Positions 1 to 64,000 of a stretch of DNA of 64,000 bases are shown here, piece by piece; position 1 is the stretch's first letter, and each line of letters begins with the position of its first letter. The notes beneath the pieces are model-generated. The model was not told the DNA's origin, did no database searches, and was given only the letters and a program-made list of their open reading frames with translations. The position numbers and the translations under genes are program-made. Source of the DNA: Pseudochrobactrum saccharolyticum (GTDB lineage: Bacteria > Pseudomonadota > Alphaproteobacteria > Rhizobiales > Rhizobiaceae); assembly GCF_008801715.1 (NCBI RefSeq), contig NZ_VZPG01000001.1, positions 620,001-684,000 of the forward strand. Reading direction: 5' to 3'.

Positions 1-838
1 CGGCATCAGTCGCTGCGGCCAGAATGTCATGCGTCTCGAAGGAGGCAACCGACCATGGGTCTTCGGCGTCAATTTCATCACCCATCTGGATCAGCAATTG
101 TCCCGGTTTAACGAAACGGGCAAGCGCATCAATATGATAATCAGTAATATCTGCGCCAATAATTCCAGGTGCCCAGATCATCTTGCGCGCACCCATCGTA
201 TCCAGCAGCATCTTCTCAATTTCAGCTTTGCTGCCCCGATTGCGATTGGCATTGACGAAGCTGCTTTCGTGAGCGATCAGCGTGCCGTGGCCATCGGTTT
301 CAACGCCGCCCGCTTCCCCGACCAGACCTGCATCAAAAACCTGCAAGCCTAATCGTTCGGCTATCTGTGCAGCGATCTTACCGTCTGCGCTGTGGGTCTG
401 CTTGTCCCCCCAACCATTAAAATTAAACTGTGTGACGGCCAGTCCACCTTTTCCATTGACGACAAATGAAGGACCGGAATCGCGACACCATAAATCGTCA
501 GTCGGAATGTCCCATAGCTCTACTTTCTGCGATACCAGCTTGCGAACAGCACCGTGATGCTTTGCTGCAGCCAGCATCACAACCGGCTCAAACTCTGCGA
601 TCGTATTGGCGATTTTCGCAATCGTTTTCTGAATATCATCAAGAAAATCAGGATCATCATAGACAACAGGATTAACCGGCCACTGCATGAAAGTGCGCTC
701 ATGCGGTTCTGTTTCTTCCGGATACCAAAATCCCGCAGCACGCGCTGATGAACCTTCCGCCTGCCCCCGACGCGCTTGCATCGACAGACCAACGGCAGCG
801 GCGGCAGCACCCAGTAAAGTTTGACGGCGTGTCATCAT
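1..838 (-). CDS. Agmatine deiminase / peptidylarginine deiminase family protein with Tat signal (3' end outside window)
   Basis: The reading frame starts with paired ATG codons at 838/835 and stays open to the left edge (279 codons), so the C-terminus is missing. The N-terminus MMTRRQTLLGAAAAAVG is a twin-arginine export signal, so the product is probably periplasmic. Family signatures are visible: WCRDSGP, a GGVETDGHGT block followed by ESSFVNANRNRG, and DITDYHIDALARFVKPG, which carry the Asp, Glu and His residues of the guanidine-group hydrolase fold. Agmatine deiminases turn agmatine into N-carbamoylputrescine and are normally cytoplasmic, so export is unusual; a periplasmic arginine-type deiminase is an alternative. 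The catalytic Cys expected near the C-terminus cannot be checked. It is separated by about 200 bp from the next gene on the same strand. Confidence 0.85.
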   Translation of the reverse strand, partial: MMTRRQTLLGAAAAAVGLSMQARRGQAEGSSARAAGFWYPEETEPHERTFMQWPVNPVVYDDPDFLDDIQKTIAKIANTIAEFEPVVMLAAAKHHGAVRKLVSQKVELWDIPTDDLWCRDSGPSFVVNGKGGLAVTQFNFNGWGDKQTHSADGKIAAQIAERLGLQVFDAGLVGEAGGVETDGHGTLIAHESSFVNANRNRGSKAEIEKMLLDTMGARKMIWAPGIIGADITDYHIDALARFVKPGQLLIQMGDEIDAEDPWSVASFETHDILAAATDA

Positions 839-1036
839 CTTATCACCATGAAAATAAAAAAGGAAAATCGATATTTTAGAATGTATTTACATAAAGTAGA
901 GCACCCTTAAGCGCTGTCAACGGATGTTGAACACATTCACGCATATTGCAGGGATATTTTTTGACACTCTGTCCTGTTCAATGCCGCATTATTGGCGAGA
1001 GGTGACGCGGTGACAGGTAAACAGCGCATCATATTT

Positions 1037-1366
1037 TTACGTCAGATTATCGTAATAAAGCAGTAGCGAGACAACAAATGTCAAAGCACCAATCATAGCC
1101 AGAATAAAAAGCCAGCGTGCTGTAATCGGCTTTTTTACGCATTGGCTGGCAATCAGCAGAATGACTGACCAGAGACAAGTAAAAAGCAGCAGGCACAGCG
1201 TGTAAACAAATCCGGACAGGTCATATCCGCCACCGCCAATCGACGGATATTGCGGAGGTGCAGGATTGAGCAACAGATTTACAAAGGCTGTGAAAAGTAT
1301 AAAGAATGCCAGAAGACTGAAAAATACCGTATTTCTCAATAGCATCCCCTTATTCCAGATATTCAA
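1037..1366 (-). CDS. Small hypothetical membrane protein, three predicted TM segments
   Basis: A 109-residue product not recognised as any named family. Three hydrophobic stretches are visible: about residues 12-33 (VFFSLLAFFILFTAF), 53-74 (VYTLCLLLFTCLWSVILLIA) and 84-104 (WLFILAMIGALTFVVSLLLYY). A Pro/Gly-rich linker (PAPPQYPSIGGGGYD) lies between the first and second. It follows the peptide-ABC operon in the same direction with a gap of about 45 bp after the ATPase stop, so it may be the last gene of that transcript. No catalytic or binding motif is visible. A short ORF that overlaps it on the same strand is a frame shadow. Confidence 0.6.
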   Translation of the reverse strand: MNIWNKGMLLRNTVFFSLLAFFILFTAFVNLLLNPAPPQYPSIGGGGYDLSGFVYTLCLLLFTCLWSVILLIASQCVKKPITARWLFILAMIGALTFVVSLLLYYDNLT

Positions 1367-1411
1367 CGCGGCTGTATGACCGCGTTGAATATACTGGCAG
1401 GTATCGCGCGT

Positions 1412-3091
1412 CTAGGCCAGCTTCGGAATGGCATCCAGCAGCATCTTTGTATAAGGCTGCTGCGGGGCTTCAAAGATTGTCTCGGCCATACCTTCTTCAA
1501 CAATCTTGCCGTGATGCATAACGATAATGCGGTCACAGAGGTGACGCACAACGGACAAGTCATGGCTGATGAACAGCAATGTCAGGTTCAACTCTTTGCG
1601 CAATCGCAGAAGCAGATTGAGAATTTGTGCCTGTATGGACACATCAAGCGATGCCACCGGCTCATCGCAGACAATCACCTCTGGTTTCATCGCCAAAGCA
1701 CGGGCAATGGCAATGCGCTGCCGTTGACCGCCGGAAAACTGGTGCGGATAACGATCAGCAAAGGCCGGATCAAGGCTCACCGCTTTCAACCAATGTGCCA
1801 CATAGGTACGAGCTTCTCTTTTAGTGATCAGACCATGAGCAATGGGGCCTTCAGCAATTGACTGGCCAATGGTGCGGCGCGGATCAAGCGATGCAAACGG
1901 ATCCTGAAAAATCATCTGGATTTTGGTCGTCAGTTTGCGTCCGTGTACATGGTCAGACATGACAGGCTGGCCGGATAGACGGATCTCCCCCTCAGTCGGC
2001 TGATAAATTCCGCAGACCATGCGGCCGAGCGTTGATTTACCGGATCCGGATTCTCCGACCAGCCCCAGCGCCTCCCCTCTGGCGATGGTCAGGTTGACAT
2101 GATTGACGGCGATAACCGGTTTGCGTGGTTTGAGCAGGCCGATTTTCTGGCCGAGCCTGCTCCAGACATCGCTTTTCCATTCAAAGCGTTTGATCGCATT
2201 GCGGACGGTCACAAAATCCGGTTTGGCTTCCGTTACCGGTGTCGCGATTTGAAACGATGTTTCTTCTTCATCCGTCGGTTTTCCCAGCATTTTCCCCGGT
2301 TTGGAGCGGGATGGCAGGGCATCGAGCAGACCTTGTGTATAAGGATGACTCGGTGATTTCAGCACTTCTGAAGCGGGGCCGGTCTCGACAATTTTGCCCG
2401 ATTTCATCACGGCAATGCGTTTTGAAATTGAGGCAACAGTTGCCAGATCATGGCTGATCCAGATCATCGAAATGCCAAGCTCGGCGACCAGTGCTTTCAC
2501 CTCGGTCAGAATTTCCGCCTGTACGGATACGTCAAGTGCTGTAGTCGGCTCATCCGCAATCACGACCTTCGGATTGTGCAACAAAGCAATGGCAATCGCC
2601 ACGCGCTGGCGCATACCACCGGAAAATTGATGCGGATAGAAATCAACCTTATGTTCCGGATCAACAATGCGCACACGGCGAAGCGCTTCCACACAACGCT
2701 TACGCGCATCACTGTCCGAGATGGTTTCATGCGCACGCAGTGCCAGTGTCATCTGGTCGAGAACGGTGAGCACTGGATTGAGTGTCATCATCGGGTCCTG
2801 AAAGACCATCGAGATTTCACGGCCGCGCAATTTGCGCAACTCGCTTTCACTCAAACCGACAAGTTCACGGCCTTCCAGTTTGACAGAGCCTTGCACGATG
2901 CGTCCCGGTTTGTCGATCAGACCAATCAGGGAAAAACCGGTGATGGATTTTCCGGAACCGGATTCCCCGACCAGCCCCAGAATTTCGCCACGGTCGAGAT
3001 AAAAGGAAACACCATCGACAGACTTGACCGTACCCGTGCGGGCTTCGAAATGCGTATGCAGATCGGTGACTTCAAGAAGATGAGCTGTCAT
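1412..3091 (-). CDS. Dipeptide/oligopeptide ABC transporter dual ATP-binding protein (DppD-DppF fusion type)
   Basis: A 559-residue tandem ATPase energising the peptide-type importer encoded just upstream. It has two complete nucleotide-binding domains. The first has Walker A GESGSGKS at about residues 42-49, signature FSGGMRQR and a VIADEPTTALD Walker B. The second repeats GESGSGKS and has FSGGQRQR and VIVCDEPVASLD. Each domain is followed by the oligopeptide/dipeptide-transporter tail (HPYTQGLLDALP; QPYTKMLLDAIP). The length fits fused DppD/DppF or GsiA-like ATPases. The start ATG overlaps the stop of the permease gene in an ATGA, so the genes are translationally coupled. Peptide or glutathione transport is the family default; the adjacent amidohydrolase suggests an amide-containing substrate (inference). 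Confidence 0.93.
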   Translation of the reverse strand: MTAHLLEVTDLHTHFEARTGTVKSVDGVSFYLDRGEILGLVGESGSGKSITGFSLIGLIDKPGRIVQGSVKLEGRELVGLSESELRKLRGREISMVFQDPMMTLNPVLTVLDQMTLALRAHETISDSDARKRCVEALRRVRIVDPEHKVDFYPHQFSGGMRQRVAIAIALLHNPKVVIADEPTTALDVSVQAEILTEVKALVAELGISMIWISHDLATVASISKRIAVMKSGKIVETGPASEVLKSPSHPYTQGLLDALPSRSKPGKMLGKPTDEEETSFQIATPVTEAKPDFVTVRNAIKRFEWKSDVWSRLGQKIGLLKPRKPVIAVNHVNLTIARGEALGLVGESGSGKSTLGRMVCGIYQPTEGEIRLSGQPVMSDHVHGRKLTTKIQMIFQDPFASLDPRRTIGQSIAEGPIAHGLITKREARTYVAHWLKAVSLDPAFADRYPHQFSGGQRQRIAIARALAMKPEVIVCDEPVASLDVSIQAQILNLLLRLRKELNLTLLFISHDLSVVRHLCDRIIVMHHGKIVEEGMAETIFEAPQQPYTKMLLDAIPKLA

Positions 3092-3969
3092 TTGTTCAGC
3101 CTCGGATTAAGCTGGTCGCGGATCTGATCACCAACAAGATTGATCGCCATGATGAGAATGATCAGTGCAACACCCGGATAAATCGAAATCCAGTAGCGGC
3201 CGGACAGCAAATACTGAAAGCCGTTGGAGATGAGCATGCCGAGTGACGGTTCTGTCGGCGGCAGGCCAACACCTAAAAAGGACAGCGTTGCTTCCAGTGA
3301 AATCGCCGAGGCGACCTGTACTGTTGCAACCACGATCAGTGGCGGCATAGCATTGGGCAGAATATGACGGGTGACAATGAACCAGCCGCTCATCGGCACA
3401 GAAAGCGCGGCCTCGACATAGTCTTTATGGCGTTCAGCAGAGGCTGCACCATGAGCCGTACGCACAAAATAGGCATATTGCGAAAAGACCAGAGCGATAA
3501 TCAGCTGGCTTTTTCCTTGTCCGAGAAGCGCTGCCACCACAAAGGCCAGCAGAATGGCCGGAAAGGAAAGCTGCAGGTCGATGACGCGCATGATAAAAGC
3601 TTCGAACCGTCCGCCGACATAGGCAGCCGATGAGCCGACCAATGCGCCAATGGCAAAGGCGATTGCACCGGCGAGCAAGCCCATTTCCAGTGAAATGCGC
3701 AAGCCGTACAGAATGGCGGAGAAGAGATCGCGTCCCTGTCCGTCGGTTCCCAGAATATGGGTATAGCCGCCCTGACCGATATAACCGGGTGCACGGCGTC
3801 CGTCCCGCAGCACAAGGCTGGAAAGATCGTAAGGATCCTGCGGTGCAATCAGCGGTGCGAAGACGGCCAGCAAAATGATGAGCAGCACTATAAAAGCGGC
3901 CACCATCGGCACCGGATGGCGTTTGAATTCCGACCAGAATTGTAATGATCTGCTGTTGAGCAATGACAT
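3088..3969 (-). CDS. Peptide-type ABC transporter permease (DppC/OppC family)
   Basis: A 293-residue inner-membrane permease, one of the two channel subunits of the importer. The N-terminus has the OppC_N arrangement: a cytoplasmic leader, then a TM (VPMVAAFIVLLIILLAVFAPLIAP), then a DPYDLSSL region. The BPD_transp_1 domain includes the LGTDGQGRDLFSAILYGLR motif typical of DppC and an EAA-like loop EAALSVPMSGWFIVTRHILPN that contacts the ATPase. About six TM segments are visible. Its start overlaps the upstream permease stop by one base (TAATG) and its stop overlaps the ATPase start by four bases, a tight operon. Confidence 0.93.
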   Translation of the reverse strand: MSLLNSRSLQFWSEFKRHPVPMVAAFIVLLIILLAVFAPLIAPQDPYDLSSLVLRDGRRAPGYIGQGGYTHILGTDGQGRDLFSAILYGLRISLEMGLLAGAIAFAIGALVGSSAAYVGGRFEAFIMRVIDLQLSFPAILLAFVVAALLGQGKSQLIIALVFSQYAYFVRTAHGAASAERHKDYVEAALSVPMSGWFIVTRHILPNAMPPLIVVATVQVASAISLEATLSFLGVGLPPTEPSLGMLISNGFQYLLSGRYWISIYPGVALIILIMAINLVGDQIRDQLNPRLNK

Positions 3970-4943
3970 TATTTGCCACCTCCCTGACGCATGCGCGGAT
4001 CGAGCACGGCATAGGACAGATCCACAATCAGATTAATCGTGATGAAAAGCAGAGAAACCAGCATCAGATAGGCCACCATTACCGGTCGGTCGAGTGAGGT
4101 GATACTGTCAATGATCAGCTTGCCAAGACCCGGCCATGAATAGATCGTCTCCGTAACAACGGCAAAAGCAACGGTTGAGCCAAGTTCCAGACCAAAGACG
4201 GTAACAAGCGGAATGGAGATCAGGCGCAGTACATGACGGCGCAAAATTGTGCGCTCGTTAATACCGGCGGCACGGGCAAATTTAATCGTGTCAGTCAGCA
4301 TGATTTCACGCGTGCCGGACGCTGCCAGACGGATCATCAGCGATAATTTGAATAGTGAGAGATTAATGGCGGGCAGTGCCAGATGATGCAGACCGTCAAG
4401 CGTGAGGAAGCTGACAGGAACACCGAGCACGGAAATTGTGGCACCGCGCCCACCCGCAGGCATAATGCCAAGCTGCACGGCAAAGACCATAATCAGCATC
4501 AGCCCGATCCAGAAAGTCGGAACGGAAAAGCCGAGAATAGACAGCGCCATAATGATTTTCGACGCCCAGCTGTCCGGCTTGTAACCGGCATAAATACCAA
4601 GAGGAATACCAATAAGGCTGGCCATGAACACAGCCGTCAAGGCCAGCTCGGCAGTTGCAGGCAGGCGCGATGCAATCAGCTCGGAGACAGGCATATTATA
4701 GACGAAGGATCGTCCCAAATCGCCATGAAGCAGATTGCTCATGAATTGCAGATATTGCTGCCATACCGGCAGGTCCAGCCCATATTGCGCGATCACCCTG
4801 TCACGGATTTCCTGTGTCGCATCCGGTGAGATCAGTACATCGACAGGATTGCCGATGACAAAGACCCCCATAAACACCAATAGCGACATGACAAGCATCA
4901 CCAATGCTGCCTGCCATAAGCGTCTGACAATAAATGCAATCAT
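3969..4943 (-). CDS. Peptide-type ABC transporter permease (DppB/OppB family)
   Basis: A 324-residue permease partner of the DppC-like subunit. The DppB hallmark N-terminus is present (FIVRRLWQAALVMLVMSLL, then a GNPVD segment and ATQEIRDRVIAQYGLDLPVWQQY). It ends in the GxLIIDSITSLDRPVM region and the C-terminal DLSYAVLDPRMR that closes OppB-type permeases. The EAA-like loop is FARAAGINERTILRRHVLR. A GGGGGAG ribosome-binding sequence lies shortly before the ATG. The gene follows the creatininase-family gene after a gap of about 107 bp that holds a strong stem-loop, so expression of the transporter genes may be set separately from the enzyme. Confidence 0.93.
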   Translation of the reverse strand: MIAFIVRRLWQAALVMLVMSLLVFMGVFVIGNPVDVLISPDATQEIRDRVIAQYGLDLPVWQQYLQFMSNLLHGDLGRSFVYNMPVSELIASRLPATAELALTAVFMASLIGIPLGIYAGYKPDSWASKIIMALSILGFSVPTFWIGLMLIMVFAVQLGIMPAGGRGATISVLGVPVSFLTLDGLHHLALPAINLSLFKLSLMIRLAASGTREIMLTDTIKFARAAGINERTILRRHVLRLISIPLVTVFGLELGSTVAFAVVTETIYSWPGLGKLIIDSITSLDRPVMVAYLMLVSLLFITINLIVDLSYAVLDPRMRQGGGK

Positions 4944-5013
4944 CAGCTATGCTCCCCCAAAAGCGGATAACAGACAGTTTCCTCCCGCCGTATCCGCTTA
5001 ACTATTTCTAACG

Positions 5014-5037
5014 CCGGACAGGATTTCTCCTGTCCGG
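5014..5037 (-). promoter_or_regulatory. Intercistronic stem-loop between amidohydrolase and transporter genes
   Basis: The arms CCGGACAGG (5014-5022) and CCTGTCCGG (5029-5037) pair perfectly around a 6-nt loop. On the minus strand the stem is followed by CGTTAG rather than a T-run, so it is more likely an attenuating or mRNA-stabilising hairpin than a full terminator. Confidence 0.55.
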
Positions 5038-5050
5038 AAATTTATGATTA

Positions 5051-5758
5051 TCAGTGCCAGCCGTTTTCCAGTTCAAAGCGGGTTTCACGCACAGCAACAT
5101 CCCAGATCGCCAGCATGTCAGCATCAGGACGTTCAAAAAGGCCGTGATAATTGCCTTCGCAGCTCTCCAACAGCGCACGTTTGCGACCGGCGTCAACGCG
5201 TGCCATAGCGCCGAAATCAATGCGCTCTACCGCATGTTCCGGTTGCTGAACGCCTGCAAGACGCGTCCAAGGAAAGTTTTCCATCCATGAGGCGTGCGAA
5301 GCGCGGCTGTCAATTTCCAGTACCTTGCCCATGGTTTTCGGAGCACGCCACCAGTCGTGCATTTTGACACTGGCATCGCGGTTGCGGTTCAGCCACTCAG
5401 ACACAACAGTACCGGCAGGCGCATTACCGCCATGGCCGTTGACAATCAGGATACGACGGAAACCGGCGCGGTAGATACTGTCGAGAATATCTTCAATCAC
5501 GCCGATATAGGTGCGCAGGCTCAGGGATACTGTGCCCGGAAAATCGGCAAAGCTGGATGCAAGCCCATAAGGGAGCACGGGAAATACTGGCACACCCAGC
5601 GGCTCTGCGGCATCAAGCGATACTTTTTCCGCCAGGATCATATCAGTGCCAAGGCTGATGCGGGCATGTTGCTCAACGCTGCCGATCGGCAGGATACAGC
5701 GGTCGTCCTGTTTGACGCGCTCTTCAACCTGCGCCCAGTGCATGGCGTTAATATGCAT
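5051..5758 (-). CDS. Creatininase family amidohydrolase
   Basis: A 235-residue cytosolic metal-dependent amidohydrolase. The creatininase fold signatures are visible: LPIGSVEQHARISLGTD near residues 23-39 (metal-binding Glu, His and Asp), NGHGGN near 110-115, and SHASWMENF with a His and Glu toward the C-terminal half. The length is near the family norm of about 240-260. Members hydrolyse cyclic or linear amides such as creatinine or formamidopyrimidines, so the exact substrate is open. AGAGGAAT precedes the ATG. It is the first gene of the leftward operon and is divergent from the MarR regulator, whose promoter palindromes lie within 155 bp. Confidence 0.88.
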   Translation of the reverse strand: MHINAMHWAQVEERVKQDDRCILPIGSVEQHARISLGTDMILAEKVSLDAAEPLGVPVFPVLPYGLASSFADFPGTVSLSLRTYIGVIEDILDSIYRAGFRRILIVNGHGGNAPAGTVVSEWLNRNRDASVKMHDWWRAPKTMGKVLEIDSRASHASWMENFPWTRLAGVQQPEHAVERIDFGAMARVDAGRKRALLESCEGNYHGLFERPDADMLAIWDVAVRETRFELENGWH

Positions 5759-5846
5759 GTGAAATTCCTCTCATTTCGAATGTGTTCCCGAGTCTGCGCT
5801 CATGGGTTTCTGAAAACTATTATCCATGAAAATATTTCGCATACAA

Positions 5847-5913
5847 GTTCCAATTGGAACAAAAATTACGTTTGACATCCTTAAAACAAGCTATATCTTG
5901 TTCTGAATGGAAC
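5847..5913. promoter_or_regulatory. Divergent promoter with two copies of a palindromic operator (candidate MarR sites)
   Basis: GTTCCAATTGGAAC (5847-5860) is a perfect 14-bp palindrome. A second related site, GTTCTGAATGGAAC (5900-5913), keeps both outer half-sites. The sites start 53 bp apart, about five helical turns. Between them lies a plausible sigma-70 promoter for the MarR gene: TTGACA at 5872-5877 and TATCTT at 5894-5899 with 16-bp spacing. The layout suits autorepression plus control of the divergent operon (inference). Confidence 0.55.
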
Positions 5914-5943
5914 TTAATTGCTAAACTGTCACGGGGAGAAGTG

Positions 5944-6528
5944 ATGGAGGAACGCGTAGCAATCGCTCTGTTAGAGGGGCGCGCAGGGCGTAGCGAGGCG
6001 GCGGACAGCCGCATCAGCGAAAGCGATATTCTGCATACAAAATTATGGGAAAATCCGTGCTGGCTGTCCTTTCGGATCAACTATCTGGCACTGCATTATA
6101 ACAATCCGATCTACGGGTTGATCGGTACTGATCATGATCTGCTGCGGCCGGAATTTGTGGTGCTGTATTCGCTGTTTCTGCGCGACCGCACGACTTTGTC
6201 CGAAGTGGTTGCCGGTTCCGGTTTTCCGAAAAACACACTGAGCCGCGCCACCAAAAAGCTGACGCGCCTGAAACTGGTGCAACGCGAGGATGACAGTGAT
6301 GACCTGCGCCGTGTGGTGCTGTGCCTGACCGATGAAGGGCGCGCCATTGTTGAAGCGAAAATGACGCCGATGCTGGAGCGGGAACGCCTGATGCTGGAAA
6401 CACTTAGCCCTGCTGAGCGCATGATGCTTTCGGAATTGCTGACCAAACTGGTGATCGCCTCCCGCGAATGGCCGGAAACAATTGCCTCCGATCTGCCGGA
6501 GCGTGATGAAGAGTTTGAACAAGACTAA
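5944..6528 (+). CDS. MarR family transcriptional regulator
   Basis: A 194-residue winged-helix regulator. The ATG at 5944 is chosen because GGGGAGAA lies just before it; the frame stays open up to a TTG at 5854, but that would place the promoter inside the gene. The HTH and wing are seen in LRPEFVVLYSLFLRDRTTLS followed by TLSRATKKLTRLKLVQR and the DDLRRVVLCLTDEGR wing typical of MarR. Long helices at both ends would form the dimer interface. The gene lies 24 bp before the solute-binding-protein gene and opposite the amidohydrolase-transporter operon, so it probably controls both; the ligand is unknown. The acidic tail (ERDEEFEQD) has no assigned role. Confidence 0.88.
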   Translation: MEERVAIALLEGRAGRSEAADSRISESDILHTKLWENPCWLSFRINYLALHYNNPIYGLIGTDHDLLRPEFVVLYSLFLRDRTTLSEVVAGSGFPKNTLSRATKKLTRLKLVQREDDSDDLRRVVLCLTDEGRAIVEAKMTPMLERERLMLETLSPAERMMLSELLTKLVIASREWPETIASDLPERDEEFEQD

Positions 6529-6551
6529 TAAATGGGGACTGGACTATTCAC

Positions 6552-8129
6552 ATGAAAAAAACACTGCATGCTTTAATGCTTGGCACAACATTGCTTTTTA
6601 GCGCCGGACAGGTTTTTGCCGCCGATCTGGTTATGGCAATTAAAGCCGGCCCTGCCTCGATGGACCCGCATTTCACGGCAACTGCCGCCAATGCCGAAGC
6701 GACGAAACATATTTTCGATACGCTGATCCGCTCAGGCAATAACCTTGAGCTTGAGCCGTCGCTGGCCGTGAGCTGGCAGGCACTTGATGATACGACATGG
6801 GAATTCAAACTGCGCGAAGGTGTGAAGTTCCATGACGGTTCGGATTTTACAGCGGAAGATGTTAAATTCTCCATCGAGCGTATTCCGCATGTAACAGGAC
6901 CAAATCCGGCAACGATTTTTGTGCGCCGTGTTAAATCGGTAGAAGTGGTTGATCCGCTGACTGTGCGCGTGATAACAAATTCTGCGGCACCGACATTGCC
7001 GAATGATTTTATCCGCCTGTTTATCACTTCACACAAAGCAGCAGCTGCCTATTCAACGCAGGAAACCGCAGCAGAAGGTTTCAATACCGGCAAAGCGACA
7101 ATCGGCACCGGCCCTTATAAATTCGTTTCATGGGCACCGACACAGGATCTGGTTCTGGAGCGTTTTGACGGTTACTGGGGCGGTGCACAGCCGTGGGATC
7201 GCGTTATCCGCAAGGAAATTCCGAATGATGCTGCCCGCGTTGCCCAGCTGAAAGCCGGTCAGGTTGATGTTATTTCCAAAGTGCCGGCCTCGGATGTGCC
7301 TGTACTTGAACAGGATTCATCGCTGACGGTGGTGAAAAACGAGAGCATCTATATCAGCTATCTCGAATTTGACTTCCGCGAAAAAAGCCCGATGGTATTT
7401 GCCAAGGATGGCAGCAAGCTGGATAAAAACCCGTTGCTTGATCCGCGTGTGCGAGAAGCTTTTGATCTGGCAATTGACCGCGAAACCATTGTTGAATTTG
7501 CACTGGAGGGTATGGCAGCCGTACCGACACAATTGGTGACCTCCAATATTTTCGGCTATGACAAGTCGTTGCAGGCACCGGAATTCAACATTAATCGTGC
7601 AAAAGAGCTCCTCACAGAAGCCGGTTATCCGGATGGTTTCAAAATTACACTGAGCTATTCGAATGACCGTATGCCGAATGAGCTGGGACCTACAGTCGCC
7701 CAGATGCTGGCTGCGATCGGCATTACTGCGGATGTAAACGGTGTTCCGGCAGCGGTGTTTAACCCTGCGAAAACCCGCGGTGAATATTCGCTCTATATGG
7801 CAAGCTGGGGTACATTGACCGGCGAGGCTAACTATATGCTGTCATCGCTGATGCATTCCAATGAACCGGCAAAATCACTGGGTGCGTTTAACGTGCGCGG
7901 CTATGCCAATCCGGAAATGGACAAGCTGATTGAAGATGCAGCGGCAGCGATGGATGCAGATGAGCGCCGCACATTGCTTGAAAAGGCGAATAATCTGGTG
8001 GCAACAGACCGTCCTGATCTGCCGCTTGCCATCCAGCTCAGTGCATGGGCTGTGAAGAAAGACAAGGTGGAACTGACACCGCGCGCTGATGAAGACACGC
8101 TGGCGATGAATATCAAACCAGTAAAATAA
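6552..8129 (+). CDS. Peptide-type ABC transporter substrate-binding protein (SBP family 5)
   Basis: A 525-residue periplasmic binding protein. It has a classical Sec signal (KKTLHALMLGTTLLFSAGQ, cleavage near VFA-AD). The mature part starts DLVMAIKAGPASMDPHF, followed by the family-5 signature WEFKLREGVKFHDGSDFTAEDVKFSIERI near residues 85-115. It should feed the DppB/DppC/dual-ATPase complex encoded divergently. Sharing a transcript with the MarR gene (24-bp gap) fits autoregulated import. A strong terminator follows directly. Dipeptides, oligopeptides, opines or glutathione-like compounds are all possible substrates. Confidence 0.93.
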   Translation: MKKTLHALMLGTTLLFSAGQVFAADLVMAIKAGPASMDPHFTATAANAEATKHIFDTLIRSGNNLELEPSLAVSWQALDDTTWEFKLREGVKFHDGSDFTAEDVKFSIERIPHVTGPNPATIFVRRVKSVEVVDPLTVRVITNSAAPTLPNDFIRLFITSHKAAAAYSTQETAAEGFNTGKATIGTGPYKFVSWAPTQDLVLERFDGYWGGAQPWDRVIRKEIPNDAARVAQLKAGQVDVISKVPASDVPVLEQDSSLTVVKNESIYISYLEFDFREKSPMVFAKDGSKLDKNPLLDPRVREAFDLAIDRETIVEFALEGMAAVPTQLVTSNIFGYDKSLQAPEFNINRAKELLTEAGYPDGFKITLSYSNDRMPNELGPTVAQMLAAIGITADVNGVPAAVFNPAKTRGEYSLYMASWGTLTGEANYMLSSLMHSNEPAKSLGAFNVRGYANPEMDKLIEDAAAAMDADERRTLLEKANNLVATDRPDLPLAIQLSAWAVKKDKVELTPRADEDTLAMNIKPVK

Positions 8130-8136
8130 ATGAATA

Positions 8137-8166
8137 AAAAAGGCCGGTTTAAACCGGCCTTTTTAT
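8137..8166. terminator. Bidirectional rho-independent terminator
   Basis: A perfect palindrome centred between 8150 and 8151 (AAAAAGGCCGGTTT mirrored) gives a GGCCGGTTT stem flanked by an A-run on the left and a T-run on the right. It lies between the convergent binding-protein and sugar-kinase genes and can serve both strands. Confidence 0.9.
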
Positions 8167-8197
8167 TAGGGCTCTGCGAATGAATGACTTTTACCTA

Positions 8198-9127
8198 TTA
8201 CACTAATTTCCCCATCGGCATTAATGCACCGCGTTGCATCACCACCTGAGAGGCAACAGCATGACCGGCTTTGACAGCCGTCTCAATGTCTTTACCGCTC
8301 AACAGTGCTGCCAGAAAACCGCCATTGAATGAATCTCCGGCACCGGTTGTGTCCACCGGTATGAGCGGCTCAATATCCGTGATCTGACGTGTGCCATTGT
8401 CATCAGCAATCAGCATTGTACCGCCACCGTTTTTAACCACAACGACCTGTGCACCGGCAGCGCGATAGCGGACAGCGCAATCCTCTAAACTACGATCACC
8501 AAACATTGCCGCTTCATCATCAAAACTCGGCAAAACAATCTGCGCAACCGCTGCCGCCTGCATGATCGTTTCGCGCAAAATATCGTAGTTCTCCCACAAA
8601 CGCGGCCTGATATTGGTATCAAGCACCACTGTTTTTCCGGAGCGGGCAGCATCTCGCAAATGAGAGATAAATACTGTCCGCTGCTCAGGACAAAGAATAG
8701 CCAGCGTAATCGCAGAAAAATAGATGATATCGGCATCGGAAAAAGCTTTGGCGAGCAATGGCTGATTGACCGCCAGCAGACGTGCTGCCGACTGATTGCG
8801 CCAATAGGTAAAATGCCGCTCGCCGTTCTCAACTTCGATCAGGTAAAGACCAGCCTGACGCTGCGCATCTTCCTCAATATAGTCAGTACCGATCCCGTTC
8901 CGGTTCAGAAAATCTCTCATCTTGGCAGAAAAACTATCCGTACCGATACGGGTAAAATACGACACATCCCAGTCCTGCACAGGCAGGCAAGCGCGCGCAT
9001 ACCATGCGGTATTTAAAGTATCGCCTGCAAAGCCAAGATGAAACTCACTGCCTCCCAGTGAGGACATTTCAATCATGCATTCACCGGCAGACAAAAAGAG
9101 CTTTTTCCTCACCATTCCCCCCGTCAT
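8198..9127 (-). CDS. kdgK: 2-dehydro-3-deoxygluconokinase (PfkB/ribokinase family)
   Basis: A 309-residue kinase expected to phosphorylate 2-keto-3-deoxygluconate to KDPG, the last upper step of the hexuronate pathway. PfkB features are visible: an N-terminal GECMIEMSSLGG, an internal VLDTNIRPRLWE block, and the C-terminal signature DTTGAGDSFNGGFLAALLSG with the GAGD catalytic motif. The ATG at 9115 (MVRKKLFLSAGE) is an alternative start. It ends the leftward gntR-uxuA-uxaA-kdgK run, 12 bp after uxaA. The function comes from family plus context; other sugar kinases share the fold. No KDPG aldolase gene is seen in the window. Confidence 0.87.
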   Translation of the reverse strand: MTGGMVRKKLFLSAGECMIEMSSLGGSEFHLGFAGDTLNTAWYARACLPVQDWDVSYFTRIGTDSFSAKMRDFLNRNGIGTDYIEEDAQRQAGLYLIEVENGERHFTYWRNQSAARLLAVNQPLLAKAFSDADIIYFSAITLAILCPEQRTVFISHLRDAARSGKTVVLDTNIRPRLWENYDILRETIMQAAAVAQIVLPSFDDEAAMFGDRSLEDCAVRYRAAGAQVVVVKNGGGTMLIADDNGTRQITDIEPLIPVDTTGAGDSFNGGFLAALLSGKDIETAVKAGHAVASQVVMQRGALMPMGKLV

Positions 9128-9139
9128 GCTATTTGTTTG

Positions 9140-10672
9140 TCAGGTCGTTGCCCCGAGCTGCCATGGCACAAATTCATTGTCGCCATAGCCGTAAATCTCG
9201 CTCACAGTCTTACGGCCGGAAGCAACAGCGATAATCTCCTCAAAGATACGTTCGCCTGCCTGCTGGATACTCTCTTCACCGGTAACAATGCCACCGCAAT
9301 TCAGATCCATGTCTTCCTTCATATGCTTGTACATATCTGAATTGGTTGCGATTTTAATACTCGGCGCCGGCTTGAAACCCGAGACCGAACCACGCCCTGT
9401 GGTGAAACAGATGAGGTTACAGCCCCCTGCCACCTGCCCTGTTACAGAGACCGGATCATAGCCCGGTGTATCCATAAATACGAAACCCGCTTCATCAATC
9501 GTCTGCGCATATTCATAAACCTGACGCAGTGGCATAGAGCCGCCTTTGGCCACGGCACCGAGCGATTTTTCGAGGATTGTGGTCAGCCCGCCCAACTTAT
9601 TGCCATGAGACGGATTATTATTAAGTTCATCGCCGTTGCGCTGCGTGTAATCACGCCACCAGTCAATCCGTGACAAAAGCTTTTCAGCAATGTCCGGCCG
9701 CGCCGCCCTGCGGGTCAGCAAATGTTCAGCACCATAAATCTCCGGTGTTTCCGACAAAACGCTGGTGCCGCCATGTCGCACAAGCAAATCCGATGCATAG
9801 CCGAGTGCCGGATTTGCGGAAATGCCCGAATAGCCATCCGAGCCGCCGCATTGCAAACCGAGTTTAAGCTGCGACAAAGGCTGTTGTGTGCGCTGCGCCG
9901 CATTCACAACCGGCAACATAGTTTCAATCGCTGCAATCGCCGCTTCAATTGTCTTCCGTGTGCCGCCATATTGCTGGATGGTCAGCGTCTGCAAACGCTC
10001 GCCTTCTTCCAGCTTGTAATGCTCAAGGATCGGAGCAATCTGGTTGGTTTCACAACCCAGCCCGATCAGCAACACGCCGCCGAAATTGGGATGACGGGCA
10101 TAGCCCTGTATCGTGCGGGTCAGAACCCGATAGGCTTCCGACTTTGTATTGATCCCGCAGCCGCCCGCATGTCCGAGCACCACAACCCCGTCAATATTGT
10201 CATAGTCTTTCAAACCGCCCATGCGGTTGAAATGATCCGCCACATATTGCGAAACAGTGGCTGAACAGTTTACCGTTGCAATCACACCAATATAATTGCG
10301 CGTACCAACCCCGCCTGCACCGCGGTCGAAACCCAGAAAGCTGTGTCTTTCCGCTTCCGGAAACAGTTCCGGCTCCGCATAATCAACACAGAATTCATGC
10401 TCGTGCTGTGACGGCAGCATTGCCAGATTATGCAGATGCACATGCGCACCCGCAGCAATATCCTCTGTCGCGACACCAATCACATTGCCGTATTTGCGGA
10501 TTTCCTGTCCTTTTGTGATGGGTACAAGTGCAACTTTATGCCCTTTGCCGATCAGATTAGCGGCGACAAGTTCACCACTGCCGACAGGTTCTCCGGCGCG
10601 GATTGTTACCCGCGCAACCGCCACATGGTCAGACGGATGAAGGATAATAACCGGACTGTTCTGACGGGTCAT
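9140..10672 (-). CDS. uxaA: Altronate dehydratase (full-length UxaA)
   Basis: A 510-residue dehydratase converting D-altronate to 2-keto-3-deoxygluconate. It has the two-part UxaA layout: an N-terminal SAF-like domain (about 10-85, HPSDHVAVARVTIRAGEPV) and the catalytic UxaA/GarD core with GYVRADGRVGTRN-equivalent FDRGAGGVGTRNYIGV, the Cys-rich GHAGGCGIN and GLGCETNQ segments, LGLQCGGSDGYSG, and MDTPGYDPVSVTGQVAGG near the C-terminus. The conserved cysteines fit an iron-dependent enzyme. It lies between uxuA (4-bp gap) and kdgK. Having both altronate and mannonate dehydratases suggests that galacturonate and glucuronate are both degraded, although only one reductase gene is seen here. Confidence 0.93.
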   Translation of the reverse strand: MTRQNSPVIILHPSDHVAVARVTIRAGEPVGSGELVAANLIGKGHKVALVPITKGQEIRKYGNVIGVATEDIAAGAHVHLHNLAMLPSQHEHEFCVDYAEPELFPEAERHSFLGFDRGAGGVGTRNYIGVIATVNCSATVSQYVADHFNRMGGLKDYDNIDGVVVLGHAGGCGINTKSEAYRVLTRTIQGYARHPNFGGVLLIGLGCETNQIAPILEHYKLEEGERLQTLTIQQYGGTRKTIEAAIAAIETMLPVVNAAQRTQQPLSQLKLGLQCGGSDGYSGISANPALGYASDLLVRHGGTSVLSETPEIYGAEHLLTRRAARPDIAEKLLSRIDWWRDYTQRNGDELNNNPSHGNKLGGLTTILEKSLGAVAKGGSMPLRQVYEYAQTIDEAGFVFMDTPGYDPVSVTGQVAGGCNLICFTTGRGSVSGFKPAPSIKIATNSDMYKHMKEDMDLNCGGIVTGEESIQQAGERIFEEIIAVASGRKTVSEIYGYGDNEFVPWQLGATT

Positions 10673-10675
10673 CGC

Positions 10676-11884
10676 TCACCCGCCCACCTTTGCCGGACAT
10701 AAAGCACCGGCATCCAATGCAGTGATTACCCCGCGCAATTCTGCAAGGCCACGTAACCGCCCGATAACCGGATAACCCGGTGTCACCTGTTTTGCCAGAT
10801 CATCCAGCATACGGTGACCATGATCGGAGCGAAAAATAATCTTTGATCCGCTATCCCGCTTGCGGTCTTCCTCGACCAGCGCACGCAGCAATGCAACCAT
10901 ATCCACATCGCCTTCCAGATGGGCGGCTTCATAGAAGCTGCGCCCGTCACCCTGTCGCGTGGTTGCCCGTAAATGCGAGAAATAGATACGTGATGCAAAA
11001 CGGCGCGCCATTGCAGGCAGATCATTATCCGCCCGCACACCAAGACTGCCGGAACAGAAACACATGCCATTGGCCGGTGATGGCACCGCATCAAAAATCG
11101 CGGCATAATCGGCTTCATTTGAAGCAATGCGCGGCAGTCCGAACAGGGAGCGCGGCGGATCATCCGGGTGCAGGGTCAGGCGCACGCCCAACTCGTCCGC
11201 AACGGGGGTCACTGCTTCCAAAAAAGCGATCAGATTTTGCCGCAGCTTATTAGCATCAACATGGGCATAGGTTTCCAGCTTGTCGCGGAAAGCCGGTATC
11301 GTCAGCGGCTCGGTTGTCGAACCCGGCAAAGCACTGGCAATATTGAAAATCAGCTGATTAATCTCAGCCTCGCTCATCGCCTCATAGGTTGCACGGGCAG
11401 CAAGACGGTCAGCTTCGGAATAATCCCGTTCCGCATTTTTACGCTGCAAAATATGCATATCAAAAGCAGAAAAACGATCCTGATCAAAACGCATGGCAGT
11501 CGCGCCGCTTGGCGTGACATAGTCCAGATCGGTGCGGCACCAGTCCACAACCGGCATAAAATTATAGCAAATGACTTTAATATCATGTGCCGCCAAAGCC
11601 TCCATTGAGGCAATCCATGCGGTGATATCCTGTTTTGCGGCACCGCCTTCACGCTTGATCGCATCTGAAATCGGGATGCTCTCCACCACAGACCAGACAA
11701 GCGGCGTGCGGTCAGCAGGGGTATTTTCAATCAGCGTCTTGCGTTCTGCAATCTGACCAGATGTCCATGCCTGTCCGATCGGCACATCATGCAAAGCAGA
11801 TACAATATCTGTCGCTCCGGCCTGACGTACAGCATCCAAAGGCACACCGGCATCCGGCCCGAACCATCTCCACGCTTGACGCAT
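10676..11884 (-). CDS. uxuA: Mannonate dehydratase
   Basis: A 402-residue TIM-barrel dehydratase converting D-mannonate to 2-keto-3-deoxygluconate in glucuronate breakdown. UxuA signatures are clear: an N-terminal MRQAWRWFGPDAGVPL, the central CYNFMPVVDWCRTDLDY, LTLHPDDPPRSLFGLPRI with metal-binding His, CFCSGSLGVR, and C-terminal FRSDHGHRML. The length matches the E. coli enzyme. GGAGGGG lies before the ATG. The gene follows gntR by 70 bp on the same strand, so regulator and enzymes may share a transcript. Confidence 0.95.
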   Translation of the reverse strand: MRQAWRWFGPDAGVPLDAVRQAGATDIVSALHDVPIGQAWTSGQIAERKTLIENTPADRTPLVWSVVESIPISDAIKREGGAAKQDITAWIASMEALAAHDIKVICYNFMPVVDWCRTDLDYVTPSGATAMRFDQDRFSAFDMHILQRKNAERDYSEADRLAARATYEAMSEAEINQLIFNIASALPGSTTEPLTIPAFRDKLETYAHVDANKLRQNLIAFLEAVTPVADELGVRLTLHPDDPPRSLFGLPRIASNEADYAAIFDAVPSPANGMCFCSGSLGVRADNDLPAMARRFASRIYFSHLRATTRQGDGRSFYEAAHLEGDVDMVALLRALVEEDRKRDSGSKIIFRSDHGHRMLDDLAKQVTPGYPVIGRLRGLAELRGVITALDAGALCPAKVGG

Positions 11885-11954
11885 TAACCCCTCCTCCGAA
11901 TAAGTTTTTATATTTTATGATTTTGAAAATCTGCGGCAGCGGACGAACGCCTGA

Positions 11955-12665
11955 TCAGACAAAGAAATCCGGATGGCTTTTCCGCAACTCGTCAATATCA
12001 GGCAGAACCGCGCTGAGATGATGCTTCATCGCCTTTATCGCCTCCGGAGCATCTTTGGCGGCAATGGCATCCCTGATAAGTTTATGTTCGCGCAAAACCT
12101 GATCCATACGCCCCAGCACCGGAACGGTCATGCGCCGTGCACGGTCGATCTGGATTTTCACAAGCTTCAGATGCTGCCAGATGCCGGGATAACCGGCGAT
12201 TTCCGCAACCGCCTCATGGAAAGCATCGTCTGCTTCATGAAACAATCCGAGCTTTTCACGGCTGGCATGGAATTGCTGCATATCAATCAGCTCATCCAGC
12301 TTAGCGACTGCTTCCGGTGTTGATGATAATGCCGCGTGTTCCGCCGTCGCTCCTTCCAGCGCCTGACGGATCACCACAGATTCCGGTATCAGATCAACCG
12401 GAATGCGCGCCACGAAAGTGCCGGACTGCGGGAAAATATCGACCAGCCCTTCTTCAGCCAGACGAATAAGCGCCTCACGCACCGGCGTTCGACTCACACC
12501 GAATTGCTCAATAAAAGTTTTCTCGTTCAGCGCCGTGCCAGGCAGCAGCTTCATTGCAACAATATCCGCCTGTAATGCGCGGTAAATCAGCTTTGCTGCG
12601 GTTTCACGTCCTGCGGCAGGCCGCCGTCCTGAGGATATCTGCCCGAATGTCGGCTGCGTGTTCAA
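11955..12665 (-). CDS. GntR family (FadR/UxuR-type) regulator of uronate catabolism
   Basis: A 236-residue regulator. The N-terminal winged helix is visible at about 25-85 (LQADIVAMKLLPGTALNEK, FGVSRTPVREALIRLAEEGL, IFPQSGTFVARI). The C-terminal all-helical FCD effector domain has the metal-binding pattern (DDAFHEAVAEIAG, REHKLIRDAIAAKD, MKHHL). Its place between the leftward uxuA operon and the rightward uxaC operon makes it the likely repressor, with a hexuronate or its oxidised/isomerised product as inducer (inference by analogy to UxuR/ExuR). A candidate operator lies in the divergent intergenic region at 12751-12778. Confidence 0.9.
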   Translation of the reverse strand: MNTQPTFGQISSGRRPAAGRETAAKLIYRALQADIVAMKLLPGTALNEKTFIEQFGVSRTPVREALIRLAEEGLVDIFPQSGTFVARIPVDLIPESVVIRQALEGATAEHAALSSTPEAVAKLDELIDMQQFHASREKLGLFHEADDAFHEAVAEIAGYPGIWQHLKLVKIQIDRARRMTVPVLGRMDQVLREHKLIRDAIAAKDAPEAIKAMKHHLSAVLPDIDELRKSHPDFFV

Positions 12666-12750
12666 TCTTGTTCTCCTGCCTGAATCTCAAGTCTTCAGGT
12701 CTTGTTTATCCGCTCGCAACTGCGATCCGAAACAAAAAATCCATGCGCTG

Positions 12751-12778
12751 TTGACATACTAATATATTATTATTTACT
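12751..12778 (+). promoter_or_regulatory. Candidate uxaC promoter with GntR-type operator
   Basis: TTGACA (12751-12756) and a weak TTTACT (12773-12778) give 16-bp spacing. The spacer holds the palindrome TAATATATTA (12760-12769). The same ACTAATATATTA core, 7 bp from a TTGA box, recurs at 15824-15842 before the transporter operon, which supports a shared operator. The site lies in the divergent gntR/uxaC region. Confidence 0.5.
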
Positions 12779-12898
12779 GTTCGCCAAGCGCCGGATGCAA
12801 ATTCTGTACAAGACGGATCAAAAACCGCGGACAGAAAAAGCCGGACGGCAATGACGGAAAACAGACCTCAAAGTCTGTCAGGGAGGAAAAGACCAGCA

Positions 12899-14299
12899 AT
12901 GGCACTCAATCCGGATCGCCTTCTGCCTGCGGAGGCAGACAGCCGCGCCATAGCGCGACGCTTGTTCGCATCGGTCGAAAAACTGCCGATCATCTCCCCG
13001 CACGGGCATACCGAACCGTCATGGTATGCGACAGATGCCGCTTTTCCCGATCCGGCAACCCTGTTTGTCAAACCCGATCATTATATCTGCCGTATGCTCT
13101 ACTCACAGGGCATTCCGCTGGAGCAATTAGGCATTGCCCGTCTGGATGGCACAGCGGTGGAAACTGACAGCCGTACCATCTGGCGATTATTTGCAAAACA
13201 CTGGCCTCTGTTTCGCGGCACACCGTCCCGCCTCTGGTTTGAACATTCTCTGGAGAGCGTTTTCGGCATCACAGAACGTCTCAGCGAGAACAATGCCGAC
13301 CGGCTTTATGATCTGATTTCCGAGAAGTTGGCGACACCGGAAATGCGTCCGCGTGCGCTATATGACCGCTTCAATATTGAGGTGATCTCCACTACGGATT
13401 CCGCCAATGACCCGCTAACACATCATGATGCGATCCTTAGCTCAGGCTGGCACGGACGCGTTGTCCCCGCCTACCGGCCGGATGCAGTGGTTGATGCATC
13501 CCGTCCTGATTTTCAGAGTGAACTGGAAAAATTTATAGAACTGACAAATAATCCTATGACCTATCAGGGGTATTTGCAGGCGCACCGCAACCGCCGCGCC
13601 TATTTCAAGGCACGCGGCGCGACATCCACCGATCACGGTCACCCGACTGCACAGACAGCCAACCTTTCGGCAGGGGAAGCGGAAGCGCTGTTTGAACGCA
13701 TCATCAAACAACCGGTCAAACCGGAAGATGCAGAACTGTTTCGCGCGCAGATGCTGACCGAAATGGCGCGCATGAGCATTGATGACGGGCTGGTCATGCA
13801 GATCCATCCTGGCTCATACCGCAATCATAATCCGAAGATTTTTTCCGCTTTCGGTTTTGACAAAGGTGCGGATATTCCGAACCAGACCGGCTATGTGAAA
13901 GAACTCAAACCATTGCTTGATGCGCATGGTAATGATCCACGCCTGACGCTTATTCTGTTCACGCTGGATGAGACGGCTTACAGCCGCGAACTCGCACCGC
14001 TGGCAGGGCATTACCCTGCCCTCAAGCTCGGCCCCGCATGGTGGTTTCATGACAGTCCGGAGGGGATCAGACGCTATCGTGAACTGACAACGGAAAGCGC
14101 CGGTTTCTACAATACTGTCGGCTTCAATGACGACACCCGCGCTTATCTCTCCATTCCCGCCCGCCATGATATGGCACGCCGTGTGGATTGCGCTTTCCTT
14201 GCCCGTCTTGTTGCTGAGCACCGCCTTGATGAGGAAGAAGCCTATGAAGTCGCTCATGACCTCAGCTACCGGCTGGCGAAACAGGCTTATAAATTATGA
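12899..14299 (+). CDS. uxaC: Glucuronate (uronate) isomerase
   Basis: A 466-residue amidohydrolase-fold isomerase converting D-glucuronate to D-fructuronate and D-galacturonate to D-tagaturonate. It has the N-terminal metal motif ISPHGHTEPSWYA (HxH type), TTDSANDPLTHH, HPGSYRNHNP, and the C-terminal GFNDDTRAYLSIPARHDMARR. The ATG at 12899 (MALNPDRLLPAE) follows GGGAGG by 12 bp and matches where homologues begin; an in-frame ATG at 12851 would add 16 residues. It overlaps the next gene by 4 bp (ATGA). The protein is of the alphaproteobacterial/Thermotoga-like type, with an extended N-terminus. Confidence 0.94.
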   Translation: MALNPDRLLPAEADSRAIARRLFASVEKLPIISPHGHTEPSWYATDAAFPDPATLFVKPDHYICRMLYSQGIPLEQLGIARLDGTAVETDSRTIWRLFAKHWPLFRGTPSRLWFEHSLESVFGITERLSENNADRLYDLISEKLATPEMRPRALYDRFNIEVISTTDSANDPLTHHDAILSSGWHGRVVPAYRPDAVVDASRPDFQSELEKFIELTNNPMTYQGYLQAHRNRRAYFKARGATSTDHGHPTAQTANLSAGEAEALFERIIKQPVKPEDAELFRAQMLTEMARMSIDDGLVMQIHPGSYRNHNPKIFSAFGFDKGADIPNQTGYVKELKPLLDAHGNDPRLTLILFTLDETAYSRELAPLAGHYPALKLGPAWWFHDSPEGIRRYRELTTESAGFYNTVGFNDDTRAYLSIPARHDMARRVDCAFLARLVAEHRLDEEEAYEVAHDLSYRLAKQAYKL

Positions 14300-15792
14300 C
14301 CGGAATACTCAATTCTCTATCCGATAAAACCCTGGCCGATCTGCCTGCAACTGTGGGCAAACCTGCCTATGACCGTTCTGATCTGAAAACAGGGATTATC
14401 CATTTAGGTATCGGTGCATTTCACCGTGCGCATCAGGCGGTGTATACAGAAAATATTCTGCAGGATGACCCGAGTTGGGGCATTACCGGTGTTTCTCTGC
14501 GTAGTCCCGACACCAGAGATGCGCTCGCCCCGCAGGAGTATCTCTACAGTGTTGCCGTGCGTGATGGTGCCGGTGAAAAACTGCATGTTATCGGCTGTCT
14601 CACCGATATTCTGGTCGCACCGGAAAATCCGGAAGCCGTGCTTCAAGCCATGTGTCAGCCGGATATCCGCATTGTCACGCTGACTGTGACCGAAAAAGGC
14701 TATTGCTACGCCCCCGCCAGTCGCACGCTGGATGAGAGCAACAGCGATATTATCCATGACCTGAAACACCCGCATGCACCACGCTCTGCACCCGGCTTTC
14801 TGGTCGAGGCTATCAGGAGAAGACACGCATCAGGACTACAGCCTTTCACAGTTCTCTCCTGCGATAATCTGCCAGCCAATGGTGAAACACTGAAGCGTGT
14901 GACTGTCCGGCTTGCCGAACTGACCAATCCGGAACTTGGCAGCTTTATCGCGGAACATGTTGCATTCCCGTCCAGTATGATTGACCGCATTGTACCGGCA
15001 ACCACCAATCAGGATCGTGAAAGTGTCAGCCGTGCTTTGAACATGAAAGATCAATGGCCGGTCTGCACAGAACCGTTCAGCCAATGGGTGGTTGAAGATC
15101 ATTTCCCTTCCGGTCGCCCTTCATGGGAAAAATCCGGCGCAAGTTTTGTCCGCGATGTCGCCGCTTTTGAGCTGATGAAGCTGCGTCTGCTCAACGGCAG
15201 TCACTCCACACTTGCCTATCTTGGCTTTCTCGCCGGTCATGAAACCGTATCCGCAACCATGGCTGCTGCCGGTTTTAAAATATTCATCCGCGCCATGATG
15301 GATGAAGAAATTACGCCGACACTACCCGCTCTGCCGGATTTTGATCTTTCAACCTATAAAGACCAGCTGATTGAACGGTTTTGCAATCCGGCCCTGCATC
15401 ACCGGACTGCACAGATTGCTATGGACGGTTCGCAGAAACTGCCGCAACGCCTGCTGAATACAATTCAGAACCGTCTTCTGGCCGGTCAGTCTTTTGACCG
15501 CCTCGCACTTGGTGTCGCCGCATGGATGCGCTTTGTGACCGGTAAAGATGAACACGGACAAGCTATCGACATTCGCGATCCGCTGCGTGATCAACTCTTG
15601 CAGGCAACGGCGGGGCTCACCACTGCGCAGGATATACTGAATGCATTGCTGGCTTTTGACAGTATTTTCGCGCCCGAACTCGCCCAAAATGCACATTTCA
15701 AAGCCGTCACTTTACAGCAACTTGAAACATTACTGACAAACGGCGCGGCTAAAACAGTTCAGGATTTCAAGTCCGTAAATACCAAGGCGTAA
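14296..15792 (+). CDS. uxuB: Mannitol dehydrogenase family oxidoreductase, probable fructuronate reductase
   Basis: A 498-residue NAD-dependent polyol dehydrogenase. The N-terminal Rossmann motif is GIIHLGIGAFHRAHQA. The family catalytic signature with the Lys-Asn-His arrangement is visible as KLRLLNGSHSTLAYLGFL. Translational coupling to uxaC and the neighbouring uxuA favour fructuronate reductase, which makes D-mannonate. Because uxaA is also present, it could also reduce tagaturonate; mannitol 2-dehydrogenase is the other family member to exclude. The gene is followed after about 120 bp by the transporter operon, which has its own promoter-like sequence. Confidence 0.85.
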   Translation: MTGILNSLSDKTLADLPATVGKPAYDRSDLKTGIIHLGIGAFHRAHQAVYTENILQDDPSWGITGVSLRSPDTRDALAPQEYLYSVAVRDGAGEKLHVIGCLTDILVAPENPEAVLQAMCQPDIRIVTLTVTEKGYCYAPASRTLDESNSDIIHDLKHPHAPRSAPGFLVEAIRRRHASGLQPFTVLSCDNLPANGETLKRVTVRLAELTNPELGSFIAEHVAFPSSMIDRIVPATTNQDRESVSRALNMKDQWPVCTEPFSQWVVEDHFPSGRPSWEKSGASFVRDVAAFELMKLRLLNGSHSTLAYLGFLAGHETVSATMAAAGFKIFIRAMMDEEITPTLPALPDFDLSTYKDQLIERFCNPALHHRTAQIAMDGSQKLPQRLLNTIQNRLLAGQSFDRLALGVAAWMRFVTGKDEHGQAIDIRDPLRDQLLQATAGLTTAQDILNALLAFDSIFAPELAQNAHFKAVTLQQLETLLTNGAAKTVQDFKSVNTKA

Positions 15793-15823
15793 AAACGGGA
15801 TATTTTTTGCTTGCCCTGCAAAA

Positions 15824-15842
15824 TTGATAGACTAATATATTA
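15824..15842 (+). promoter_or_regulatory. Second copy of the putative GntR operator before the importer operon
   Basis: TTGATA at 15824 is followed by ACTAATATATTA (15831-15842), with the same 7-bp offset as the copy before uxaC. Sixteen of 19 positions agree between the two sites. The position, about 70 bp before the binding-protein start, fits a repressor site overlapping a promoter. Confidence 0.5.
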
Positions 15843-15911
15843 AAATAAAAGAGCGGCCTTTCTGAGGAGGCAGGCCGCACTACCAATAAAAAACAACGGG
15901 GAGGAACAGTC

Positions 15912-17090
15912 ATGCATTTCACACGCAGACAGACATTGGGTGGTCTGGCAGCTCTTGCTACACTTCCGGCAACAAAGCTCTGGGCACAGAGCAAACTGGC
16001 ACTGCCGACATCGCCGGTCGCAATCAACATTGTTGACGTCGCCGGCAATCTGGCGCTGACCCAGAAAGCAATTGAAAATTATGCTGCAGCTAAACCGGAA
16101 CTGGTTTCAAAAATTACTTTCACCAAAGCACCGGCACCCGAACTTCCGGGCAAGCTGAAAGCGCAGCAGGCCGCCAAGCGCCTCGATATTGATCTGGTTT
16201 TGACCGGCGCGGATGCGCTGGCTGCCGGACTGGAAATGGACCTGTGGGTCAAGCTGTTTCCTGACCACACCGCAGCCTTACCTGACCTGCAATCCATTTA
16301 TCTGGAACCGGCATGGCGCATGCAGGCCTTTGCCAAAGATCACGGCGTTGCAGTCGTCTATTATCCGTCGGGCCCGCTGCTCGAATATATGCCTGAGCAT
16401 GTGAAAAAAGTACCTGCCAATGCGGAAGAATTGCTCGCATGGGCAAAAGAAAATCCGAATAAATTTGCCTATGCCCGTCCGGCCAATTCCGGCCCCGGCC
16501 GCACATTTCTGATGGGACTGCCATATCTGCTCGGCGATACAGACCCGCGCGATCCGGTCAAAGGCTGGGATAAGACATGGGCTTATCTGAAAGAGCTGCA
16601 TAAATATGTTGAATATTACCCGACCGGCACCGGCGCTCTGATGAAAGAGCTCGGCGAAGGCACCCGTCATATGACTGTGACCACAACCGGCTGGGACATC
16701 AATCCGCGCGTGCTTGGCGTGGTGCCGAAAGAAGCAGCCGTTGCCAAACTGGATGGCTTCCATTGGGTTGCCGATGCGCAGTTCATGAGCGTGCCGAAGG
16801 GTGTCAGCGATGAAAAACTCGCTGTTCTGCTCGATCTGATGAGCTTCCTGCTCACCCCTGAGCAGCAAGCCTATACCTATGATGAAGGCTATTTCTATCC
16901 GGGTCCTGCGGTCAAAGATGTGCCGCTCTCCATGGCGCCGCAATCCAGTCAGGATGCCATCGCGGAATATGGCCGCGCAGAATATGCCGACTGGATCGCC
17001 AATAATCCGGTGGAGCTGCCGCTTGATCCGGATGCCATGGTCGTCGCGTTCCGCCGCTGGGACGAAGAAGTCGCCAGCCAGCCAAAATAA
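15912..17090 (+). CDS. Tat-exported ABC transporter substrate-binding protein (SBP family 1), copy 1
   Basis: A 392-residue periplasmic binding protein for the importer encoded just downstream. The signal MHFTRRQTLGGLAALATLP is of twin-arginine type with cleavage near LWA-QS. The mature part shows the extracellular solute-binding family 1 pattern (DLVLTGADALAAG, YYPSGPLLEY, ELLAWAKENP, VTTTGWDINPR, VPLSMAPQ). These same blocks recur in the second binding protein at 23351-24547, so the two are recent paralogues. The uronate gene context suggests a uronate or uronate-containing oligosaccharide as ligand (inference). A GGGGAGGA ribosome-binding sequence precedes the ATG. Confidence 0.9.
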   Translation: MHFTRRQTLGGLAALATLPATKLWAQSKLALPTSPVAINIVDVAGNLALTQKAIENYAAAKPELVSKITFTKAPAPELPGKLKAQQAAKRLDIDLVLTGADALAAGLEMDLWVKLFPDHTAALPDLQSIYLEPAWRMQAFAKDHGVAVVYYPSGPLLEYMPEHVKKVPANAEELLAWAKENPNKFAYARPANSGPGRTFLMGLPYLLGDTDPRDPVKGWDKTWAYLKELHKYVEYYPTGTGALMKELGEGTRHMTVTTTGWDINPRVLGVVPKEAAVAKLDGFHWVADAQFMSVPKGVSDEKLAVLLDLMSFLLTPEQQAYTYDEGYFYPGPAVKDVPLSMAPQSSQDAIAEYGRAEYADWIANNPVELPLDPDAMVVAFRRWDEEVASQPK

Positions 17091-17104
17091 AACCGGTAAA
17101 CGAC

Positions 17105-17133
17105 GGATGTCATCTGCCTGTCAGGTGACATCC
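17105..17133 (+). promoter_or_regulatory. Stem-loop between binding-protein and ATPase genes
   Basis: GGATGTCA (17105-17112) pairs with TGACATCC (17126-17133), and the inner CTG/CAG extends the stem around a short loop. There is no T-run. Such hairpins after a binding-protein gene commonly stabilise the upstream message and give more binding protein than membrane subunits. Confidence 0.55.
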
Positions 17134-17149
17134 GGCAATGAGGTATTTC

Positions 17150-18229
17150 ATGCAACTTGCGTCACTACCCTTTGAGGAAATCCGGCTTGAAAAGCTCAGC
17201 CGGTCTTTCGGAGCTCATCAGGCATTAAAAGGCATCTCCCTTTCGATCAGGAAAGGCGAATTTATTGCCCTGCTCGGCCCGTCCGGCTGCGGAAAATCCA
17301 CAGCATTGAACTGTATCGCCGGACTGCTCGCGACAACGGGTGGTGGTATTTTTATTGATAAAACCCGTATCGACACTCTGAAGCCGGAAGATCGCGGTTT
17401 CGGCATGGTGTTTCAGAATTATGCGCTGTTTCCGCATATGACTGTACGCCAGAATGTCGGTTTCGGTCTGAAAATGCGCGGCACCCCCAAAGCGGAAATG
17501 AACAGTCGTGTGGAAGCCGCCATTGCCATGGTGCGCCTGCATGGTCAGGAGGACAAATTACCGGGGCAGCTATCGGGCGGCCAGCAGCAGCGTGTTGCCA
17601 TTGCCCGCGCCATCGTGATTGAACCGCCTCTGGTTCTGATGGACGAACCATTGTCCAATCTTGATGCCAAGCTGCGTCTGGAAATGCGCGCTGAAATTCG
17701 CCGCATTCATAATCAGCTTGGTGCAACAACGATTTATGTGACCCACGATCAGGATGAAGCGCTGTCGCTGGCCGACAGGATTGTGGTGCTTCGCGATGGT
17801 GAAATCCGTCAGGTCGGTTCACCGGTCGAGCTTTATGAACATCCGGATCATCTGGATGTGGCCGAATTCATGGGCTACCGCAACCGACTTTCCGGTAAAA
17901 TCATCGCCGAACAGAACGGCAAGGTGACACTCGATATCGGCAATGCCCATGTTTCCGGTACCGCACGGGTGCCGCTGGCCGTCGGGCAAAATGCTGTTCT
18001 TGCAGTGCGACCGGATGATGTGAGCACCACAGCTGCAAATGCATCAACCATCCAATCAAATATTCTGGCTAAAGTTGAGACAATTGAATATCGCGGCCGC
18101 GATTTTGTCGGCACTGCCAGTACCGATAATGCACATGAGCTGGTGTTTCACGCTTCAGCGAATGCAGCACCCGGCAGCGCTATCGCGCTGGCTATCGACC
18201 CTGCCCGTGCCCTTGTGTTTCCGGCGTGA
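17150..18229 (+). CDS. ABC transporter ATP-binding protein (PotA/MalK type)
   Basis: A 359-residue ATPase of the carbohydrate/polyamine/iron importer class. Walker A is GPSGCGKS, the Q-loop lies in [14 protein letters not shown], the signature is [14 protein letters not shown], Walker B is [13 protein letters not shown], and the H-loop is [12 protein letters not shown]-terminal TOBE-like region (about 245-359) follows, as in MalK and PotA. The ATG at 17150 is preferred because TGAGGT lies 5 bp upstream; the upstream ATG at 17138 overlaps that sequence. It is followed by both permease genes with an 8-bp gap. Confidence 0.93.
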
Positions 18230-18237
18230 GGTGACAC

Positions 18238-19137
18238 ATGAACACCTCTTCCGATCTTGAAAAACTGTCACTGCGACAAAGGCTCGCTGTCAAAGGGATC
18301 GACGGCACAACCATGCTGGTTCTGCCTGCGGTCATCTTCCTGCTGGGGGTCTTTATCTATCCGTTCATCTATGGCTTGCTGCTCTCCTTCACCCCGCAAG
18401 AGGGGGAAGGTATGCTAGCCAATTATATCAAATTCTTCTCCGATCCGTTTTTGTATAAAACCATCGGAACGACTTTGTGGCTGGCCATTCCTGTCACGCT
18501 GATCAGCCTGCTGATTGCTGTGCCGGTGGCATTCCGTGTCCGGTTGATGCGCCGTCAACGCCTGCTCACCACCATTCTTGTTCTGCCGGTCACATTAGGC
18601 ACGGTGCTGGTGGCCGAAGGTTTGCTCAATTACCTTGGGCCTCAGGGCTGGTTCAGCCGCACGCTGATGTTTATCGGCCTTGTCGACAGCCCGTTAAAGC
18701 TGACCAATAATTACTGGGGCGTCTTTGCTTCCTTGATTATTACCGGCTTTCCTTTCACCTTTTTGCTCACTTTGTCTTATGTCACCGGTATTGATCCGGC
18801 ACTGGAACAGGCTGCAGCAACCCATGGTGCTAAAAGCTGGCAGCGCTTCCGCCACGTCCTTCTGCCGCTGCTGATGCCGGGACTGGCAATTACCTTCTGC
18901 CTGTCTTTTGTGCTGGCTTTCGCAGTCTTCCCGTCCGCCGTATTGCTTGGCGCTCCGGCAGGGCCGACACGCGTCATTTCCATTGCCGCCTATCAGGCAG
19001 CCTTTGAGCAATATGATTATTCAATGGCATCCGCCGTTGCCATGATTATGGCCACTGTGCAGTTGGCGATTGTTGCGGCAGTCCTTGGCATACGCAGTCT
19101 GTTTTATCGCGGCGCGACCAGCGGAGGTAAAGGCTAA
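18238..19137 (+). CDS. ABC transporter permease, first subunit (PotB type)
   Basis: A 299-residue membrane protein with about six TM segments, the first at about residues 25-46 (MLVLPAVIFLLGVFIYPFIYG). The EAA loop typical of importer permeases is visible as LEQAAATHGAKSWQRFRHVLLPLLMPG. It has an N-terminal cytoplasmic leader rich in charged residues. It is coupled to the second permease, whose start lies 1 bp after its stop. Together with the ATPase and the Tat-type binding protein it forms a complete importer. Confidence 0.92.
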   Translation: MNTSSDLEKLSLRQRLAVKGIDGTTMLVLPAVIFLLGVFIYPFIYGLLLSFTPQEGEGMLANYIKFFSDPFLYKTIGTTLWLAIPVTLISLLIAVPVAFRVRLMRRQRLLTTILVLPVTLGTVLVAEGLLNYLGPQGWFSRTLMFIGLVDSPLKLTNNYWGVFASLIITGFPFTFLLTLSYVTGIDPALEQAAATHGAKSWQRFRHVLLPLLMPGLAITFCLSFVLAFAVFPSAVLLGAPAGPTRVISIAAYQAAFEQYDYSMASAVAMIMATVQLAIVAAVLGIRSLFYRGATSGGKG

Positions 19138-19138
19138 T

Positions 19139-19978
19139 ATGATCAGAGATACCTCTATCGGATCCAAATTATGGATCACCGCCGTATGGGTCATTGTTGC
19201 CTTTTTTGTCATCAACCTGCTGGCAATGATTGCAACAGTCGTGCTCTCGTCTTTTTCAACGCGATGGCTCGGCACATGGCTGCCGCAGGCACTGACGACG
19301 CGCTGGTACTTCACCGCTTGGCGGGAGTTCCAGCTCGGTGATGTGCTGATTGTCACCTTCCAGATCGTCTTCACAGTTGTGGCTCTATCCGGTCTGCTCG
19401 GCGTTACAGCAGCCTATGCCATGGCGCGCCGCAATTTCCCCGGTCGCAATCTGGTGATGCTGTTGTTTTTGCTGCCATTGCTGGTGCCACCGATCACCTT
19501 CGGTATTCCGTTGGCCACTGTGCTCTATCAGGCGGGTGTCGGGGGGACATTCTGGGGCGTTGTACTGGCCAATTTGGTGCCGACCGTTCCCTTTGTTATT
19601 CTGGTGATGATCCCGTTTATCGAGCAGATTGACCCGAAAGTGGAAGCAGCTGCCCATGTCTTTGGTGCGAATAAATTCCAGCTGTTTCGCTATGTGCTGA
19701 TGCCTATGCTGCTGCCCGGCATTCTGGCTGCATTGCTGCTGGTGCTTGTCCGCACAGTTGCCATGTTTGAGCTAACATTCCTCACCGCAGGACCAACCAG
19801 TCAGACCCTTGTTGTGGCGCTCTACTATTCCGTTTTTGCCTCGGGTGTACGCTCAGTCCAGTCTATTGATGCCATGGCAGTGATCTATATGATTACAACT
19901 CTGGTATGGCTGCTGCTGGCACTGCGCTTTGTTAATCCGACACAGATTGTCGCCCGCGCCAAACAGTCTAACAATTAA
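19139..19978 (+). CDS. ABC transporter permease, second subunit (PotC type)
   Basis: A 279-residue permease partner. The start at 19139 (MIRDTSIGSKLW) is chosen because it follows GGAGG and sits directly after the first permease stop; a longer frame reaching back to 19070 would overlap that gene. About six TM segments and the EAA loop VEAAAHVFGANKFQLFRYVLMPMLLPG are visible. The gene ends the operon; a perfect terminator follows 7 bp later. Confidence 0.92.
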   Translation: MIRDTSIGSKLWITAVWVIVAFFVINLLAMIATVVLSSFSTRWLGTWLPQALTTRWYFTAWREFQLGDVLIVTFQIVFTVVALSGLLGVTAAYAMARRNFPGRNLVMLLFLLPLLVPPITFGIPLATVLYQAGVGGTFWGVVLANLVPTVPFVILVMIPFIEQIDPKVEAAAHVFGANKFQLFRYVLMPMLLPGILAALLLVLVRTVAMFELTFLTAGPTSQTLVVALYYSVFASGVRSVQSIDAMAVIYMITTLVWLLLALRFVNPTQIVARAKQSNN

Positions 19979-19984
19979 AAATAC

Positions 19985-20020
19985 ACCCGCCGTCAGAGCA
20001 TATGATCTGACGGCGGGTTT
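19985..20020 (+). terminator. Rho-independent terminator of the importer operon
   Basis: CCCGCCGTCAGA (19986-19997) pairs perfectly with TCTGACGGCGGG (20006-20017) around an 8-nt loop, followed by TTT. A palindromic repeat begins immediately afterwards at 20021. Confidence 0.85.
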
Positions 20021-20166
20021 AGAGCGGTTCCCGTTAAAATTAAATCGGTAAAATCGCTCTAAATCTTTGTTTCAACGCGTATCTTATCTGATCGAAGCGG
20101 GATTTAGAAATCAGTCCGGTGGACTGATTTCCCCGCGAAGGCGCTTCACACTTTTCGGGATACGCT
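20021..20166. repeat. RIME-type intergenic palindromic repeat, copy A
   Basis: It begins AGAGCG and the first palindrome ends CGCTCT at 20060. Then come the shared core (TTTGTTTCAACGCGTATCTT) and CACTTTTCGGGATACGCT at 20149-20166. An inner palindrome built from AAATCAGTCC and GGACTGATTT lies in the middle. It matches copies B, C and F in layout. Its right end overlaps the stop codon of the ROK regulator gene. Confidence 0.75.
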
Positions 20167-21352
20167 ATAATTCTCCCGCTGCAATGGCGGGTAAGTTTCC
20201 GAGAGCGCTCTCAATCAACGGACGAATAGCGCTGTGCAAAATGTCCTGATTTTCGGTTTGCACCATAATCACATCAGGCAGTTTTAAAGCACCAACCAGC
20301 CCTTCTGCCTGAAACTGACTGCATAACTGAGTAAAAACAGCCTGATTAGAAGTAAACGGCCCTGTCAGATAGACTCTGTCAGGAAACAAAATGCGGCACA
20401 TATTGCCCAGTGCCCGCGCCACAAGACGGGTTGCCAGCTGCATATCAGCATGATCTGCAAGTGATGCATCCTGCAAATATCCGCCGATATCCTGCTCTTG
20501 GCCCAAACATGTCAGCTCATCCAGCCCCAATTGCTGCAACAAGACCGGCAGGGCAACGGCTGTTTCCAGACAACCTCGGTTTCCGCAACCGCAGGGGCGA
20601 TCCTGTAATGTATCGAATCGCCAATGGCCGATCTCACCAAAAGGCCCCTGATGGGCAATGCTGGCGACATCGCGGGAACAATAAGCAAGCCCGATCCCCC
20701 AGCCCCAATGCAACAATGCGGCGGTATTGACCGGCGCAGTCTCTGCTTTGAAATGCACATCCAGCTCAATATCCAGCTGACGGAACAAACAGACAAGCGG
20801 CGTAACAGGGTTCAAGGCTTCAGCGAGATTAAAGTCCCGCACCTGCGGCCAGCGGGATGTAATCAGCCAAACCCTTTTTTTAACATCGACAATACCCGCC
20901 ACGAGAATTGTCGTGCCGACATGCACCATCATATCCGGTTGTGAAGCCCGCAATGTCTGTATCATTTGCTGCAGAAAAACCGTCATCTGCTGATTATCCG
21001 CATCATCATTCAAACGCTTGGTCTGCGAGGTAATAATATTCCTCTGCAAGTCCAGCAAAGCGCCTTCCACCACATAGCTGGTCATTTTAATAACAGTGAA
21101 ACCGATCCGCTGTGCGTTCAACCGTACAAGTGTTCCGGGGCGCCCGCGTCCGCGCCTTTCCGCCACGTCTTCCGTTACAAAACCATTATCCAGCAAATCC
21201 GCAATAATGCGGGAAGTAGTCATCGACGTCAGATCAAGCGTAGCCGCAAGGCTGGCGCGGGACTGCCCGTCCGCCTCCAGCAGACTGCTGACAACACGGG
21301 CACAATCACGTTCATGCGCATCGGAAAAGCGGAGATTCTGAAAATTCTGCAT
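20165..21352 (-). CDS. ROK family transcriptional regulator (NagC/Mlc type)
   Basis: A 395-residue regulator. The N-terminal winged helix (about 15-75) shows SRASLAATLDLTSMTTSRIIADLLDNG followed by a RRGRGRPG wing. The C-terminal ROK domain has the zinc-binding motif CGCGNRGCLE at about 258-267. It is divergent from nagB-nagA, and a 22-bp perfect palindrome that resembles NagC/Mlc sites lies in the promoter region. It is therefore the probable repressor of amino-sugar genes, with GlcNAc-6-P or a related sugar phosphate as inducer (inference). The stop codon is formed within the adjoining palindromic repeat. Confidence 0.9.
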   Translation of the reverse strand: MQNFQNLRFSDAHERDCARVVSSLLEADGQSRASLAATLDLTSMTTSRIIADLLDNGFVTEDVAERRGRGRPGTLVRLNAQRIGFTVIKMTSYVVEGALLDLQRNIITSQTKRLNDDADNQQMTVFLQQMIQTLRASQPDMMVHVGTTILVAGIVDVKKRVWLITSRWPQVRDFNLAEALNPVTPLVCLFRQLDIELDVHFKAETAPVNTAALLHWGWGIGLAYCSRDVASIAHQGPFGEIGHWRFDTLQDRPCGCGNRGCLETAVALPVLLQQLGLDELTCLGQEQDIGGYLQDASLADHADMQLATRLVARALGNMCRILFPDRVYLTGPFTSNQAVFTQLCSQFQAEGLVGALKLPDVIMVQTENQDILHSAIRPLIESALGNLPAIAAGEL

Positions 21353-21374
21353 AGCAACTCATCCCATATTATTA

Positions 21375-21396
21375 TTTTGAATAATATTATTCAAAA
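21375..21396. promoter_or_regulatory. 22-bp perfect palindrome, candidate ROK (NagC/Mlc-like) operator
   Basis: The half-site TTTTGAATAAT is mirrored exactly to ATTATTCAAAA, centred between 21385 and 21386. With flanking bases it gives TTATTTTG on the left and CAAAAATAA on the right, close to the E. coli NagC/Mlc pattern TTATTTTG-N7-CAAAATAA. It lies 23 bp before the ROK gene start and about 170 bp before nagB. Confidence 0.65.
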
Positions 21397-21565
21397 ATAA
21401 CTTGCAAGCCTAAAATGAAGGTGTATTCTTTTAGTTGGGAGGAGGCAGAGGTCATTGTCAGCTTAAAAAAGCGACCCGACCGGTCAGCCTTAACAATCAG
21501 AGCTTTGCAGCCTGCGTCATGCGCGGGAATGCTGATGCTTTGTCTTTTAAAACGGGGAGAGTGGC

Positions 21566-22315
21566 GTGGAAATACGTGTTTTCGACACGAAACAACAATT
21601 GGGAGAGGCTGCAGCAAAACGTGGTGCGGAAGCCATCAGATCGGCTCTGCGCAACAAGGGGAAAGCCTCAATTATTGTTGCTACCGGTGCCAGCCAGTTT
21701 GAAATGCTGGAAGTACTGATCCGCGAACCGGATATTGACTGGTCCAAAGTCACCGCTTTTCATCTGGATGAATATGTCGGCATGAAAAAGAGCCATCCGG
21801 CAAGCTTCCGCCGCTATCTGATTGAGCGCTTTGTTAAACCGCTCGGCGGTAAAGTCACACTCCACGAAATCAATGCCGAAGATAATCCGGAAGCAGAAGC
21901 CGGCAGGCTCAGCAAGCTGATTGTCGATGAGACCATTGATGTTTGCTTTGCAGGTATCGGGGAAAATTGCCATCTGGCTTTTAATGACCCGCCGGCCGAT
22001 TTCGATACCGACAAACCTTATATTATTGTTGATCTGGATGAAGCCTGCCGCCGCCAGCAAATGGGTGAAGGCTGGTTTGCCACGCTGGAAGATGTGCCTG
22101 CTCAGGCTATCTCCATGAGCATTAAACAGATTATGAAATCATCCCTGATCATTCTATCCGTGCCGGATCAACGCAAGGCGCAGGCTGTTAAAAATGCCCT
22201 TGAAGGATCAGTAACGCCGCTTCACCCGGCATCCATTTTGCAGAACCACAACAACACTGTGGCTTTGCTCGACACACAATCAGCGTCGCTTTTGTCATGC
22301 GCACCAAAGGCTTAA
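21566..22315 (+). CDS. nagB: Glucosamine-6-phosphate deaminase
   Basis: A 249-residue aldose-ketose isomerase/deaminase converting glucosamine-6-phosphate to fructose-6-phosphate and ammonia. The signature [11 protein letters not shown] and the catalytic-loop counterpart [14 protein letters not shown] with its His are visible, as is an early TGAS phosphate-binding turn. It starts with GTG at 21566, 5 bp after GGGGAGA. The usual loop reads GxDGHIAFNEP, so the [10 protein letters not shown] form is somewhat divergent. Its 3' end overlaps nagA by 19 bp. The control site of the ROK regulator lies upstream. Confidence 0.9.
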
Positions 22316-23307
22316 CTGATCTTCAGGTCAACGGCTTTGCCGGTGTTGATTTCAACTCCGGCAAGCTTACCGCATCTGAACTCGACCATGCATTAGAAGC
22401 TATGCTCGCGACAGGTGTCACAGCCTGTTTGCCGACGCTGATCACCGCTGCACCGGATGTGTTGCTGCAGCGTATTCAAGTGCTGGATAATGCCATTCAG
22501 CATAGCATACTTGGCGGCCTGATGTGCTTAGGCCTGCATATTGAAGGGCCGTTTCTCAACCCGCAACAGGGTTTTGCCGGATGCCATCCGGCTGGCGTTA
22601 TGACACCACCATATGCCAGCCTGATTGATGATTTGCAGGCGCGGATCACCACGCCGATCCTGCTGGTGACATTGGCACCGGAGCTGTCCGGTTCTGAAGC
22701 GTTTATTACAGCAATGAAGGCTCGCAATATTCTCACGGCCATCGGCCATTCTGATTGTAACTTTGAGACTGCAGCTCATGCAGCCTCGGCCGGAGCCAGC
22801 CTTTCCACCCATCTCGGCAATGGCCTGCCGCAGCATATGCCAAAGCTGGATAATCCGCTGTTTGCCCAGCTGGCAGAAGACCGCCTTACCGCCTGCTTCA
22901 TTGCCGACGGATTTCATATTCCGCCGCAAGCGCTCAAAGTCATGATACGGGCGAAGGGGATTTCGCGTTCCGTTTTGGTAACCGATGCGGTTTCCGCAGC
23001 AGCGGCTGAGACAGGCTTTTATCATTTCGCGGATATGCGGATTGAGCGCCATGACAATGGCATGGTCAAAAATCCGAATGGTGCCGGTCTCGCCGGTTCA
23101 ACGCTGTGTCTCGATCAGGCTGTACGCAATCTTGTGGCATGGGGCATTGCCTCTTTTGAAGAAGCAGTGCGCATGGCATCCGCTAATGTTGAGGCACTTC
23201 TGGCACCTGTCCTCGCTGCTCGCGGCGTAAAACATCCTGTGAGTTTCATCGAATGGACATCTGATCTGTTTATACGGAAAGCAACCTTTCCGGAGCATGA
23301 CGCATAA
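22297..23307 (+). CDS. nagA: N-acetylglucosamine-6-phosphate deacetylase, N-terminally short form
   Basis: A 336-residue amidohydrolase expected to deacetylate GlcNAc-6-P to GlcN-6-P. The catalytic landmarks are present: [34 protein letters not shown] and LVTDAVSAA, carrying the metal-binding Glu and His residues and the catalytic Asp. The protein begins almost directly at [13 protein letters not shown], a segment that in E. coli NagA lies about 55-60 residues in, so much of the N-terminal beta-sandwich strand region is absent. The overlap with nagB and intact motifs argue for a functional short variant rather than decay. Confidence 0.85.
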
Positions 23308-23350
23308 GCATCAAAACCGCTCAACCTATAAAAATAAAAAAGGGAACAGG

Positions 23351-24547
23351 ATGAAAATCAATGATCTGAGAATGAACCGGCGCGTGCTGATTACAGGTGC
23401 ATCCGCCACCGCATTTCTGGCCGGCAGCGGCTTAAGTTTTGCCCGCAAAATGCCGCTGCCGGCCAAGCCGGTCGAAGTGAAGCTGATGGATGTCGGCGGG
23501 GCTTTGTCGCTCGTACAGCCTGCCCTTGAGCTTTATGCCGAGCGCAATCCGGATAAGGTTTCCCGTATTGTGTTCCTGAAAGCACCGGTGACGGAGCTCG
23601 CCGGTAAACTCAAAGTGCAGCAAAAGAGTAACCGCGTTGATATTGATCTTGTGCTGACCGGCAGTGACGGACTGGCAGCCGGTCTGGTAGAAGATACATG
23701 GATGCAAATCCTGCCGGAATTTAACGAAACTTTCCCTGATATTGAGGCCAATTACGAGCCTGCAGCCCTGAACCTGCATAAAATTCAGGGTGCCGGTTAC
23801 GGTGTGGTTGTCACCTATTACCCTTCGGGGCCCCTGCTCGAATATGCACCGGAGCGTGTGGCAAAAGCACCGGAAAGCGCTGAAGAACTGCTGGCCTGGG
23901 CAAAAGAAAATCCGGGACGTTTCCTCTATGCCCGTCCGACAAATTCAGGCCCTGCCCGCACCTTCATGATGGGGCTGCCTTATATTCTCGGTGATAAAGA
24001 CCCGACCGATCCGATCAACGGCTGGGAGAAGACATGGAACTATCTCGCGGAACTCGGCGATTATATTGATTATTATCCGGCGGGTACCGGCGCAACGATG
24101 AAAGAATTCGGCGAAGGTTCACGCGATATTATCGTGACCACCACCGGCTGGGACATTAATCCGCGCGCAGTCGGCATTGTGCCGGAAACAGCCAAAATCT
24201 CCACACTGAAAGGCTTCCACTGGGTTTCCGATGCCTTCTTCATGTGCATTCCGAAAGGCGTGAAAGAGGATGTTCTGGCGGTGACGCTGGATATCATGGC
24301 GTTCCTGCTCACACCGGAAGCACAGGCCTTTGCCTATAATGAAGGCTCGCTCTATCCGGGCCCTGCAGTGAAAAATGTACCGCTATCCATGGCCCCGCAG
24401 CATAGTCAGGATATTATCAAGCAATTCGGACGTCCTGAATATGATGACCTGATTGCCAATAATCCGATTGAGCTGCCGCTGAAACCGGAAAAAATGGTGC
24501 AGGCTTTCCGAAAGTGGGATGAGCTGGTCGGCGCACGCAAATCATAA
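23351..24547 (+). CDS. Tat-exported ABC transporter substrate-binding protein (SBP family 1), copy 2
   Basis: A 398-residue paralogue of the binding protein at 15912-17090, sharing the blocks YYPSGPLLEY, ELLAWAKENP, VTTTGWDINPR and VPLSMAPQ. The ATG at 23351 directly follows AGGGAACAGG; the frame is open further upstream to 23297, but that extension lacks such a site. The Tat signal contains NRRVLITGASATAFLAGSG. No permease or ATPase gene accompanies it, so it probably uses the membrane complex encoded at 17150-19978 (inference). The context with nagB and nagA suggests an amino-sugar ligand or a GlcNAc-containing sugar. Confidence 0.9.
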   Translation: MKINDLRMNRRVLITGASATAFLAGSGLSFARKMPLPAKPVEVKLMDVGGALSLVQPALELYAERNPDKVSRIVFLKAPVTELAGKLKVQQKSNRVDIDLVLTGSDGLAAGLVEDTWMQILPEFNETFPDIEANYEPAALNLHKIQGAGYGVVVTYYPSGPLLEYAPERVAKAPESAEELLAWAKENPGRFLYARPTNSGPARTFMMGLPYILGDKDPTDPINGWEKTWNYLAELGDYIDYYPAGTGATMKEFGEGSRDIIVTTTGWDINPRAVGIVPETAKISTLKGFHWVSDAFFMCIPKGVKEDVLAVTLDIMAFLLTPEAQAFAYNEGSLYPGPAVKNVPLSMAPQHSQDIIKQFGRPEYDDLIANNPIELPLKPEKMVQAFRKWDELVGARKS

Positions 24548-24570
24548 CCATTACACCTTCACCCCCAGAC

Positions 24571-24632
24571 TGCGGAGCCTGCAGCCTTGTGTGTCTATTC
24601 GATATACAGCGCTCTAAAGCTCCGCATTTTTT
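24571..24632 (+). terminator. Possible long-loop terminator after binding-protein gene
   Basis: TGCGGAGC (24571-24578) can pair with GCTCCGCA (24619-24626), followed by TTTTTT. The 40-nt loop is longer than usual, so this is a weaker call. It would separate the binding protein from the oxidoreductase gene. Confidence 0.4.
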
Positions 24633-24653
24633 CCCGTTACAGCGGATAGCATT

Positions 24654-25886
24654 ATGACACAGATCCCGCAGATTGCTCTTATCGGTGCCGGTTATCGCGG
24701 CAATGCCTATGGCGATATTGCCCTGAAAAACCCGCATCTTATGAAATTTGCCGCTGTCTGCGATATCAGACCTGATGCGGTTGCTGCATTTGCCAACAAG
24801 CATGGCATTGCACCGGAGAACTGCTTTTCAGACAGCATCACCATGCTCAATACGCTCAAAAATATTGATGCTGTTGTCGTGGCCAATCTCGACAAGGATC
24901 ATGAAGCTGTTGCCGTTGCCGCTCTTGATCGAAAATTCAACGTGCTGCTGGAAAAGCCGATGGCTTCCACAGTTGAAGCCTGTCAGCGCATGGCGGAAGC
25001 CTCGGAACGCAACCAGCGCTTTTTGATGATCTGTCATGTGCTACGCTACACACCGTTCTTTGCCAAAATCAAAGAGCTGATTGAGAACCGGACTTTCGGG
25101 ACTGTGCAAAGTATTCGTGCTTCCGAAAATATCGGCTATTACCATCACTCGCACAGTTATGTGCGCGGCAATTTCCGGCGCTTAGAAAACGGCAGTCCGC
25201 TGATTTTGGCGAAATGCAGCCATGATATGGATATTCTGCACTGGCTGACGGATGAAACGCCGTTACGTATTTCCAGTTTCGGCAGCCTGAAACAATTTAC
25301 ACCTAAAAATGCTCCACAAGGCGCTACTGAGCGTTGTCTCGACGGCTGTCTGGTGGAAATGACATGCCCCTATTCCGCACGCCGGATTTATCTGGGAGAC
25401 CATACCGGCTGGCCGGTATCGATGATTTCCGTTGATACCAGCATTGAAGCACGCACAAAGGCGATCCGTAACGGGCCTTATGGCCGCTGCGTTTATCACA
25501 GCGACAATACAGTGGTTGACCGGCAGATTGTCGGCATTGAATTTACCAATAATATTACCGCCAGTTTTGAAGTTCATGCCTTCAACAAGCGCACCGAACG
25601 CCACATCCATATCGGAGGCAGCGAGGGAGAACTGACCGGTTGCTTTGAAGACGGCTGGCTGGTGATTAAATTCTTTGATGACCGGCCGGATATCACAATT
25701 CAGATTGAAACACTTGCCGGTGATCATATGGGCGGCGATCTGCGATTGATGGAAGATTTCGCCACTGCGCTACGTGCTCCTTATGGACATGAAATCAGAA
25801 CCGCCGCTCAAAAATCAGTCACAAGTCATCTGATGGCGCTGACTGCAGAACAGGCCAGAGTGAGCAAACAGGTTATTGAGTTGTGA
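24654..25886 (+). CDS. Gfo/Idh/MocA family NAD(P)-dependent oxidoreductase
   Basis: A 410-residue oxidoreductase. The N-terminal Rossmann fold has IALIGAGYRGNAYG and the family EKPMA motif near residue 100. The C-terminal domain contains SHSYVRGNFRR and LAKCSHDMDILHWL, with the His-Asp pair that acts in catalysis in this family. Such enzymes oxidise or epimerise sugars, and some act as NAD-dependent glycosidases. Placement after the second binding protein suggests it processes the imported sugar or glycoside before the NagA/NagB steps (inference). No signal peptide is present, so it is cytosolic. Confidence 0.85.
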   Translation: MTQIPQIALIGAGYRGNAYGDIALKNPHLMKFAAVCDIRPDAVAAFANKHGIAPENCFSDSITMLNTLKNIDAVVVANLDKDHEAVAVAALDRKFNVLLEKPMASTVEACQRMAEASERNQRFLMICHVLRYTPFFAKIKELIENRTFGTVQSIRASENIGYYHHSHSYVRGNFRRLENGSPLILAKCSHDMDILHWLTDETPLRISSFGSLKQFTPKNAPQGATERCLDGCLVEMTCPYSARRIYLGDHTGWPVSMISVDTSIEARTKAIRNGPYGRCVYHSDNTVVDRQIVGIEFTNNITASFEVHAFNKRTERHIHIGGSEGELTGCFEDGWLVIKFFDDRPDITIQIETLAGDHMGGDLRLMEDFATALRAPYGHEIRTAAQKSVTSHLMALTAEQARVSKQVIEL

Positions 25887-25996
25887 ACTCCGCATGTGCT
25901 TGATCGCGCGAGGATAATATATTCAGATCATAATTATCTATGTTACATGAAGCATGTATTCCGGCATTGTATTGTCGGAATTATTGCGGAGGAAGC

Positions 25997-28735
25997 ATGA
26001 TGATTTGCAGAGTGATCAGTATAAGCCGGATCAAAAAAGAAGCTGCGCGCTTATCGGTGCTGCTACTGTCGGTTTTCACAGTCACTCATTCTGCTCTATC
26101 CCAAAATTTACCTCCCTATCAGGAACTGAGTACCAGACACATATGTGAAGCCACACCCGTGATGGCTGCTCCGGGAAAATCCCCTGCCCATATGTTGAAA
26201 TCGGGCGAAGAGGTTCGGATAAAGGACGTCACTTTCGGGGCAGATAATCTACCCTATTTTGCAATCGACTATGCAACCGGAACAGGCCTGCAACGTGCAA
26301 CAGGTTTTGTGCCTGTAGAAAAAATCAGTCATTTTTGCGATTTCACCAAGCGTTCTGACAGCGGTCACAGTTTTCAGGCTCCTCCCAATACCTGCCATCT
26401 GATCGCGGTTAAAACAGACACGCTAACAGCTTTGAACAAGCAAGCCGTCCCTCTGAAAGAATATCGCCCGTCCATGGCCGCTTACCGATTGGCTGACGGT
26501 CAATATGCGCTTTCACTTGGCCTGCTGAATATTCGGGCAAGCGGGAATATTTTGGGGCGCGCCAGTGATCTTCCCGAAAACAGCGAATGCTCAACAGGCA
26601 CCGAATTCATTGAAGCATTAGTAAAAAATGAAAAGGAATTTTCAGAGGGAGAGAATGATCGCTTTGCCTCTGTCTCCGACCGTCTTGCTGCTGCCCGCAA
26701 CTTGATGGAGCAGACAGGAGATGCAGCTAATCTTAAGAAAGCCTGCGATCTGGGATTGAACGAAGCCTGCAGCAGCTATGCTGAAGCGATCTACAATATA
26801 GAAGATCCGGACGGCACTTTACCCGCAAAGGTTACACATTACGCTCTGATGGGCTGTATGGGCGGAGACATACGCGGCTGTCAGCTGGCGATCAACCGCA
26901 CAGACAATACATTGGAGAATGCGCAGTTTCGCGCGGTCGAGGGCGGCACCGGCAATGCTGAAGATCTTGTACTGCCTGAACTTGCCAAGCCGGGCTGCGA
27001 CGCACGTCAGGCTGTGAGCTGCATTCTGCTTGCCCGCGGCACCGCAACTTATACAAAGCCTACGCTTGCAGAGGCCGCATCGAATTTTACCGCGAAACTC
27101 ACAGCATGCAGATCCGGTATTGCATGGGCTTGTGAAGAAGTTCCTGATGCCTTCGGATATGTTGTGCAAGCCCGTAGTGAATATACATCTGCAACAGCCG
27201 ACGAGAATTATTCACTCGGATCATTGACCGAAGAAATTTGTACGCCCGGCCCGAAACAACCCAATATTGTGCACTGTAAACCCGCTTATTATAAATATCG
27301 GGATTTTCTGCAGGCAAACAAAACGCCGCCACTCACGGATACAAGAATTGCAAAAGCAAAAGGTTTGCTTGAACGCGGCTGTATCGCGGGTGATCCGGCA
27401 GCCTGTGCGGTACAATCCAAACTAACTGATCACTGGTCTGCTGAAGACCGGAATGCGGCAGCTGCCAGAGCAATCAAGTTGTGCGCCGGACAGTCTGACA
27501 AGGACAGCATTTGTGACAATCTTGGTGTTGCGCTTGATCCAAATCTCGAAACGGCAAAACCTGCCCAGCGCACACTCTACGACACGCTTGTTATGACATG
27601 CATGACAGACAAAACGTCCAACGGTCCGCAGGCGTGCAGCGCTGCGGTATCCGCCTATGCTTCTCTGGAAAGCACGGATCAGGTACACAATATTGAAACA
27701 ATGCTGGCGAATGCGTGTAATAATGAAAATATCAATGGCTGTCAGACATTAGCATCGCTTATCGCTACAAAAGCGCAAAATAATCCGGAGACAAATCAGT
27801 CACCTGAGGAAAACAAAAGCGTCACTCTGTTATCCGTGCTGCGTACCGGTTGTCGCTTTGATGACAACCCCGCCAGTACCTGCCTTTCCTTAGCAGATAG
27901 TTTGAGCTCTGCCGGTGAAGTTAACGCCGCGATGGATGTCTACACCAAGACGTGCGGATATCAGGTTACTCACGCCAACGAAAGACTTGCGGATGTGCGT
28001 ATTTGCTATGATGCAGCCAAATTCGCACTAAGTCAGAAGACCCGCTATGCCAGTGCACTGCAATGGTCGGAATTTGCCTGCAATTCTGCCGATCTGGGGC
28101 TGTCTCCCTATGCATGCAAACTGGCCGGAAATATCTATGCCTCAGGACTTGGTATAGAAGCAGATTTACAAAAAGCCGCTATAGCCTATCGGAACGGATG
28201 TTTTCATCCTTACATGAAGACGACAGATGGCGAGGCCTGCCTCAAATACGGAAATATGTTGCTGGAGGCGCATGATAACCCCGACAGCGCAGCCTCTGTA
28301 ACACCTGACGATCTGCAAAATTCAGGTGACATGATATCAGAAGCTTCCAGAGCCTATGACATGGGCTGCATGGACAATATTGAGCAGGCTTGTCAGGCAA
28401 ACCGGAAATTGCTGACCGACTGGAGCAAGGGACTATATTCCCATAACCGCGTGCAGTGCCGCGTTGAGGATGACCGTGGGTCTGTCTATTCCGACAAGAT
28501 ATGCCGTGAATTTTCATTCTACCAAGCTGACGGGCAACTCAAAGAAGAACGCCGTCAGATCAGGCTCGAAGTCTATGTATGGCCCGACGGTGACCGCAGC
28601 GTCGTCTATCAAAGAGATGGTACGTGGTTACTCAACGAGGTAACAACAGCCGGACTTCGCCATGTCGATGCAACAAAATGCTGGCGCAATCCGGTTTCAA
28701 AACGAAGCTTCTGTGTCAGTCCCCTTCAGGAGTAA
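25997..28735 (+). CDS. Large secreted cysteine-rich protein with SH3-like N-terminus and Sel1-like repeats
   Basis: A 912-residue product, not recognised as a named protein. The start at 25997 or 26000 follows GGAGGAAG; the frame is open back to 25940. The signal anchor or peptide is LSVLLLSVFTVTHSALS. After it, residues about 35-105 (LKSGEEVRIKDVTFG ... GFVPVEKISHFC) look like a bacterial SH3 domain. The rest is helical with spaced Cys pairs (KKACDLGLNEACSSYA, ERGCIAGDPAACAV, NACNNENINGCQTLA, EFACNSADLGLSPYACKLAGN, DMGCMDNIEQACQAN), as in Sel1-like, Helicobacter cysteine-rich-type solenoids. Disulfides would staple helices in the periplasm. No enzyme motif is visible. It stands alone between nag genes and glutaminase. 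Confidence 0.75.
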   Translation: MMICRVISISRIKKEAARLSVLLLSVFTVTHSALSQNLPPYQELSTRHICEATPVMAAPGKSPAHMLKSGEEVRIKDVTFGADNLPYFAIDYATGTGLQRATGFVPVEKISHFCDFTKRSDSGHSFQAPPNTCHLIAVKTDTLTALNKQAVPLKEYRPSMAAYRLADGQYALSLGLLNIRASGNILGRASDLPENSECSTGTEFIEALVKNEKEFSEGENDRFASVSDRLAAARNLMEQTGDAANLKKACDLGLNEACSSYAEAIYNIEDPDGTLPAKVTHYALMGCMGGDIRGCQLAINRTDNTLENAQFRAVEGGTGNAEDLVLPELAKPGCDARQAVSCILLARGTATYTKPTLAEAASNFTAKLTACRSGIAWACEEVPDAFGYVVQARSEYTSATADENYSLGSLTEEICTPGPKQPNIVHCKPAYYKYRDFLQANKTPPLTDTRIAKAKGLLERGCIAGDPAACAVQSKLTDHWSAEDRNAAAARAIKLCAGQSDKDSICDNLGVALDPNLETAKPAQRTLYDTLVMTCMTDKTSNGPQACSAAVSAYASLESTDQVHNIETMLANACNNENINGCQTLASLIATKAQNNPETNQSPEENKSVTLLSVLRTGCRFDDNPASTCLSLADSLSSAGEVNAAMDVYTKTCGYQVTHANERLADVRICYDAAKFALSQKTRYASALQWSEFACNSADLGLSPYACKLAGNIYASGLGIEADLQKAAIAYRNGCFHPYMKTTDGEACLKYGNMLLEAHDNPDSAASVTPDDLQNSGDMISEASRAYDMGCMDNIEQACQANRKLLTDWSKGLYSHNRVQCRVEDDRGSVYSDKICREFSFYQADGQLKEERRQIRLEVYVWPDGDRSVVYQRDGTWLLNEVTTAGLRHVDATKCWRNPVSKRSFCVSPLQE

Positions 28736-28780
28736 GGTTTTTCGTTTTTGCCCGATGCAAATCTCACAGAGAATGTCGCT

Positions 28781-29713
28781 TCAGCTCCCGAACACAGACC
28801 AGCCCATGCGGCGGCACAGGATTTCCAAAGCCCGTGTGCCAAGCAGCGAGTTGCCGTGCTGGTTCAAGCCCGGTGACCACACAGCAATGGATGAAATACC
28901 GGGAACGATAGCGAGTATACCGCCACCGACACCGCTTTTGGCTGGCACGCCGACACGAAATGCAAAATCGCCGGAGCCGTCATAGTGACCACAGGTCATC
29001 ATCAGCGCATTGATACGCAAGGCCCGTTCCACACTGACAATACGATGATTACTGACAGGATTGCGGCCGGATGCAGAAAGAAACAGCCCTGCCCGCGCCA
29101 GTTGCTCACAGGACATCGCCAAAGCACATTGGTGGTGATACACGCCCAGTACATGAGGCGGCAGATTGTCGAGATTTTTATTAGCTTTCAATAAATTGGC
29201 CAGCGCCGCATTATTGAAGCCGGTGCGGTCTTCTGCTTTTGCCACCACTTCATCAATATAAATATCGTCGTCTTCAGCGATGGATTGCACAAAACGTACA
29301 ATCTCGCCGATCGTTTCACGCGGCTGATGCGAACTCAGCAAAATGTCCGAGATAACAATGGCACCGGCATTGATGAACGGGTTGCGCGGCAGTCCTTTTT
29401 CCAGCTCAAGCAAGACACTGGAGTTAAAAGGATCGCCCGAAGGCTCGCGGCCGACACGCTGCCAAATGCCATCCCCTCTTTTGCCCAGAGCCAGCGCCAG
29501 AGCAAACACTTTGGAAATACTTTGGATAGAGAATTTTTCCTGAGCGTCACCGGCAGAAATCAATGTGCCGTCATGAAGCATAATGGATATGCCGAATTTC
29601 GCGGGATCAACCTGTGCAAGAGGCGGAATATAATCAGCGACTTTGCCACGGATACCGGTATCTTTGATTTCAGCCTCGATTTCATCGAGTACGGCGCGCA
29701 AACGCTGTTTCAA
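28781..29713 (-). CDS. glsA: Glutaminase
   Basis: A 310-residue serine-dependent beta-lactamase-fold glutaminase (glutamine to glutamate and ammonia). The catalytic SxxK motif is visible in [17 protein letters not shown] near residues 63-79, with an [10 protein letters not shown] block, [15 protein letters not shown] and a C-terminal [17 protein letters not shown]. The length equals that of typical GlsA. It is cytosolic, with no signal peptide. Glutaminases can contribute to acid resistance through ammonia release; that role is family knowledge, not seen here. It converges with the Sel1-like gene and lies about 150 bp downstream of the MHS transporter on the same strand. Confidence 0.96.
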
Positions 29714-29808
29714 CTATTTTACACCTTTGAGATACCGCTATTGCGTAACCAACAGTCATAAAAGCAGCGGTGACCGGTTTACACCGCATCACCGCCTGCT
29801 TGTGAGCC

Positions 29809-29836
29809 AGAATGGCTAAACAATGCCAGCCATTCT
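29809..29836 (-). terminator. Stem-loop after MHS transporter gene (weak terminator candidate)
   Basis: AGAATGGCT (29809-29817) pairs perfectly with AGCCATTCT (29828-29836) around a 10-nt loop. No T-run follows on the minus strand, so it may only stabilise the transcript end. Confidence 0.35.
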
Positions 29837-29860
29837 GTCCATTCTCAAATGCGCGATCTT

Positions 29861-31171
29861 TTAACGTTTAACGTCAAAATTACGGGTTTCCGGCATCATA
29901 AACATCGCCACAAGCGAAATCACACTGGTTGCAACCACATAATAAGCCGGTGCCACAGCACCAAAAATGCCGATCAGCCATGTGATGATAAACTGTGTGG
30001 TGCCGCCAAACAATGTCGCACCGATCGCATAGATCAGGGAAACACCGGTGGCACGCAGAGCAATCGGCATCATCTCAGGGATTGCCACAAGGCTTGCAGC
30101 GCCTGTCATCGAGGTGAGCAGTGTAATCGCAGCGGTTACAATCAGCAGCACTGTCGCATCTTTGGATTCCGACAGCCAGAAAAACAGCGGGATAATAACA
30201 ATCATCAACACGATACGCGGCCAGATCATCACACCTTTACGGCCGTATTTATCAGCAAGATAACCGGCAACGAGGGCGAAAATGAAAGTCATCGTACCGC
30301 CAAGCACTGTACCGGCCTGCGCCAGTGTTGCCGGCAGTTTCAGGGTCTGAATGGCATAGGTGGTCATGTAGTTGCCTACCTGTGTCGACACGGTGGTCGA
30401 AATCATCACCAGAATACCCAGCACCAGAAAACGGGTGTGATCGGAGAAAACCGAAGTCACAATCTGCGTGCCGGTTTTATCGCTCGGCTTTTCCAGAGTT
30501 TCCGGCAAAGCGCGGCGGATATAAAGCGCGATCGGAATAAGTGCCAGCGAGACGAGGAACGGAATACGCCAGCCCCATGACACCAGATCTTCATGCGGCA
30601 GATACCATGACACCAGCACGCCCATCAGACCACCGGCAACAACGGCGATACCCTGACTGGCAATCTGCCAGCTGGCATAAAGGCCGCGCTTGTCACGCGG
30701 TGCAGCTTCGATAAGCATAGCAGATGCCGGCCCGACTTCACCGCCCAGTGCCAGCCCCTGCAACAGGCGGCACAGCAGAACGATAATCGGCGCGGCAATA
30801 CCAATGGTTTCATAGCTTGGTGTTGCGGCAAGACCCAATGTACCGACGGTAATCAGCGTCACGGTCAGGATCATTGCAGCACGACGCCCTGCTTTATCCG
30901 CGAAAGCACCAATCAGAACGCCGCCAAGCGGACGGGTGAAAAAGCCCACACCAAAAACCGCAACCGAGGCCAGAAGGCTTGCTGTTTCACTGCCCAGCGG
31001 GAAAAATGTCTGCCCGATATAAACCGCGAAAAACGAATAGACGATGAAATCGTAAAATTCGAGGGCGTTACCGGCAACGGCCGCGGCAATTGCCTTGACC
31101 GGTGGTTTTTCAGACTGGCCGGACAGATCGTCCGAAGCCGTATTCGGCGCGTGCATAACAGAAGCGCTCAT
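29861..31171 (-). CDS. MFS transporter, metabolite:H+ symporter (MHS) family
   Basis: A 436-residue permease with about 12 TM segments. MHS hallmarks are visible: AVAGNALEFYDFIVYSFFAVYIGQTFF at TM1, the loop 2-3 motif GAFADKAGRRAAMI, a LQGLALGGEVGPASAML segment at TM4, and GYLADKYGRKGVM in the second half. The family carries citrate, ketoglutarate, proline/betaine or shikimate with protons. It lies 27 bp after an M20 amidohydrolase gene in the same direction, so an organic acid or amino-acid conjugate that the hydrolase releases is a plausible cargo. Confidence 0.92.
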   Translation of the reverse strand: MSASVMHAPNTASDDLSGQSEKPPVKAIAAAVAGNALEFYDFIVYSFFAVYIGQTFFPLGSETASLLASVAVFGVGFFTRPLGGVLIGAFADKAGRRAAMILTVTLITVGTLGLAATPSYETIGIAAPIIVLLCRLLQGLALGGEVGPASAMLIEAAPRDKRGLYASWQIASQGIAVVAGGLMGVLVSWYLPHEDLVSWGWRIPFLVSLALIPIALYIRRALPETLEKPSDKTGTQIVTSVFSDHTRFLVLGILVMISTTVSTQVGNYMTTYAIQTLKLPATLAQAGTVLGGTMTFIFALVAGYLADKYGRKGVMIWPRIVLMIVIIPLFFWLSESKDATVLLIVTAAITLLTSMTGAASLVAIPEMMPIALRATGVSLIYAIGATLFGGTTQFIITWLIGIFGAVAPAYYVVATSVISLVAMFMMPETRNFDVKR

Positions 31172-31198
31172 GGTTATCCTCCAACAGATATAATAGTT

Positions 31199-32401
31199 TT
31201 AGTCTTTACGGCCTCTGGTGCCGTTCAGGAATTCCTCCGTCAAGGCTACCCAATAAGCGGCTCCCTCAACGATATTCGCATCATTAAAATCGAAGCCGTC
31301 ATTATGCAGCGCACGGCTCACAGGGCCTGGCTGATCGCCGTTCCCGAGAAAAACATAAGAACCGGGGCGCTTTTCGAGCATGAATGCGAAATCTTCACTG
31401 CCGGTCATCGGCGTGGTCTGGGCAACAAAATTACCTTCAGCGGCAAAGCGCTGACCGACCTCACGTGCAAACTCAGTTTCTTCAGTGGAATTCTGCAAGG
31501 CAGGATAGCCGCGAACATAATCAATATCGGCTTTGACGCCGAAACTCTGTGCCTGCGTGGCGACCAGATCACGAATACGGTCTTCAAGCAGATCGCGGAC
31601 TTCCGGTTTGAAACAGCGCACTGTCAGTTCGATCTGGGCAGCCTCAGGGATGACATTATTCGCCATACCTGCCTGCATAACACCGACGGTAACGACAGCG
31701 GCATCCAGCGGATTAATATTGCGGGCAACTACAGTCTGCAAGGCCACGACGATAGCAGCAGTAGCAACAATCGGATCGGCCGTTGTGTGCGGCTGCGCAC
31801 CATGACCGCCACGACCGGTGATCTTGATGGAAACACTGTCGGACGATGCCATCATTGCACCATCATAAAATTGCAACTGGCCTTGCGGCGATCCCGGCAT
31901 ATTGTGGATGCCAAAAACGGCATCGCACGGGAATTTTTCAAACAAGCCGTCAGCAACCATACGGGCTGCACCGCTATCAGGGCGGCCATATTCTTCAGCA
32001 GGCTGGAAGATCAGATTAACAGTGCCGTTGAAATTGCGGCGCTCGGCCAGCGCTTTTGCAGCAGCGAGCAACATTGTTGTGTGACCGTCATGTCCGCAGG
32101 CATGCATCACACCACTATTGACGCTGGCATAAGGCAGACCGGTTGCTTCCAAAATCGGCAGCGCATCCATATCCGCACGCAGACCAATGGCCGCTGAGCC
32201 GTCTCCGCTGCGCAACTGGCCGACAATACCGGTTGTGCCGATATTGCGCTCAACCTTATAGCCCCATTTTTCCAGCAAATCAGCGACAATGCCACCGGTT
32301 CTGATTTCGTTAAATGCCAGTTCAGGGTGCTGGTGCAGATCACGCCTCAGCGCAACAAACTCCTCAACATCGCGCTCAATCAGCGTTCTGATGTTTTTCA
32401 T
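31199..32401 (-). CDS. M20 family amidohydrolase (hippurate hydrolase / N-acyl amino acid type), copy 1
   Basis: A 400-residue dinuclear metal amidohydrolase that cleaves N-acyl amino acids. Metal and catalytic motifs are visible: DLHQHPELAFNE, RADMDALPI, MHACGHDGHTTMLL, FQPAEE and the late TPMTGSEDFAFML. The satellite dimerisation domain lies between about 185 and 300 (GRGGHGAQPHTTADP). It precedes the MHS transporter gene and is divergent from a LysR regulator, which makes a hydrolase-transporter pair under LysR control likely. A close paralogue lies at 34277-35470. Confidence 0.92.
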   Translation of the reverse strand: MKNIRTLIERDVEEFVALRRDLHQHPELAFNEIRTGGIVADLLEKWGYKVERNIGTTGIVGQLRSGDGSAAIGLRADMDALPILEATGLPYASVNSGVMHACGHDGHTTMLLAAAKALAERRNFNGTVNLIFQPAEEYGRPDSGAARMVADGLFEKFPCDAVFGIHNMPGSPQGQLQFYDGAMMASSDSVSIKITGRGGHGAQPHTTADPIVATAAIVVALQTVVARNINPLDAAVVTVGVMQAGMANNVIPEAAQIELTVRCFKPEVRDLLEDRIRDLVATQAQSFGVKADIDYVRGYPALQNSTEETEFAREVGQRFAAEGNFVAQTTPMTGSEDFAFMLEKRPGSYVFLGNGDQPGPVSRALHNDGFDFNDANIVEGAAYWVALTEEFLNGTRGRKD

Positions 32402-32524
32402 GACTCCACCCTCCTAGACTTAAAAACCATTACCGATGTTAGCTACGAGGTGCATTTTCATTTGTCCAATGCATAGTAAATTTGATAATCATGCATAATA
32501 GGCATACCAGTTTAGGAAAGTTTC

Positions 32525-33433
32525 ATGAACATTCAGCAATTACGACATTTTATTGCGCTTGCTGAGAAAGGCTCTTTCACACGGGCAGCGGAACATGCGC
32601 ATCTCACCCAACCGGCACTGTCGCGCAGCATTGCGCAACTGGAAGCCGAGCTGGGGATGAAGCTGGTTGATAGAATCGGCAAGCGCTGTGAAGTCACGGC
32701 TTTTGGCGATGTGGTGCTCGACCATGCACGCCGCGTATTATTCGAGACAGAAGAGCTTTATCGTGTGGTCAAACAGCAGCATGAAGGCAGTGCGGGAAGA
32801 ATCAGGATCGGGCTTGGATCAACACCAAGCGCCCTGCTCACAGCGCCGCTTCTGAGCCGGTTTTCCACCACCAATCCGTCTTTGCATATTCTGCTGATGC
32901 GCGGTTCCATTCCGTTGCAGGTGCAGGCATTGCGGGAGAGAACGCTGGACATGCTGGTCGTCGAGATCAGAGGTGTGACGATAACCGCAGACCTGCATAT
33001 TGAAATGCTGCCCGCATTGCGCACAGGTTTTCTGGTCAGTCAGGGGCATCCCTTGCTGCAAAATCAACAGGTCAAGTTTTCTGATCTGCGGCCATGGCCA
33101 TTGGCAACCACCATCCTCGCACCGGAGCAGATACGCAATATGGTCGCGATCTACGGACCGGAAGCCCATCCGGATGAGAGCGTAACTTTCCACTCCGACG
33201 CGATTGACGGGTTGCTTCAGACTACATTGAGCAGTCAAACCATTTATTACGGCGTTATCGCACCGGCACATGAGCTGATAACATCAGGACAATTGGTGGA
33301 AGTTCCTGTGCGTCCGGTTTCAGACACGTCGCAATTCGCCATCATTCGCCTGTCCGGTCGTTCCCAGCCGCCAATGTTCCCCATTCTGCGTAATCTCATT
33401 CGCGAGAGAATGGAGGAATGGAGTGCGATTTGA
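32525..33433 (+). CDS. LysR family transcriptional regulator
   Basis: A 302-residue LysR regulator. The N-terminal HTH is textbook: MNIQQLRHFIALAEKGSFTR, HLTQPALSRSIAQLEAELG and RIGKRCEVTAFGDVVL. The effector domain follows from about residue 92 (RIRIGLGSTPSALLTAPLL). It is divergent from the M20 amidohydrolase, with 123 bp between the starts that contain TGCAT and ATGCA half-sites separated by 16 bp (32470-32495). Control of the neighbouring hydrolase and MHS transporter is the usual LysR arrangement (inference). Confidence 0.93.
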   Translation: MNIQQLRHFIALAEKGSFTRAAEHAHLTQPALSRSIAQLEAELGMKLVDRIGKRCEVTAFGDVVLDHARRVLFETEELYRVVKQQHEGSAGRIRIGLGSTPSALLTAPLLSRFSTTNPSLHILLMRGSIPLQVQALRERTLDMLVVEIRGVTITADLHIEMLPALRTGFLVSQGHPLLQNQQVKFSDLRPWPLATTILAPEQIRNMVAIYGPEAHPDESVTFHSDAIDGLLQTTLSSQTIYYGVIAPAHELITSGQLVEVPVRPVSDTSQFAIIRLSGRSQPPMFPILRNLIRERMEEWSAI

Positions 33434-33507
33434 CGGCTTTACCGCCATCAGCAGCTCCGGTTCTTGACCATGCGCGCATTATTCTCCAGTAACAACACAT
33501 ACAGACA

Positions 33508-34113
33508 GTGCCGGAGCATCCCTTGAAAACCATTGCAATTGATTTTGAAACTGCCAATGAACAACGCAGCAGCGCCTGTTCTGTCGGTCTGGCATGGATT
33601 GAAGATGGTCAGGTCGTGCGTGTTGTAGAGCGCTTTATCCGGCCGAAAACTATGCGCTTTTCCTCTTTCAACATTGCCATCCACGGTATCCGTCCGGAGC
33701 ATGTGGAAGATGCTGGAGAATTTCCGGAAGTGATGGATGAATTCGCTGATGACTTTATGGGAGCCACAATGATTGCCCATAATGCAGCTTTTGATTTCAG
33801 TGTCTGGCGCGCTTCGCTGGATCAGTATCAGCAGAGCTATCCTGAACTGCATTATCTGTGTTCCGTCAAAATGGCACAAAAAGTCTGGCCGCAATTGCCG
33901 TCACACAAGCTGAATATTCTGGCTGATTATCTTGGCCTGAGCTTTCATCATCATAATGCTGCGGAAGATGCTGCGATCTGTGCTCAGGCAACAATCGCTA
34001 TGGCACATTCTGTGGGGGCTGCCACATTGGCGGACATGCCGCGCATAATCGGTATGCGAGCCGGTCGTCTCTTTGCCAACGGATATGAGGCCTGCACCAG
34101 CCGCAAAAAATAA
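33508..34113 (+). CDS. DEDDh-type 3'-5' exonuclease (DNA polymerase III epsilon-like)
   Basis: A 201-residue exonuclease-fold protein. The Exo I motif is IAIDFETAN, Exo II is IAHNAAFDFSVW, and Exo IIIepsilon is HHHNAAEDAAICAQ with the His and Asp of the DEDDh type. It lacks the PHP-binding and other extra domains of full DnaQ, as expected for stand-alone repair or RNA-trimming exonucleases. The start may be the GTG at 33508 or the TTG at 33523 (LKTIAIDFET); neither has a strong ribosome site. A good terminator follows. It stands apart functionally from its catabolic neighbours. Confidence 0.9.
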   Translation: MPEHPLKTIAIDFETANEQRSSACSVGLAWIEDGQVVRVVERFIRPKTMRFSSFNIAIHGIRPEHVEDAGEFPEVMDEFADDFMGATMIAHNAAFDFSVWRASLDQYQQSYPELHYLCSVKMAQKVWPQLPSHKLNILADYLGLSFHHHNAAEDAAICAQATIAMAHSVGAATLADMPRIIGMRAGRLFANGYEACTSRKK

Positions 34114-34126
34114 TGATAGGAGTGCA

Positions 34127-34156
34127 GATAAAAAGGTGGCGAACCACCTTTTTATC
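34127..34156 (+). terminator. Rho-independent terminator after exonuclease gene
   Basis: GATAAAAAGGTGG (34127-34139) pairs with CCACCTTTTTATC (34144-34156) around CGAA. The T-run lies in the second arm and the A-run in the first, so it can act on either strand. Confidence 0.85.
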
Positions 34157-34174
34157 TCTCAGATGCGTTTCACA

Positions 34175-34279
34175 AGAGCGTGCTGCATGTAATCTGATCC
34201 ACTGCACTCGCTCTATTTCTTTGTTTTAACGCATGTCTTTATCCCAAAACCGGTGCCCACTTTTGGGAGACATGCTTTA
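34175..34279. repeat. RIME-type intergenic palindromic repeat, copy B
   Basis: It starts AGAGCG, closes the first palindrome with CTCGCTCT around 34207-34214, continues with TTTGTTTTAACGCATGTCTT and ends GGGAGACATGCTTTA. Its last bases form the TAA stop codon of the M20 gene on the minus strand (34277-34279). Confidence 0.75.
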
Positions 34280-35470
34280 GCTATTACCACCGGCAGCCAG
34301 ATAACGTTCAGCCAGTCGTGCCCAGAGGGCAGAACCAACCGGCAGATTTGCATCATTGAAGTTATATTTCGGATTATGCAGCACGGCTGAATCCATGCCA
34401 TTGCCAAGACGCAAGAAACTGCCCGGCTTGTGCTGGAGGAAATAAGAGAAATCCTCGCTGCCCGGGATCAACGGACAGGTTGAAACCTTGGCATCACCGA
34501 TCAGCTCACGCGCAACTTCCGTCGCAAAAGCGGTTTCCGCATCGGAATTGACCACCACCGGATAACCCAGTTCATATTTGATCTCAGCTGTTGCGCCATA
34601 GGCTGCCACATGCTGCTCAGTCAGTTCACAAACGCGCTTTTGCAGCAGCTCACGTACAACCGGTGAGAAAGAGCGGATGCTCACAGCCAGATCAACATCA
34701 TCAGGAATAACATTGGATGCTTCGCCGCCGTGAATTGTGCCGACAGTGATCACCGCTGTTTCAGTCGGATCAACATTGCGGGCAACCACAGTTTGCAGAG
34801 CCATCACCAGACTGCAGGCAACCATCACCGGATCAACGGTCAGATGCGGGCGGGAGGCGTGGCCGCCTTTGCCGATAACTTTGATATAGGCTGTGTCAGC
34901 CGCTGCCATCATCGGGCCGGAACGGGTGAGAATAGTGCCTTCCGGCGCACCCGGATGATTGTGCAGGCCAAAAATCGCATCGCACGGGAAACGCTCGAAC
35001 AGACCATCTGCGATCATTGCCTGCGCGCCGCTGATTTCACCGGCTTCTTCAGCAGGCTGGAACACCAGTGTCACAGTGCCGTTGAAATTCTTTGTCCGTG
35101 CCAGATGTTCAGCCGCGCCAAGCAGCATGGTTGTATGGCCGTCATGACCGCAGGCATGCATTTTACCGGCCACTGTACTTGCATAAGGCAGGCCGGTTTT
35201 CTCCAGAATTGGCAGCGCATCCATATCGGCACGGATCGCAACGCTGCGACCGCCGGTACCAACTGTCAGGCAACCGACAACGCCATGACCGCCGACATTG
35301 CGGGTAACGTCATAGCCCCAGCCTTCCAGCTTTTCAGCGACATAGGCTGCGGTCTTTTCTTCTTCGAAAGACAATTCAGGATTGGCATGGAGATGATGGC
35401 GGATTTCTTCCAATGCGCTGCGGCGTGGTTCAAGATCGGCGATACGGGCGAAATTATCGGACTGTGTCAT
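34277..35470 (-). CDS. M20 family amidohydrolase (hippurate hydrolase type), copy 2
   Basis: A 397-residue paralogue of the enzyme at 31199-32401, with the same motifs: RADMDALPI, MHACGHDGHTTMLL, FQPAEEAGE, GKGGHASRPHLTVDP and CPLIPGSEDFSYFL. It is predicted to hydrolyse N-acyl or N-benzoyl amino acids. The stop codon is supplied by an adjoining palindromic repeat. It lies downstream of the amino-acid ABC operon on the same strand, but a strong terminator at 35570-35603 separates the transcripts, so it has its own promoter in the 100 bp upstream. Confidence 0.91.
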   Translation of the reverse strand: MTQSDNFARIADLEPRRSALEEIRHHLHANPELSFEEEKTAAYVAEKLEGWGYDVTRNVGGHGVVGCLTVGTGGRSVAIRADMDALPILEKTGLPYASTVAGKMHACGHDGHTTMLLGAAEHLARTKNFNGTVTLVFQPAEEAGEISGAQAMIADGLFERFPCDAIFGLHNHPGAPEGTILTRSGPMMAAADTAYIKVIGKGGHASRPHLTVDPVMVACSLVMALQTVVARNVDPTETAVITVGTIHGGEASNVIPDDVDLAVSIRSFSPVVRELLQKRVCELTEQHVAAYGATAEIKYELGYPVVVNSDAETAFATEVARELIGDAKVSTCPLIPGSEDFSYFLQHKPGSFLRLGNGMDSAVLHNPKYNFNDANLPVGSALWARLAERYLAAGGNS

Positions 35471-35569
35471 GGTCTGCTCCCGTCCTCATAACGGGATCTC
35501 CTGTAATATTTATCGGCAGGCATGCTGCATTGCGGTCAGAGACTCAAACTACTGTATCATATATACAAA

Positions 35570-35603
35570 ACACGCCGGTTTTGTCTCCGGCGTGTTGTTT
35601 TTT
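35570..35603. terminator. Terminator of the polar amino-acid ABC operon
   Basis: ACACGCCGG (35570-35578) pairs perfectly with CCGGCGTGT (35587-35595) around TTTTGTCT. T-rich tails lie on both sides (TGTTTTTT to the right; TTTTG on the minus strand). It begins 2 bp after the ATPase stop on the minus strand. Confidence 0.85.
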
Positions 35604-35604
35604 A

Positions 35605-36390
35605 TCAGATAAAACGGCTGAGGAAGCTGCGGGTACGCGGATGCTGAGGATTTTCGATCACCTCTTCCGGTGTGCCCTCTTCAACCACCTTGCCACCGTC
35701 CATGAAGATCACACGGTCTGCGGCTTCACGGGCAAAACCGATTTCGTGGGTGACCACGATCATCGTCTGCCCCTGATCGGCGAGGCTGCGCATGGTTGTC
35801 AGCACCTCACCCACCAGTTCCGGATCAAGTGCGGAAGTCGGCTCATCAAACAGGATGAGTTTCGGCTTTACGGCCAGTGCACGAGCAATCGCTACACGCT
35901 GTTGCTGCCCGCCGGAAAGCTGGCGCGGATAGGCGTTGATCTTGTGGGACATACCGACTTTCGCCAGCAATTCCTTGGCCGTTTCAACAGCTTCGCTTTT
36001 GCTGCGACCATGAACACCGACGGGAGCTTCAATCACATTCTGCAAAACAGTCATATGCGGATAGAGATTGAACTGCTGGAACACCATGCCGATCTGGCTA
36101 CGCTGTTTGGCGATAGCACGGTCTGACAATGGCAGCAGGCGGTCGTTTTTATATTTATAACCGATCTGCTGCTCATCGACAAAAATCGAACCTTTGTCGA
36201 TGGTTTCAAGCCTGTTGATGCAACGCAGGAAGGTGGATTTGCCCGAACCGGAAGGCCCGAGAATAACCACGACCTCACCGGAGCGCACTTCCAGATCAAT
36301 GCCGCGCAGCACTTCAATACCGTGAAAGGCCTTGTGCACATTATGGGCATGAACAAGAGGTTTTTGCATATTGGTGGTCTTATCCATCAT
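35605..36390 (-). CDS. Polar amino-acid ABC transporter ATP-binding protein (GlnQ/HisP type)
   Basis: A 261-residue ATPase. Walker A is GPSGSGKST, the Q-loop segment is [21 protein letters not shown] typical of the PAAT subfamily, the signature is [16 protein letters not shown], Walker B is [16 protein letters not shown], and the H-loop is [22 protein letters not shown]. The C-terminal FLSRF ending is also typical. It overlaps the permease gene by 4 bp and ends the three-gene operon. Confidence 0.95.
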
Positions 36391-37307
36391 GCATTCTCCT
36401 GTATCTGAACCGGTGCTTCGTCTTTGACCGCATCGCCGCGTTCACCACGGTTATAATGACGTTCAATTGCACTCTGTCCGACATTCAGCACGGATGTAAT
36501 CAGCAGATACCACACAACCGCCACCAGCAGCATCGGGATAACCTCGAATGTGCGGTTATAGATCGACTGAACGGAATAAAGCAGATCGGCCATGGCGATA
36601 ACACTGACGAGTGATGTCGCTTTAATCATACTGATCAGCTGGTTCCCTGTCGGCGGCACGATAGAACGCATGGCCTGCGGGATAATGATACGGCGCAAAG
36701 CGCGTGCCCGTGTCATACCAAAAGCGGCTGCGGTTTCGCCCTGTCCTTTATCAACAGACAACAGGCCGCCACGGATAATCTCCGCCATATAGGCCGCTTC
36801 ATTCAGCGCCAGACCAACAATCGCAGCGGTCAGCGGTGTGATGAGGTCGTTGGTATTCCAGCTGACAAGTGTCGGGCCGAACGGGATAGCCAGCGAGATT
36901 TTCGGAAACAATGTTGAAAGATTGTACCAAAAGATCAACTGCACCAGCAGCGGCGTACCGCGGAAAAACCAGATGAACAGATTGGACAGCGAGCTTGCCA
37001 GCCTGTCCTGCGACATACGGGCAATTGCCAGAATGAGACCAAGCGCGACACCGATAATCATCGCCACAACGGTCAGGCTGAGGGTGATATACAGCCCTTC
37101 CATCACGGTTGAATCAAAGAAATAAGCGGCGACGACCGGCCAGCCGAAATTCGGATTATTGGCGACAATAATACCGAAATCGAGTGCCACACCCAGAACA
37201 ACAGCCCACAGGATCACACGTTTCAGCGGAAAGGGTGCGCGCGCACGGGCGACGTCGAAACGTTCGACATCACCCACGGCTGCGCCTGAACCACGCAACT
37301 CACTCAT
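36387..37307 (-). CDS. Polar amino-acid ABC transporter permease (HisM/GlnP type)
   Basis: A 306-residue permease, longer than usual because of an N-terminal cytoplasmic and first-TM extension (about 1-55). Family motifs are visible: [41 protein letters not shown] and the EAA-like [31 protein letters not shown] single permease gene is present, so a homodimer is likely. The acidic C-terminal tail ([15 protein letters not shown]) is unassigned. Its start overlaps the binding-protein stop by 4 bp. Confidence 0.93.
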
Positions 37308-38188
37308 TGCGCGGTCTTTCCGGCGAGATTGATACCGGCCTTGTCAATCATGTTCTTTTCCAGACCCCATTTTTTCATGATCGTGGCATAGGTGCCGTTG
37401 TCGATCAGCATCTGGATACCGTCACGGAACACTTCGCTCAGCGGCGAGTCTTTTGGCAGAACTGCGCCCTGATACAGGTCATCAAAGCCGTTTTTCTGAC
37501 CGGTTGCAGCCAGTTCCAGCTGGCCATTGGACTGCTGAACAAAATAGGTCAGAGGAGCCTGTGATGAGAAGAACGCATCGGCGCGGTTTGAGCGCACAGC
37601 CAGAATAGAGCTTGGCTGGTCATTATAAGACTGCACTTCAATCGGCTTGCCGTCTGCTGTGCATTTCTCATTCTGCTCCTTGATCACTTTTTCAGCCGAA
37701 CCGCCTGCCATTACAGCAATGCGCTTACCGCAGGCTGTATCCAGCGATGTGATGCCTTCCGGATTGCCGTGTTTCACCGCGAAAACCACATATTCACGCA
37801 CCCAGTCGACAAAATCATTGGCGCCCTGACGGGACGGGAAGTCACCGTTCGGCCCAAAGCCAAGCTGGTAACGTCCGGCAGAAATACCGCTCAGAACCGA
37901 TGGCAGACCGCTGACTGTCGAATGGGTGATTTTGATACCGAGCAGCTGACCGAGTGCATCGGTCATGTCCGTCGCAGCGCCGTTCACGTCCTTACCATTG
38001 ATGATCTGGTAAGGAGGGAAGGAACCGGAATTCACATCATTAATAACACCGGCCTTGATGATGTCTTCCGGCAGACGGGCGCGCAGCGCCTCATTCAATG
38101 CCTGTTCCGGAATTTTCACATCCTCGGCCAAAGCCTGTTGTGCAAAAACGCTGCCAAATACAGCAGCTGCCAGTATAGTTTTTTTCAT
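37304..38188 (-). CDS. Polar amino-acid ABC transporter substrate-binding protein (SBP family 3)
   Basis: A 294-residue periplasmic protein with a Sec signal (KKTILAAAVFGSVFAQQALA-ED). The mature part has the family-3 pattern: FPPYQIINGKDVNGAATDMTDALGQLLG, then YQLGFGPNGDFPSRQGANDFVDW and a C-terminal FRDGIQMLIDNGTYATIMKKWGL. A cysteine pair (CGKR...CTAD) may form a disulfide. It leads the operon SBP-permease-ATPase. The ligand could be an amino acid or derivative; the nearby M20 hydrolase may act on it. Confidence 0.92.
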   Translation of the reverse strand: MKKTILAAAVFGSVFAQQALAEDVKIPEQALNEALRARLPEDIIKAGVINDVNSGSFPPYQIINGKDVNGAATDMTDALGQLLGIKITHSTVSGLPSVLSGISAGRYQLGFGPNGDFPSRQGANDFVDWVREYVVFAVKHGNPEGITSLDTACGKRIAVMAGGSAEKVIKEQNEKCTADGKPIEVQSYNDQPSSILAVRSNRADAFFSSQAPLTYFVQQSNGQLELAATGQKNGFDDLYQGAVLPKDSPLSEVFRDGIQMLIDNGTYATIMKKWGLEKNMIDKAGINLAGKTAQ

Positions 38189-38207
38189 CTCACTCTCCCA
38201 ATAGTTC

Positions 38208-38309
38208 AGAGCATTTCCAGCTTATCTTCCATGACAGGAAATGCTCTGTCTGTTTGTTTTTACGCGTATCTTATCCGAAAACCGCTTCGCACTTTTCGGG
38301 ATACGCTTT
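38208..38309. repeat. RIME-type intergenic palindromic repeat, copy C
   Basis: It starts AGAGCATTTCC, closes with GGAAATGCTCT at about 38237-38247, continues with TTTGTTTTTACGCGTATCTT and ends CACTTTTCGGGATACGCT, identical to the end of copy A. It lies between the binding-protein start and the decarboxylase-like gene end. Confidence 0.78.
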
Positions 38310-38320
38310 GGCTGGCGCAA

Positions 38321-39283
38321 TCACGCCTTGTTGGCATAAAACGGAAATAGTTCTTCAACGCTCAGTTTGCGCTGCAAAATACCCTGCAAATGCAATTCCT
38401 CAGCGAAATCATTGATCATCGCCTCATTGGCGGCGATACCGCTGACATTCCAGTTTTCCGGCAAATCCTGTGCGCATTTCAGCAATTCATCGAGCATCCA
38501 CGGCGTGGTTTCCGCATATTTGCGGCGCTTTGCTGTCCACACACGCTGGCTTTCATCCAGAAGATCGCTCAGTTCCTGCGCCACCCACGGATGTTCTGCC
38601 AGAATTTCCGGCTTGATACCCATCAGATGCATGCCCGGCACGTAACCGACATCATTATAATAGGCCAGCTCCGCACTGCGGAAATCGGTCAACACCTGAC
38701 GGAAACCGGAGTTTTTGCCAAAATAACCATCCGGCATAAAGGGCGTAAATACCGCATCCAGCACACCTTCGCGCAGGGCATCCATCATCGGCTGCTCGCC
38801 CGGCATGGCTTCAATCCGGCCTGCACGGCCAAAACCGTCCAGACGATCTGTAACCGGATGTGCTTCTGTCAGGCGGCCTGCGTACCAATAGGCATCCTCA
38901 ACCCCGATGCCATGACGGCGCAGCGCAGCACGTGTCCATGTATTGCCGGAATCACGCCAGCCGGTGACGCCGATCTTCTTGTCTTTCAGCTGTTCAAAAC
39001 CGGTAATACCGCTGTCTGTACTGGTGATGATGCAACGATGACGGAAACCGCGCATGATGAAATTCGGAATGCCGGTAATGCTGGTATCACCCTCATCACG
39101 CAAAGAAACGTAGCGGCTGAATGACATTTCGGACGCTTCATGAGCCTCATCTTCTCCCGGATGAGAAACCAGCGTGCCCACACGATCAACAATCACATCA
39201 AGTTTTTCAGAACGCACATCGCCCAAAGCCAGCGGTGTCAGATAATCCCAGTCACGCACAGCGATACGCAATTTAACCGGCAT
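38321..39283 (-). CDS. 4,5-dihydroxyphthalate decarboxylase-like / ABC substrate-binding-fold protein
   Basis: A 320-residue protein without a signal peptide, so cytosolic. The ATG at 39283 follows GAGGGAA; the frame also opens at 39313. It resembles the Pht5-type family that shares the periplasmic-binding-protein fold: an early DWDYLTPLALGDV, then EASEMSFSRYVSL, IPNFIMRGFRHRCIIT, GFEQLKDKKIGVTGW and a central glycine-rich stretch. Decarboxylase activity is not certain because many relatives are unassigned. It is divergent from a MocR-type regulator, suggesting co-regulated metabolism of an aromatic acid or an amine (inference). Confidence 0.75.
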   Translation of the reverse strand: MPVKLRIAVRDWDYLTPLALGDVRSEKLDVIVDRVGTLVSHPGEDEAHEASEMSFSRYVSLRDEGDTSITGIPNFIMRGFRHRCIITSTDSGITGFEQLKDKKIGVTGWRDSGNTWTRAALRRHGIGVEDAYWYAGRLTEAHPVTDRLDGFGRAGRIEAMPGEQPMMDALREGVLDAVFTPFMPDGYFGKNSGFRQVLTDFRSAELAYYNDVGYVPGMHLMGIKPEILAEHPWVAQELSDLLDESQRVWTAKRRKYAETTPWMLDELLKCAQDLPENWNVSGIAANEAMINDFAEELHLQGILQRKLSVEELFPFYANKA

Positions 39284-39322
39284 AAATATTCCCTCAAAAT
39301 TTCCTCTGTACAAATGAAGTTA

Positions 39323-39368
39323 AATGTTCAAATTGAACCGATCAAACGTTATTATGTTACTGAACATT
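39323..39368. promoter_or_regulatory. Inverted repeat in divergent promoter (candidate MocR-type operator)
   Basis: AATGTTCA (39323-39330) and TGAACATT (39361-39368) form exact inverted arms 30 bp apart, and GTTCAAATTGAAC (39326-39338) is a near palindrome inside. They lie between the divergent decarboxylase-like and MocR genes. Confidence 0.45.
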
Positions 39369-39385
39369 AAATCGGATAAATAGTT

Positions 39386-40717
39386 ATGGTGCCTGATTTC
39401 TCCAGCGAGTGGTTTGCCCGCCACCTTGAAGACCGCACGATGCGCGGCATTGCCCGCGACATGGCAGGATTAATCAGACGCGGCGCCTTGCCGGTCGGCA
39501 CTAAATTACCGCCGATCCGCGATCTGGCTTATGTTCTGGGGATCAGCCCCGCCACCATCTCCGAGGCCTTGAGCGAATTGCGTAAGCTCAAGATTATCAA
39601 TGGCAAAGGCCGCAACGGCACATGGGTCAGCGGCGATCATTTTGCAGCAAAACCGGCACGATTGATGAGCTTCGGCAATTACGGCGATGATGTGCTGGAT
39701 CTTTCAATGGCCATACCGGACACAGCTCTACTGCCATCACTGGAACAGGCTTTGCGCCATGGTGCGCAGGCGGAGGGTCTCAACAGCTATCAGCGTGTGC
39801 GCATATTACCTGAGCTTGAAGAGGCTGTGCGCCGCGACTGGCCTTATGAGCCGGAAGCCTTTCTGGCCACCAATGGCGGCTATAATGCCACTTATACGCT
39901 TATTCATGCCCTTGTAACGCCCGGATCATCCATCGCCATTGAAGATCCGACTGCGATGCGCCTTCTTGATATTCTTGAAGATTTCGGCGCTAAAATCATT
40001 CCCGTCACCTGTGATGATCAGGGCCCGCTACCCTCTTCTCTCGCATCTGCTCTGGAGCAGAAACCTGCCGCGTTTCTGTTTCAGCCACGGGTTCATTCCG
40101 TGACCAGCCATTGCATGAGCAAAGAACGGTTGATGGCATTGGGTGATGTTCTGGAAGGGCATGATACACTCATCATTGAAGATGACGGTGTTGCCGATAT
40201 TGCTATGGCTCCACGGCAGACACTCGGCGCACGTTTTCCTGATCGGGTGGTCCATATTCTGTCTTATTCCAAGACTTTAGGTCCTGATTTGCGTCTGGCA
40301 GTTCTCTCCGGCTCAACCAGCCTTGTTGAACAAATCCAGTCTTACCGTAGTTTCAGTTCCGGCTGGACAAGCCGCATTCTGCAATCGGCAGTTGCATGGC
40401 TGCTCAAAGATGAGGCAACGCAACATAATCTGGAGCAGGCAAAACAGATTTACCGGCAGCGTGCCAGCCATTTTCAGCAGGCACTGGCCGCTCACGGCAA
40501 AAACATTCCGGACAATCATGGTCTGTGCTGTCTGATGCCGGTAGAATCCGAACAATTTGCACTGATTACGCTGGCCGCCCGCAATATTGCCGTGGCACCG
40601 GGTTCCAAATTCTCCGTCCGCCCGCTGGCAGCCGTGCGTATTGCAACCAGCACATTACAGGATCATCAGGTAGAGGATGTCGCGCGAGCTGCATTTCTCG
40701 CCAGCAAACCGGCTTAG
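39386..40717 (+). CDS. MocR-type regulator (GntR HTH fused to PLP-dependent aminotransferase domain)
   Basis: A 443-residue fusion. The N-terminal GntR winged helix spans about 15-80 (LIRRGALPVGTKLPPIRDLAYVLG and SPATISEALSELRKL). The rest is a fold-type I aminotransferase domain with AIEDPTAMRLLDIL, IIEDDGVADIAM and the PLP-lysine segment HILSYSKTLGPDLRLAVLSG. MocR proteins sense PLP and amines or amino acids and regulate divergent genes. Here the neighbour is the decarboxylase-like gene; the effector is unknown. Confidence 0.92.
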   Translation: MVPDFSSEWFARHLEDRTMRGIARDMAGLIRRGALPVGTKLPPIRDLAYVLGISPATISEALSELRKLKIINGKGRNGTWVSGDHFAAKPARLMSFGNYGDDVLDLSMAIPDTALLPSLEQALRHGAQAEGLNSYQRVRILPELEEAVRRDWPYEPEAFLATNGGYNATYTLIHALVTPGSSIAIEDPTAMRLLDILEDFGAKIIPVTCDDQGPLPSSLASALEQKPAAFLFQPRVHSVTSHCMSKERLMALGDVLEGHDTLIIEDDGVADIAMAPRQTLGARFPDRVVHILSYSKTLGPDLRLAVLSGSTSLVEQIQSYRSFSSGWTSRILQSAVAWLLKDEATQHNLEQAKQIYRQRASHFQQALAAHGKNIPDNHGLCCLMPVESEQFALITLAARNIAVAPGSKFSVRPLAAVRIATSTLQDHQVEDVARAAFLASKPA

Positions 40718-40922
40718 TAACGGCCGGATTTTACTATACTCATAAGACCTCTGCTCTCTGACATTCAGCAAAGGTTCATAAAACGTGAACTAACCATTTC
40801 CTCATATCGCCGAAATTTGCCATAAATCAGCAAATAATAAGCACCGGCAATTAAGTGTTATTTCGATCGGGAATTGACGAAATGCAACCTATGCAATTTC
40901 TGCCTTCCTAAGGAGAGGGATT

Positions 40923-43109
40923 ATGAGTTTTCGTTCTAAACTGCTCGCAACAGTTGTTTTTCCGGCTTTCTCGGCTTCCATCATGATGCAGCCTGTTCAG
41001 GCCGGCACATCAGAAGCCCCGATCATCCTCGCACAGGAAAACAGCGAACAGCCGGCTGACGATCAGATGCTGCGTCAGCAACAGGCTGAGGAACAACAAC
41101 GCGCAGCCGAAGAGGAAGCGCGACGGGCAGCTGAAGAGCAGCAAAGAGCTGCTCAGGAAGAAGCTGAACGACAGGCTGCAGAACAGCAACGTGCCGCCGA
41201 GCAACAACGTGCGGCCGAAGAAGAGGCAAAACGCGCAGCCGAACAGCAGCAGAAAGCCGCTCAGGAAGAAGCTGAACGACAGGCTGCAGAACAGCAACGT
41301 GCCGCCGAGCAACAACGTGCGGCCGAAGAAGAGGCAAAACGTGTAGCCGAACAGCAGCAGAAAGCCGCTCAGGAAGAAGCTGAACGACAGGCAGAAGAAC
41401 AAAAACAAGCTGCAGAACGGGCACAGCAGGACGCTGCGGAACAGCAGAAAAATGCTGACCAGCAAAAAGTTATAGACGAAGAAGCAGAAAAGCAGGCCAC
41501 AGAGGCAGCAGAGCAACCCAAGCCCAAGGAAAGCCCGGAGCCGAAGCCAGCGCCAGAACCAAAGCCTGAACTTAAACCGGAACCTGCGCCTCAGCCTGCT
41601 CCATCCGAAGAAACACCTCCTGCACCAACCGAACAGGAGCCTGTAAAGCAACCGGAAGAACAGCCTGTCCCTCAGACAACACCTGAGCAACCTGACCCTC
41701 TGCCGCCTGTGACGGATGAAAAGCCTCAGGAACAAGAGGCTGAACCGGCCAAACAGCCGGAGCAGCCGGTGCAGCAGCCACAGCCGGAGCAGGAAGTTCA
41801 GCAGCCTGAAAACACACAGCCTGCCGAACCGAAAGCTGAAATTATTGACGAGCGTACACCTGAGCAAAAGCAGGAGATTGCCAAAGATCCTGCCAGCACA
41901 GATGAAACCATTGTTCTGCCCGTTGAAAACGGAGCCGCCATTCTTGACAGTGATAAGGATGCGGATAATTTCGGCGGCAACCAATCCAGAGAAGAGCGCC
42001 GTAAACAGCGTGAACAACAGCGTGCAGCCGAGGAGCAGAATACGCCTCCGCCTGTGAATGATGCCGCTGCTCAGGTTGAAATTCCGGCCACGATCTCTGA
42101 AAACCTGCCGCAGCAGATTGAAGCCAATCTCAAAGAAGAAGGCACGCGCATCAAAGATGCACCAGCCTTTGTGGTTCCGGACACTACAAATATCATCAAT
42201 AATACGGTTGTGAATAATACCGTTATTAACAACACGACAATCAACAATATCACCAATGTGAAAGTCGTTGAGGAAATCGATAACCGCATCATTCTGGAGA
42301 CGGGCGACCGCATCTTCGTCCGTGGCGATGATCGTCCCCGCCTGCGTCGTGATGCCGAGCGTTCCTATTATGATGAATTGCCGCGCGGCCGCCTGCGTGA
42401 AACCATTGTGCGCCCCGGCGGCTATGAGATCGTAACCATCTATGACCGTTACGGTGATATTCTGCAGCGCTCACGTATCGACCGTGACGGCAATGAATAT
42501 CTGATGATCTATGCACCTGAATATGATGACACTCCGCGTGCGGCGATCTTCGATGTCGGATATGATCTGCCGCCGATGCGGCTGACCATTCCTGTCAGTG
42601 ACTATATTATTGATGTCGCTGCAGATCCGGAACGCGACTTCTATGACTTCCTTGCTCAGCCGCCTGTAGAACGGGTTGAACGTGTCTACACGATTGATGA
42701 GGTTCGTCACTCCGCGCGTCTGCGTGACAAGGTGCGCCGTATCGATCTGGATACAGTTCACTTTGCCACCGGCAGTGCCGAAGTTTCACTGTCGCAGGCC
42801 AAAACCCTGCGCAAAGTTGCAAGTGCAATGCAAAAAGTGCTCGCCAAAGACCCTGGTGAAACCTTCTTCATTGAAGGGCACACAGACGCTATCGGCTCTG
42901 ACCGCTCAAATCTCGTGCTGTCCGACCAGCGCGCGGAATCCGTGGCCAGCCTGCTGACAGAAGTCTATGACATTCCGGCAGAAAACCTTGTAACGCAGGG
43001 ATATGGCGAACGATTCCTGAAAATCCGCACGCAAGCTGCCGAGCAGGAAAACCGCCGCGTCACCATCAGACGCGTGACACCATTGGTCCGCCCAGTCGCA
43101 CGCAAATAA
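40923..43109 (+). CDS. OmpA family protein with long coiled-coil and Pro/Glu/Gln-rich stalk
   Basis: A 728-residue envelope protein. A Sec signal (SKLLATVVFPAFSASIMMQ) is followed by a Glu/Gln/Ala-rich coiled coil (about 45-200) built partly from a 36-residue repeat, then a Pro/Glu/Gln-rich linker (about 200-310). A short Asn/Thr-rich run (INNTVVNNTVINNTTINN) lies near residues 421-440. The C-terminal OmpA/MotB peptidoglycan-binding domain (about 605-715) has FATGSAEVSLSQAKTLRK, FIEGHTDAIGSDRSNLVLSDQRA and RRVTI. It should bind peptidoglycan while the stalk spans the periplasm or surface; its partner is unknown. An AAGGAGAGGG ribosome site precedes the ATG. Confidence 0.88.
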   Translation: MSFRSKLLATVVFPAFSASIMMQPVQAGTSEAPIILAQENSEQPADDQMLRQQQAEEQQRAAEEEARRAAEEQQRAAQEEAERQAAEQQRAAEQQRAAEEEAKRAAEQQQKAAQEEAERQAAEQQRAAEQQRAAEEEAKRVAEQQQKAAQEEAERQAEEQKQAAERAQQDAAEQQKNADQQKVIDEEAEKQATEAAEQPKPKESPEPKPAPEPKPELKPEPAPQPAPSEETPPAPTEQEPVKQPEEQPVPQTTPEQPDPLPPVTDEKPQEQEAEPAKQPEQPVQQPQPEQEVQQPENTQPAEPKAEIIDERTPEQKQEIAKDPASTDETIVLPVENGAAILDSDKDADNFGGNQSREERRKQREQQRAAEEQNTPPPVNDAAAQVEIPATISENLPQQIEANLKEEGTRIKDAPAFVVPDTTNIINNTVVNNTVINNTTINNITNVKVVEEIDNRIILETGDRIFVRGDDRPRLRRDAERSYYDELPRGRLRETIVRPGGYEIVTIYDRYGDILQRSRIDRDGNEYLMIYAPEYDDTPRAAIFDVGYDLPPMRLTIPVSDYIIDVAADPERDFYDFLAQPPVERVERVYTIDEVRHSARLRDKVRRIDLDTVHFATGSAEVSLSQAKTLRKVASAMQKVLAKDPGETFFIEGHTDAIGSDRSNLVLSDQRAESVASLLTEVYDIPAENLVTQGYGERFLKIRTQAAEQENRRVTIRRVTPLVRPVARK
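41151..41394 (+). repeat. 108-bp in-frame tandem repeat within the OmpA-family gene
   Basis: A unit starting GCTCAGGAAGAAGCTGAACG begins at 41151, 41259 and 41367, exactly 108 bp apart. The first two copies are nearly identical and the third is partial. Each encodes 36 residues of coiled coil. The high nucleotide identity suggests recent duplication or homogenisation, so copy number may vary between strains. Confidence 0.85.
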
Positions 43110-43120
43110 AATGCAAAAAC

Positions 43121-43155
43121 AAGCCGGTCAGGCGTCAATTCCTGACCGGCTTTCT
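43121..43155 (+). terminator. Rho-independent terminator after the OmpA-family gene
   Basis: AAGCCGGTCAGG (43121-43132) pairs perfectly with CCTGACCGGCTT (43141-43152), followed by TCT. It starts 11 bp after the gene's stop codon. Confidence 0.85.
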
Positions 43156-43262
43156 GAAATTTACACCGCATCCTGCAAGATTCTACAGTAGTAAGAGCGA
43201 GCACAACCCGTAAACTTTAGCCAGTAGATTTCACACTGACAAAGCTAAGCGGGATAAACGCC

Positions 43263-44384
43263 ATGACTATTAAGAGTCTTCTTCTTGGCTCTGCTGCTGC
43301 ACTTATTGCGGCAACCGGAGCGCAGGCCGCCGACGCTGTTATTGCGCCGGAACCGGAAGCCGTGGAATATGTGCGCGTTTGCGATGCTTACGGCGCGGGC
43401 TATTTTTACATTCCCGGCACAGAAACCTGCTTACGCATCGGCGGCTATGTTCGTTATCAGGCAGCTGGCGGCGATGATCCCTACACCGGCAGCAAGCTCG
43501 GTTATGTTGATGCGAATGGCGACCATCAAGACACTTGGGATAAACTCGCACGTTTCACTCTGCGCACCTATACCACTTCGGAAACCGAACTGGGCACGCT
43601 CAAAACTTTTACTGAAAACCGCTTCAACTTCTCAAATGGTTCACAGGGCGCCCATACGCTGAATTATGCCTATATACAGCTTGGCGGTCTACGGATGGGG
43701 CTGGATGAATCCGCATTTCATACTTTCACCGGATATCTCGGCGACATCATCAATGATGACGTGGTTGCAGCCGGTTATTACCGCACCAATCTGATCAGCT
43801 ACACTTTTGCCGGCGGCAATGGTTTCTCAGCTATCATATCGCTCGAACAAGGCGGCGATAAAGGGCAAGATAATTATTATGATGATGCCTCCGGTGTTTG
43901 GCTGCAGCGCGATTTCAACAACCGTATCGACAGCTATATGCCGCATATGGTTGGCGGCCTGAAATTTGAACAGGGTTGGGGTGCTATTGCAGGTACTGTC
44001 GCCTATGACTCCAATCTTGAAGAATGGGCCGGTAAAGTTCGCCTTGATGTGAATGTAACAGACACACTCTCCCTGTGGGTGCAGGGCGGTTACGCTTCTT
44101 ATGAAGAAAATACCGGCATGTATGGAAACTGGGGTGGTGACTGGGCTGTCTGGGGTGGTGCGCAGTACAAAGCAACCGACAATGCGACTTTCAACATTCA
44201 GGCTGCTTATGAAGATTGGGGCAAAACTGCTTTTGCTGCGAATGTCGCCTATCAGCTGGTTCCGGGTTTCACCATCACTCCGGAATTCAACTACACCACA
44301 TGGAAAAAAGACCATCCTGTTCGTATTCTCAGTGGTGAAAAAGATGCTGTCGGCGGTGTGGTTCGTTTCCAGCGCTCCTTCTGA
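43263..44384 (+). CDS. Outer-membrane porin (Porin_2 / Omp2 family)
   Basis: A 373-residue 16-strand-type beta-barrel porin. A Sec signal ([21 protein letters not shown]) leads to the Porin_2 signature [19 protein letters not shown] and [14 protein letters not shown] with two cysteines, as in Brucella Omp2a/b. Alternating aromatic strands run to the terminal Phe (VVRFQRSF), which suits BAM-mediated assembly. General diffusion of small solutes is the family role. It is monocistronic, with a strong terminator following. Confidence 0.95.
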
Positions 44385-44500
44385 TGAATAGTATTAAGGA
44401 GATTTTTCAACGACAAGTCTCTTTAACAAACGTGGATATTTAATAGTTCTTCTGACCTCCAGTCTTTGAAAAACTAATAATGAAAGCCACGTTGGGAAGA

Positions 44501-44535
44501 CACGGTGAAAAGGAGACTTTTCACCGTGTTTTTTT
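44501..44535 (+). terminator. Rho-independent terminator after the porin gene
   Basis: CACGGTGAAAAG (44501-44512) pairs perfectly with CTTTTCACCGTG (44517-44528) around GAGA, followed by seven T. The rest of the 305-bp intergenic stretch 44385-44689 holds no gene; it contains the iron-box-like site at 44608. Confidence 0.93.
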
Positions 44536-44607
44536 GTATCTGCCCCCTGCCGATCATTTATCTCCGGCGAGGCATTTATTAGCTGGATACAAATACATAG
44601 ATTAACT

Positions 44608-44622
44608 TGATTATTTAAGTCA
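44608..44622 (+). promoter_or_regulatory. TGA-N9-TCA box before the sigma-factor gene (candidate RirA iron-responsive site)
   Basis: TGATTATTTAAGTCA fits the rhizobial IRO/RirA pattern TGA-N9-TCA and has an AT-rich core. It lies 68 bp before the ECF sigma gene. A second match precedes the receptor gene at 46266. Either alone could be chance. Confidence 0.5.
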
Positions 44623-44689
44623 TATTTACTACACACATAAAATTCCTGACAGAATCCTTTATGCGGCAGCGGTAGTTTTTGACCTGATA

Positions 44690-45220
44690 ATGTGGAACTT
44701 CACCTCCCTTTTTAGAAATTACAGCGCAGAACTGCAACGTTTCCTGCGTCGCCGCGGTGCTGCGCAGGATGTGGCGGCAGACCTGACTCAGGAGACTTTT
44801 CTGCGCCTGATGACAGCAGCGCGTAAAAATAAATTTGCAACCCTGCCCGATAATCACAAAGCCTATCTTTTCCGCGTAGCTGCTAACTTGCAGACCGACC
44901 ATGCCCGCAGCCAGAAACTGAACCCGCTGGCAGGCCACACCGCCGCATTAAGCGAAACATTTGCCGATCCCGCGCCGCTGGCCGATGAAATTTTGATCAG
45001 TGCTGAATTCATGCGCATACTCGAACAGGCTTTGTCGGAAGTGCCGGATATTCCGCGTCGGGTTTATCTCATGCGGCTTGACGGCAAGACATTTGCTGAC
45101 ATTGCCCGTGAATTGCATCTGCCGCTGCAAACTGCCTATAGCCAGATGAACCGCGTGATGATCCATCTGCAATATCGCATCAGTCAGGCGGAAAACGGCC
45201 CGACAGGTAAACGCGCATGA
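44690..45220 (+). CDS. ECF RNA polymerase sigma factor (FecI-like)
   Basis: A 176-residue sigma-70 family factor with regions 2 and 4 only. Region 2 is visible at about 15-75 (AAQDVAADLTQETFLRLMTAA, YLFRVAANLQTDHAR) and region 4 at about 115-165 (ALSEVPDIPRRVYLMRLDGKTFADIARELHL, TAYSQMNRVMIHLQ). It is translationally coupled (ATGA) to a FecR gene and followed by a TonB receptor, the standard cell-surface signalling set. It should direct transcription of the receptor gene when the receptor is occupied. Confidence 0.92.
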   Translation: MWNFTSLFRNYSAELQRFLRRRGAAQDVAADLTQETFLRLMTAARKNKFATLPDNHKAYLFRVAANLQTDHARSQKLNPLAGHTAALSETFADPAPLADEILISAEFMRILEQALSEVPDIPRRVYLMRLDGKTFADIARELHLPLQTAYSQMNRVMIHLQYRISQAENGPTGKRA

Positions 45221-46176
45221 CCACCAAACCAGATATCAGCGACAATGAACACTGGAGCGCTGAGGCCGAACAGGCACTCGATCCGGTGATGCGCAGGGCA
45301 ATCGACTGGTTTACAGTGCTGAGTGACGGACAAGCCGGTGCAGAGACAATAGCCGCGCATCGGCGCTGGATTGCAGCCGATCCGCACCATGCCGAGGCCT
45401 ATAGAAAAGCAGAAATACTCTGGGCAGGTACAGCGCAGATGCACCGGATGCAAAAGCGCAAGACAACGCGCCGCATGAACCGGCGCAATTTCGGCAAGCT
45501 ATTGTTGCTCGCCGCTTTTGGTGCAGGCAGCTATGGCGTGATGAAAACAACCGCACCGGATTTTCAAACTGCCAGCGGTGAGCGCCGTCTTGTGGCTTTA
45601 GCGGACGGTTCGCAAATTCATATGTCCGGCGGCACTGCTCTGTCCGTCAAAATAACAGAGACGCAGCGCAATATTATCCTGCATCACGGCGAAGCCTATT
45701 TCAGCGTTGCACGCGGTCAGGCGCCTTTCACTGTTCAGGCAGCTTCCGGCCGTGTGACAGCGCTTGGCACAAAATTCAATATCGCTTTGCTCAATGATCT
45801 GGCTGAAGTTCTGGTGACAGAACATGCTGTTCGCATTGATTATGCTGCACAATCCGTCACGTTGCAGCGGGGACAAAAACTCACTTATGAAAAGCAGCAG
45901 ATCAGCGCCCCGCTACCTGCGGACGACCAGATTGATTTGTCATGGCTGGAAGGACGGCTGGTTTTCATCGACAAGCCTTTGAGTGATATTGTTCAGGTGC
46001 TCAATCGCTGGTCGGCAGAGCAGCTGATATTAATGGATAGCAGCCTTGCACAACGTCCGGTGACACTGGTTGTCAATATTCAGGATATTGATACGGTTTT
46101 GACACAACTCACCCAAACATTGCCGATTAAGGCCCGCCATATACCACTATGGGGCACGCTGATTTATAGCGCCTAG
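45217..46176 (+). CDS. FecR-type anti-sigma/signal-transducing regulator
   Basis: A 319-residue membrane regulator. The N-terminal cytoplasmic sigma-binding part (about 20-70) shows MRRAIDWFTVLSDG and WIAADPHHAEAYRKAE. One TM lies at about 92-110 (FGKLLLLAAFGAGSYG), preceded by RMNRRNF, which resembles a twin-arginine motif. The periplasmic FecR domain (about 115-240) and a C-terminal STN-like DUF4974 portion (LEGRLVFIDKPLSDIVQVLNRW) follow. It should pass the ligand signal from the receptor's STN domain to the sigma factor. The stop TAG overlaps the first bases of repeat copy D. Confidence 0.91.
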   Translation: MTTKPDISDNEHWSAEAEQALDPVMRRAIDWFTVLSDGQAGAETIAAHRRWIAADPHHAEAYRKAEILWAGTAQMHRMQKRKTTRRMNRRNFGKLLLLAAFGAGSYGVMKTTAPDFQTASGERRLVALADGSQIHMSGGTALSVKITETQRNIILHHGEAYFSVARGQAPFTVQAASGRVTALGTKFNIALLNDLAEVLVTEHAVRIDYAAQSVTLQRGQKLTYEKQQISAPLPADDQIDLSWLEGRLVFIDKPLSDIVQVLNRWSAEQLILMDSSLAQRPVTLVVNIQDIDTVLTQLTQTLPIKARHIPLWGTLIYSA

Positions 46177-46214
46177 AGCGCCGTGTGCCAGACTTGGCAC
46201 ACATAGGTCGCTCT
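46175..46214. repeat. Short palindromic repeat, copy D (RIME half-element)
   Basis: AGAGCGCC at 46175, an inner TGTGCCA/TGGCACA stem and AGGTCGCTCT ending at 46214. Ends and layout match copy G at 63345-63384; only the inner stem differs, with compensating changes. The first two bases complete the TAG stop of the FecR gene. Confidence 0.75.
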
Positions 46215-46265
46215 AACACTTTCAAATTAGCGGAAAACTGCGCTTTCAAATTATTTTTAAAAATA

Positions 46266-46280
46266 TGATAATTTTTATCA
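46266..46280 (+). promoter_or_regulatory. TGA-N9-TCA box before the TonB receptor gene (candidate RirA site)
   Basis: TGATAATTTTTATCA has perfect 6-bp inverted arms (TGATAA/TTATCA) and fits the same TGA-N9-TCA pattern as 44608-44622. It lies 62 bp before the receptor ATG. Two CTTTCAAATTA direct repeats (46219 and 46243) lie just upstream. Confidence 0.5.
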
Positions 46281-46341
46281 GAAAATCACAAAAGCTTTCC
46301 GTCTTACAGTCAGAACCTGTTTGCTGATCTGGAGAAACGGA

Positions 46342-48738
46342 ATGCCATTGCCGGTAAAAAGCGGAAACCTCAAAAAGCGTATGATTTTGCGTCCGCAAAT
46401 CTGGGCCTGTTCTGTGGCGATTGCTGCACTCATGATGCCTGCGGCTCATGCACAGCAGCCTGAAGCAACTGCGACGGCTGCCGCAGAAGCAAAACGTGAC
46501 TTTTCGCTTGCTGCACAACCACTGTCTTCAGCGATTGTGCGCTTTGCAGCGCAAACCGGCACGAATATTCTTGTTGACGGCACCCTGCCCGCCAATATCC
46601 GCACCGCACCCGTGCGAGGCAAGCTGAGTATCGATGCGGCGCTTGCACAAATGCTCAGCGGCACAGGCTATTCCTATCGCCGCAATGATGCGCGCTCTTT
46701 CACCCTGATCCGCCCCGGCGCACAGAATGCGGCAAAGGCAGGTGATGCGGATGTGCAGCTGAATGTGATTACCGTCAGCACCGGCACGCCGAGTGTCAGC
46801 GGTCTGGTTGCCGGTAAAGATGCTCCTTATGAAACAACTGCGGCGGTAACCTCCATTGATGCGGCTACACTTCAGGAGAAGAATGCCGGTAATATTGATA
46901 ATGCCCTGCGCGCATCTGCAGGCACATTTACCCGCAAGGCAATGTCCGGTGCCGGTGTTGCGGTCAATATACGCGGCATGGAAGGCTATGGCCGTGTGAA
47001 TATGATGATTGACGGTGCCCGCCAGAATATCCGCGTGATGGGACATGGCGTGTCCGGCGGCTCTGCCTTTGTCGACAGTGATCTGCTGGCCGGAATGGAT
47101 ATGGGGCGCGGTTCTCTGGGTGGTGCTGCCGGTGTCGGCACGCTGGGCGGGGCGGCCAATTTCCGCACTTTGGGTATTGATGATGTGATCTTGCCCGGCA
47201 ATTCCTATGGTGCCATGTCGACCATTAAATTCGGCAATAATGCCTATGACTGGTCAAGAATGGCTGCAGCCGGTGCTCGCACGCAAAACGGCATCGGTAT
47301 TATGGGCGCTTTCAACCGTCGCGACTCCGGTGCACCGAAAAGCGGGGTGGATGAAAAAGGCCGCCGCCTGATCAATCCCAACCAGCAGGAAGATCTGAAA
47401 TCCGGCCTTGCCAAACTGGAATTTGGCAATGGTGAGGATCACAAGCTGCTGCTGGGCGGTGTCTGGTATAATAATAAATCCACAATACGCAGTGAACCGC
47501 AGACCTACCGCAATCAGACTTATACGGCGCGTTATGATTTCACGCCCGATAATGACCTGATCGATCTGACCGCTAACGCCTATTATAATGATGCGCAGGT
47601 CAGATTTACGGAAGGAAATTATGCAGGGCAGTTCACCCGCGATAAGGGTATGGGGATTGATGTCACCAATCGCAGCCATCTGGATCTGACCAATGATGTT
47701 GCGCTGAAACTGACCTATGGCGGTGCATACTATCATGATGATGTGACCAATGGTCAGTCCTGGGGCACAGGCGGCCCCGGAGACGGCAAAATCGGCATTG
47801 GCAGCCTGTTTACCGATGCGACTTTCTCCTATGGCATGTTCGATCTGACAACCGGCTTCCACTATGACACATTCCGGCTGCAGGGTGATGTTGCCAGAAA
47901 ACGCGGCAGCGAAACCGTGCTTGAAGCGATCGATCGGTCTGACAGCAGCCTCAACCCGCGGGTAACACTGGCTGTAACACCTGTGAACGGCATCCAGCTC
48001 TACAGCACCTATGCGAAAACCTTCCGTCCGCCGACTGTGACTGAAACTTTCTTCCCTGGCGCACATGGCAAGACACCAAACCCGACCAGTCCTAATCCTG
48101 ATCTCGAAGGCGAGACCAGCAAGGGTTGGGAATTCGGTGTGAATGTGCTGGAAAAGAATGTGTTGGCCTCCGGCGATGCCCTGCGCATGAAAGCCAATTA
48201 TTTCAGCAATGATGTCGAAAATTACATCACATCGGGCCCTTACTCGATGAAGAATATGCCGATGCTGAAATTCATCAATATACCGGGTAAAACCCGTATC
48301 AAAGGTTTTGAACTGGAAGCCAATTATGACAGCGGTTTTGCTTTTGCCGGTATTTCCTACTCAAAAACCAAAACAGATCTGCCTTATGGCATGTGGTCAG
48401 ACGGTTTTGGTATTGGCGAGCTGAATGGTCTGCCGGACTATACTGTGACCATTAATGCCGGTTTCCGCGCATTGGATGAAAAACTGACAATCGGTGGACA
48501 AATCCGCCGTGTCGGCAAGACCAAAGCGGTGAAACCGCCGATGGGACCTCAGCTGATTGATGTTGAAGGCTATATGCTTGCAGATGCCTATGCATCCTAC
48601 AAATATAATGAAAATGCGACCTTCTTCCTCAATATTGAGAATATCACCAATCAGGCTTACAAGCCTGCGCAATATATGGATGCACAAAAACTCGGCCGTG
48701 GCCGCACGGTTATCGGCGGCATGACACTGCGTTTCTGA
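46342..48738 (+). CDS. TonB-dependent outer-membrane receptor with STN signalling domain (heme/siderophore type)
   Basis: A 798-residue receptor. The ATG at 46342 follows GGAGAAACGG; a TTG at 46321 is also in frame. A signal segment ends near PAAHA-QQ. The STN domain (about 50-120, FSLAAQPLSSAIVRFAAQTG) contacts FecR. The plug has NIRGMEGYGRVNMMIDGARQN-like residues (about 215-235) and the barrel ends in the terminal Phe (VIGGMTLRF). Between FRPP (561-564) and NPDL (585-588) there is a His at 575, a layout like the FRAP/NPNL region of heme receptors, so heme is a plausible ligand (inference). A ferric siderophore is the alternative. Confidence 0.92.
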   Translation: MPLPVKSGNLKKRMILRPQIWACSVAIAALMMPAAHAQQPEATATAAAEAKRDFSLAAQPLSSAIVRFAAQTGTNILVDGTLPANIRTAPVRGKLSIDAALAQMLSGTGYSYRRNDARSFTLIRPGAQNAAKAGDADVQLNVITVSTGTPSVSGLVAGKDAPYETTAAVTSIDAATLQEKNAGNIDNALRASAGTFTRKAMSGAGVAVNIRGMEGYGRVNMMIDGARQNIRVMGHGVSGGSAFVDSDLLAGMDMGRGSLGGAAGVGTLGGAANFRTLGIDDVILPGNSYGAMSTIKFGNNAYDWSRMAAAGARTQNGIGIMGAFNRRDSGAPKSGVDEKGRRLINPNQQEDLKSGLAKLEFGNGEDHKLLLGGVWYNNKSTIRSEPQTYRNQTYTARYDFTPDNDLIDLTANAYYNDAQVRFTEGNYAGQFTRDKGMGIDVTNRSHLDLTNDVALKLTYGGAYYHDDVTNGQSWGTGGPGDGKIGIGSLFTDATFSYGMFDLTTGFHYDTFRLQGDVARKRGSETVLEAIDRSDSSLNPRVTLAVTPVNGIQLYSTYAKTFRPPTVTETFFPGAHGKTPNPTSPNPDLEGETSKGWEFGVNVLEKNVLASGDALRMKANYFSNDVENYITSGPYSMKNMPMLKFINIPGKTRIKGFELEANYDSGFAFAGISYSKTKTDLPYGMWSDGFGIGELNGLPDYTVTINAGFRALDEKLTIGGQIRRVGKTKAVKPPMGPQLIDVEGYMLADAYASYKYNENATFFLNIENITNQAYKPAQYMDAQKLGRGRTVIGGMTLRF

Positions 48739-48755
48739 TCCGCATAAAAATGATC

Positions 48756-48782
48756 GGAGCGCTGATGATACTTCAGCGCTCC
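48756..48782 (+). terminator. Stem-loop after the TonB receptor gene
   Basis: GGAGCGCTGA (48756-48765) pairs perfectly with TCAGCGCTCC (48773-48782) around TGATACT. It lacks a T-run, so termination is probable but not certain. Confidence 0.55.
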
Positions 48783-48786
48783 GCTT

Positions 48787-48850
48787 AGAGCATAATTTTA
48801 AAGTGCCAGAGCGAGTTTTGTGCGCCCCTTGTGCGTCCAACGGGGGCACG
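48787..48850. repeat. Possible degenerate RIME-like repeat
   Basis: The segment contains AGAGCATAATTTT, a second AGAGCGAG, and TGCGCCCC facing GGGGGCAC. It recalls the other copies but does not match their core, so assignment is weak. It lies between the receptor terminator and the LprI-like gene end. Confidence 0.35.
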
Positions 48851-48855
48851 AAGCT

Positions 48856-49536
48856 TTAGTGTGCAGCACCGACATAGAAATATGTACCGGCCATTGCACC
48901 GTTCAATCCGCAATAAGGCACAGTGCCGGAAGGCCCGTTTTCCGTGAGCTTCAAGACTGAACCTGCACGGATCAGCTCTATCGTCCAGCCATTATCGACC
49001 GCAACTTTCCCTTTTGCTTCGCCGTCAGGCTCTACAACACCTTCAGCATTGCATGTCCAATAGCCTGTGACCTGTTCAGTACCATTACCGTCGAATGTAA
49101 GCTTGCCTGCTTTATCGGCAGAGATTGTGAGCAGCGCATTATTGTTACGCCATGTACCCTGCAATCCCGCCGGAGGCGTTGGCTCAACAGTACCGAGGAT
49201 TTTCTCCCTGTTGGTCAAAGTGAACTCAAGCCGCTCAGTCAGCCTCTCCTGCGTTTGTGTGGTCAGAGTGAAAAGTTCATCTCTGTCTGCAATGAACTGC
49301 CGCTGATCATTCCTCAGGGCTGCGGCCGCTTCATTATCCAGCTTCTTCAGCAATTCCGCATAGGTTTCAGCAAGTTTCTTATCAGCTGCAGCAATCTCCG
49401 CAGATGCACAAATAGCCTTCTCGACATCACCGGATGCTTTTGCGCAATCAAAGGAAGGTGCAGCCTGAGCCGTCATCAAACCTGCGGTTAAAGCCGCCAG
49501 CGCCCAGCCGGATTTATGCATAAAAGAAATCAGCAT
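48856..49536 (-). CDS. Secreted LprI-like (DUF1311) protein
   Basis: A 226-residue periplasmic protein. A Sec signal (GWALAALTAGLMTAQA-AP) is followed by SFDCAKASGDVEKAICASAEIAAADKKLAETY, the lysozyme-inhibitor LprI-type N-terminal pattern with its paired cysteines. A helical stretch (about 55-95) and a small beta-rich C-terminal domain (about 120-226, GTWRNNNALLTISAD, CGLNGAMAGTYFYVG) follow. The role could be lysozyme inhibition or another envelope function; no direct evidence. An in-frame Met at residue 6 is an alternative start. It converges with the receptor gene. Confidence 0.8.
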   Translation of the reverse strand: MLISFMHKSGWALAALTAGLMTAQAAPSFDCAKASGDVEKAICASAEIAAADKKLAETYAELLKKLDNEAAAALRNDQRQFIADRDELFTLTTQTQERLTERLEFTLTNREKILGTVEPTPPAGLQGTWRNNNALLTISADKAGKLTFDGNGTEQVTGYWTCNAEGVVEPDGEAKGKVAVDNGWTIELIRAGSVLKLTENGPSGTVPYCGLNGAMAGTYFYVGAAH

Positions 49537-49806
49537 TATGAAAGCCTTTCAGTGCAAATATGAACCGGTCGTCAGACCGAATATCAACAAGCTATACAAA
49601 AATGAATTTCCATAAAACCGCATCAGCGCATCACAATAGATTACACAATTTCATCAGCAACAATTTTGACATCGAAACAATAATTGCAAAATTATATCTT
49701 CCAGCAGTTTTTGTTGTTTCCTGTTGCGCCAGATATAAAAACAATGCTCTTTATGAGCCCCGTAAAGTTTACGCCAACACAATAACATTATTGGAGTCGC
49801 GGTTAT

Positions 49807-50550
49807 ATGAGATATCGCAATATTACCCTCATTTGCGGCCTAGCCACTTTCCTGACCGTTCCGGCAGTTGCAGTCTCTGCTCAACCCTTGTTTGAAATAA
49901 CAGCCGTAAACCGCGATGTCGTTCCCGCCGGTGTGCCCGCAGCCTTTGAAGTTGCATTCCCGAAAGCTGCGCGCAGTGAGGCCAAAGTCACAGTCGGCGA
50001 TGATAATTTCCTTTTTGTGCCTTTAGCATTCATCCCGCTATCTGATACCCGTGTTGCCCTTGTGAGCACCGGTGCCAATGAATGCACCAGTCAGGCCTGT
50101 TCAGGTCTCAATGCTGTCCATTATCTGGATCATGATGCAGGCGAACCGCGATATCCCTATACATCTCAGGGTGAATGGCTGAATGTCGGCATGACAGGCG
50201 TTGTCGGTAATCCCGCAGACAGTTGGGGATGGAGCGCAGATATTGCTGACGCGCCGGTTCTCTACACAGAAGGCGGTGGCGGCGGACAGGGACTTTTCTG
50301 CTCATTCGGCGTTCTGACCGAACTTGGCGCATCCGGTCCTGTTGAAATCGCACGCATCCCAGTCGCTTTCTCCGATGCCCGTGATGAAGCAACAGCCAAA
50401 GAAATTACCGGCATGATTACTGCCGCTGAAAAGGGCAAAAGCATTACGGTTTCCTACAAGAGCGGATCAGAGAATTTTCAGGAAGTCTATAAGCGCGGCG
50501 CAGACGGGCGCTTCACCCTTGAAGGTCAGAGCCGCGTTCCTTCCTGCTGA
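49807..50550 (+). CDS. Hypothetical secreted protein
   Basis: A 247-residue product, not recognised. A clear Sec signal (NITLICGLATFLTVPAVAVSA-QP) directs it to the periplasm or beyond. The mature part looks beta-rich and includes a Cys pair near residues 100-107 (NECTSQACSGLNAV), a Gly-run (EGGGGGQGLFC) and a C-terminal Cys (VPSC). The cysteines could form two disulfides. A central WGWSADIADAPVLYTE stretch is aromatic. Neighbours give no strong hint: an LprI-like protein upstream and a cation antiporter downstream. A GGAG lies 10 bp before the ATG. Confidence 0.7.
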   Translation: MRYRNITLICGLATFLTVPAVAVSAQPLFEITAVNRDVVPAGVPAAFEVAFPKAARSEAKVTVGDDNFLFVPLAFIPLSDTRVALVSTGANECTSQACSGLNAVHYLDHDAGEPRYPYTSQGEWLNVGMTGVVGNPADSWGWSADIADAPVLYTEGGGGGQGLFCSFGVLTELGASGPVEIARIPVAFSDARDEATAKEITGMITAAEKGKSITVSYKSGSENFQEVYKRGADGRFTLEGQSRVPSC

Positions 50551-50682
50551 ACTACCGGATGAAAACACCCGCAAACCGGCCGGAGGGGATTTCCCCTTCG
50601 GCAATTATATTGACCGCAATAGAAAAATAATGTCTTTTTATATAAGCAATACTTAAAATCCAACATTCGGAACGGAGCGTCT

Positions 50683-52470
50683 ATGGCAGCAGAAGGGCTT
50701 GGACAAACACTCGGACCGGCAGTGGTACTTCTCGCAGCAGGTGTGGCGGCTGTACCGCTTTTTCGCAGACTTGGTCTGGGCTCTGTACTTGGCTATTTCG
50801 CTGCCGGTGCTCTTGTCGGACCATCCATTCTGGGGCTGTTTACCGACCCTGCCACAATTCTGCATTTCTCCGAGCTCGGCGTTGTCATGTTTCTCTTTGT
50901 CATCGGACTGGAGATGCGCCCGAGTAAACTCTGGACGATGCGGCATCAGATTTTTGGCCTTGGCTTGGCGCAGGTGCTTGGCTGTATCGCCCTGCTCAGC
51001 GGTGTCGGAATGCTTCTCGGGCTTGCGCCCGTCACAGCCCTGATTGCCGGAGCGGGTTTTGTCCTCTCTTCGACAGCCGTCATCATGTCCATGCTGCAGG
51101 AACGCGGTGAGATCGCGACGCCTGAAGGACAAAAAGCCGTTTCCATTCTGCTGCTTGAAGATCTGATGATCGTACCTCTGCTGGCACTGGTGGCTTTTCT
51201 TGCACCCCAGCAGCAGGAGGCCAGCGGCCTGACCGGTATCGCAATTGCCGTCGGTGCCATTCTGCTGCTGATCGCCGTCGGGCGATGGTTGCTTGATCCG
51301 TTTTTTGCCTTGCTGGCGCGCGCCCGTGCCCGCGAAGTTCTGACGGCCGGTGCCCTGATTGTCGTGCTCGGAGCCGCATTGCTGATGGAAGCCAGCGGCC
51401 TTTCCATGGCAATGGGTGCCTTTCTGGCCGGTGTAATGCTTTCCGGATCGAGTTATCGCCACCAGATTGAAAGCGACATTGAGCCTTTTAAAGGGCTTTT
51501 AATGGGACTGTTTTTTCTTGCCGTCGGCATGTCGCTCGATCTCGGCATTGTCGCAACCGACTGGCCGACGATCCTCTTATTTCTGATTGCCTATATTCTT
51601 ACCAAAGCCGTCGGAATTTACAGTGTTGCACGGCTTTTCGGCTCAAGTCACCATCATTCACTGGAACGTACCCTGCTCTTTGCGCAGGGCGGTGAATTCG
51701 CTTTCGTGCTCTACACTTCAGCTTTCGGCAACGGCCTTATCGATGCCCGCGACAATGCTTTGTTTTCAACGGTGATTATTCTGTCCATGGCCGTCACGCC
51801 GCTGATCCTGCTGGCAGGCGCAAGATTTATGAAACAGGAAACCGTTTCCCTCGACGGCGTGGAGCCGGTTTGCAATCTGAAAGGCAGGGTTTTGCTGATC
51901 GGCTTCGGGCGTTTCGGACAGATTGCGTCACAATTGTTGCTGGCACATCAGACAGAAGTCGCCATCATTGAATCCGACCCGAACCGTATCCGTGAAGCGC
52001 AGAAATTCGGTTTCAGGATTTTCTATGGCGACGGTTCACGGCTCGACATTTTGCATCATTCCGGCGCAGATGAAGCTGAAATCATTATGATCTGTATTGA
52101 TGATCCCAAAGTGACCAATCACATTGTTGATCTGATTAAACAGCATTTTCCCGTTGCAAAACTTCTTGTACGATCGTTTGACCGAACCCATTCCATTGAA
52201 TTGCGCAAGGCCGGTGTTGATTTCGAATTGCGCGAAACCTTTGAATCCGCACTGCTCTTCGGTATGGAAGGGCTGCGCCAGCTCGGTCTTGATGATGAAA
52301 GCGCGGTTGATACGCTTTATGATATCCGCAGCCGCGATGCCAAACGTCTGACGGAACAGGTTCAGGGTGACATTTTTTCCGGACGCGAACAATTGCTCAC
52401 CGGCACTCCTGTGCCGGAACCGCTGACCCAACCGGCAAGGACCAGCACCGCAGAAGATACGCCTCAATAA
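50683..52470 (+). CDS. Monovalent cation:proton antiporter-2 (CPA2), KefB/KefC-like
   Basis: A 595-residue inner-membrane transporter. The N-terminal Na+/H+-exchanger domain (about 10-385) has about 12 TM segments with FVIGLEMRPSKLW and the core LLLEDLMIVPLLALVAFLAP. The C-terminal TrkA-N domain (about 395-510) has a Rossmann start (VLLIGFGRFGQIASQLLLAH), IIESDPNRI and GDGSRLDILHHSGAD. Kef systems export K+ under electrophile stress and are gated by glutathione adducts; whether this protein is so gated is unknown. An ancillary KefF/G-like gene is not seen next to it. Confidence 0.92.
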   Translation: MAAEGLGQTLGPAVVLLAAGVAAVPLFRRLGLGSVLGYFAAGALVGPSILGLFTDPATILHFSELGVVMFLFVIGLEMRPSKLWTMRHQIFGLGLAQVLGCIALLSGVGMLLGLAPVTALIAGAGFVLSSTAVIMSMLQERGEIATPEGQKAVSILLLEDLMIVPLLALVAFLAPQQQEASGLTGIAIAVGAILLLIAVGRWLLDPFFALLARARAREVLTAGALIVVLGAALLMEASGLSMAMGAFLAGVMLSGSSYRHQIESDIEPFKGLLMGLFFLAVGMSLDLGIVATDWPTILLFLIAYILTKAVGIYSVARLFGSSHHHSLERTLLFAQGGEFAFVLYTSAFGNGLIDARDNALFSTVIILSMAVTPLILLAGARFMKQETVSLDGVEPVCNLKGRVLLIGFGRFGQIASQLLLAHQTEVAIIESDPNRIREAQKFGFRIFYGDGSRLDILHHSGADEAEIIMICIDDPKVTNHIVDLIKQHFPVAKLLVRSFDRTHSIELRKAGVDFELRETFESALLFGMEGLRQLGLDDESAVDTLYDIRSRDAKRLTEQVQGDIFSGREQLLTGTPVPEPLTQPARTSTAEDTPQ

Positions 52471-52490
52471 CCGTCAGCATGCATCAGACT

Positions 52491-53222
52491 TTACCGGAAG
52501 CCCGTTGCGGTTATTTTCACTTCCCGCAGGTTCATATTCATCTGGTTTTGAAAACGGGCAACCGCCGCATCACTAAGACGGCGGATCATCACTTTGTCAC
52601 CGCGTTTGAGCGCATCAATATAGGCCGCATGCTGGACAAGAAAATTCAGCATTGAGGTTTCTGCGAGCGCCTGACGCTCATCATTACCCAAGCGGGAAAA
52701 TCCCGGATTATTGCTCAAGGCCTGCCGGATTTGCTGCCGCACAGCACTCGCTTGCTGCTGGTTATTATCGCTGCCATTGGCCATCATCCAGTTCAGGATC
52801 AGATAGGCAGCAACGGCATCAACCACATCGCCGGAGCGAAATCCGTCCGCCTTAACAATACTGACCCAGCTGGCGACCGGATTACGTTTGCGGAAGATTT
52901 CCCGCACTTGCTGTCCGGCCTGACGTCCCGATGTTTTTTCCACGAAATCCGTAAATTGTCTTTGCACCCGTAATGATACAGCCGGAGATACCCGATAGGT
53001 TGTGGAAACCGCTCTTTGCTTGCTTTTCCTCTGCGGTGCAGGGCGCTCCCGCGCAGAGGGCATCATATTATCACGCATGGACTGATGCATCTGTCCGAGC
53101 GCATCACTTGCCGCAAAATTCTGGAACAGATAATCCTGCGCCATGCCGGAATTCGGCACTCCGAGGAACAGGATAACCGCCCAGCAGAGGCGTTTGCTAC
53201 TCACGCAATCTCTCCGTATCAC
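52491..53222 (-). CDS. Hypothetical secreted protein, helical (possibly DUF6683-like)
   Basis: A 243-residue product. A hydrophobic leader (LCWAVILFLGVPNSGMA-QD) suggests export. The mature part is helical, with a basic patch (ERPAPQRKSKQRAVSTTY), a central VVDAVAAYLILNWMMANG segment and SMLNFLVQHAAYIDALKRG. This resembles the DUF6683 domain as I recall it, but the assignment is from memory. No catalytic motif or cysteine pair is visible. It converges with the antiporter gene, with 20 bp between stops. Confidence 0.7.
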   Translation of the reverse strand: MIRRDCVSSKRLCWAVILFLGVPNSGMAQDYLFQNFAASDALGQMHQSMRDNMMPSARERPAPQRKSKQRAVSTTYRVSPAVSLRVQRQFTDFVEKTSGRQAGQQVREIFRKRNPVASWVSIVKADGFRSGDVVDAVAAYLILNWMMANGSDNNQQQASAVRQQIRQALSNNPGFSRLGNDERQALAETSMLNFLVQHAAYIDALKRGDKVMIRRLSDAAVARFQNQMNMNLREVKITATGFR

Positions 53223-53428
53223 GTTGAGGAAAGCTCAGAATATTCAGATCATGGTAGCAGATGATTTTTCTGTGTCCATAAAGTGGCCAAAGCTTCATAA
53301 AAATCTGAGGACGCGTCTTTGATTGACCACAGTTGAAACAATAAGTGTAATGTCACCACCGGAAAGCGCTGATATTGAATATTTCAGTCAATGGAACAAT
53401 TTCACCTATTTCATGAGTTGAAACAGCT

Positions 53429-53992
53429 ATGACAATCATTCGCAAAATACCGGTACTGAAAATCATTATTACAATTGCAACATTGTATAGTGCGCCGGTT
53501 TTTGCGGCCAATATCACATTGGACAGTTTCATCGGTGCAACAACCGATATCGATGCCGCAAAGCTTGAAAAACTGGCCGTTGCGGTTGAGGCAAATCTGC
53601 CAGAAACAGCCAATCATTTGCAGAGCAATATTGGTGGGCGCAAAGCCCTGCAACAATACGCATCTGCTATGCTGACACATGGGCAGGCAGAGCGTTTAGG
53701 CAAGCAATGGGCGGGGCTTATTGCGAATAGTGCTATGCTGGACAAGGCTGAGAAGAAAGACGGCAGCATCTGGTTTCCCCATGCAAAAGATGCCGGTTTC
53801 TTTGCCGGTGGCATTGCCGCAGCGCTCAGCCAATACCCTCAGACGACCGGAAATTTCAGCACCGGAGCCGGTCTGACTGCACCGGCAGCAGGGCAGGATA
53901 TTGCGGAATGGTTCTCCCAATCTGTATCTGCGCTGTCGCGTCCGGCGCGTGCTGCATTCGACCAATCCCTGCGTGCCGCTGCCGTGCACTGA
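53429..53992 (+). CDS. Hypothetical secreted protein, about 187 residues
   Basis: Not recognised. A Sec signal is plausible (LKIIITIATLYSAPVFA-AN). The mature part is largely helical (TDIDAAKLEKLAVAVEANLPE, QAERLGKQWAGLIANSAML) with a WFPHAKDAGFFAGG turn and no cysteine. The ribosome-binding sequence is weak (TGAAACAGCT before the ATG). It precedes the arginase-fold gene by about 100 bp on the same strand; a joint transcript is possible but untested. Confidence 0.6.
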   Translation: MTIIRKIPVLKIIITIATLYSAPVFAANITLDSFIGATTDIDAAKLEKLAVAVEANLPETANHLQSNIGGRKALQQYASAMLTHGQAERLGKQWAGLIANSAMLDKAEKKDGSIWFPHAKDAGFFAGGIAAALSQYPQTTGNFSTGAGLTAPAAGQDIAEWFSQSVSALSRPARAAFDQSLRAAAVH

Positions 53993-54091
53993 ATATGTTG
54001 TTCGGGGAAAAGTTTAAAGATGACAAATATTTATCCCGCTTATAGAAGTGCGTAACAGCAAATTCCGTTACCATGAAAAGCGAGACCGGAT

Positions 54092-54904
54092 ATGGCCTTC
54101 GACATCATTCTTTCTCAGGGCCGTATTGCCGACCGTACATCGGGCGCAATTCCCGGTGCCGCCCTCACCGCCGCTATGGTTGGGGAGCTCATCCCCGCAA
54201 CGGTCACCACGGTCGGAACACCTTCACCGGCCAAAGAGGATGACTGGTCAGAGAGCCTGCCTCAGGCGCATGACACATTAACCGCGATCAGCAATGCTGT
54301 AGCAAACAGCCTTCGCCAAAACCGGATACCGGTTTTGCTTGCCAATACCTGTTCAGCAAGTCTCGCCAGTCTGCCTGTAGCTGCCCGCGAACGACCGGAC
54401 AGTGTGGTTTTGTGGATCGACGCTCATGGCGATTTCAACACCCCTGCCACAACCGGCTCCGGCTATCTTGGCGGTATGGTTGTCGCTGCGGCCTGCGGCC
54501 TCTGGGACAGCGGTTCAGGAAGCGGCTTGCGGCCGGAACAGGTGATTATTGTCGGCGGTCGGGACATTGATGATGAAGAGGCTGCATTGCTGCAAAAAGC
54601 CGGTGTCCGCGTTATTCCGCCATCAGAAGTAACACCGGAAGCCATTATGAAAGCCACCGGCGATGCACCGGTCTGGATTCATGTTGACTGGGATGCGCTT
54701 GAACCGGGCTTTGTGCCTGCCGCTTATAAAGTGCAGCACGGCTTGCTGCCGGAACAACTCCGCGCATTATTTGCAGCACTGCCGCGTGAGAAAATTGCAG
54801 GGATTGAACTTGCGGAATTTGAAGCATCGGATGACGATCAGGCCAATGCTGCGGCTCTGGGCATTCTGAAAGAGATTGTCACTCCTTTATTCACAAAAGG
54901 GTAA
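54092..54904 (+). CDS. Arginase/ureohydrolase-fold protein with altered metal site
   Basis: A 270-residue protein of the arginase superfamily. The central metal motif WIDAHGDFN is intact (Asp110, His112, Asp114), and HVDWDALEPG supplies Asp199 and Asp201. The usual GGDHS histidine position reads NTCSAS (Cys87), and the last Asp of the SxDxDxxDP motif is Glu, so the metal-A site is changed. It may act on another substrate (formimidoyl or guanidino compounds), bind one metal, or be non-catalytic. No signal peptide is seen. It converges with the ligase gene. No substrate is suggested by context. Confidence 0.78.
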   Translation: MAFDIILSQGRIADRTSGAIPGAALTAAMVGELIPATVTTVGTPSPAKEDDWSESLPQAHDTLTAISNAVANSLRQNRIPVLLANTCSASLASLPVAARERPDSVVLWIDAHGDFNTPATTGSGYLGGMVVAAACGLWDSGSGSGLRPEQVIIVGGRDIDDEEAALLQKAGVRVIPPSEVTPEAIMKATGDAPVWIHVDWDALEPGFVPAAYKVQHGLLPEQLRALFAALPREKIAGIELAEFEASDDDQANAAALGILKEIVTPLFTKG

Positions 54905-54935
54905 TGTCCAACCTGCTGACTACTCACAGGCAATC

Positions 54936-56210
54936 TCAGGGCTTAGCGATGACGCGCCGTCGCTTCTGATCGTGCTGCATATGAATACCTGTATGAAAGC
55001 GCAGTTCCGGCAATTGCGCTTTCACTGACACAGCCTGTGCCGCCAAATTACGTGTTACTTCTGCACAGGCCTGTTCATAATCAGCCGCTTCCAGCCATAT
55101 TTCCAGAAGTTGCTGCCCGTGCTGTACAGTCCGGTAATCGCTGATACCGGTCTTGGCTGTTGCCATCGCCTGCCGGATAAGATCAGACGGAATCATACGC
55201 AATGTGCCGTCTGCTGTGCGCCAATAGAGAATATCATCGCAGCGCCCCTCAATCCGCTTAAGACGAAGACTGGCGCAACCGCACGGACAAGGTTCATTAT
55301 CGGGGATTAATATATCGTCGAGACGATATTTCAGCACCGGCTGTGTCTCGCGCGTCAGATCCGTGATGATTGGAGCAAATGCGCCGCTGGCTTCATCAAT
55401 TATATCACGCTCAATATGCATATAGGCTTCGTTAAGATGCAGATTACCTGCGCGGCAGGTCATGCCCAATACACCTTCCGTGCATTGATAGACCTGATCG
55501 ACCCGTATGCCAAACACCGTTTCAATCGCGTTTTTGTCCTCCGGTGACAGCACTTCTGCCACGGAGATAATACAGCGCGGGGCGATATTGATTATCCGCT
55601 CCTTCTGCGCCTGTGCCAGCAGACCAAGAATTTGTGCCGGTGCAATCAGCACTGTGGGCTGCTGATCCGCAAGCCTTTGCAAATGGCTGTTAAATGATTG
55701 TAACAGATCATAAAATTCAAAACTGATCAGCGCATTGCCCAGCCGCTCATAGAGCATATTATTGGCGCGCAGAAACAGAGACACACGCTGTCGCTGCAGG
55801 AATGACGGTGAAAAGCGCCCCAGCATCAGCGCCGCCCATAATGCACGTTCGCGCTTGTTCGAGGCAAAAAGCCCGCGTTGTCCTGATGTGCCGGTGGAAA
55901 GCCCCACAGCAATATTGCGGATCATCGGTGCGAAATCACGCTCCTGCTCAGAGGTCAGCGCAATATGCAGTGCTTCTTCCTTCGAGATACCAGCGGTGTT
56001 GATATCGGTAAAATGCTCCATCATCAGAGCTTTATTCATCAACGGCCAGTCAGATAACGGCTTACCGGCATAAGGCGCATAAAAAGGAGAGCGTGGCATG
56101 ATATTGCGGCGTAAATGCTGAAACGCCTTTTGCTGATGCTGCGCAATCGCCTCACGGGATGCAAAACCCTTGCCATATCGGGCACGGAGAAAGACGGTAA
56201 GCGGGTTCAT
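54936..56210 (-). CDS. Adenylate-forming ligase, PaaK / F390-synthetase-related
   Basis: A 424-residue enzyme of the acyl-adenylate superfamily. The phosphate loop is STGTSGQRGLF (105-115). Other landmarks are ISVAEVLS, YQCTEGVLGMTC, a YRLDDIL acceptor motif, CPCGCASLRL (cysteine cluster as in PaaK-type) and EGRCDDIL. It probably activates a carboxylate, possibly a beta-hydroxy acid by analogy to OleC (inference). The ATG at 56210 overlaps the upstream gene's stop (ATGA) and follows GGGGAGAGAGG, so a longer frame to 56252 is not preferred. It is the last gene of a four-gene run. Confidence 0.82.
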   Translation of the reverse strand: MNPLTVFLRARYGKGFASREAIAQHQQKAFQHLRRNIMPRSPFYAPYAGKPLSDWPLMNKALMMEHFTDINTAGISKEEALHIALTSEQERDFAPMIRNIAVGLSTGTSGQRGLFASNKRERALWAALMLGRFSPSFLQRQRVSLFLRANNMLYERLGNALISFEFYDLLQSFNSHLQRLADQQPTVLIAPAQILGLLAQAQKERIINIAPRCIISVAEVLSPEDKNAIETVFGIRVDQVYQCTEGVLGMTCRAGNLHLNEAYMHIERDIIDEASGAFAPIITDLTRETQPVLKYRLDDILIPDNEPCPCGCASLRLKRIEGRCDDILYWRTADGTLRMIPSDLIRQAMATAKTGISDYRTVQHGQQLLEIWLEAADYEQACAEVTRNLAAQAVSVKAQLPELRFHTGIHMQHDQKRRRVIAKP

Positions 56211-57067
56211 CCTCTCTCCCCGTGGCTGTTCAAAGGATAGGCTTCCATGCAATGCGAAGCCATAATCCGCACCTGCGGATTGGCCAGATGGAATGCGCGC
56301 AGCTTTGCAAAAATCTCAAGAAAAGCATTGCGGTCGCCAAGACGGCGCAAAGTCATATCGGGCGGCAACCGGTTTTGTCTCAGTGCTTCAAGGCTCCAGA
56401 TTGCATCCGCCACCAGAAAAATTGCGCCTTGTGTTGTGGCAGGCAGAAACAAACCTGTCTGACCAAAGCCATGCCCCGGAAGTTCCACGACCAGCGCCGA
56501 CTGATCGCCCAGAAGATCATAGCCATTGCCGAAAGCCTCAAGCCCGTAAGTTGCAAGGCTGACGCAAGGCAATGACTCGACGGCCTGCAAATTCAGAGAC
56601 TGTAGCTTATCGCGGATGAGCGCCGGACATCCCGCCTTTAAAGTCGCAAGACGGGTTGCGGTCAGTTTCTCAATCGCCTGACGCGATGTTATAACCGGCG
56701 GTATTGCATGCAGATCGAACAGGCCCGACACATGATCGGCATGAAGATGCGAAAGAAAAACAAGATCGGGCTGAGCAATGCCACGCTTTTGTAACTGTTT
56801 TGGCAGGCTGTCATCAGCATCAAAGGTTACGGGTGTCAGCCAACGGTAAATCCGCTCAGGGAAAGCTGCAGTTGCCTCTCCGAACAGCTTACCGTACCCC
56901 GTATCAAACAGAATTGTGCCGCGTACCGGATGGCGCAGCACTGCAATACCGGCAGGAAAACGCCCGATACGCCACGGTGCACCGCGCTGCGTCATCGCCA
57001 GCGGCCCGCTGCAATAGCCGACATGAAAAGATGTAAAATCCAGAATGGTTTCAGAGATTGCCGGCAT
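56207..57067 (-). CDS. MBL-fold metallo-hydrolase (lactonase/thioesterase-like)
   Basis: A 286-residue metallo-beta-lactamase-fold enzyme. The metal motif is FLSHLHADHVSGL, followed by a central Asp (ADAIWSLE) and late His (SHCMEAYPL). An N-terminal GTILFDTGYGKLF block is typical of AHL-lactonase and related subgroups. The ATG at 57067 is used; in-frame starts at 57082 (ATG) and 57088 (TTG) are possible. It overlaps the SDR gene by 17 bp and the ligase gene by 4 bp, so all are one operon. It may hydrolyse a lactone or thioester made by the neighbours, in the position that OleB holds in Ole clusters (inference). Confidence 0.85.
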   Translation of the reverse strand: MPAISETILDFTSFHVGYCSGPLAMTQRGAPWRIGRFPAGIAVLRHPVRGTILFDTGYGKLFGEATAAFPERIYRWLTPVTFDADDSLPKQLQKRGIAQPDLVFLSHLHADHVSGLFDLHAIPPVITSRQAIEKLTATRLATLKAGCPALIRDKLQSLNLQAVESLPCVSLATYGLEAFGNGYDLLGDQSALVVELPGHGFGQTGLFLPATTQGAIFLVADAIWSLEALRQNRLPPDMTLRRLGDRNAFLEIFAKLRAFHLANPQVRIMASHCMEAYPLNSHGERG

Positions 57068-58028
57068 AATCTTTAATACCATCCTCAATCGCCACGGCTG
57101 GTCTGTATCCCAATTTTACCTGCGCTTTACTGATATCCAGTGTCAGACTGCGACCGAGCGATGCCACCGCCTGACAGGTCAGCACCGGCTCGCGGTCAGG
57201 TGCGAAAATGCGATGCAAAAATTCCAGCCCTTTGGCCAGCCGCATGGCATTACCATAGGAAATATGAATTTCACGCGGATGAGCATCATTTAATGCACAG
57301 ACCGCTGCCAGCAATTCCGAGAAACGGTAAGCCTTGCCGGACGTGATATTGAAAACCTCACCGCAGGCATTTTCACTGAAACCGGCCAGCGCCATAGCCT
57401 GTGCTGCATCGGACACATGAGTAATATCGATCCGGCTTTGCCCGCCGCCGATCATTGGCACCCGCCCGCGGCGGATTGCCTGCAACAAACGCGGCATCAG
57501 TGAGCGGTCACCGGTGCCGTAAATCGCTCTGGGACGTAACGCACTGGTGCGCATAGCTCCCTGCCGGTCTGCGACAAGCACCAGACATTCCGCTTCATAT
57601 TTGGTACGGGCATAATGACTGGGAAAAATTGCAGGCAATTCCGCATCTTCTGCCAGATTAAACCGGTCTTCTCCGTTGGCATAAATACTCGGTGAAGATG
57701 CGAAGACAAACCGCGCCACATCCGCTTTGCGTGCAGCATCCAGCAGGCGCTGTGTCGCGGTTACATTGATCGCCTGAAATTCCTCCGCTTTACCCCAAGC
57801 TGTTGAAAGAGCGGCGCAATGAAAGACAATATCAACCTGCTGAAAGGCTTGCACCGGATAATCGGCGCGCAGGTCAAAAGGAATAAACTCAATCCCCTGC
57901 GCTTGCAGCAATTGACCGGCATACGCATCACGCCCCTGTGCCAGAACCTGATGTCCCTGCGCAGACAGATATTTTGCCAGAGTGTTGCCGAGGCATCCTG
58001 TTGCCCCTGTCACAAGTATCTTTGCCAT
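57051..58028 (-). CDS. NAD(P)-dependent extended SDR epimerase/dehydrogenase
   Basis: A 325-residue extended short-chain dehydrogenase. The N-terminal nucleotide motif is ILVTGATGCLGNTLAKYL and the active site is in SPSIYANG and YARTKYEAE (YxxxK). Subgroup marks FHCAALSTAWGKAEEF and LRPRAIYGTGD recall 3-beta-hydroxysteroid dehydrogenase and OleD-like ketone reductases. Its start overlaps the KAS III stop by one base (TAATG). With the condensing enzyme before it and ligase after it, reduction of a beta-keto acid is a plausible step (inference). Sugar epimerase activity is the other family option. Confidence 0.87.
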   Translation of the reverse strand: MAKILVTGATGCLGNTLAKYLSAQGHQVLAQGRDAYAGQLLQAQGIEFIPFDLRADYPVQAFQQVDIVFHCAALSTAWGKAEEFQAINVTATQRLLDAARKADVARFVFASSPSIYANGEDRFNLAEDAELPAIFPSHYARTKYEAECLVLVADRQGAMRTSALRPRAIYGTGDRSLMPRLLQAIRRGRVPMIGGGQSRIDITHVSDAAQAMALAGFSENACGEVFNITSGKAYRFSELLAAVCALNDAHPREIHISYGNAMRLAKGLEFLHRIFAPDREPVLTCQAVASLGRSLTLDISKAQVKLGYRPAVAIEDGIKDYAGNL

Positions 58029-59062
58029 TAATACCGCAATATTGTTCCGCCGATAGAAATCCCTGCCGAAGTACCGGCAAGCAAGACCAGATCATTGCGC
58101 TTAAGCCGTTGTTCCGTCACCGCCATATGCAGTGCCATCGGAATGGATGTGGCGATCTGATTGCCGAAACGCGAAAATGTCTGAATAACCTTATCCGGAT
58201 GAAGTCCGATCCGTGCCAGCCCGTGTGTCAATGACGGGCCGCTCGCCTGATGAGGAATGATACAGTCAATATCAGCAATATTCAGCGCACCTTGCGCGAA
58301 TAAACGCTTCAAAAATCGTGGCAGATAACGCGCTGTTACACGGAAAGCCGCCTGCCCGTTCATGCGAAAATAAGAAGCATCCGCTGCCGCCACCGGATCA
58401 ACCGCGGCTGATATTCGTGTGCCGCCACCAGCGAGAACACAGGCATCGCGCCCTTCCGAATAGGTTTCAAATCGGCTGGCAAGCAGACCTTCCCCGTCGG
58501 CTGTCAGCACAACGGCTGCTGCACCATCGCCAAAAATGGCGGCAACATCCGGCTCATTCCAGTCCAGACCGACTGAGGCAATATCTGCGGAAAAGATCAG
58601 TACATTGCGAGCAAGCCCCAGTTGAATTTTCATAGCGGCAAGATCAAGCGCCTGAATAAAACTGAGACAGGTTGCATTCACATCATAAGCTGCAATACCG
58701 GATTTCCCCAAACCCAGCCGGTGCTGAACCAATGTGGCCGTTGAAGGAATAACCTGCTCCATAACCCCGCAGGCGCCAAGGATAAGATCAAGCTCCTGCG
58801 GCGCAATACCGGCAGCATCCAGTGCCTGCAATGCGGCCTGCTCAGCCATGAAAGAACTGGTTTCCGCACCTTGCGCCACATAGCGGGCATTGAGGCCAAA
58901 GCGGTTTTCCACAGTACCGGACGGCCAGTCCAGCATCGCATCAATTTCCGTGGAGAGAACACATTTTTCAGGCAGATAAGCGCCGGTTCCTGCGATTTTC
59001 AACCCTGGTTTCAATCCGGGATTTCCCGCACCATTTTCAACGATGGCCATTGATACTCGCAT
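58028..59062 (-). CDS. Beta-ketoacyl synthase III-type condensing enzyme (FabH/OleA-like)
   Basis: A 344-residue thiolase-fold condensing enzyme. The catalytic triad is readable: Cys132 in NATCLSF, His271 in IPHQAS and Asn301 in FGNQIATSIP, with the FGDGAAAVVL block before the middle. An N-terminal extension of about 20 residues (MRVSMAIVENGAGNPGLKPG) precedes the first strand; an in-frame Met at residue 5 is an alternative start. It leads the operon with an SDR, an MBL hydrolase and an adenylate-forming ligase. FabH of fatty-acid synthesis is less likely, because no plsX or other fab gene is adjacent. Confidence 0.88.
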   Translation of the reverse strand: MRVSMAIVENGAGNPGLKPGLKIAGTGAYLPEKCVLSTEIDAMLDWPSGTVENRFGLNARYVAQGAETSSFMAEQAALQALDAAGIAPQELDLILGACGVMEQVIPSTATLVQHRLGLGKSGIAAYDVNATCLSFIQALDLAAMKIQLGLARNVLIFSADIASVGLDWNEPDVAAIFGDGAAAVVLTADGEGLLASRFETYSEGRDACVLAGGGTRISAAVDPVAAADASYFRMNGQAAFRVTARYLPRFLKRLFAQGALNIADIDCIIPHQASGPSLTHGLARIGLHPDKVIQTFSRFGNQIATSIPMALHMAVTEQRLKRNDLVLLAGTSAGISIGGTILRY

Positions 59063-59226
59063 TTAAATTATGGTGTTCCTTAACGGGGTCGCATGATAGC
59101 CGGCCTCCGTCAAGAGACGTTTTGTAACGGAGTTTAGTGACAATGACGGCAAAGTCAGGCTATTTAACGGGTCTGTGTTTCAGCGAAAGAGCATGTTTCG
59201 CAGACGGGAAATGAGCGGGAGACCGG

Positions 59227-59847
59227 ATGAATTCGCTGTATTTGCGCCTTTGGGCTATGCTGACCGGCTGGGGTGCTGTCGGGCTGATTTACAGCCTGAC
59301 CAGCAGTCAGGATCAGGCATCGGCCATCATGCTGCAACCGTCAGCGATTGATTTGTGGTTTGATTTCGACCCGAATGCTATCTGGCTATACTTGTCATTT
59401 TTCCCGCTGGTGGCGCTGGCATATCTGTTTTGCCCGCAAACACGGCTGATCTGGCTGGCGAGATCCATGCAGCTTTCTGCCTTAGGCGCAGGGATCATTT
59501 TCACTTTCTGGCCGACAACAATGCAGTTTCCGCCGGTTACACAGGATACATTCAGCGCCTCGGTTCTGAAATTGCTGATCCAATATGATTCATTGCAGAA
59601 CTGCCTGCCGTCCCTGCATGTGACGCTCACAATACTGGCAGTCTGTGCGCTCTGGCAAAAAACGCATATTCTGCGCAGCTCCGTTATAGCGCTGTGGGGC
59701 GCAGCGATTACAGTGTCTATTCTGCAATTACATCGCCACCAATTCGTAGACCTGCTCGGCGGTGCGGCTCTGGCTATCTGCGCAGGCCTGCTCACGCAAC
59801 GGGTGCTGAATATCAGAGCGGAAATGGCTGTGAGGCGCGCCACATGA
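59227..59847 (+). CDS. PAP2-type membrane phosphatase / phosphotransferase
   Basis: A 206-residue polytopic protein with about five to six TM segments. PAP2 motifs C2 and C3 are visible as NCLPSLHVTL (PSLH) and HRHQFVDLLGG (His and Asp). The first motif with its lysine is not obvious. The family removes or transfers lipid phosphate or phospho-head groups, including inositolphosphoryl-ceramide-type enzymes. It is divergent from the KAS III gene, 164 bp between starts, and coupled by ATGA to the fatty-acid hydroxylase gene. A lipid-modifying role fits (inference). Confidence 0.82.
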   Translation: MNSLYLRLWAMLTGWGAVGLIYSLTSSQDQASAIMLQPSAIDLWFDFDPNAIWLYLSFFPLVALAYLFCPQTRLIWLARSMQLSALGAGIIFTFWPTTMQFPPVTQDTFSASVLKLLIQYDSLQNCLPSLHVTLTILAVCALWQKTHILRSSVIALWGAAITVSILQLHRHQFVDLLGGAALAICAGLLTQRVLNIRAEMAVRRAT

Positions 59848-60977
59848 TCGCTATTACCTTTCCGATTTTTCTGCTGATTATCCTTGTGCTCAGTGAAATG
59901 ATTATCCTGAGCAAAACAGGCAAGGAAAAAGTCGACTGGCATGATGTGGTGTTCAACCTCAATTCCGGCCATCTGATGCTCTGGCTGTTTCGTGGTCTGG
60001 AACTTGCCTGTTATGGTTTTATTGTTGCAAATTTCAGCCTGAATATTGTGTCGGAGTGGTCACCGGTCTGGCTGTGGTTGTTTGCTATTCTGATGTGGGA
60101 TTTCTGCTTTTACTGGCTGCATCGTCTGCATCATAAATTCGCGCTGCTCTGGGCCGTGCATGTGGTGCATCATCAGGGAGAGCATTTCAATCTGTCGCTG
60201 GCCGTGCGTAATTCATGGTATTCCTCCCTCGCCTCCATTCCTTTCTTTATTCCCATGGCACTGCTGGGCGTTCCGCTATCCGTCTTCATTACGGTTTCGG
60301 TGCTGCATTATGCAATCCAGCTGATGAACCACAGCGCTCTCACGCCAAGGCTTGGTTTTCTGGAATATATTCTGGTCACACCGGCACATCACCGCATCCA
60401 TCATGTGGATGACAGAGCCTATTCGGACTCGAATTATGCAGGAAGTTTTGTGTTCTGGGACAGGCTGTTCGACACCTATCGTCCGGATCTGCCCGAAACA
60501 GATTTCGCCTATGGCGTAAAAGGTAACAAGTCTTCACAAAACCCGTTCGTTGCCAGCAATGAGCCTTTCCGCCAATATTTGCAGGCACGCAGAGAAAAGA
60601 AACAACAGAAAGCGCCGGATTTTGTCAGTTCCGGTTTTATTATTTTAAGCGGCGCGGTCATCCTGTTTGCGCTCGTTACCGGCTATATCTGGCTCTATGG
60701 CTATCAGCTCAGCCAATCTGTCACAGAACAGGCTTTGCTGTTTATTTTCCTCGCAACCGGCTCCATTGCTTTAGGCGGTATCAGTGAGGGCAGACAATGG
60801 GCAGTGCTAAGCTGGTTTGCGATTACATGGCTGATGCTGCTCAGTTTTGCGCTGTATTTTCAATGGCACGGCCTGTTCTGGATGATTTTTATGGCTGCCT
60901 TAGCCGCACACAGTACCGCAGTATTATTCGGCTGGGGGCGCACTACCGTAATCCACAGCGCTGACACCCTGAAATAA
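59844..60977 (+). CDS. Sterol desaturase / fatty acid hydroxylase superfamily membrane protein
   Basis: A 377-residue integral di-iron hydroxylase-type protein. Histidine boxes are visible: WLHRLHHKF near 97-104, HVVHHQGEHFN near 110-120 and HHRIHHVDD near 180-188. At least eight hydrophobic segments occur, with an extra C-terminal membrane domain (about 255-370) beyond the minimal family. The ATG at 59844 overlaps the PAP2 stop (ATGA) and is preferred over an upstream frame reaching 59694. It would hydroxylate or desaturate an alkyl chain in the membrane; alkylglycerol or hopanoid substrates are alternatives. Confidence 0.87.
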   Translation: MIAITFPIFLLIILVLSEMIILSKTGKEKVDWHDVVFNLNSGHLMLWLFRGLELACYGFIVANFSLNIVSEWSPVWLWLFAILMWDFCFYWLHRLHHKFALLWAVHVVHHQGEHFNLSLAVRNSWYSSLASIPFFIPMALLGVPLSVFITVSVLHYAIQLMNHSALTPRLGFLEYILVTPAHHRIHHVDDRAYSDSNYAGSFVFWDRLFDTYRPDLPETDFAYGVKGNKSSQNPFVASNEPFRQYLQARREKKQQKAPDFVSSGFIILSGAVILFALVTGYIWLYGYQLSQSVTEQALLFIFLATGSIALGGISEGRQWAVLSWFAITWLMLLSFALYFQWHGLFWMIFMAALAAHSTAVLFGWGRTTVIHSADTLK

Positions 60978-61078
60978 TCTCTGCAACCTATCCGGTAAAA
61001 CATCCGTCTTAGTCGCATTGACTCTCCGGCGAAGAAGCCGTATCGAAAGATGATTAATCGTTTAATCAAGATCGTCTT

Positions 61079-62134
61079 ATGTCCGATTCCCTGCAACCAA
61101 AACAAACGGTCAATCTTAGCGATGTCGCTAAGGCTCTTGGCGTGTCAGTTGCAACGGTGTCCAATGCCCTGTCCGGCAAAGGACGCGTATCGGCCAGTCT
61201 TATCTCCCGCATTAAAACTAAAGCTGTCCAGATGGGTTATATCCCGAGCCATACAGGGCGGGCTTTACGTACAGGGCGCAACAGCGTGCTCGGTCTGGTT
61301 TTGCCGGATATTGCCAATCCGCTGTTTCCGCAGATTGCGCAGGCGATTGAAGCAGCGGCTGCGGCTGCCGGTTATGGTATTCTGATTGCAGACTCGCGCG
61401 GCGATGTCAGTCTGCAGACTGAGGCGATCAACCGCTTGATTGAATATGGTGTCGATGGTCTGGTGATTGTACCGCGTCTTGGCACCCGCATTGCGGATCT
61501 GGATATTCCTGTCGCGGTGATCGACAGCCCTTCAACCCCCGGCAATACTGTTGCGGCGGATCACTGGCAGGGCGGCGAACTGGTAGGACAACATCTGCTG
61601 TCCGGCGGACACCGTAAAGTGCTGCTGATCGGTAAAAATCCGGCCTCTATCGTGCAAAATGACCGCTTAGGCGGTATTCGCGCAGGATTAGGCAGACAAA
61701 CAGACATTGATGTTCTGTGGATCGAACATCACGAGGCTGAATTCGGCAAAGGTGCCCATCTCGGCCTGAATGAGAAAATTGCATCCGGCACAACGGCCAT
61801 TGCCGCCGTGTCCGATGTGCATGCCCTGCGTGCGATGACAGAGCTGTATCACAGCGGTTACCGTGTGCCGGATGATGTCAGTGTTATTGGTTTTGATGAC
61901 TTGTTCTGGGCGTCAGGTATTACGCCTGCGCTTTCCACCGTGCGTATGGATTTGCCGCGCATCGGTGAAATTGCCATTGCCTCACTGGTACAGGTGATTG
62001 AGAGCAAAAGTGAAAACCGCAAAGGACCGGTGCCGACTTTCGGCACCTCCCGCGTACCGATGACACTGATTGCCCGCCAAACATGCCGTTCTATTCTGTC
62101 TGATCACTCATCAGAGCATTTCCAGTATCAATGA
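61079..62134 (+). CDS. LacI family transcriptional regulator
   Basis: A 351-residue regulator. The HTH is textbook: VNLSDVAKALGVSVATVSNAL, then the hinge GYIPSHTGRALRTGRN, and the periplasmic-binding-like effector domain begins LGLVLPDIANPLF. The C-terminal dimer region (SVIGFDDLFWASGITPALSTV) is complete. The last codons and the stop fall inside repeat copy F (SSEHFQYQ end), so the repeat shaped the C-terminus. It lies before the polyamine-type ABC genes in the same direction and probably controls them (inference); a sugar-like or polyol ligand would be usual for LacI. Confidence 0.9.
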   Translation: MSDSLQPKQTVNLSDVAKALGVSVATVSNALSGKGRVSASLISRIKTKAVQMGYIPSHTGRALRTGRNSVLGLVLPDIANPLFPQIAQAIEAAAAAAGYGILIADSRGDVSLQTEAINRLIEYGVDGLVIVPRLGTRIADLDIPVAVIDSPSTPGNTVAADHWQGGELVGQHLLSGGHRKVLLIGKNPASIVQNDRLGGIRAGLGRQTDIDVLWIEHHEAEFGKGAHLGLNEKIASGTTAIAAVSDVHALRAMTELYHSGYRVPDDVSVIGFDDLFWASGITPALSTVRMDLPRIGEIAIASLVQVIESKSENRKGPVPTFGTSRVPMTLIARQTCRSILSDHSSEHFQYQ

Positions 62135-62219
62135 AAATATCAGAAATGCTCTGTCTCTTTGTTCTTATCGCATTATCCGGACGAAAAACCGGTTCCCACT
62201 TTTTCTGGAAATGCTCCAA
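62113..62219. repeat. RIME-type intergenic palindromic repeat, copy F
   Basis: It starts AGAGCATTTCC, closes with GAAATGCTCT (about 62143-62152), has TTTGTTCTTATCGCATTATC, and ends TCTGGAAATGCTCC. The start and stop of the first palindrome are near-identical to copy C. It encodes the last LacI residues and lies over the region before the binding-protein start. Confidence 0.75.
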
Positions 62220-62240
62220 CTCCGCAAAAGGACTTTAAAA

Positions 62241-63260
62241 GTGCTGAAGAAACTCATCGCCGCATCCACCATGGCGCTTCTGACCACAGCGTCTTATGCC
62301 GCTGACAAGACCCTGACCATCTCGGTTTACGCTTTTGCGCAGGATGACTTCAAAGAAATCCTCTACAAGCCGTTTGAAGAAAAATGCGGCTGCAAACTGG
62401 TTGTTGAAACCGGCAACAGCGTAGAGCGTCTGGCTAAAATGGAAGCCAACAAAGCCAGCCCAGTTGTGGATATGGCTGTTGTTTCCATGGCGGATGCGCT
62501 GCAAGCCTCCCGTGCCGGTCTGATCGACAAGATCGACACAGCCAAACTGTCCAACTTTGACAAGCTCTACGACATTGCCAAAGACCCGAACAAAGACGGC
62601 ATGAGCGTTGGCTACACCTTCTACGCGACATCCATCGTCTACCGCACCGACAAGATGAAAATCGAGTCCTGGGCAGATCTGCTGAAGCCTGAATATGCAC
62701 CGCATATTGCTTTCCCGAATGTGACCACCAATCAGGGCCCGACAGCACTCTATATGCTGGAAAAATCCCTCGGCCATAATGAAGCTGATCTGAAAAACGC
62801 CATTGCTGCGGTTGGTGAGAAATCCAACGATATCGTAACTTTCTACGTTAAATCCTCGCAGCTCGTTCAGCTGATGCAGCAGGAAGAAATCTGGGCAGCG
62901 CCAATCGGCCGTTTCTCCTGGGCGCCTTTCACCAAGCTTGACCTGCCGCTCGGCTGGGCAACACCGAAAGAAGGCCAGACCGGCGGCATGAATGTGATGG
63001 TTGTTGCCAAGGATTCCAAGAACCGTGATCTGGCGCTCGAATTCATGGACTTCTGGCTCTCCACCGAAATTCAGACCAAGATTGCTGAAAAGCTGGTCGA
63101 CAGTCCTGCCAATAAGGAAGTCAAGGTTTCCGACGAAATTGCCAATAATCTCACCTATGGCGAAGAAACCGCTAAAAGCCTTCAGCTCATTCCGTCCGAT
63201 GTCGTTCTCGATAACCGTGACACATGGCTGAAAGAATGGAACGCCAAAATCGGCCAGTAA
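62241..63260 (+). CDS. ABC transporter substrate-binding protein (PotD-like, SBP family 1)
   Basis: A 339-residue periplasmic binding protein. It starts with GTG at 62241, 9 bp after AAAGGA; the frame is open back to 62070 but runs through repeat F. The signal peptide is KKLIAASTMALLTTASYA-AD. The mature part has SVYAFAQDDFKEILYKPFEEKCGCKLVVETGN-like opening, TFYATSIVYRTDKM, WADLLKPEYAPHIAFPN and FMDFWLSTEIQTKIAEKL. This is the spermidine/putrescine-iron family pattern. The permease gene follows after a terminator and a perfect inverted repeat. Polyamine, opine or sugar phosphate could be the ligand. Confidence 0.9.
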   Translation: MLKKLIAASTMALLTTASYAADKTLTISVYAFAQDDFKEILYKPFEEKCGCKLVVETGNSVERLAKMEANKASPVVDMAVVSMADALQASRAGLIDKIDTAKLSNFDKLYDIAKDPNKDGMSVGYTFYATSIVYRTDKMKIESWADLLKPEYAPHIAFPNVTTNQGPTALYMLEKSLGHNEADLKNAIAAVGEKSNDIVTFYVKSSQLVQLMQQEEIWAAPIGRFSWAPFTKLDLPLGWATPKEGQTGGMNVMVVAKDSKNRDLALEFMDFWLSTEIQTKIAEKLVDSPANKEVKVSDEIANNLTYGEETAKSLQLIPSDVVLDNRDTWLKEWNAKIGQ

Positions 63261-63278
63261 TCCGGCCACAATAACAGC

Positions 63279-63321
63279 AGCTGCCCGTAACATTTTCAGT
63301 TCACGGGCAGCTTTCTTTTTT
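63279..63321 (+). terminator. Attenuator or terminator after the binding-protein gene
   Basis: AGCTGCCCGT (63279-63288) pairs with ACGGGCAGCT (63303-63312), followed by TTCTTTTTT. It would reduce readthrough into the permease gene, giving more binding protein. Confidence 0.8.
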
Positions 63322-63344
63322 GATCTATGTCCCCGCCTCCAGCT

Positions 63345-63384
63345 AGAGCGCCGGGCGCCCTCTCGGGCGCACAAAGGTCGCTCT
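63345..63384. repeat. Short palindromic repeat, copy G (RIME half-element)
   Basis: AGAGCGCCGGGCGCC then an inner GGGCGC stem and AAAGGTCGCTCT, ending 63384. It shares outer ends and length (40 bp) with copy D at 46175-46214. Confidence 0.75.
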
Positions 63385-63398
63385 AACACATTATATTT

Positions 63399-63444
63399 AC
63401 ACCATAATTCCTTAAATTGTTTCAAATTTAAGGAATTATGGTGT
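63399..63444. repeat. 20-bp perfect inverted repeat between binding-protein and permease genes
   Basis: The arm starting ACACCATAATTCC (63399-63418) is exactly complementary to the arm ending GGAATTATGGTGT (63425-63444), with loop GTTTCA. It lies 26 bp before the permease ATG. It may be an mRNA hairpin or an operator. Confidence 0.75.
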
Positions 63445-63470
63445 AGGCCACCTGTCTTATAGGAAAGCTT

Positions 63471-64000
63471 ATGTTCAACAACCGCACCGAAGCCATGTGG
63501 CTGGCCTTGCCGGCAGCGCTTTTCGCGGCACTTGTCTTCCTCGTCCCAGTTATTCTTCTGCTGTCTGAAGGTTTCAGATCGACAGAAGGATGGACAATTG
63601 CCCCATGGATTGATTTTTTCTCCGAGCCGATGAACCGAACCGTGTTCTGGCGTACCCTGCGGCTGGGGCTGGAAGTAACCGTTGTCGCTGCGATTATCGG
63701 CTATGCCACCGCATGGGCGATTGTCGGGCTGCCTGCCAATTCCAAAGGCCGGATGATCGGTCTGATCATGCTGCCTATGATGATCTCGCCGGTTGCCCGC
63801 ACCTATGCGTGGATCGTTATTCTCGGCCGCACCGGTATTATCAATCAGGCCTTGCAGGCTGTGGGCTTAAGCGATGCGCCGCTGCGTATTCTGTTCACCG
63901 AAACCGCGATTTTTATCGGTCTTCTGCAGCTCTTCCTGCCGCTGATGGTGATCTCGCTGATCAGTGCGCTGGAAAACCTGCCGAAAGATGTGGTGCCTGC
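63471..64000 (+). CDS. ABC transporter permease, PotB type (3' end outside window)
   Basis: The ATG at 63471 follows AGGAAAG and the frame stays open to the right edge (176 codons). The product starts MFNNRTEAMWLALPAALFAA and has hydrophobic segments at about 9-31, 65-87, 92-118 and 140-165, fitting a BPD_transp_1 permease with an early periplasmic loop. The MLPMMISPVARTYAWIVIL segment is typical of PotB-type subunits. The EAA loop is beginning at the edge (SALENLPKDVV). It should pair with further permease and ATPase genes outside the window. Confidence 0.88.
   Translation, partial: MFNNRTEAMWLALPAALFAALVFLVPVILLLSEGFRSTEGWTIAPWIDFFSEPMNRTVFWRTLRLGLEVTVVAAIIGYATAWAIVGLPANSKGRMIGLIMLPMMISPVARTYAWIVILGRTGIINQALQAVGLSDAPLRILFTETAIFIGLLQLFLPLMVISLISALENLPKDVVP

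Follow-up and report, generated by a model that had tools for sequence, protein, structure and literature searches.

A mosaic six-gene locus of Pseudochrobactrum saccharolyticum that may represent one version of an unstudied chain-joining acyl pathway

Chain-joining ketosynthases are represented by MxnB and CorB, known from myxopyronin and corallopyronin. According to PMC5724707, MxnB fuses a pair of beta-ketoacyl chains to form a pyrone, and MxnB/CorB were placed within the FabH clade by PMC4578411. In OleA, a member of the OleABCD system, residue E117 is the base glutamate (PMC4578411). Here, we describe a locus within a 64,000-nucleotide stretch of P. saccharolyticum DNA (the window), where a preliminary description made from the letters alone had proposed a divergent six-gene acyl-condensation locus with an overlapping leftward run and no named pathway. 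Indeed, all six open reading frames are present and intact, forming two divergent, tightly packed units (four genes leftward, two rightward) with overlaps of 1 to 17 bases between adjacent genes within each unit:

54936..56210, minus strand: PaaK-like adenylate-forming ligase (LIG), TIGR02304 'F390 synthetase-related'
56207..57067, minus strand: MBL-fold hydrolase (MBL), Lactamase_B, AHL-lactonase fold, full metal ligands
57051..58028, minus strand: extended SDR (SDR), Pfam/NCBIfam Epimerase; top models are those of OleD, under cut-off
58028..59062, minus strand: KAS III-type ketosynthase (KAS), Pfam ACP_syn_III, Cys132-His271-Asn301
59063..59226, no strand: 164-base gap between the divergent units, presumably a control region
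59227..59847, plus strand: PAP2-superfamily membrane protein (PAP2), marginal Pfam score
59844..60977, plus strand: fatty acid hydroxylase / sterol desaturase family protein (hydroxylase), FA_hydroxylase, His motifs intact, 377 aa

The MBL and LIG starts were taken as ATG; a TTG upstream at 57088 is a possible alternative for MBL, and the listed frames of LIG and the hydroxylase begin at TTG 56252 and further upstream at 59694, respectively. The family names given earlier agree with Pfam and NCBIfam, marginally for PAP2 (PF14378, 27.4 bits vs 27.0; PF01569, 26.0 bits, under 27.2) and for the ligase via TIGR02304 only, LIG having no Pfam match. The promoter/terminator scan listed no sigma-70-like site in the divergent gap, and its promoter-like sites numbered 7 vs 5.8 in shuffles. 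No carrier protein was recognised among the six genes, no PKS adjoins KAS, SDR, MBL or LIG at the window locus, and KAS, MBL and LIG had no match among the phage families of PHROGs.

The catalytic triad of the ketosynthase had been assigned correctly: the equivalent of Cys132 is present in 86/86 aligned cluster KAS proteins, and those of His271 and Asn301 in 85/86, with one gap. The same description regarded the KAS as OleA-like, a view that did not hold. The position of the OleA base glutamate, just before a conserved proline, is occupied by isoleucine or leucine in all 86 cluster KAS and by glutamate in 4/4 OleA controls; the tree separates the cluster KAS from OleA (100/100); and PRK09258, passed by the OleA controls with 463, 467, 471 and 506 bits, gives the window KAS 98 bits (cut-off 285). 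For the SDR, the proposed likeness to OleD survived in part, in that its best models are those of OleD, but it reaches 194.8 bits with NF042422, far under the cut-off of 580 (OleD control, 640.6), and 171 bits with a second OleD model. The suggestion that MBL and the PaaK-like ligase replace OleB and OleC found no support, as BLASTP produced no real match between MBL and the OleB control (E 0.81) or between LIG and the OleC control (E 1.0). The Ole analogy thus fails because the base glutamate is replaced throughout the cluster KAS and because LIG and MBL lack similarity to OleC and OleB; together with the tree and model scores, this rules out membership in OleABCD. A looser version, in which an Ole-type route to beta-lactones or long-chain olefins would employ non-homologous stand-ins for OleB and OleC, could draw on the ranking of the OleD models and on four steps that are similar in kind, but we consider it very improbable given the missing glutamate and the separate position of the KAS.

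By sequence, the nearest solved relatives of the window KAS are MxnB (214 bits) and CorB (206 bits), the best FabH scoring 186, and MxnB/CorB also occupy Foldseek ranks 1-3 for its predicted fold. In the KAS tree, the cluster KAS and MxnB/CorB fall on one side of a branch with 98/94 support (96/96 in a second tree), and a topology uniting MxnB/CorB with FabH is rejected (p 1.5e-4). Whether MxnB/CorB fall within the cluster clade or next to it varies between the trees (inside 97/89 vs cluster alone 85/68), their branch is long (1.41), and KAS identity to them is only about 37%. Judged by sequence, predicted fold and tree, the KAS is therefore kin to MxnB/CorB-type chain-joining ketosynthases, with an unstable inner placement. 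PqsD or DarB identity was rejected, since the DarB models give only 21 and 38 bits and PqsD first appears at rank 28 of the fold search.

An alternative that we consider unlikely, albeit worth weighing, is a single-chain pathway, in which a FabH-like KAS would use acyl-CoA and malonyl-ACP, the SDR would form a 3-hydroxyacyl product, MBL would serve as a thioesterase, LIG would re-activate the hydroxy acid, and the tail enzymes would build a 3-hydroxy fatty acid lipid. The KAS sequence is compatible with such a malonyl-using reaction: the triad is kept, and two FabH models give 211.7 bits (TIGR00747, cut-off 292.1) and 232 bits (cut-off 249). Its best NCBIfam match is the generic KAS III equivalog PRK07204 (NF005541; 358.7 vs cut-off 402), with which its cluster relatives from E. 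coli, Paracoccus and Rhizobium reach 333, 355 and 284 bits, and that from Paenibacillus, with 425, passes. In addition, a review reports raised 3-hydroxyoctadecaenoic acid in E. coli Nissle 1917, which also happens to carry the cluster (PMC8995832). However, the tree comparison with housekeeping FabH proposed in the preliminary description sets the KAS apart from the FabH clade (100/99), which includes the host's own FabH, a separate protein that passes TIGR00747 with 417.2 bits; tree and models together rule out a housekeeping FabH identity. Moreover, the phenylalanine of FabH is replaced by isoleucine or leucine in the cluster KAS, and the active-site cysteine is followed by leucine (70/86) and then serine (76/86), as in MxnB/CorB, vs Ser/Thr-Gly in 6/6 FabHs.

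The remaining core enzymes also retain their functional residues, with the SDR Ser-Tyr-Lys, the seven MBL metal ligands, and LIG Gly108 and Lys417 invariant in the aligned sets. Ranks 1-26 for the predicted MBL fold are lactonases of the AHL-lactonase fold, where 5eh9 and 5eht are counted without a lactonase title (5eh9 is named AiiA elsewhere, and 5eht has the title of 5eh9). LIG is a member of TIGR02304 (451.2 bits vs curated cut-off 251.9), a family for which our literature search found no tested function, and is not a PaaK phenylacetate-CoA ligase (TIGR02155, 30.2 bits vs 646). Lactonase-fold enzymes and PaaK-like ligases also act in catabolism, so that MBL and LIG could be taken as signs of a catabolic or detoxifying locus, combining lactone opening with CoA ligation. 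Given a C-C bond-forming KAS with an intact triad, we consider this very improbable.

Among 96 examined loci, KAS, SDR, MBL and LIG occur all together in 84, with constant order and a single strand in 81 of these 84; in L082, L094, L102 and L126, none of them at a contig end, no KAS was detected next to the ligase. The complete core was found in five named phyla, a sixth holding part of it, and its carriers include many Bacillota and Proteobacteria. The genes are conserved together and the KAS stands apart from the host's FabH, so that the refuting conditions set in the preliminary description do not overturn its view of a coherent acyl-condensation locus. In the 34 further genomes sampled from the same family and order, no KAS closer than 36% was seen, and the cluster, by this sequence comparison, is not a Rhizobiales feature. 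Within the genus, the six genes are kept together in 5/7 genomes, the five that have the ligase; in the two genomes without the cluster, no empty site was recovered, the flanking arginase being matched weakly (31.6 bits, G004) or at a contig end (G002). Since the six-gene set also recurs in E. coli and Burkholderia, the grouping is more than chance. In E. coli, the core and likewise the PAP2-hydroxylase-desaturase part were each matched in 672 of 5426 complete genomes, a set that does not represent the species evenly. The probiotic strain Nissle 1917 carries the cluster as seven genes (CIW80_RS24800-RS24830). The add-on genes vary by locus, comprising PAP2 and hydroxylase (with or without a desaturase), a sulfotransferase, ATP-grasp plus GNAT (in some loci accompanied by a Rieske protein), DUF3419, or none.

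The PAP2-hydroxylase pair lies near the core in 19/96 loci, 12 with and 7 without a desaturase; six of these seven are loci of the genus, from four genomes. No desaturase was found elsewhere in the genus genomes (0/7, in a search run without a positive control). Ten histidines of the hydroxylase are invariant in the aligned set, and a PDB sequence search gave no match for the hydroxylase and one chance match for PAP2. In trees, the core genes of the window fall with those of Rhodobacterales loci of the sulfotransferase type, whereas PAP2, compared among relatives at sampled loci, and the hydroxylase group with enterobacterial/Azoarcus counterparts. AU tests reject a grouping of the window genes with the enterobacterial/Burkholderiales core (p 2.4e-5 for LIG, 1.5e-9 for SDR, 2.7e-4 for MBL). 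On these phylogenies, the window locus is a mosaic of a Rhodobacterales-type core and an enterobacterial-type PAP2-hydroxylase unit. The two genes might instead be chance neighbours of a pathway made up of the four-gene core, as they lie on the opposite strand in the window and the majority of sampled cores lack them. We regard this as very improbable, since the same pair recurs near the core and is attached to two distinct core lineages; its independent joining to both suggests that the core and PAP2-hydroxylase units work together.

From the gene content and order, active-site residues, kinship and mosaic origin, we infer the reactions, substrates and product of a biosynthetic cluster, so far uncharacterised, whose two-chain product would be an acyl metabolite or a membrane lipid, a tentative reading to which we give somewhat less than an even chance. 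The KAS would load a first acyl chain on Cys132. Lacking an OleA-type base, it would then, like MxnB/CorB, attach this chain to another acyl thioester, probably a beta-keto one, so that a branched 2-acyl-3-oxo thioester forms, or the lactone to which this closes. The SDR would reduce a keto group, the lactonase-fold MBL would release a free acid by hydrolysing the lactone (or the thioester), and LIG would adenylate this acid and transfer it to either CoA or a head group. At the membrane, the hydroxylase would oxidise an alkyl chain and PAP2 would remove or transfer a phosphate group. As other bacteria pair the same core with a sulfotransferase, ATP-grasp plus GNAT or DUF3419, the core would supply a shared scaffold on which the tailoring is interchangeable. 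More tentatively still, the core (condense, reduce, open, reactivate) could define a modular family, spanning several phyla, of pathways to two-chain lipids, whose shared branched acyl scaffold would be turned by exchangeable tail modules into different lipids or signals, one of them in E. coli Nissle 1917.

The window holds one variant of a so far unstudied set of bacterial genes, which may link two fatty chains into a single molecule and then decorate it through add-on genes that vary between bacteria. A literature search, with subscription papers and supplements mostly outside it, found no paper naming the locus, in agreement with the preliminary description, nor is it named in the parts of PMC2649909, PMC5467263 and PMC9823363 available to us; the first mentions an F390 synthetase in a FASII cluster of D. 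psychrophila, without the window gene set in that text. If the proposal is true, bacterial lipids made by chain joining have been overlooked as a class, with genes in about one-eighth of complete E. coli genomes (a biased set) and in a widely used probiotic strain, myxopyronin-type chain-joining enzymes gain a wider evolutionary setting, and lipid tailoring is swapped between bacteria as gene modules.

Among known systems, OleABCD shares with the window core a KAS III, an OleD-like SDR and an adenylate-forming enzyme, but OleA has the glutamate that the window KAS lacks, and the window ligase and hydrolase belong to other families. N-acyl-homoserine lactonases (AiiA, GcL, AhlX) share fold and metal ligands with MBL, but identity to its fold matches is 16-19%, the best AHL-lactonase family model gives 44.5 bits vs a cut-off of 390, and MBL lies in a KAS-led operon. 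LIG belongs to the F390 synthetase-related proteins, yet reaches only 17 bits vs 459 with the true F390 synthetase model. The ornithine lipid hydroxylase OlsE is the only NCBIfam match of the hydroxylase (NF052566), yet no ornithine lipid gene is among the six, and the score, 80.4 bits vs 475, rejects OlsE identity. Finally, MxnB/CorB, closest to the KAS in solved sequence and fold, share a hydrophobic residue (V) at the OleA-glutamate position and the cysteine motif NASCLSF; they join chains from large PKS lines (PMC5724707), whereas the window KAS sits with an SDR, an MBL and a LIG.

The locus is a real, widespread pathway, for which no name was found in the open-access literature searched, and its novelty rests on that. 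In the window it comprises six genes, all intact and densely packed, in two units parted by a 164-base gap, in which a promoter scan placed no promoter-like site:

54936-56210, leftward, ligase (LIG)
56207-57067, leftward, MBL
57051-58028, leftward, SDR
58028-59062, leftward, KAS III (KAS)
59227-59847, rightward, PAP2
59844-60977, rightward, hydroxylase

The preliminary description saw this gene set correctly, and its gene names are backed by Pfam and NCBIfam. The ligase is a member of TIGR02304 (451 bits versus a cut-off of 252). Conservation among Rhizobiales relatives, to which the same description had looked, held within the genus, where KAS is present at 89–99% identity in four other genomes, but not beyond it, as none of 34 genomes from the same family and order but outside the genus has a KAS closer than 36%. 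TIGR02304 exceeds its cut-off in five of seven genus genomes and, among 385 genomes of the class, in the window's own genome only; any match at E 0.001 occurs in 55 of the 385.

Elsewhere ligase relatives are common, with at least 578 confirmed in a scan of genome contigs. The best 80 of these, 10 of 76 matching plasmid records and eight stretches from further genomes gave 98 loci, from which two short contigs (L081 and L106) were dropped because gene calling yielded no ligase ORF. The remaining 96 are not independent draws, since ligase similarity guided their choice and two genus genomes are present twice (L049/L068, L051/L067). In this sample, KAS, SDR, MBL and LIG occur together in 84 loci, and in 81 of these 84 they follow the order KAS-SDR-MBL-LIG on a single strand; KAS comes last in L142 and L145, and the exception of L080 is probably an ORF-start artefact. 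The 12 incomplete loci include two with weak ligase relatives only (L054, L055), three that begin at a contig end (L091, L093, L137), L065 with a KAS more than 7.5 kb off and truncated by the stretch, L062 with the ligase alone, L146 without SDR, and four at which KAS was not detected (L082, L094, L102, L126). Full cores were sampled from Pseudomonadota, Bacillota, Campylobacterota, Bacteroidota and Saccharimonadota, the last two by one locus apiece from metagenome bins, and Cyanobacteriota have a partial core only (L093, L102). On the Pseudomonas plasmids pBASL58 and pMPPla107, core genes are dispersed among hypothetical genes, or the ligase is alone (L065 23-9254; L062 7905-9203).

The genes beside the core differ between bacteria, as typed by BLAST with thresholds set for this analysis.

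Tails in the 96 sampled loci
ATP-grasp and GNAT: 29
none of the tested tails: 17, including two weak-ligase loci
sulfotransferase: 15
PAP2, hydroxylase and desaturase: 12
ATP-grasp alone: 11
PAP2 and hydroxylase: 7
PAP2 alone: 2
DUF3419: 1
hydroxylase alone: 1
GNAT alone: 1

Further genes accompany certain versions: a NUDIX gene in the enlarged KAS-PAP2 gap of one genus relative (L048 9816-10262); in two Burkholderiales versions, a PF10118 'predicted metal-dependent hydrolase' that follows the hydroxylase (L096 13017-13889; L105 12964-13917); in Serratia and Pectobacterium fontis, a tandem desaturase pair that closes the cluster (L088 12886-15176; L115; L116); DUF3419 plus a protein of 368 aa lacking any Pfam match 3' of the core on a Rhizobium plasmid (L064 9298-11461); and, in Arcobacter and Shewanella, a protein with a Rieske domain that follows ATP-grasp and GNAT (L089 13433-14386; L090 13551-14546).

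From these sequences, the PAP2-hydroxylase pair seems to have become associated with two distinct core lineages, because the core and the pair differ in tree placement and identity. In a quick ligase tree with SH-aLRT support, the window and its genus fall into a 17-member set with the Rhodobacterales sulfotransferase type (100), and the enterobacterial/Burkholderiales PAP2-hydroxylase type forms a separate 15-member set (99); the KAS tree concurs (99/99). Forcing the window together with the latter type was rejected for ligase, SDR and MBL (AU p 2.4e-5, 1.5e-9 and 2.7e-4). PAP2 (99/98) and hydroxylase (100/99) group with enterobacterial and Azoarcus sequences in midpoint-rooted trees containing some long rows, and are 52% and 51% identical to those of E. 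coli, versus 32–40% for the four core genes. The best-scoring other hydroxylase in 289 genomes of the class is 38% identical over 240 residues, and lower-scoring shorter matches reach 41%. Such a pair on two core lineages would be the best indication that the two units contribute to a single product. Orthologues of the arginase and LacI neighbours of the window are found within the genus only in L051/L067 (97–98%); in L048-L050 and L068 the hydroxylase instead has a LacI-like gene of 22–23% identity nearby.

In E. coli, all six genes and an additional acyl-CoA desaturase gene occupy the narI-purU interval. Among 5426 complete genomes, 672 match the core, and the PAP2-hydroxylase-desaturase part likewise has 672 matches (671 covered over more than 80%), with equal identity bands, the two being compared by totals and bands rather than genome names. 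Nissle 1917 and ATCC 25922 carry the cluster; at the narI-purU site of UTI89, to which this statement is confined, it is absent and an IS4-family transposase is in its place. In E. coli and two Serratia (L183 1-9798, L059 1-13081, L088 3892-15176, L115 3771-8141), the cluster follows narI immediately and in the same orientation. This hints that it is expressed together with nitrate respiration, yet the hydroxylase and desaturase families usually require oxygen. L059, an E. coli 'plasmid' record (NZ_CP141085.1 79257-98522), contains narGHJI, purU, galU and hns and therefore looks to be chromosomal DNA deposited under a plasmid label. A review (PMC8995832) gives 3-hydroxyoctadecaenoic acid as raised in Nissle 1917; a connection with the cluster is only a lead.

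In the MBL, seven metal ligands are kept in 93/93 sequences, and fold ranks 1–26 for its model (pLDDT 95.1) are AHL and pyridoxo-lactonases at 16–19% identity, two of them identified as lactonases by means other than their titles. The Ser-Tyr-Lys of SDR is kept in 90/90, and ten His of the hydroxylase in 21/21. The ligase, whose nearest solved relatives are PaaK enzymes (67 bits), keeps Gly108, Glu246, Asp300, Arg324 and Lys417 in 97/97; Cys253, His259, Cys309 and Cys311 (94/97 each) look like a shared putative metal site. The Cys309-Cys311 stretch is lost in the L062 and L065 ligases. The constant company of a hydrolase with a lactonase fold and a ligase for activating acids would be explained by a chain-joining KAS whose product is released via lactone closure. 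We infer that the core may condense, reduce, open and reactivate, and that tail enzymes would act afterwards on the activated or attached product.

The likening of the locus to OleABCD in the preliminary description fails. As an Ole yardstick we used L159, whose KAS matches PDB 3fk5 (632 bits), which we take to be X. campestris OleA; its OleD and OleC pass NF042422 (641) and the olefin beta-lactone synthetase model (1008), respectively, and its OleB was named from gene position and from sub-cut-off matches of the haloalkane-dehalogenase type. The four OleA controls all score above the PRK09258 cut-off (463–506), three being identified by this model and an OleD-like gene in the same stretch, and the FabH of the host itself passes TIGR00747 (417 bits against a cut-off of 292). 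None of these models is passed by the window proteins. The position of OleA Glu117, the role of which is treated in passages of PMC4578411 along with the Val of MxnB and CorB, holds Ile (62) or Leu (24) in all 86 cluster KAS; the controls have Glu in 4/4 OleA, Phe in 6/6 FabH and Val in MxnB and CorB. In the KAS tree, cluster KAS stand apart from FabH (100/99) and also from OleA (100/100), against the Ole assignment.

The main rival to the chain-joining reading is a single-chain, FabH-like pathway. FabH is the third-nearest solved sequence to KAS (186 bits, after MxnB at 214 and CorB at 206), and FabHs likewise follow MxnB and CorB among the top fold matches of the AlphaFold2 model (pLDDT 90.6). 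Passages of PMC4578411 give a tree with MxnB/CorB within the FabH clade, at odds with ours, in which they share one side of a branch with the cluster KAS (98/94). Grouping MxnB/CorB with FabH was rejected (p 1.5e-4). One tree nests MxnB/CorB within the cluster clade (97/89), and a second, which has fewer long rows, sets them beside it (85/68 for the cluster by itself, 96/96 once MxnB/CorB are included). A chain-joining, lactone-releasing KAS would resemble MxnB, which joins two beta-ketoacyl chains and closes a pyrone according to passages of PMC5724707. The residues after the KAS Cys, Leu (70/86) and then Ser (76/86), differ from the S/T-Gly of FabH and the Leu-A/G of OleA, and are the Leu-Ser of MxnB and CorB.
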